NCBI RefSeq assembly: GCF_000966975.1
Contig: NZ_JZWV01000574.1
Span: forward strand, 1 to 10,448
Length of the DNA stretch: 10,448 bases
Reading direction: 5' to 3'
Source of the DNA: Streptomyces katrae
GTDB lineage: Bacteria > Actinomycetota > Actinomycetes > Streptomycetales > Streptomycetaceae
Shown in pieces: positions 1-10,448 of the stretch. The position numbers and the translations under genes were made by a program. The notes below the pieces were generated by a model. That model was not told where the DNA came from. It made no database searches and saw nothing but the letters and a program-made list of their open reading frames with translations. The stretch's first letter is position 1, and every line of letters starts with the position of its first letter.

Positions 1-1239
1 GGGCTGGAACATGCGTGAGCTCGCGGCCATCGAGCGGTCGAAGAGGTCGGCGAGTTCGGGGTCGCGGGCGAAGTGGTCGAAGTGGTTCTCGCCGTGGAGG
101 TGGTCGAAGCCCGGCTGTCCGGTCCGTACGGCGTGGTCGAGTTCGCCGAAGGAACGGTAGAAGGGGCCTCCGTACATGAGGGCCAGGGGGCGCATGGAAT
201 CCGGGGCGTCGGCGCGCAGGAGGGCTCCGAGCGCGGTGAGGCGGAAACCTTCCTCCGGGAATTCCTCGGGGAGTTGCTCCGGGAGTCCCTCCGGGAGTTC
301 TTCGCGGGTCACGGCGCCGAGCATCGCGAGGTAGCGCAGCAGGGTGGCGAGGCCGCGGGGATCGGTGCCGGTGAGGCGGGCGAGGTCGCGGGCGGTGGAG
401 GCGGTACGGGTGTCCATCGCGTCGGGGAGGCGCAGCCGGGCGAAGGAGGCGAGGGCCTGCGTGGTCCACGCGCCGGTGAGCAGGTGAAGGAGCGTTTCGG
501 CGGGCGGGCTCGCAAGCCGGGGGTGGGTGTGGTCCAGGTGGGCGGCGAGGGAGTCGCGGTGGTCGCCGTGGGCGTAGAGCTCCAGCCGCCGGTAGCCGCT
601 GACTCCCTCGGCGGGGGTGGTGAAGTACAGCACGGTGCCGTCCTCGTGCGGGTTGTACCCGCCGCCGTCGGGGTGTGCTCCGTGACGGGCGAGGATCGCG
701 CACAGGCCGCGCAGGACCAGCGGGTCCGGGTGGTCGACTTCGAAGGCGAGGTGGGCCTCGTGCCCGGCGGTCCGCTCGGGGGCGGCGATCCGCTCCAGGC
801 CCGAGTGCGGGGGGACGGTCAGGGCGAAGACCTCGACCGCGCGGCGCTCCCCGTCGGTGCCCCGCACCTGCGGGCGCAGGATCCGCACGTCGAGGTCGGC
901 CGGGGCCAGCCGGTGGCGGCGGGCGAGGCGTTCACGGACGACCACGCTGGGGTGGGAGGGGGCGTCGAACGTCAGCCCGCAGTCCCCGAGTCGGGCCCGC
1001 AGGGTCTCCTCGTCGGGCGGGAAGACGAGGATCCCGGCGTGGGCGAAGTGGCAGTGCCCGGCCAGGGCCCGCAGGTCCGGGCCCTCGATGCCGGGCAGGA
1101 GGAGCGGGAGCAGGGAGGCGCTGTCGTGCTCGCGGACGAAGGCGGCCGCCGCGCGCAGGCGGGCCGTGTCGTCCAGCAGCATCGTTTCGTCGTGGAGCGG
1201 CACCGTCGTCATCGTCGTGGCCGTCGTCATCGTGGGCAT
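1..1239 (-). CDS. O-methyltransferase with an N-terminal VOC-like domain (3' end outside window)
   Basis: The frame is open for 413 codons from ATG at 1239 to the window edge. From about residue 245 it matches the dimerisation region of SAM-dependent O-methyltransferases of the acetylserotonin/hydroxyneurocosane type (ETLLHLLTGAW, then a winged-helix-like stretch, LTALGALLRADAP, and FDHLHGENHFDHFARDPE). The SAM-binding Rossmann domain should follow but lies outside the window. Residues about 55-225 are extra to the family. They resemble a VOC fold: HEAHLAFEVDH (160-170), DGGGYNPHEDGTVLYF, then YRRLELYAHGDH (216-227), with His163 and Glu220 placed like metal ligands. Four LPEx-type repeats follow at 315-330. 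A GAGG box sits only 2 nt before the chosen ATG; the ATG at 1230 is the alternative. The gene lies 145 nt downstream of the hydroxylase remnant on the same strand, so the two may have shared a pathway. The methyl acceptor cannot be told. Confidence 0.82.
   Translation of the reverse strand, partial: MPTMTTATTMTTVPLHDETMLLDDTARLRAAAAFVREHDSASLLPLLLPGIEGPDLRALAGHCHFAHAGILVFPPDEETLRARLGDCGLTFDAPSHPSVVVRERLARRHRLAPADLDVRILRPQVRGTDGERRAVEVFALTVPPHSGLERIAAPERTAGHEAHLAFEVDHPDPLVLRGLCAILARHGAHPDGGGYNPHEDGTVLYFTTPAEGVSGYRRLELYAHGDHRDSLAAHLDHTHPRLASPPAETLLHLLTGAWTTQALASFARLRLPDAMDTRTASTARDLARLTGTDPRGLATLLRYLAMLGAVTREELPEGLPEQLPEEFPEEGFRLTALGALLRADAPDSMRPLALMYGGPFYRSFGELDHAVRTGQPGFDHLHGENHFDHFARDPELADLFDRSMAASSRMFQP
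250..297 (-). repeat. Four 12-nt tandem repeats coding LPEG/LPEQ/LPEE/FPEE
   Basis: Four consecutive 12-nt units in the methyltransferase gene encode Leu/Phe-Pro-Glu-x. They fall between the winged-helix part and the LTALGALLR segment, where family members normally have a short loop. Because each unit is a whole number of codons, copy number could change without breaking the frame. Confidence 0.8.
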
Positions 1240-1262
1240 GTCCTCGAAACCGTTGGTGGTCT

Positions 1263-1292
1263 GGCAGGGCAGGGCAGGGCAAGGCAGAGCAG
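1263..1292. repeat. Pentanucleotide microsatellite (ggcag)6, two units imperfect
   Basis: Six units read ggcag, ggcag, ggcag, ggcaa, ggcag, agcag on the plus strand. They lie between the stop codon of the hydroxylase remnant (1385) and the start of the methyltransferase (1239), so in the transcript they would form a C-rich leader about 25-55 nt before the methyltransferase start. The rest of 1293-1384 is G-rich on the plus strand and shows no clear gene or terminator. Confidence 0.8.
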
Positions 1293-1384
1293 GGGCAAGC
1301 CGGGTGGGGCCGGGGGCCGGGCGCGGTGGGCCCGGGTGGGAGAACCGGTCCGGGTGGAGGGAAGAAGGGGGCGGCTCGTGGGGG

Positions 1385-2525
1385 TCAGACGCCCACGTAG
1401 TTCGCGGCGAACCAGTCCTGGTGGATGCGCGAGGTGCGCAGCGAGGCGATCCGGGAGCGGCGCAGGCCGGCCTGGAAGAACGATCCGGCGTCCCCACCGG
1501 TCTCGGGTGCCGAGTGCAGCAGGCGGGTCATCCACCCGGTGAACTCCTGTGCCTTCCAGATGTGTTCCAGGCACCGGTCCGAGTATCCGTCGAGTCCCGT
1601 GGTGTCGCCCCGGGTGAGGGCGCCGAGGAGGGCCGTGGCCAGGATCTCGGCCGCCAGGACGGCGAGGTTGGCGCCCTTCGCCGCGGCCGGGGCGAGCAGG
1701 CTCGCGGCGTCGCCCGCCAGGAAGAGCGAGCCGTGCCGGAGCGGCTCGATCACATCGCAGGTCAGGTCGAAGAGGCCGCGTTCCCGGAACGGGCCGCGGT
1801 GCAGCGGCCCGTGGTCCGCGGCGCCCATCCGGATGTCGAGCTCGTCCCAGATCCGCTGCTCGGACCAGGCGTCGGCGGCGGTGCCGCGTTGCCACTGGAG
1901 GTAGTAGCGGGTCACCTGCGGGGTCCGGGCCATGTGTCCGGCGAAGCCCCGGTCGTGGAGGGCGTAGCCGACGGCGTCGAGGCTGGGCGGGGCCTCGGCG
2001 AGGAGGCCGAGCCAGGTCACGCCGTGATCGTGTTGGTGGCGGACGGTGCCCGGCGGCAGGGAGCGGCGGGCCGCCCCGTGCCGGCCGGGGGCCGTCGGCG
2101 TCGTGCACGGCGAGAGCCTCGGTGTCGAAGTGGACGCGTCCGCCGCGGCCGAGGTAGTGCTCGAGGAGGTCCGTGACCAGGTCCTGCTGGGGGTAGACGT
2201 GGTGCCGCGTGTCCTCGCCGAGGGCGCCGTAGTCGAGGCGGAACCGGCCGTCCCGGGTGCGGAACTCGCAGGTGCCGTGCCGGCGGCCGTACCGGTGCAG
2301 GCCGTCGGCGAGTCCGTGGCGTTCCAGGATCCGGGCGGTGTTCGGTGCGAGGAACCCGGCGCGGGCCCGGTCGCGGACGTGGGTGCGGGAGGCCCGCTCC
2401 AGGATCACGCAGTCGATCCCTGCGGTGAGCAGGAGGTTTCCGAGGACGAGTCCGGCCGGTCCGGCGCCGAGCACGAGCACGTCGACTGGTGCGCGTAACG
2501 CGCGGGATGTCTGACTTTCGGTCAT
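1385..2525 (-). pseudogene. p-hydroxybenzoate hydroxylase-like FAD monooxygenase, broken by internal deletion and frameshift
   Basis: Intact relatives use FAD and NADPH to hydroxylate an aromatic acid next to its phenol. The first part (ATG 2525 to about 2092) has the FAD motif GAGPAGLVLG, then ILERASRTHVRDRARAG and YPQQDLVTDLLEHYL. The second part resumes in another frame near 2085 with GRHGAARRSLPPG, WLGLLAEAPP, GSLFLAGDAASLLAPAAAKGANLA and the terminal ANYVGV. Compared with the Pseudomonas enzyme, about 71 nt are missing at the join, including the strand before the conserved Asp-Gly fingerprint, and the frame changes. Aligned to Pseudomonas numbering, Tyr201, Arg214, Tyr222, Pro293 and Tyr385 are present but Ser212 is Met. 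Read without repair, the first frame continues as unrelated Arg/Pro-rich sequence to 1227. The product is therefore probably inactive, unless this is an assembly error. Confidence 0.85.
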
Positions 2526-2561
2526 AGCGGGTGAAGCATAAGCATGCGAAGTTCAACGAAC
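2526..2561 (-). promoter_or_regulatory. Possible promoter of the hydroxylase gene with a small inverted repeat
   Basis: No ribosome-binding site precedes the ATG at 2525. A -10-like TATGCT (minus strand, 2540-2535) sits 9 nt before it, which would give a leaderless or nearly leaderless message. An inverted repeat GTTC-aac-GAAC (2551-2561) lies just upstream and could be an operator half-pair, but four-base arms are weak evidence. No convincing -35 box was found. Confidence 0.3.
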
Positions 2562-2733
2562 CTACGCCGTCCATCCCTTAGCGGGAATAGAGTGACAATC
2601 GGCTTGACCGTGCCCGACCCGTGACGAGAGGGGCGGCAACAGCCTCCGGTGGCCCGCCGGTAGCGTGCGCCGGGCGTGCGGGGAACGGCACGCGCTCCCG
2701 CACACGCACGGGCGGGCCGGGACTCCGGCGAGG

Positions 2734-2937
2734 TCAGGCGCAGGTGTCCGTGTAGCCTCCGGCGCCGGGGGTACGGCCGATGTCGGCCTGGATGCGGACG
2801 AGCACCTCGTCCTCGCCGCGCGTCCGGCAGGGCGGGGCGGGGACGGTGGCGGAGAAGAGGGCGGAGATCTGTTCCGCCGCCTTCACGGCCGCCGGCTCCA
2901 GGCCCCGGATCTCGATGGTGATCACATTCGCGCTCAT
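2734..2937 (-). CDS. Small hypothetical protein, 67 aa
   Basis: I do not recognise the family. Almost every codon ends in G or C (exceptions AAT, GAA and CGT), which supports real coding. The protein starts with a beta-like VITIEIRGL stretch, then an amphipathic helix (EPAAVKAAEQISALFSAT), then a second strand VLVRIQADIG and a Gly-rich tail with a terminal Cys. This suggests a small cytoplasmic alpha/beta fold; there is no signal peptide or membrane segment. An in-frame TGA two codons upstream fixes ATG 2937 as the earliest start. A GAGG lies only 1 nt before it, too close to be an ideal ribosome site. The gene is 208 nt upstream of the hydroxylase remnant on the same strand and divergent from the GH26-like gene. 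That 208-nt gap shows no further gene. Confidence 0.58.
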   Translation of the reverse strand: MSANVITIEIRGLEPAAVKAAEQISALFSATVPAPPCRTRGEDEVLVRIQADIGRTPGAGGYTDTCA

Positions 2938-2969
2938 GCCTCAGTGGAGCCGGCGGGCGCCGCGGCGGT

Positions 2970-3000
2970 TCCCTTCGCGGACGCCCGTCACCCGAAGGGA
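2970..3000. other. Inverted repeat (8-bp arms, 15-nt loop) in a divergent intergenic region
   Basis: TCCCTTCG at 2970-2977 is the exact reverse complement of CGAAGGGA at 2993-3000. It lies between the start of the 67-aa gene and the divergent GH26-like gene. It could be an operator or a leader hairpin. It is not followed by a T-run, and nothing upstream needs terminating. Confidence 0.4.
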
Positions 3001-3106
3001 CGCGCCGGCGGGCGGCCTTCACCCGGTCGGCCCGGTCCCGGCGGACCCGGTACCGCGAATGGCCCAGGATCGGGGCACCGGGCGGGCCGGGCGGCGTCCG
3101 GGTGTC

Positions 3107-3112
3107 TAGCGT
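3107..3112 (+). promoter_or_regulatory. Possible -10 element of the GH26-like gene
   Basis: TAGCGT fits the TAnnnT form of streptomycete housekeeping -10 boxes and would give a leader of about 35 nt before ATG 3154. No good -35 sequence is visible at the right spacing, so this is tentative. Confidence 0.3.
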
Positions 3113-3153
3113 CGCTGTCACACGCATCTGTTCCCGAGGCTCGGGGAGACGAC

Positions 3154-4176
3154 ATGTCCCGTACAGGGCGGTGGATGGCCGGCGCCTGCGCCGGCGTGGC
3201 CGCTGTCGGCCTGCTCGCCGGCGGGCTCGGCCCCGCCCCCGCACCTCGCGTGGGGGCGGGCGGGAGCGGTGCCGGTTCCGGGGTCGCGGTGGGTGCCTAC
3301 CTCCACTACGGCTCGCCCGGCGTCGACCGGATGCAGGGGCTGTCGCGCTGGCTCGGGGGGACGGACCTGCGCGCCGGGCACACCTATCTGCCCGGCGACA
3401 CCTGGGCGAACATCGAGGGGGCGCCCGATTCCCTGCGCAGCTGGGCGCGGTGGCGGGCCGAGCGGCGGGACCGGCTGTTCGTGCTGAACGTGCCCATGTT
3501 CGAGGGGAACGAGGCCGACGTCCCGGACGACCGGGTGGCCGAGCTGCTCCGCGCCGGTGCGGAGGGCGAGTACGACCAGCACTTCCGGCGGCTGGGCGAG
3601 CGGCTGGTCGGCCTCAGGGTGCCGGACACCGTGATCGTGCTGGGCTGGGAGATGAACGGCTTCAACTACACCCACCGGTGCCGGCCCGACCCCGAGAGCT
3701 GGAAGCGGTACTGGCGGCGCATCGTGGCCGCCATGCGCTCCGTGGAGGGGCAGCGCTTCCGGTTCGACTTCGCGCCCAATCGCGGCAGGGACGCGGTCCC
3801 CTGGACGAAGTGCTACCCGGGGGACGACGTGGTCGACATCGTCGGCATGGACTCCTACGACCAGCCTCCCGGCGATTCCTTCGACGAGATGGTCGACCAG
3901 CCCTACGGGCTCCGGCAGCAGGTGGATTTCGCCAAGGCGCACCACAAGCGGATCTCGTACCCCGAGTGGGGGCTCTTCCGCAACGGTGACAATCCCGAGT
4001 ACATGCGCCGGATGCTGGCGTGGATCGCCGATCACCGGCCGCTGTACCACAGCATCACCGACTACTGCCCGCACGGTGTGTGGCAGTGCGGCGAGAACCC
4101 GCGTTCCGCGCGGGTGTTCCGGGAGTACCTGTCGCCCCGGAGGAAGGGGCACCCCGCTCCCGGCTCCGCACCGTAA
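3154..4176 (+). CDS. Secreted GH26-like (clan GH-A) glycoside hydrolase
   Basis: The product is 340 aa with an export signal: basic MSRTGRW, a hydrophobic Ala/Gly/Leu core, then an Ala/Pro cleavage zone near residues 25-35. The mature part looks like a beta/alpha-barrel hydrolase. IVLGWEMNGFNY holds the likely acid/base Glu166, FDFAPNRG and DIVGMDSYD follow, and ISYPEWGLF holds the likely nucleophile Glu271. This order matches GH26, whose known members are mostly beta-mannanases and related endoglycanases, but here the usual His before the acid/base Glu is Trp. Cysteines in HRCRPD, TKCYPG, DYCPHG and WQCGE could form two disulfides, as expected outside the cell. GGGGAG about 6 nt upstream supports ATG 3154; the frame stays open further upstream but lacks protein-like sequence. 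The substrate is unknown; a wall or capsule polysaccharide is as possible as a plant one. Confidence 0.78.
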   Translation: MSRTGRWMAGACAGVAAVGLLAGGLGPAPAPRVGAGGSGAGSGVAVGAYLHYGSPGVDRMQGLSRWLGGTDLRAGHTYLPGDTWANIEGAPDSLRSWARWRAERRDRLFVLNVPMFEGNEADVPDDRVAELLRAGAEGEYDQHFRRLGERLVGLRVPDTVIVLGWEMNGFNYTHRCRPDPESWKRYWRRIVAAMRSVEGQRFRFDFAPNRGRDAVPWTKCYPGDDVVDIVGMDSYDQPPGDSFDEMVDQPYGLRQQVDFAKAHHKRISYPEWGLFRNGDNPEYMRRMLAWIADHRPLYHSITDYCPHGVWQCGENPRSARVFREYLSPRRKGHPAPGSAP

Positions 4177-4265
4177 GGACGGGGCGGGGAGCCGGGCAGG
4201 TCGGCGGGGGCGTCAGGCTGCGTCGAGGGGGGTGTCCGCGTCGGCCGGCCGGGGGACGGTCCGGG

Positions 4266-4298
4266 CCGGTTCGTGTTCCGCTGCGCGTCGTGAACCGG
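4266..4298. terminator. Weak hairpin downstream of the GH26-like gene
   Basis: CCGGTTC (4266-4272) and GAACCGG (4292-4298) can pair around a 19-nt loop, about 90 nt after the stop. There is no T-run. It may end the GH26-like transcript or belong to the upstream region of the next gene. Confidence 0.25.
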
Positions 4299-4329
4299 AC
4301 CGACGAGCGGAATGGTCGGACAAGGTGAA

Positions 4330-4371
4330 GGAATATCATCTCGGATTGCTTTGCCCAACCGAGATATTTCC
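4330..4371. promoter_or_regulatory. Imperfect AT-rich inverted repeat upstream of the NlpC/P60 gene
   Basis: GGAATATCATCTCGG (4330-4344) faces CCGAGATATTTCC (4359-4371) over a 14-nt loop. The outer GGAA/TTCC and inner CTCGG/CCGAG pair well, with a 2-nt mismatch or bulge between. It lies about 90 nt before the start codon in DNA that is clearly less GC-rich than its surroundings. An operator or a leader-RNA hairpin is likely; I could not match it to a known riboswitch class. Confidence 0.35.
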
Positions 4372-4461
4372 TGTCGTGTCCGGCACCTCAGGCATGGGCA
4401 TTTCGTGCAAAATGGGCGGTCGTCGGGAGCCGTAACGCAGTTGAATGCGGAGGTATCACGA

Positions 4462-4923
4462 TTGCCCAAAACAAATAAACACCGGGAGATCCATCGTTCT
4501 CCGGCCCTGTTCCTCGCGCTATCCGTAACCGCCGCACTGTTCACCCCGTCCATGCCCGCACAGGCCGCCTCCCTCTACGGCATAAAGGCCGTCACCATCG
4601 CAGCCTCCAAGAAGGGCGCCCCCTACGTCTACGGCGCCACCGGGCCCGCCGAATTCGACTGTTCGGGCCTCACGCTCTACGCCTTCCGCCAGGCCGGCCG
4701 GGTCCTTCCCCGCACCGCGGAAGCCCAGTACGAGAGCACCGACCACATCTCGCGCACCCAGCGCGCACCAGGGGATCTGGTCTTCTTCCCCACCGGGGGA
4801 ACCATGAGCCACGTCGGCATCTACGCGGGCCACGACAAGATCTGGCACGCCCCCCGACCCGGCACGCGCGTCCGGCTCGAACGCATCTGGACGGGCACCG
4901 CCCGCTACAGCCGGGCCAATTGA
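4462..4923 (+). CDS. Secreted NlpC/P60 peptidoglycan endopeptidase
   Basis: The product is 153 aa from a TTG start chosen because GGAGG (4449-4453) lies 8 nt upstream and a clean signal peptide follows: basic KTNKHREIHR, a hydrophobic LFLALSVTAALF core, and MPAQA before the cleavage site. The frame is open further upstream but without protein-like sequence, and the next in-frame ATG is at the cleavage site, too late. The mature part is one NlpC/P60 domain, a papain-like fold that cuts peptide bonds in peptidoglycan stems. FDCSGL carries the nucleophile Cys67, SHVGIY carries His117, and WHAP carries His129 as the third polar residue. There is no SH3, LysM or coiled-coil targeting region, so this is a minimal free enzyme. 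It sits between a secreted hydrolase and a chaplin, suggesting wall remodelling during development. Confidence 0.88.
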   Translation: MPKTNKHREIHRSPALFLALSVTAALFTPSMPAQAASLYGIKAVTIAASKKGAPYVYGATGPAEFDCSGLTLYAFRQAGRVLPRTAEAQYESTDHISRTQRAPGDLVFFPTGGTMSHVGIYAGHDKIWHAPRPGTRVRLERIWTGTARYSRAN

Positions 4924-5222
4924 CGAAATCCTCGGAATGCCGCCCAGAAATCGGGCAGCAGAGCTCACGGCGCCATCATCCCTGCTTGGATCCGGCCACC
5001 TGCGAATTCCGCCCGCCGAAAATGAATCAACGAGCGGGAGGACGATGTGCCCTGCCGCCGGCCGGACGACGGGCGTACGACGATCGAACTGTCGTTTCCG
5101 TGCAGAAACGTGCGGGCCGGCGACTTCGCCGTGACACGCCGGTGGTCAGGTGAATGCGGGGGAAATGGGCCCCGTAGGCGGTGTGATCCTGGTTCGACGT
5201 CCGTCATCGACTTTGGAGTGAC
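4924..5222. other. Intergenic region upstream of the chaplin gene
   Basis: This 299-nt stretch has no convincing gene. It holds a perfect 6-bp inverted repeat CGTTTC-cgtgca-GAAACG (5093-5110), which could be a regulator site for the chaplin. It also holds a 29-codon frame starting ATG 5045 behind GGGAGG (5036-5041), encoding a peptide with three Cys and no recognised similarity. I could not place a chaplin promoter with confidence. The last bases, GGAG at 5215-5218, serve as the chaplin ribosome site. Confidence 0.5.
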
Positions 5223-5459
5223 ATGCGTATTCGCACTGCCTTCGCCGCCACCGTGCTGGCTGCTGTCGGCATCCTCGGCGCCTCGGGTTCCGCCCTCGCC
5301 GATGCCAACGCCAGCGGTACCGCCATCGGCTCCCCGGGCGTGCTGTCCGGGAACGTCGTCCAGGTGCCGATCCACATCCCGATCAACGTGTGCGGCAACA
5401 CCATCAACATCATCGGCCTGCTGAACCCGGCGGCGGGCAACACCTGCATCAACACCTGA
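5223..5459 (+). CDS. Short chaplin (hydrophobic aerial-surface protein)
   Basis: Chaplins are secreted, assemble into amyloid-like fibres at the air-water interface and let aerial hyphae break the surface. This 78-aa protein has a Sec signal peptide (MRIRT, hydrophobic core, SALA cleavage near residue 26) and a single chaplin domain: GTAIGSPGVLSGNVVQVPIH, then IPINVCGNT, IIGLLNPAAGN and TCINT. The paired Cys (VCGNT and NTCIN) are those that form the intramolecular disulfide in ChpD-H type proteins. The length matches short chaplins, and there is no second domain or sortase signal, so it would depend on long chaplins or other short ones for anchoring. The subtype cannot be assigned by eye. GGAG 4 nt before the ATG supports the start, and a strong hairpin follows the stop, so it is probably transcribed alone. 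Confidence 0.96.
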   Translation: MRIRTAFAATVLAAVGILGASGSALADANASGTAIGSPGVLSGNVVQVPIHIPINVCGNTINIIGLLNPAAGNTCINT

Positions 5460-5482
5460 TCCGCTGCGGCCCCTGGCCGCTG

Positions 5483-5526
5483 GGACGGCCCCGTCCGGCG
5501 CATCCGACGCCCGGGCGGGGCCGTCC
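5483..5526 (+). terminator. Hairpin terminator of the chaplin gene
   Basis: GGACGGCCCCG (5483-5493) and CGGGGCCGTCC (5516-5526) form a perfect 11-bp stem 23 nt after the chaplin stop. The 22-nt loop may pair further inside. No T-run follows, which is common for streptomycete terminators. Confidence 0.75.
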
Positions 5527-5553
5527 GCACGTCCGCACGTCCGCGCGTCCGCC
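5522..5553. repeat. Four 8-bp tandem repeats cgtccgc(a/g/c)
   Basis: Units read cgtccgca, cgtccgca, cgtccgcg, cgtccgcc. The first overlaps the descending arm of the chaplin terminator, so it may have grown by slippage from that arm. Confidence 0.75.
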
Positions 5554-5595
5554 GGCCCGCTCCTACGGCTCCCGGGCCCTGTCGGTGCCGCTGGC

Positions 5596-5601
5596 TAGGC
5601 T
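5596..5601 (+). promoter_or_regulatory. -10 element for a leaderless GNAT transcript
   Basis: TAGGCT is followed by exactly 6 nt and then the ATG at 5608, so transcription would start at or next to the start codon. No ribosome-binding site is visible. The same arrangement occurs at 10332-10344. No clear -35 box. Confidence 0.5.
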
Positions 5602-5607
5602 GGACGG

Positions 5608-6360
5608 ATGACCGAGATGGAGATCGTCGCCGAACGGGGCGAATGGCGGAGCGAGTTCGAAGAGCGGCTGCTGGCCGCCTACCGGGGCGCGGGGTGCCCG
5701 GAGCCGTTGGCGCGGGCCCTGCGGGAGCGGGCCGTGAAAGGCATCGAGGACTGGACGGTGGCCACGGACGGCACGGGGTGGGTCGCCGTCGGGGTGGCCG
5801 ACGAGGACGGGGTGGGCGTGGGGCGGATCCACGACCTGACGGCGGCGCGGGGACGCGCCTGGGCCGAGCGGTGGTGTGCGGAGCAGGGGGCCGAGCGGGT
5901 CGTCGTCCGGCTCACCGGCGGGGCGGGGGCCTTCGCCGACTATCCGGTACGGGGGCAGAACCGGATGCGGATAGGCGACATCGTCCGGGCCGGGGCCCTG
6001 ACCCCGCAGCAGGCGAAGGAGAAGTCCGACCGGGACTTCGCCGAGCACCTCCCCCAGGGCTACCTGACGCCGGGGCACGCCTTCTACGCGCTGGAGGCCG
6101 GTGGCGAGGTGGTCGGCAGCGGCTGGGTGAACCACGGCTTCCTGCCGGGCGTCACCTTCGGGTTCTCCCTCGAGGTGTACGAGGAGCACCGCGGGCGGGG
6201 TTACGGCCGGGCCGCGATGGCCGTGGGCGAGTGGGCCGCCCGGGAGGGCGGTGACGAGGTGCTGATGTTCAACGTCTTCGGCGGCAACGAGGTCGCGATG
6301 AGCCTGTACGACAGCACGGGTTTCACGGTGGTGGAGGAGTTCCGCTCCATCAGCCTCTGA
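5608..6360 (+). CDS. GNAT-family N-acetyltransferase, 250 aa
   Basis: GNAT enzymes move an acetyl group from acetyl-CoA to an amine. The C-terminal half carries the fold: FYALEAGGEVVGSGWVNHG (strands 2-3), FGFSLEVYEEHRGRGYGRAAM with the acetyl-CoA pyrophosphate loop (RGRGYG), and a final FNVFGGNEVAMSLYDSTGF typical of GNAT helix 4 and strand 7. The N-terminal 130 residues are acidic/basic and may be a degenerate GNAT half or a substrate domain. The length of 250 aa fits two-part GNATs rather than the minimal 150-aa form. ATG 5608 is chosen because of the leaderless promoter; the ATG at 5614 is also possible. The gene converges with the permease gene over a shared hairpin. The substrate is unknown. 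Confidence 0.85.
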   Translation: MTEMEIVAERGEWRSEFEERLLAAYRGAGCPEPLARALRERAVKGIEDWTVATDGTGWVAVGVADEDGVGVGRIHDLTAARGRAWAERWCAEQGAERVVVRLTGGAGAFADYPVRGQNRMRIGDIVRAGALTPQQAKEKSDRDFAEHLPQGYLTPGHAFYALEAGGEVVGSGWVNHGFLPGVTFGFSLEVYEEHRGRGYGRAAMAVGEWAAREGGDEVLMFNVFGGNEVAMSLYDSTGFTVVEEFRSISL

Positions 6361-6376
6361 CGGACCGGCGCGCGGT

Positions 6377-6418
6377 CAAGGGCACGGGCAAGGGCACGGG
6401 GCCCGTGCCCCGTGCCCT
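6377..6418. terminator. Bidirectional hairpin terminator built from direct and inverted repeats
   Basis: A 12-nt unit caagggcacggg occurs twice in tandem (6377-6388 and 6389-6400), followed by complementary copies. AGGGCACGGG at 6379-6388 pairs with CCCGTGCCCT at 6409-6418, and inner bases can pair too. It lies between converging genes and overlaps the last bases of the permease gene, so it could stop transcription from both sides. Confidence 0.7.
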
Positions 6419-7862
6419 ACTCGGGCAGGCCCCCGCTGCCGGGCGTGCCCGTGGGCCGGGCCAGCCGGGAGTGGTGGTAGGAGTAGCCGAAGTAGATGAC
6501 GAGACCGATGAGGAACCAGACCACGAAGCGGATCCAGGTCTCCACGCGCAGGTAGGTGATGAGCCAGATCGAGGCGATGACGCCGACGGCGGGCAGGAAG
6601 GGCATCAGGGGGGTGCGGAAGGTGCGGGGCAGTTCGGGGCGCCGGTAGCGCAGCACGATGACGGAGGTGCAGACGACCGCGAAGGCGAGCAGGATGCCGA
6701 TGTTGGTGAGTTCCGCCGCCTCGCCGATCGGTACGAAGCCCGCGATGACCGCCGAGGCGACGCCGACGATCCAGGTGACGCGGGTGGGGACGTGCCGGGT
6801 CGGGTGGGTCTTGGCGAACCAGCGCGGGAGCAGTCCGTCACGGCTCATCGAGAACCACACGCGGGTCACGCCGAGCATGAACGTGAACATCACGGTGAGG
6901 ATGCCGATGATGGCGCCGACGGCGATGACGTCGGCGACCACGGGCAGTCCTGCCGCCTTGAAGGCGCTGGAGAAGCCGCTCTCGGGGTCGATGTCGGTGT
7001 ACTTCTGCATGCCCGTCAGGACCAGGCAGGCGAGGACGTACAGGACCATGGCGATGGCGAGCGAGTAGATGATCGCCCGGGGCATGTGCCGCTGTGCGTC
7101 CTTGGACTCCTCCGCCGCCGTGCTCATGGCGTCGTAGCCGAAGACGGCGAAGAAGACGGTGGCCGCGCCGGTGAAGGCTCCGCCCACCCCGAAGGGGAAG
7201 AAGGGGGTGTAGTTGTCGGAATTGATGTGGAAGAAGCCGACGATGATGACCAGCAGCACCACCAGCACCTTCAGGCCGACCACGACCGTCTCGAAGCGAG
7301 CCGCGTTCTTGATGCCGAGGTTGAGCAGGTAGGCGGTGAACAGGCACAGGACGGCTGCGATGAGGTCGAAGCGGTGGCCTTCGCCGGTGCCGGGGGCGCC
7401 GAGCATCCAGGTGGGCAGGGAGGCTCCGGTCTCCTCCAGGAGGAAGTTGAAGTACCCGGAGATGCCGATGGCGACCACGGCCACGATGGCCGTGTACTCC
7501 AGCAGCAGGTCCCATCCGATGAACCAGCCGGCGATTTCGCCGAGCACCGCGTATCCGTAGGTGTAGGCGGAGCCGGCCTTGGGGATCAGGCCGGCGAACT
7601 CCGCGTAGGAGAACGCGGCCGCGGCACTGGCGATGCCGGCGATGAGGAAGGAGACGAGTACGGCCGGTCCCGCGACCTGGTTGGCGACCGTGCCGGCCAG
7701 GGTGAAGATGCCGGCGCCGATGATGCCGCCGACGCCGATGGCCGTGAGCTGCAACAGGCCGAGGGTGCGGGTGAGACGCTCGCTGGGGGCGCCTTCGGGC
7801 TCCTCGATGTGCTCGATCGGCTTGCGACGGAATGCGCCCCGCCCTGACCACACGGTGGTCAT
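6417..7862 (-). CDS. APC-superfamily amino acid permease (cationic amino acid transporter-like)
   Basis: The 481-aa integral membrane protein has about 12 hydrophobic segments and a cytoplasmic N-terminus rich in charged residues. GVGGIIGAGIFTLAG (43-57, first membrane helix) is the substrate-binding signature of the APC superfamily. AFSYAEFAGLIPKAGSAYTYGY and the loop GYDAMSTAAEESKDAQRHMPRAI are typical of the cationic amino acid transporter branch (YfnA/CAT type), which takes up amino acids with protons. The length is normal for bacterial members. ATG 7862 is preceded by GAGAGG at 8 nt and GGAG nearer. The gene lies downstream of uppP on the same strand but a terminator hairpin separates them, so it probably has its own promoter in 7863-7944. 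The exact substrate cannot be read from the sequence. Confidence 0.9.
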   Translation of the reverse strand: MTTVWSGRGAFRRKPIEHIEEPEGAPSERLTRTLGLLQLTAIGVGGIIGAGIFTLAGTVANQVAGPAVLVSFLIAGIASAAAAFSYAEFAGLIPKAGSAYTYGYAVLGEIAGWFIGWDLLLEYTAIVAVVAIGISGYFNFLLEETGASLPTWMLGAPGTGEGHRFDLIAAVLCLFTAYLLNLGIKNAARFETVVVGLKVLVVLLVIIVGFFHINSDNYTPFFPFGVGGAFTGAATVFFAVFGYDAMSTAAEESKDAQRHMPRAIIYSLAIAMVLYVLACLVLTGMQKYTDIDPESGFSSAFKAAGLPVVADVIAVGAIIGILTVMFTFMLGVTRVWFSMSRDGLLPRWFAKTHPTRHVPTRVTWIVGVASAVIAGFVPIGEAAELTNIGILLAFAVVCTSVIVLRYRRPELPRTFRTPLMPFLPAVGVIASIWLITYLRVETWIRFVVWFLIGLVIYFGYSYHHSRLARPTGTPGSGGLPE

Positions 7863-7944
7863 GCTCCGTTCCTCTCCGCCGGGGATGACGAGCGCACATC
7901 ATCTCGGAACCGGCGCCGTTGCGGAACTAGGCGCTCCGACCAGG

Positions 7945-7973
7945 CGCCCCCGGCTGCGAGGCGGCCGGGGGCG
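7945..7973 (-). terminator. Hairpin terminator of uppP
   Basis: CGCCCCCGGC (7945-7954) and GCCGGGGGCG (7964-7973) form a perfect 10-bp stem with a 9-nt loop, about 30 nt past the uppP stop on the minus strand. There is no T-run. It would separate uppP from the permease gene. Confidence 0.75.
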
Positions 7974-8004
7974 GTGAGGGGGATGGTGCTTCGGGTGCTG
8001 AGGC

Positions 8005-8841
8005 TCAGGCGGTCAGGACGCCCGTGCCGAGGAGGCCGAAGAGGAGCAGGCCGACGACGATGCGGTAGACGACGAAGGCGTTGAAGGAGTGCTTGGCGAC
8101 GTACTTCAGCAGCCAGGCGATCGAGGCGTAGGCGACGACGAAGGACACGACGGTGCCGACGATCAGCGGGAGGGTGTCCACGCCGGCCCCGAGGGCGTCC
8201 TTGAGCTCGTAGAGGCCGGCGCCGGTCAGTGCCGGAATGCCGAGGAAGAAGGAGAGGCGGGTGGCCGCGACGCGTTCCAGGTCCAGGATCAGGCCGGTGG
8301 ACATGGTGGCGCCGGAGCGGGAGAAGCCGGGGAAGAGCAGGGCGAGGATCTGCGAGGAGCCGACCAGCATGGCGTCCTTGAGGGAGGTGTCGTCCTCGCC
8401 CCGCTTGTGGCGGCCCATCTGGTCGGCGGCCCACATCAGGCCGCTGCCGACGATGAGCGAGCCGGCGACCACCCACAGGGAGGCCAGCGGTCCTTCGATG
8501 AGGGGCTTGGCGGCGAGGCCGACGACGACGATCGGGATGGTGGCGTAGATGACCCACCAGGCGAACTTGTAGTCGTGGTGGTAGCGCTCCTCGCGGTTGG
8601 CCAGCCCCCGCCCCCAGGCGGTGACGATCCGCGCGATGTCCTTGGAGAAGTAGGTCAGGACGGCCGCGATGGCGCCGACCTGGATCACGGCGGTGAACGC
8701 GACGACGGACTTGTCGTCGACGGGGATGCCCATCAGCCCTTCGGTGATCTTGAGGTGGCCGGTGGAGGAGACCGGCAGGAACTCCGTCACCCCCTCCACG
8801 ACACCCAGGACTACGGCCTGGCCCACACTGATCGCGCTCAC
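8005..8841 (-). CDS. uppP: Undecaprenyl-diphosphate phosphatase (UppP/BacA)
   Basis: UppP removes one phosphate from undecaprenyl diphosphate at the membrane, recycling the lipid carrier for peptidoglycan and other wall polymers; extra copies raise bacitracin tolerance. The 278-aa protein has the normal length and several membrane helices. Both family motifs are intact: EGVTEFLPVSSTGHL at 16-30, with Glu16, Glu20 and His29, and PGFSRSGATM at 171-180, with Arg175. The start is GTG 8841, with AAGG 3-4 nt upstream. A hairpin and a perfect 36-bp palindrome lie upstream, and a BlaI-type repressor gene is divergent from the same region, suggesting repression by that protein. The gene appears intact although its likely regulators are broken. 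Confidence 0.97.
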   Translation of the reverse strand: MSAISVGQAVVLGVVEGVTEFLPVSSTGHLKITEGLMGIPVDDKSVVAFTAVIQVGAIAAVLTYFSKDIARIVTAWGRGLANREERYHHDYKFAWWVIYATIPIVVVGLAAKPLIEGPLASLWVVAGSLIVGSGLMWAADQMGRHKRGEDDTSLKDAMLVGSSQILALLFPGFSRSGATMSTGLILDLERVAATRLSFFLGIPALTGAGLYELKDALGAGVDTLPLIVGTVVSFVVAYASIAWLLKYVAKHSFNAFVVYRIVVGLLLFGLLGTGVLTA

Positions 8842-8883
8842 GTGCCTTCACCTTCGGTTGGGTTGAACGGGGCATCGGGCATC

Positions 8884-8908
8884 CTGTCCGGACGCACGCG
8901 ACGGACAG
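8884..8908 (-). promoter_or_regulatory. Leader hairpin upstream of uppP
   Basis: CTGTCCG (8884-8890) and CGGACAG (8902-8908) pair around an 11-nt loop. It lies 43 nt before the uppP start and overlaps the outer edge of the large palindrome by three bases. It may be a second operator or an RNA structure in the uppP leader. Confidence 0.4.
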
Positions 8909-8941
8909 AGTAACTTCTATTCGCGAATAGAAGTTACTCTG
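8906..8941. promoter_or_regulatory. Perfect 36-bp palindrome, probable operator shared by uppP and blaI-like gene
   Basis: The arm CAGAGTAACTTCTATTCG (8906-8923) is exactly mirrored by 8924-8941 with no spacer. It is AT-rich in very GC-rich DNA and sits in the only gap between the divergent uppP and blaI-type genes, 31 nt before the repressor start. BlaI/MecI repressors bind dyads as dimers and usually repress their own operon, so an operator is the simplest reading. The symmetry means either strand could present the same promoter-like bases. The sequence does not obviously match the TACA/TGTA dyads of staphylococcal BlaI sites. Confidence 0.75.
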
Positions 8942-8972
8942 GACCACGAGCGAAGGACGGAAGGAGGCGGCG

Positions 8973-9366
8973 GTGGGCACGCGCGAAGAGCCGGCGGGCC
9001 GGGGCAGCGGCGCACGGCGGGCGAACGGGGCCCTGGAGAAGGAGGTCATCACCGTCCTGCACGCCGCGGACCGGGCCCTCACCCCCGGCGAGGTGGCCGG
9101 GCGGCTCACCGCCGCCCCCGCCCACACCACGGTGGCCACCAACCACCCTGGCCCGGCTGCAGGCGCGCGGCGTCCTGCAGCGCACCCCGCGCGGGCGCAG
9201 CTACGCCTACGCGCCGGTCACCGACGAGCCGGGGCTCACCGCGCGGCAGATGTACCGGGTCATGGAGGGCGGCAGCGACCGCGCCTCGGTCCTGACCCGT
9301 TTCGTCGACGAGCTGTCCGACGACGACGAGGACCTACTGCGCCGCCTGCTGGGTCCCGAGGGATAG
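8973..9366 (+). pseudogene. BlaI/MecI-type winged-helix repressor, frameshifted by a 4-bp duplication
   Basis: Members of this family bind operator dyads as dimers and are cleaved after a partner M56 protease senses wall stress. GTG 8973 follows AAGGAGG (8961-8967) by 5 nt. The first frame gives NGALEKEVITVLHAADRALT, then PGEVAGRL and AHTTVAT, the start of the recognition helix. The frame then goes wrong. Removing one ACCA from the tandem ACCAACCA at 9138-9145 restores TTVATTLARLQARGVLQRTP, then RGRSYAYAPVTDEPGLTARQMYRVM to a TAG at 9364, giving 129 aa, the usual family length. Uncorrected, the product has a normal first 55 residues and then Arg-rich nonsense, so it should not bind DNA. The M56 gene follows 16 nt later, the standard gene order for this system. 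Confidence 0.88.
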
Positions 9367-9382
9367 GGAGCCGTCTCCGGCG

Positions 9383-10316
9383 ATGCACCTGGCCGTCTAC
9401 CTCCCCCTCCTCTTCCCCGCGCTGGCGGGGCTGTGCGCCGAACCGCTGGCCCGCCGGCTGGAGCCGCGTCTGGCGACCTGGCTGCTGACCGCGGCCGGCC
9501 TCCTGCTGGCCGCTTCCAGCACGCTGGTCCTGGGCCTGCTCGCGCTGGCCGGGCTGGTGCGCATTCCCCTGGTCGACGCCCTCAAGGGCTACTCGCCCGA
9601 GGTGATCGCCCGGCAGGACCCTGCCGCGTGGCCGGCCGCGCTCGCGGGCGCCGTCCTGCTGGCCCTCGGCCGTCCTGGCCGCGGTCCGGCTGGCGGCGCG
9701 GCGGGCCGGCGCCCTGTGGTCCGCGGCCCTGGAGGCGGCCTGCCTGCCCGGCCCCGGCCCGGTCGTCGTCACCGACGACCCCGGCGCGGACGCGTACGCC
9801 ATGCCCGGGCTGCCCGGGCGGATCGTCATCTCCCACGGCATGCTCGACGCCCTCGACGCGGCGGGGCGGGAGATCCTCCTCAGCCACGAGCGCGCCCACC
9901 TGCGCCACCACCACTACGCGTTCGTCTCCCTCGCGCAGCTGGCCGCCGCCGCCAACCCGCTCCTGCGGCCGCTGGCCCGGGCCGTGACCTACACCGTCGA
10001 ACGGTGGGCCGACGAACACGCCGCCCGGCGGAGCGGGAACCGCCGTGCCGTCGCCGAGACCGTCGCCCGGGCCGCCGTCGCCGCCAAGCGCAGCCGCGCC
10101 CGCAGCCGCGTCCCGGCCGCAGCCCTCGGCATCCTCGGCCGCCGTCCCGGGCCCGGCATGGTCCCCCGGCGCGTCGCCGCCCTCCTGGCTCCCCCGCCCC
10201 AGAGCCCGCCCCTGCTGCTCGCCGCGGCCGCGGCGCTGCTGGCGGCGACCGGTGTGTGCGCGCTCGATGCGGCGTACGACCTGCACCGCTTCCTGGAACT
10301 CGCGCACGTCCGCTGA
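9383..10316 (+). pseudogene. BlaR1-like M56 membrane metalloprotease, frameshifted
   Basis: M56 proteins are membrane zinc proteases that cut BlaI-type repressors. From ATG 9383 the first frame gives two or three membrane helices (HLAVYLPLLFPALAGLCA; WLLTAAGLLLAASSTLVLGL; PAALAGAVLLAL). It breaks near 9667. The other frame resumes with VLAAVRLAARRA and continues to TGA at 10314. That part holds GRIVISHGMLDAL, the zinc motif HERAH (about His168-His172 after repair), and ERWADEHA with Glu206 as the likely third ligand, then a last hydrophobic segment near residue 290. One extra base (C at 9667), or loss of two bases from a CGCG, would explain the shift. The repaired protein is about 310 aa and has no penicillin-binding sensor domain, unlike staphylococcal BlaR1, as in many actinobacterial M56 proteins. 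A GGGAG lies about 12 nt before the ATG. Confidence 0.85.
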
Positions 10317-10331
10317 ACCGGGGCGGACCCT

Positions 10332-10337
10332 TACCGT
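10332..10337 (+). promoter_or_regulatory. -10 element for a leaderless GNAT transcript
   Basis: TACCGT is followed by exactly 6 nt and the ATG at 10344, the same geometry as at 5596-5608, and there is no ribosome-binding site. It lies only 15 nt after the M56 stop, so this gene probably has its own promoter. Confidence 0.5.
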
Positions 10338-10343
10338 GTCCCC

Positions 10344-10448
10344 ATGAAGATCATCGACCTGGAACCCGGCGACCCGCGGCTCATCACCGACCTGCTGCCC
10401 GTCCTGCGCGAACTGCGGCCGCACCTCACCCCCGCCCTCTTCGAGGAG
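10344..10448 (+). CDS. GNAT-family acetyltransferase, N-terminal 35 codons (3' end outside window)
   Basis: The visible start reads MKIIDLEPGDPRLITDLLPV then LRELRPHLTPALFEE. A beta strand followed by a helix with the L-R-E-L-R-P-H-L-T pattern is characteristic of the N-terminus of one group of bacterial GNAT acetyltransferases. The acetyl-CoA-binding part is outside the window, so the assignment rests on this opening alone. The start is fixed by the leaderless promoter geometry. No link in function to the BlaI/M56 pair is evident. Confidence 0.65.
   Translation, partial: MKIIDLEPGDPRLITDLLPVLRELRPHLTPALFEE

Follow-up and report, generated by a model that had tools for sequence, protein, structure and literature searches.

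BlaI and BlaR1 are the textbook pair for induction by beta-lactams, and the control regions of the classical BlaI-BlaR1 and MecI-MecR1 systems have a divergent layout. In the systems of Staphylococcus and Bacillus licheniformis, a repressor of the BlaI/MecI fold is encoded beside a BlaR1-like membrane zinc metalloprotease and the operator is an inverted repeat; the Streptomyces katrae locus described here is alike in these respects. It differs in that the neighbor is a carrier-lipid phosphatase gene, not a gene for a beta-lactamase or penicillin-binding protein, in that the protease (∼311 aa) lacks a penicillin-binding sensor, and in that the core of the proposed operator is TAT-N6-ATA, compared with TACA-N2-TGTA in the classical systems. 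Mycobacterium tuberculosis BlaI (Rv1846c) is likewise actinobacterial, and the structure 2g9w, which we take to be Rv1846c, was the nearest PDB sequence match. Its reported targets are different, and include blaC, atpH, and sigC (PMC8265638, accessible part of the text).

Two further groups invite comparison. According to the accessible text of PMC8457756, the Clostridium thermocellum repressors BlaI_0696 and BlaI_1845 have half-sites that end in CTAT, paired sites that take four protomers, and small autoregulatory regulons. The present family resembles them in its CTAT-ending half-sites and paired sites, but the BlaI_0696 half-site is GTCTAT with five nucleotides between halves, whereas here it is TTCTAT with six, and the words undecaprenyl and bacitracin are absent from the main text of that paper (PMC8457756). 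The CopY/CopR copper repressors belong to the same superfamily and also use short inverted-repeat operators; however, the NCBIfam CopY/TcrY model matched here at 24 bits against a cut-off of 122, and CopY carries C-terminal CxC metal motifs, whereas the 11 intact BlaI proteins of the clade described below contain no cysteine (PMC7253601 for CopY, accessible part of the text).

The Palindrome and Its Neighboring Genes

The window (the whole 10,448-nt stretch of DNA analyzed) contains a perfect 36-bp palindrome at positions 8906–8941 (no strand; arms 8906–8923 and 8924–8941), the proposed BlaI operator, located between the uppP start (8841, minus strand) and the first blaI start codon (8973, plus strand). 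As originally predicted, it is uninterrupted and AT-rich in GC-rich DNA: the 18-nt arms are 100% complementary (18/18 pairs) with a 0-nt loop, and GC content is 39% inside the palindrome vs. 72% for the window. It was the longest palindrome detected in a scan of the whole window, and far beyond chance, with ∼3e-6 perfect arms of ≥18 nt expected in the window from its base composition. The central 28 bp occur once in the 8.05-Mb genome (1873 contigs), allowing up to three mismatches. Within the palindrome, positions 8914–8933 (no strand) form a 20-bp invariant core, CTTCTATTCGCGAATAGAAG, identical in 12 loci (the window plus 11). The place of a second, tandem operator found in relatives, 19 bp on, is 8934–8950 (plus strand), where the GACTGTAG half is missing in the window. 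No sigma-70-like promoter was detected at 8780–9050, and neither a terminator nor a terminator-like tail at the palindrome. Another palindrome, GC-rich and imperfect, lies at 6391–6418, at the 3′ end of an amino-acid permease gene, and is possibly a terminator.

The uppP gene (8005–8841, minus strand) is intact and encodes an undecaprenyl-diphosphate (Und-PP) phosphatase of the BacA type, with a full-length BacA domain (PF02673, 280 bits; NF001392, 383 bits, above the curated cut-off of 308). A second UppP, 44% identical, is encoded on another contig of the same genome. A PAP2 phosphatase gene survives as an in-frame remnant of 14 codons (8838–8882, minus strand), with the gene's start and end retained; its stop and the uppP start overlap, as they do for the full gene in relatives. 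A full-length PAP2 gene is present in L004/L012; L014 has a PAP2-like end before uppP, with the full gene absent, and L034 has no PAP2 match. The palindrome had been described as the sole notable element of the gap; it is real, but it shares the gap with this remnant, and in relatives a degenerate second operator half-site, lost from the window, adjoins the core.

On the other side, blaI (8973–9366, plus strand), encoding a BlaI/MecI/CopY-family repressor, shows a frame break near 9143 in this assembly, and the following gene for an M56/M48-type membrane metalloprotease (9383–10316, plus strand; BlaR1-like, without the penicillin-sensor domain) is broken between 9634 and 9717. For each, tblastn recovered two pieces whose frames differ; their identity to an intact relative is 66 and 82% for blaI (PF03965, 40.3 bits on the second piece) and 93 and 85% for M56. 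The assembly is fragmented (1873 contigs), and a monooxygenase-like gene, named from sequence reading (1227–2525, minus strand), also changes frame, near 2020, so that sequencing or assembly error is a plausible cause of the breaks; gene decay would look the same.

Conserved Gene Order Among Relatives

We tallied 38 loci besides the window, 34 found by searching genome contigs with a BlaI alignment plus the plasmid loci L005–L008. L003 and L004 (the same as L018 and L012), L001, L002, L009, L010, and L045 onward were left out of the tally, and the near-duplicates L011/L012, L030/L035, and L041/L042 were retained. A carrier-lipid gene (uppP, PAP2, or DedA) was found on the divergent side in 33 of these 38 loci, bearing out the expectation that the order of uppP divergent to blaI-M56 would recur in relatives; nor is the palindrome absent or unconserved where gene order is the same, its 20-bp core being invariant in the closest clade. 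UppP and PAP2 were both divergent at seven loci (L005, L011, L012, L013, L015, L017, L018), PAP2 with no UppP match at 19 (L006, L007, L016, L019–L023, L025, L026, L028–L032, L035, L037, L038, L040), and UppP alone at four (L014, L024, L033, L034). One locus (L008) had uppP ending a divergent glycosyltransferase gene row, and two (L043, L044) had a DedA-family protein followed by a PAP2 match. L016 (partial PAP2 match) and L015 (disrupted uppP match) were counted as phosphatase loci for their PAP2. The five loci with no divergent carrier-lipid gene were L027 (ABC transporter), L036 (no divergent gene in the scan; an ArsP-like permease on the same strand), L039 (Usp), L041 (DUF347), and L042, a near-copy of L041. 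For M56, tblastn gave no match in L026, L030, and L035 and partial matches only in L016, L021, and L039, among the 38 loci. Because the PAP2 proteins matched NCBIfam undecaprenyl-diphosphatase models below cut-off, they are not designated as certain Und-PP phosphatases.

The cassette is rare, a 26-mer being present in 3 of 295 genomes of the genus, the window's included. A plasmid BLAST search found the gene order PAP2, blaI, M48 on two linear plasmids of Streptomyces, and uppP is also present on one of them. On plasmid pFRL5, the L005 cassette has arsenate reductase, ArsR-family, and cation-transporter genes on its flanks, which suggests an accessory resistance region. An MFS transporter gene follows blaI-M56 in L007, L008, L023, L029, and L031, two of which are plasmid-borne.

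As a control for the association, PF03965 gave 41 matches in 13 genomes of the genus (the window's included), of which 30 were taken as loci: the window, three weak matches without BlaI similarity, and 26 other BlaI loci. PAP2 or UppP lay beside only one of these 26 (L060), a contrast that is strong but inexact, given that it is based on tblastn of 1.5-kb flanks, covers 30 of the 41 matches, and has Pfam assignments for seven of the 26. Those seven divergent genes were PAP2 (L060), LytR-CpsA-Psr, TerD (three), LPG synthase, and one with no family. Among other Streptomyces BlaI loci, L071, L079, and L080 have a divergent TerD-domain gene with CTAC-N6-GTAG sites nearby, a further class of gene linked to BlaI, and L066 and L087 have divergent cell-envelope genes, of the LytR-CpsA-Psr family and for an LPG-synthase transmembrane protein.

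Operator-Like Sites, Repressor, and Protease

In all 12 core loci, CTTCTATTCGCGAATAGAAG separates blaI from a divergently oriented uppP and/or PAP2 phosphatase gene, and in an alignment of 11 of the 12 intergenic regions (L011 omitted as a twin of L012) the core stands out as the long invariant block. It has the form TATTCGCGAATA and does not fit the classical BlaI/CopY operator core TACANNTGTA, related loci mostly having TAC-N6-GTA. CTAC-N5/6-GTAG sites, most commonly TTCTAC-N6-GTAG, occur in 24 of the 27 loci without the core, 14 of which have two such sites 19 bp apart; the GACTGTAG half of the second site is retained next to the core in 10 of the 12 core loci, the exceptions being L006 and the window. 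Of 39 loci, 36 have a site of the general form no more than 330 bp upstream of blaI; so do all 33 non-window loci with a carrier-lipid gene, vs. 0.67% of shuffled regions. L027 and L036 have sites despite having no divergent carrier-lipid gene. Where the gap is longer, a further site lies nearer the phosphatase start in five loci, and an imperfect one in three more. Judged by sequence, the window core is a variant of a wider family of operator-like sites in front of related blaI genes. The arms were correctly seen to be unlike classical TACA/TGTA BlaI sites, those words being absent from the window site, but the suggestion of another operator type did not hold up, the site being a TAT/ATA variant of the TAC/GTA site with the same 20-bp span.

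The distribution of these sites was surveyed in 19 genomes or records with the pattern CTTCTAY-N6-RTAGAAG, allowing no mismatch. At least one match was found in 15 of the 19, and none with a reversed control pattern. The TATTCGCGAATA form accounted for 12 copies in 11 of the 19, one in each of 10 (the window's included) and two in the eleventh, every copy inside a blaI locus; TAC forms occurred at the blaI loci of four of the scanned genomes. G303, G304, G309, and G310 had no exact match because their sites deviate from the pattern. One extra mixed site, CTTCTATCCGCGTGTAGAAG, was seen in G308 (contig C55, 380703–380722), outside L031, the known blaI locus of this genome. With up to one mismatch, the core was found in 2 of 394 genomes of the family, both times at known loci. 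A wide regulon using the exact core was rejected, since every copy observed in the scanned genomes sits at a blaI locus, although sites of more divergent sequence may occur elsewhere in them. A conserved TGRMA-ACTS block 14–27 bp upstream of the operator is possibly a promoter element but was not relied on, being present in 17 of 27 non-core loci vs. 1 of 11 core loci.

The intact relative L004 contains the Penicillinase_R domain (PF03965, 77.6 bits; cut-off 22.6), and its model (mean pLDDT 72) has a winged-helix fold like that of MecI/BlaI, with MecI (1okr) as best Foldseek match (E 1.1e-4) and MarR proteins scoring nearly as high. The best 50 VIA-align 2 rows for the BlaI model were general winged-helix proteins, with MecI/BlaI not among the rows listed. 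All 11 intact BlaI proteins associated with the TAT/ATA core form one clade (support 99/99), in which the recognition helix begins A/G-H-T-T; at the position of the His, proteins from 24 loci with TAC/GTA sites have Tyr in 22 cases and Arg in two. The third helix of MecI/BlaI reads DNA, and the His (residue 52 in L012) starts the third helix (52–64) of the AlphaFold model. Because one clade is one evolutionary split and counts once, this match of His/Tyr with TAT/TAC is a lead and not proof. Both types of locus coexist in Streptomyces sp. H39-S7, separated by ∼12 kb on a single contig (L015, L021), so that insulation of paralogues is a possible reason for the change in site and helix.

The M56 partner has transmembrane segments and an HExxH gluzincin protease domain, and the best fold match of a modeled intact relative was BlaR1. 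For this relative (∼311 aa), the Pfam scan returned M48 only and the BlaR1 fold match stopped at the protease part; a C-terminal penicillin-binding sensor domain was found by neither approach. Given a partner that is BlaR1-like but without the penicillin sensor, beta-lactams need not be the signal.

Proposed Regulation and Alternative Readings

We consider it likely, from the comparative evidence, that the neighboring BlaI-family repressor uses the palindrome as its operator, within a control region shared by the divergent genes, with blaI-M56 and the carrier-lipid phosphatase gene(s) repressed through it and M56 relieving that repression. A BlaI dimer would bind the 20-bp core symmetrically, each TTCTAT half-site being read by a recognition helix, and would repress both blaI-M56 and the divergent phosphatase gene(s), which are PAP2-uppP in most close relatives and uppP alone in the window. 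Under envelope stress, the membrane M56 protease would lift repression, as BlaR1 does for BlaI, and more Und-PP would be recycled to undecaprenyl phosphate (Und-P). BlaI binding, co-repression, and proteolytic release are what we infer here; the original prediction that one switch also controls uppP agrees with the conserved divergent gene and with a site at each of those 33 loci, and is kept in conditional form. Across the Streptomyces relatives, the BlaI-type repressor sits beside, and probably controls, carrier-lipid recycling genes rather than a beta-lactamase gene.

That the operator serves only autoregulation of blaI-M56, with uppP/PAP2 a mere neighbor under its own constitutive promoter, seems improbable. 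Confinement of the TAT/ATA core to blaI loci suits this explanation, as do the autoregulating C. thermocellum BlaI proteins with their small regulons (PMC8457756, accessible text), but divergent carrier-lipid genes recur in varied forms (UppP alone, PAP2 alone, both, or DedA with PAP2) and in several longer intergenic regions an additional site lies closer to the start of the phosphatase gene.

Less probable still is that an RNA hairpin or a DNA cruciform, located for instance in a blaI leader, and not a protein dimer, is the reason why the symmetry persists. The palindrome could fold into a 16-pair stem (−20.7 kcal/mol, z −9.1), and the pair adjoining the core varies (A-T, T-A, or G-C) yet keeps its complementarity in 10 of 11 distinct flanks (L005 is the exception; L012 omitted as a duplicate of L011; shuffle p 0.00065). 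On the clade tree, which does not include the window, this first outer pair switched at least five times, and two or more of these switches (to or from G-C) were on both sides; changes from A-T to T-A need not be both-sided, since a T-T intermediate is possible, as in L005. However, covariation is limited to few outer pairs: pairs 5 and 6 gave a weaker signal (p about 0.03), pairs 2 and 3 are almost invariant and uninformative, and pairs 4 and 7–10 did not exceed shuffles. The inner six bases are asymmetric in sister loci (13 of 69 inner pairs complementary), so that no long stem is kept, and a terminator-like tail was not found. Nor does the outer-arm covariation require a hairpin function, because template switching creates and maintains perfect inverted repeats and could explain paired changes without a structural role (PMC8794818, accessible part of the text). 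Least credible is that another regulator, such as an envelope-stress regulator, occupies the palindrome while BlaI binds elsewhere: the window site does lack the classical TACA/TGTA words, but the palindrome matches the TAC-N6-GTA sites of related blaI genes in both location and span, and in a genome with two copies of the core each is at a blaI locus.

Returning to the palindrome as a BlaI operator, a broader reading is possible, though we hold it to be somewhat more apt to fail than to stand. The cassette may be an accessory streptomycete switch, dedicated to the undecaprenyl-phosphate cycle (UppP, PAP2, and a DedA/UptA-like flippase) and consisting of BlaI plus a BlaR1-like protease with no penicillin sensor, that senses carrier-lipid or cell-wall stress and not beta-lactams; one lineage would have re-coded its operator (TAT/ATA, with His for Tyr), which would separate it from a paralogue of the cassette within one cell. 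By title and abstract, BlaI control of an Und-PP phosphatase was not found among the matches listed in the open literature, most subscription journals being outside that scope, which is weak evidence of novelty. One candidate paper, PMC6208641, was set aside because its sole match is the surname Blair in a cited reference. If the proposal is true, a branch of BlaI/BlaR1 regulation is wired to carrier-lipid recycling, which would widen the range of signals for such switches, and the two operator types would be a natural pair for reading out BlaI specificity. Soil-dwelling antibiotic producers would thereby gain an inducible answer to drugs that act on the lipid carrier.
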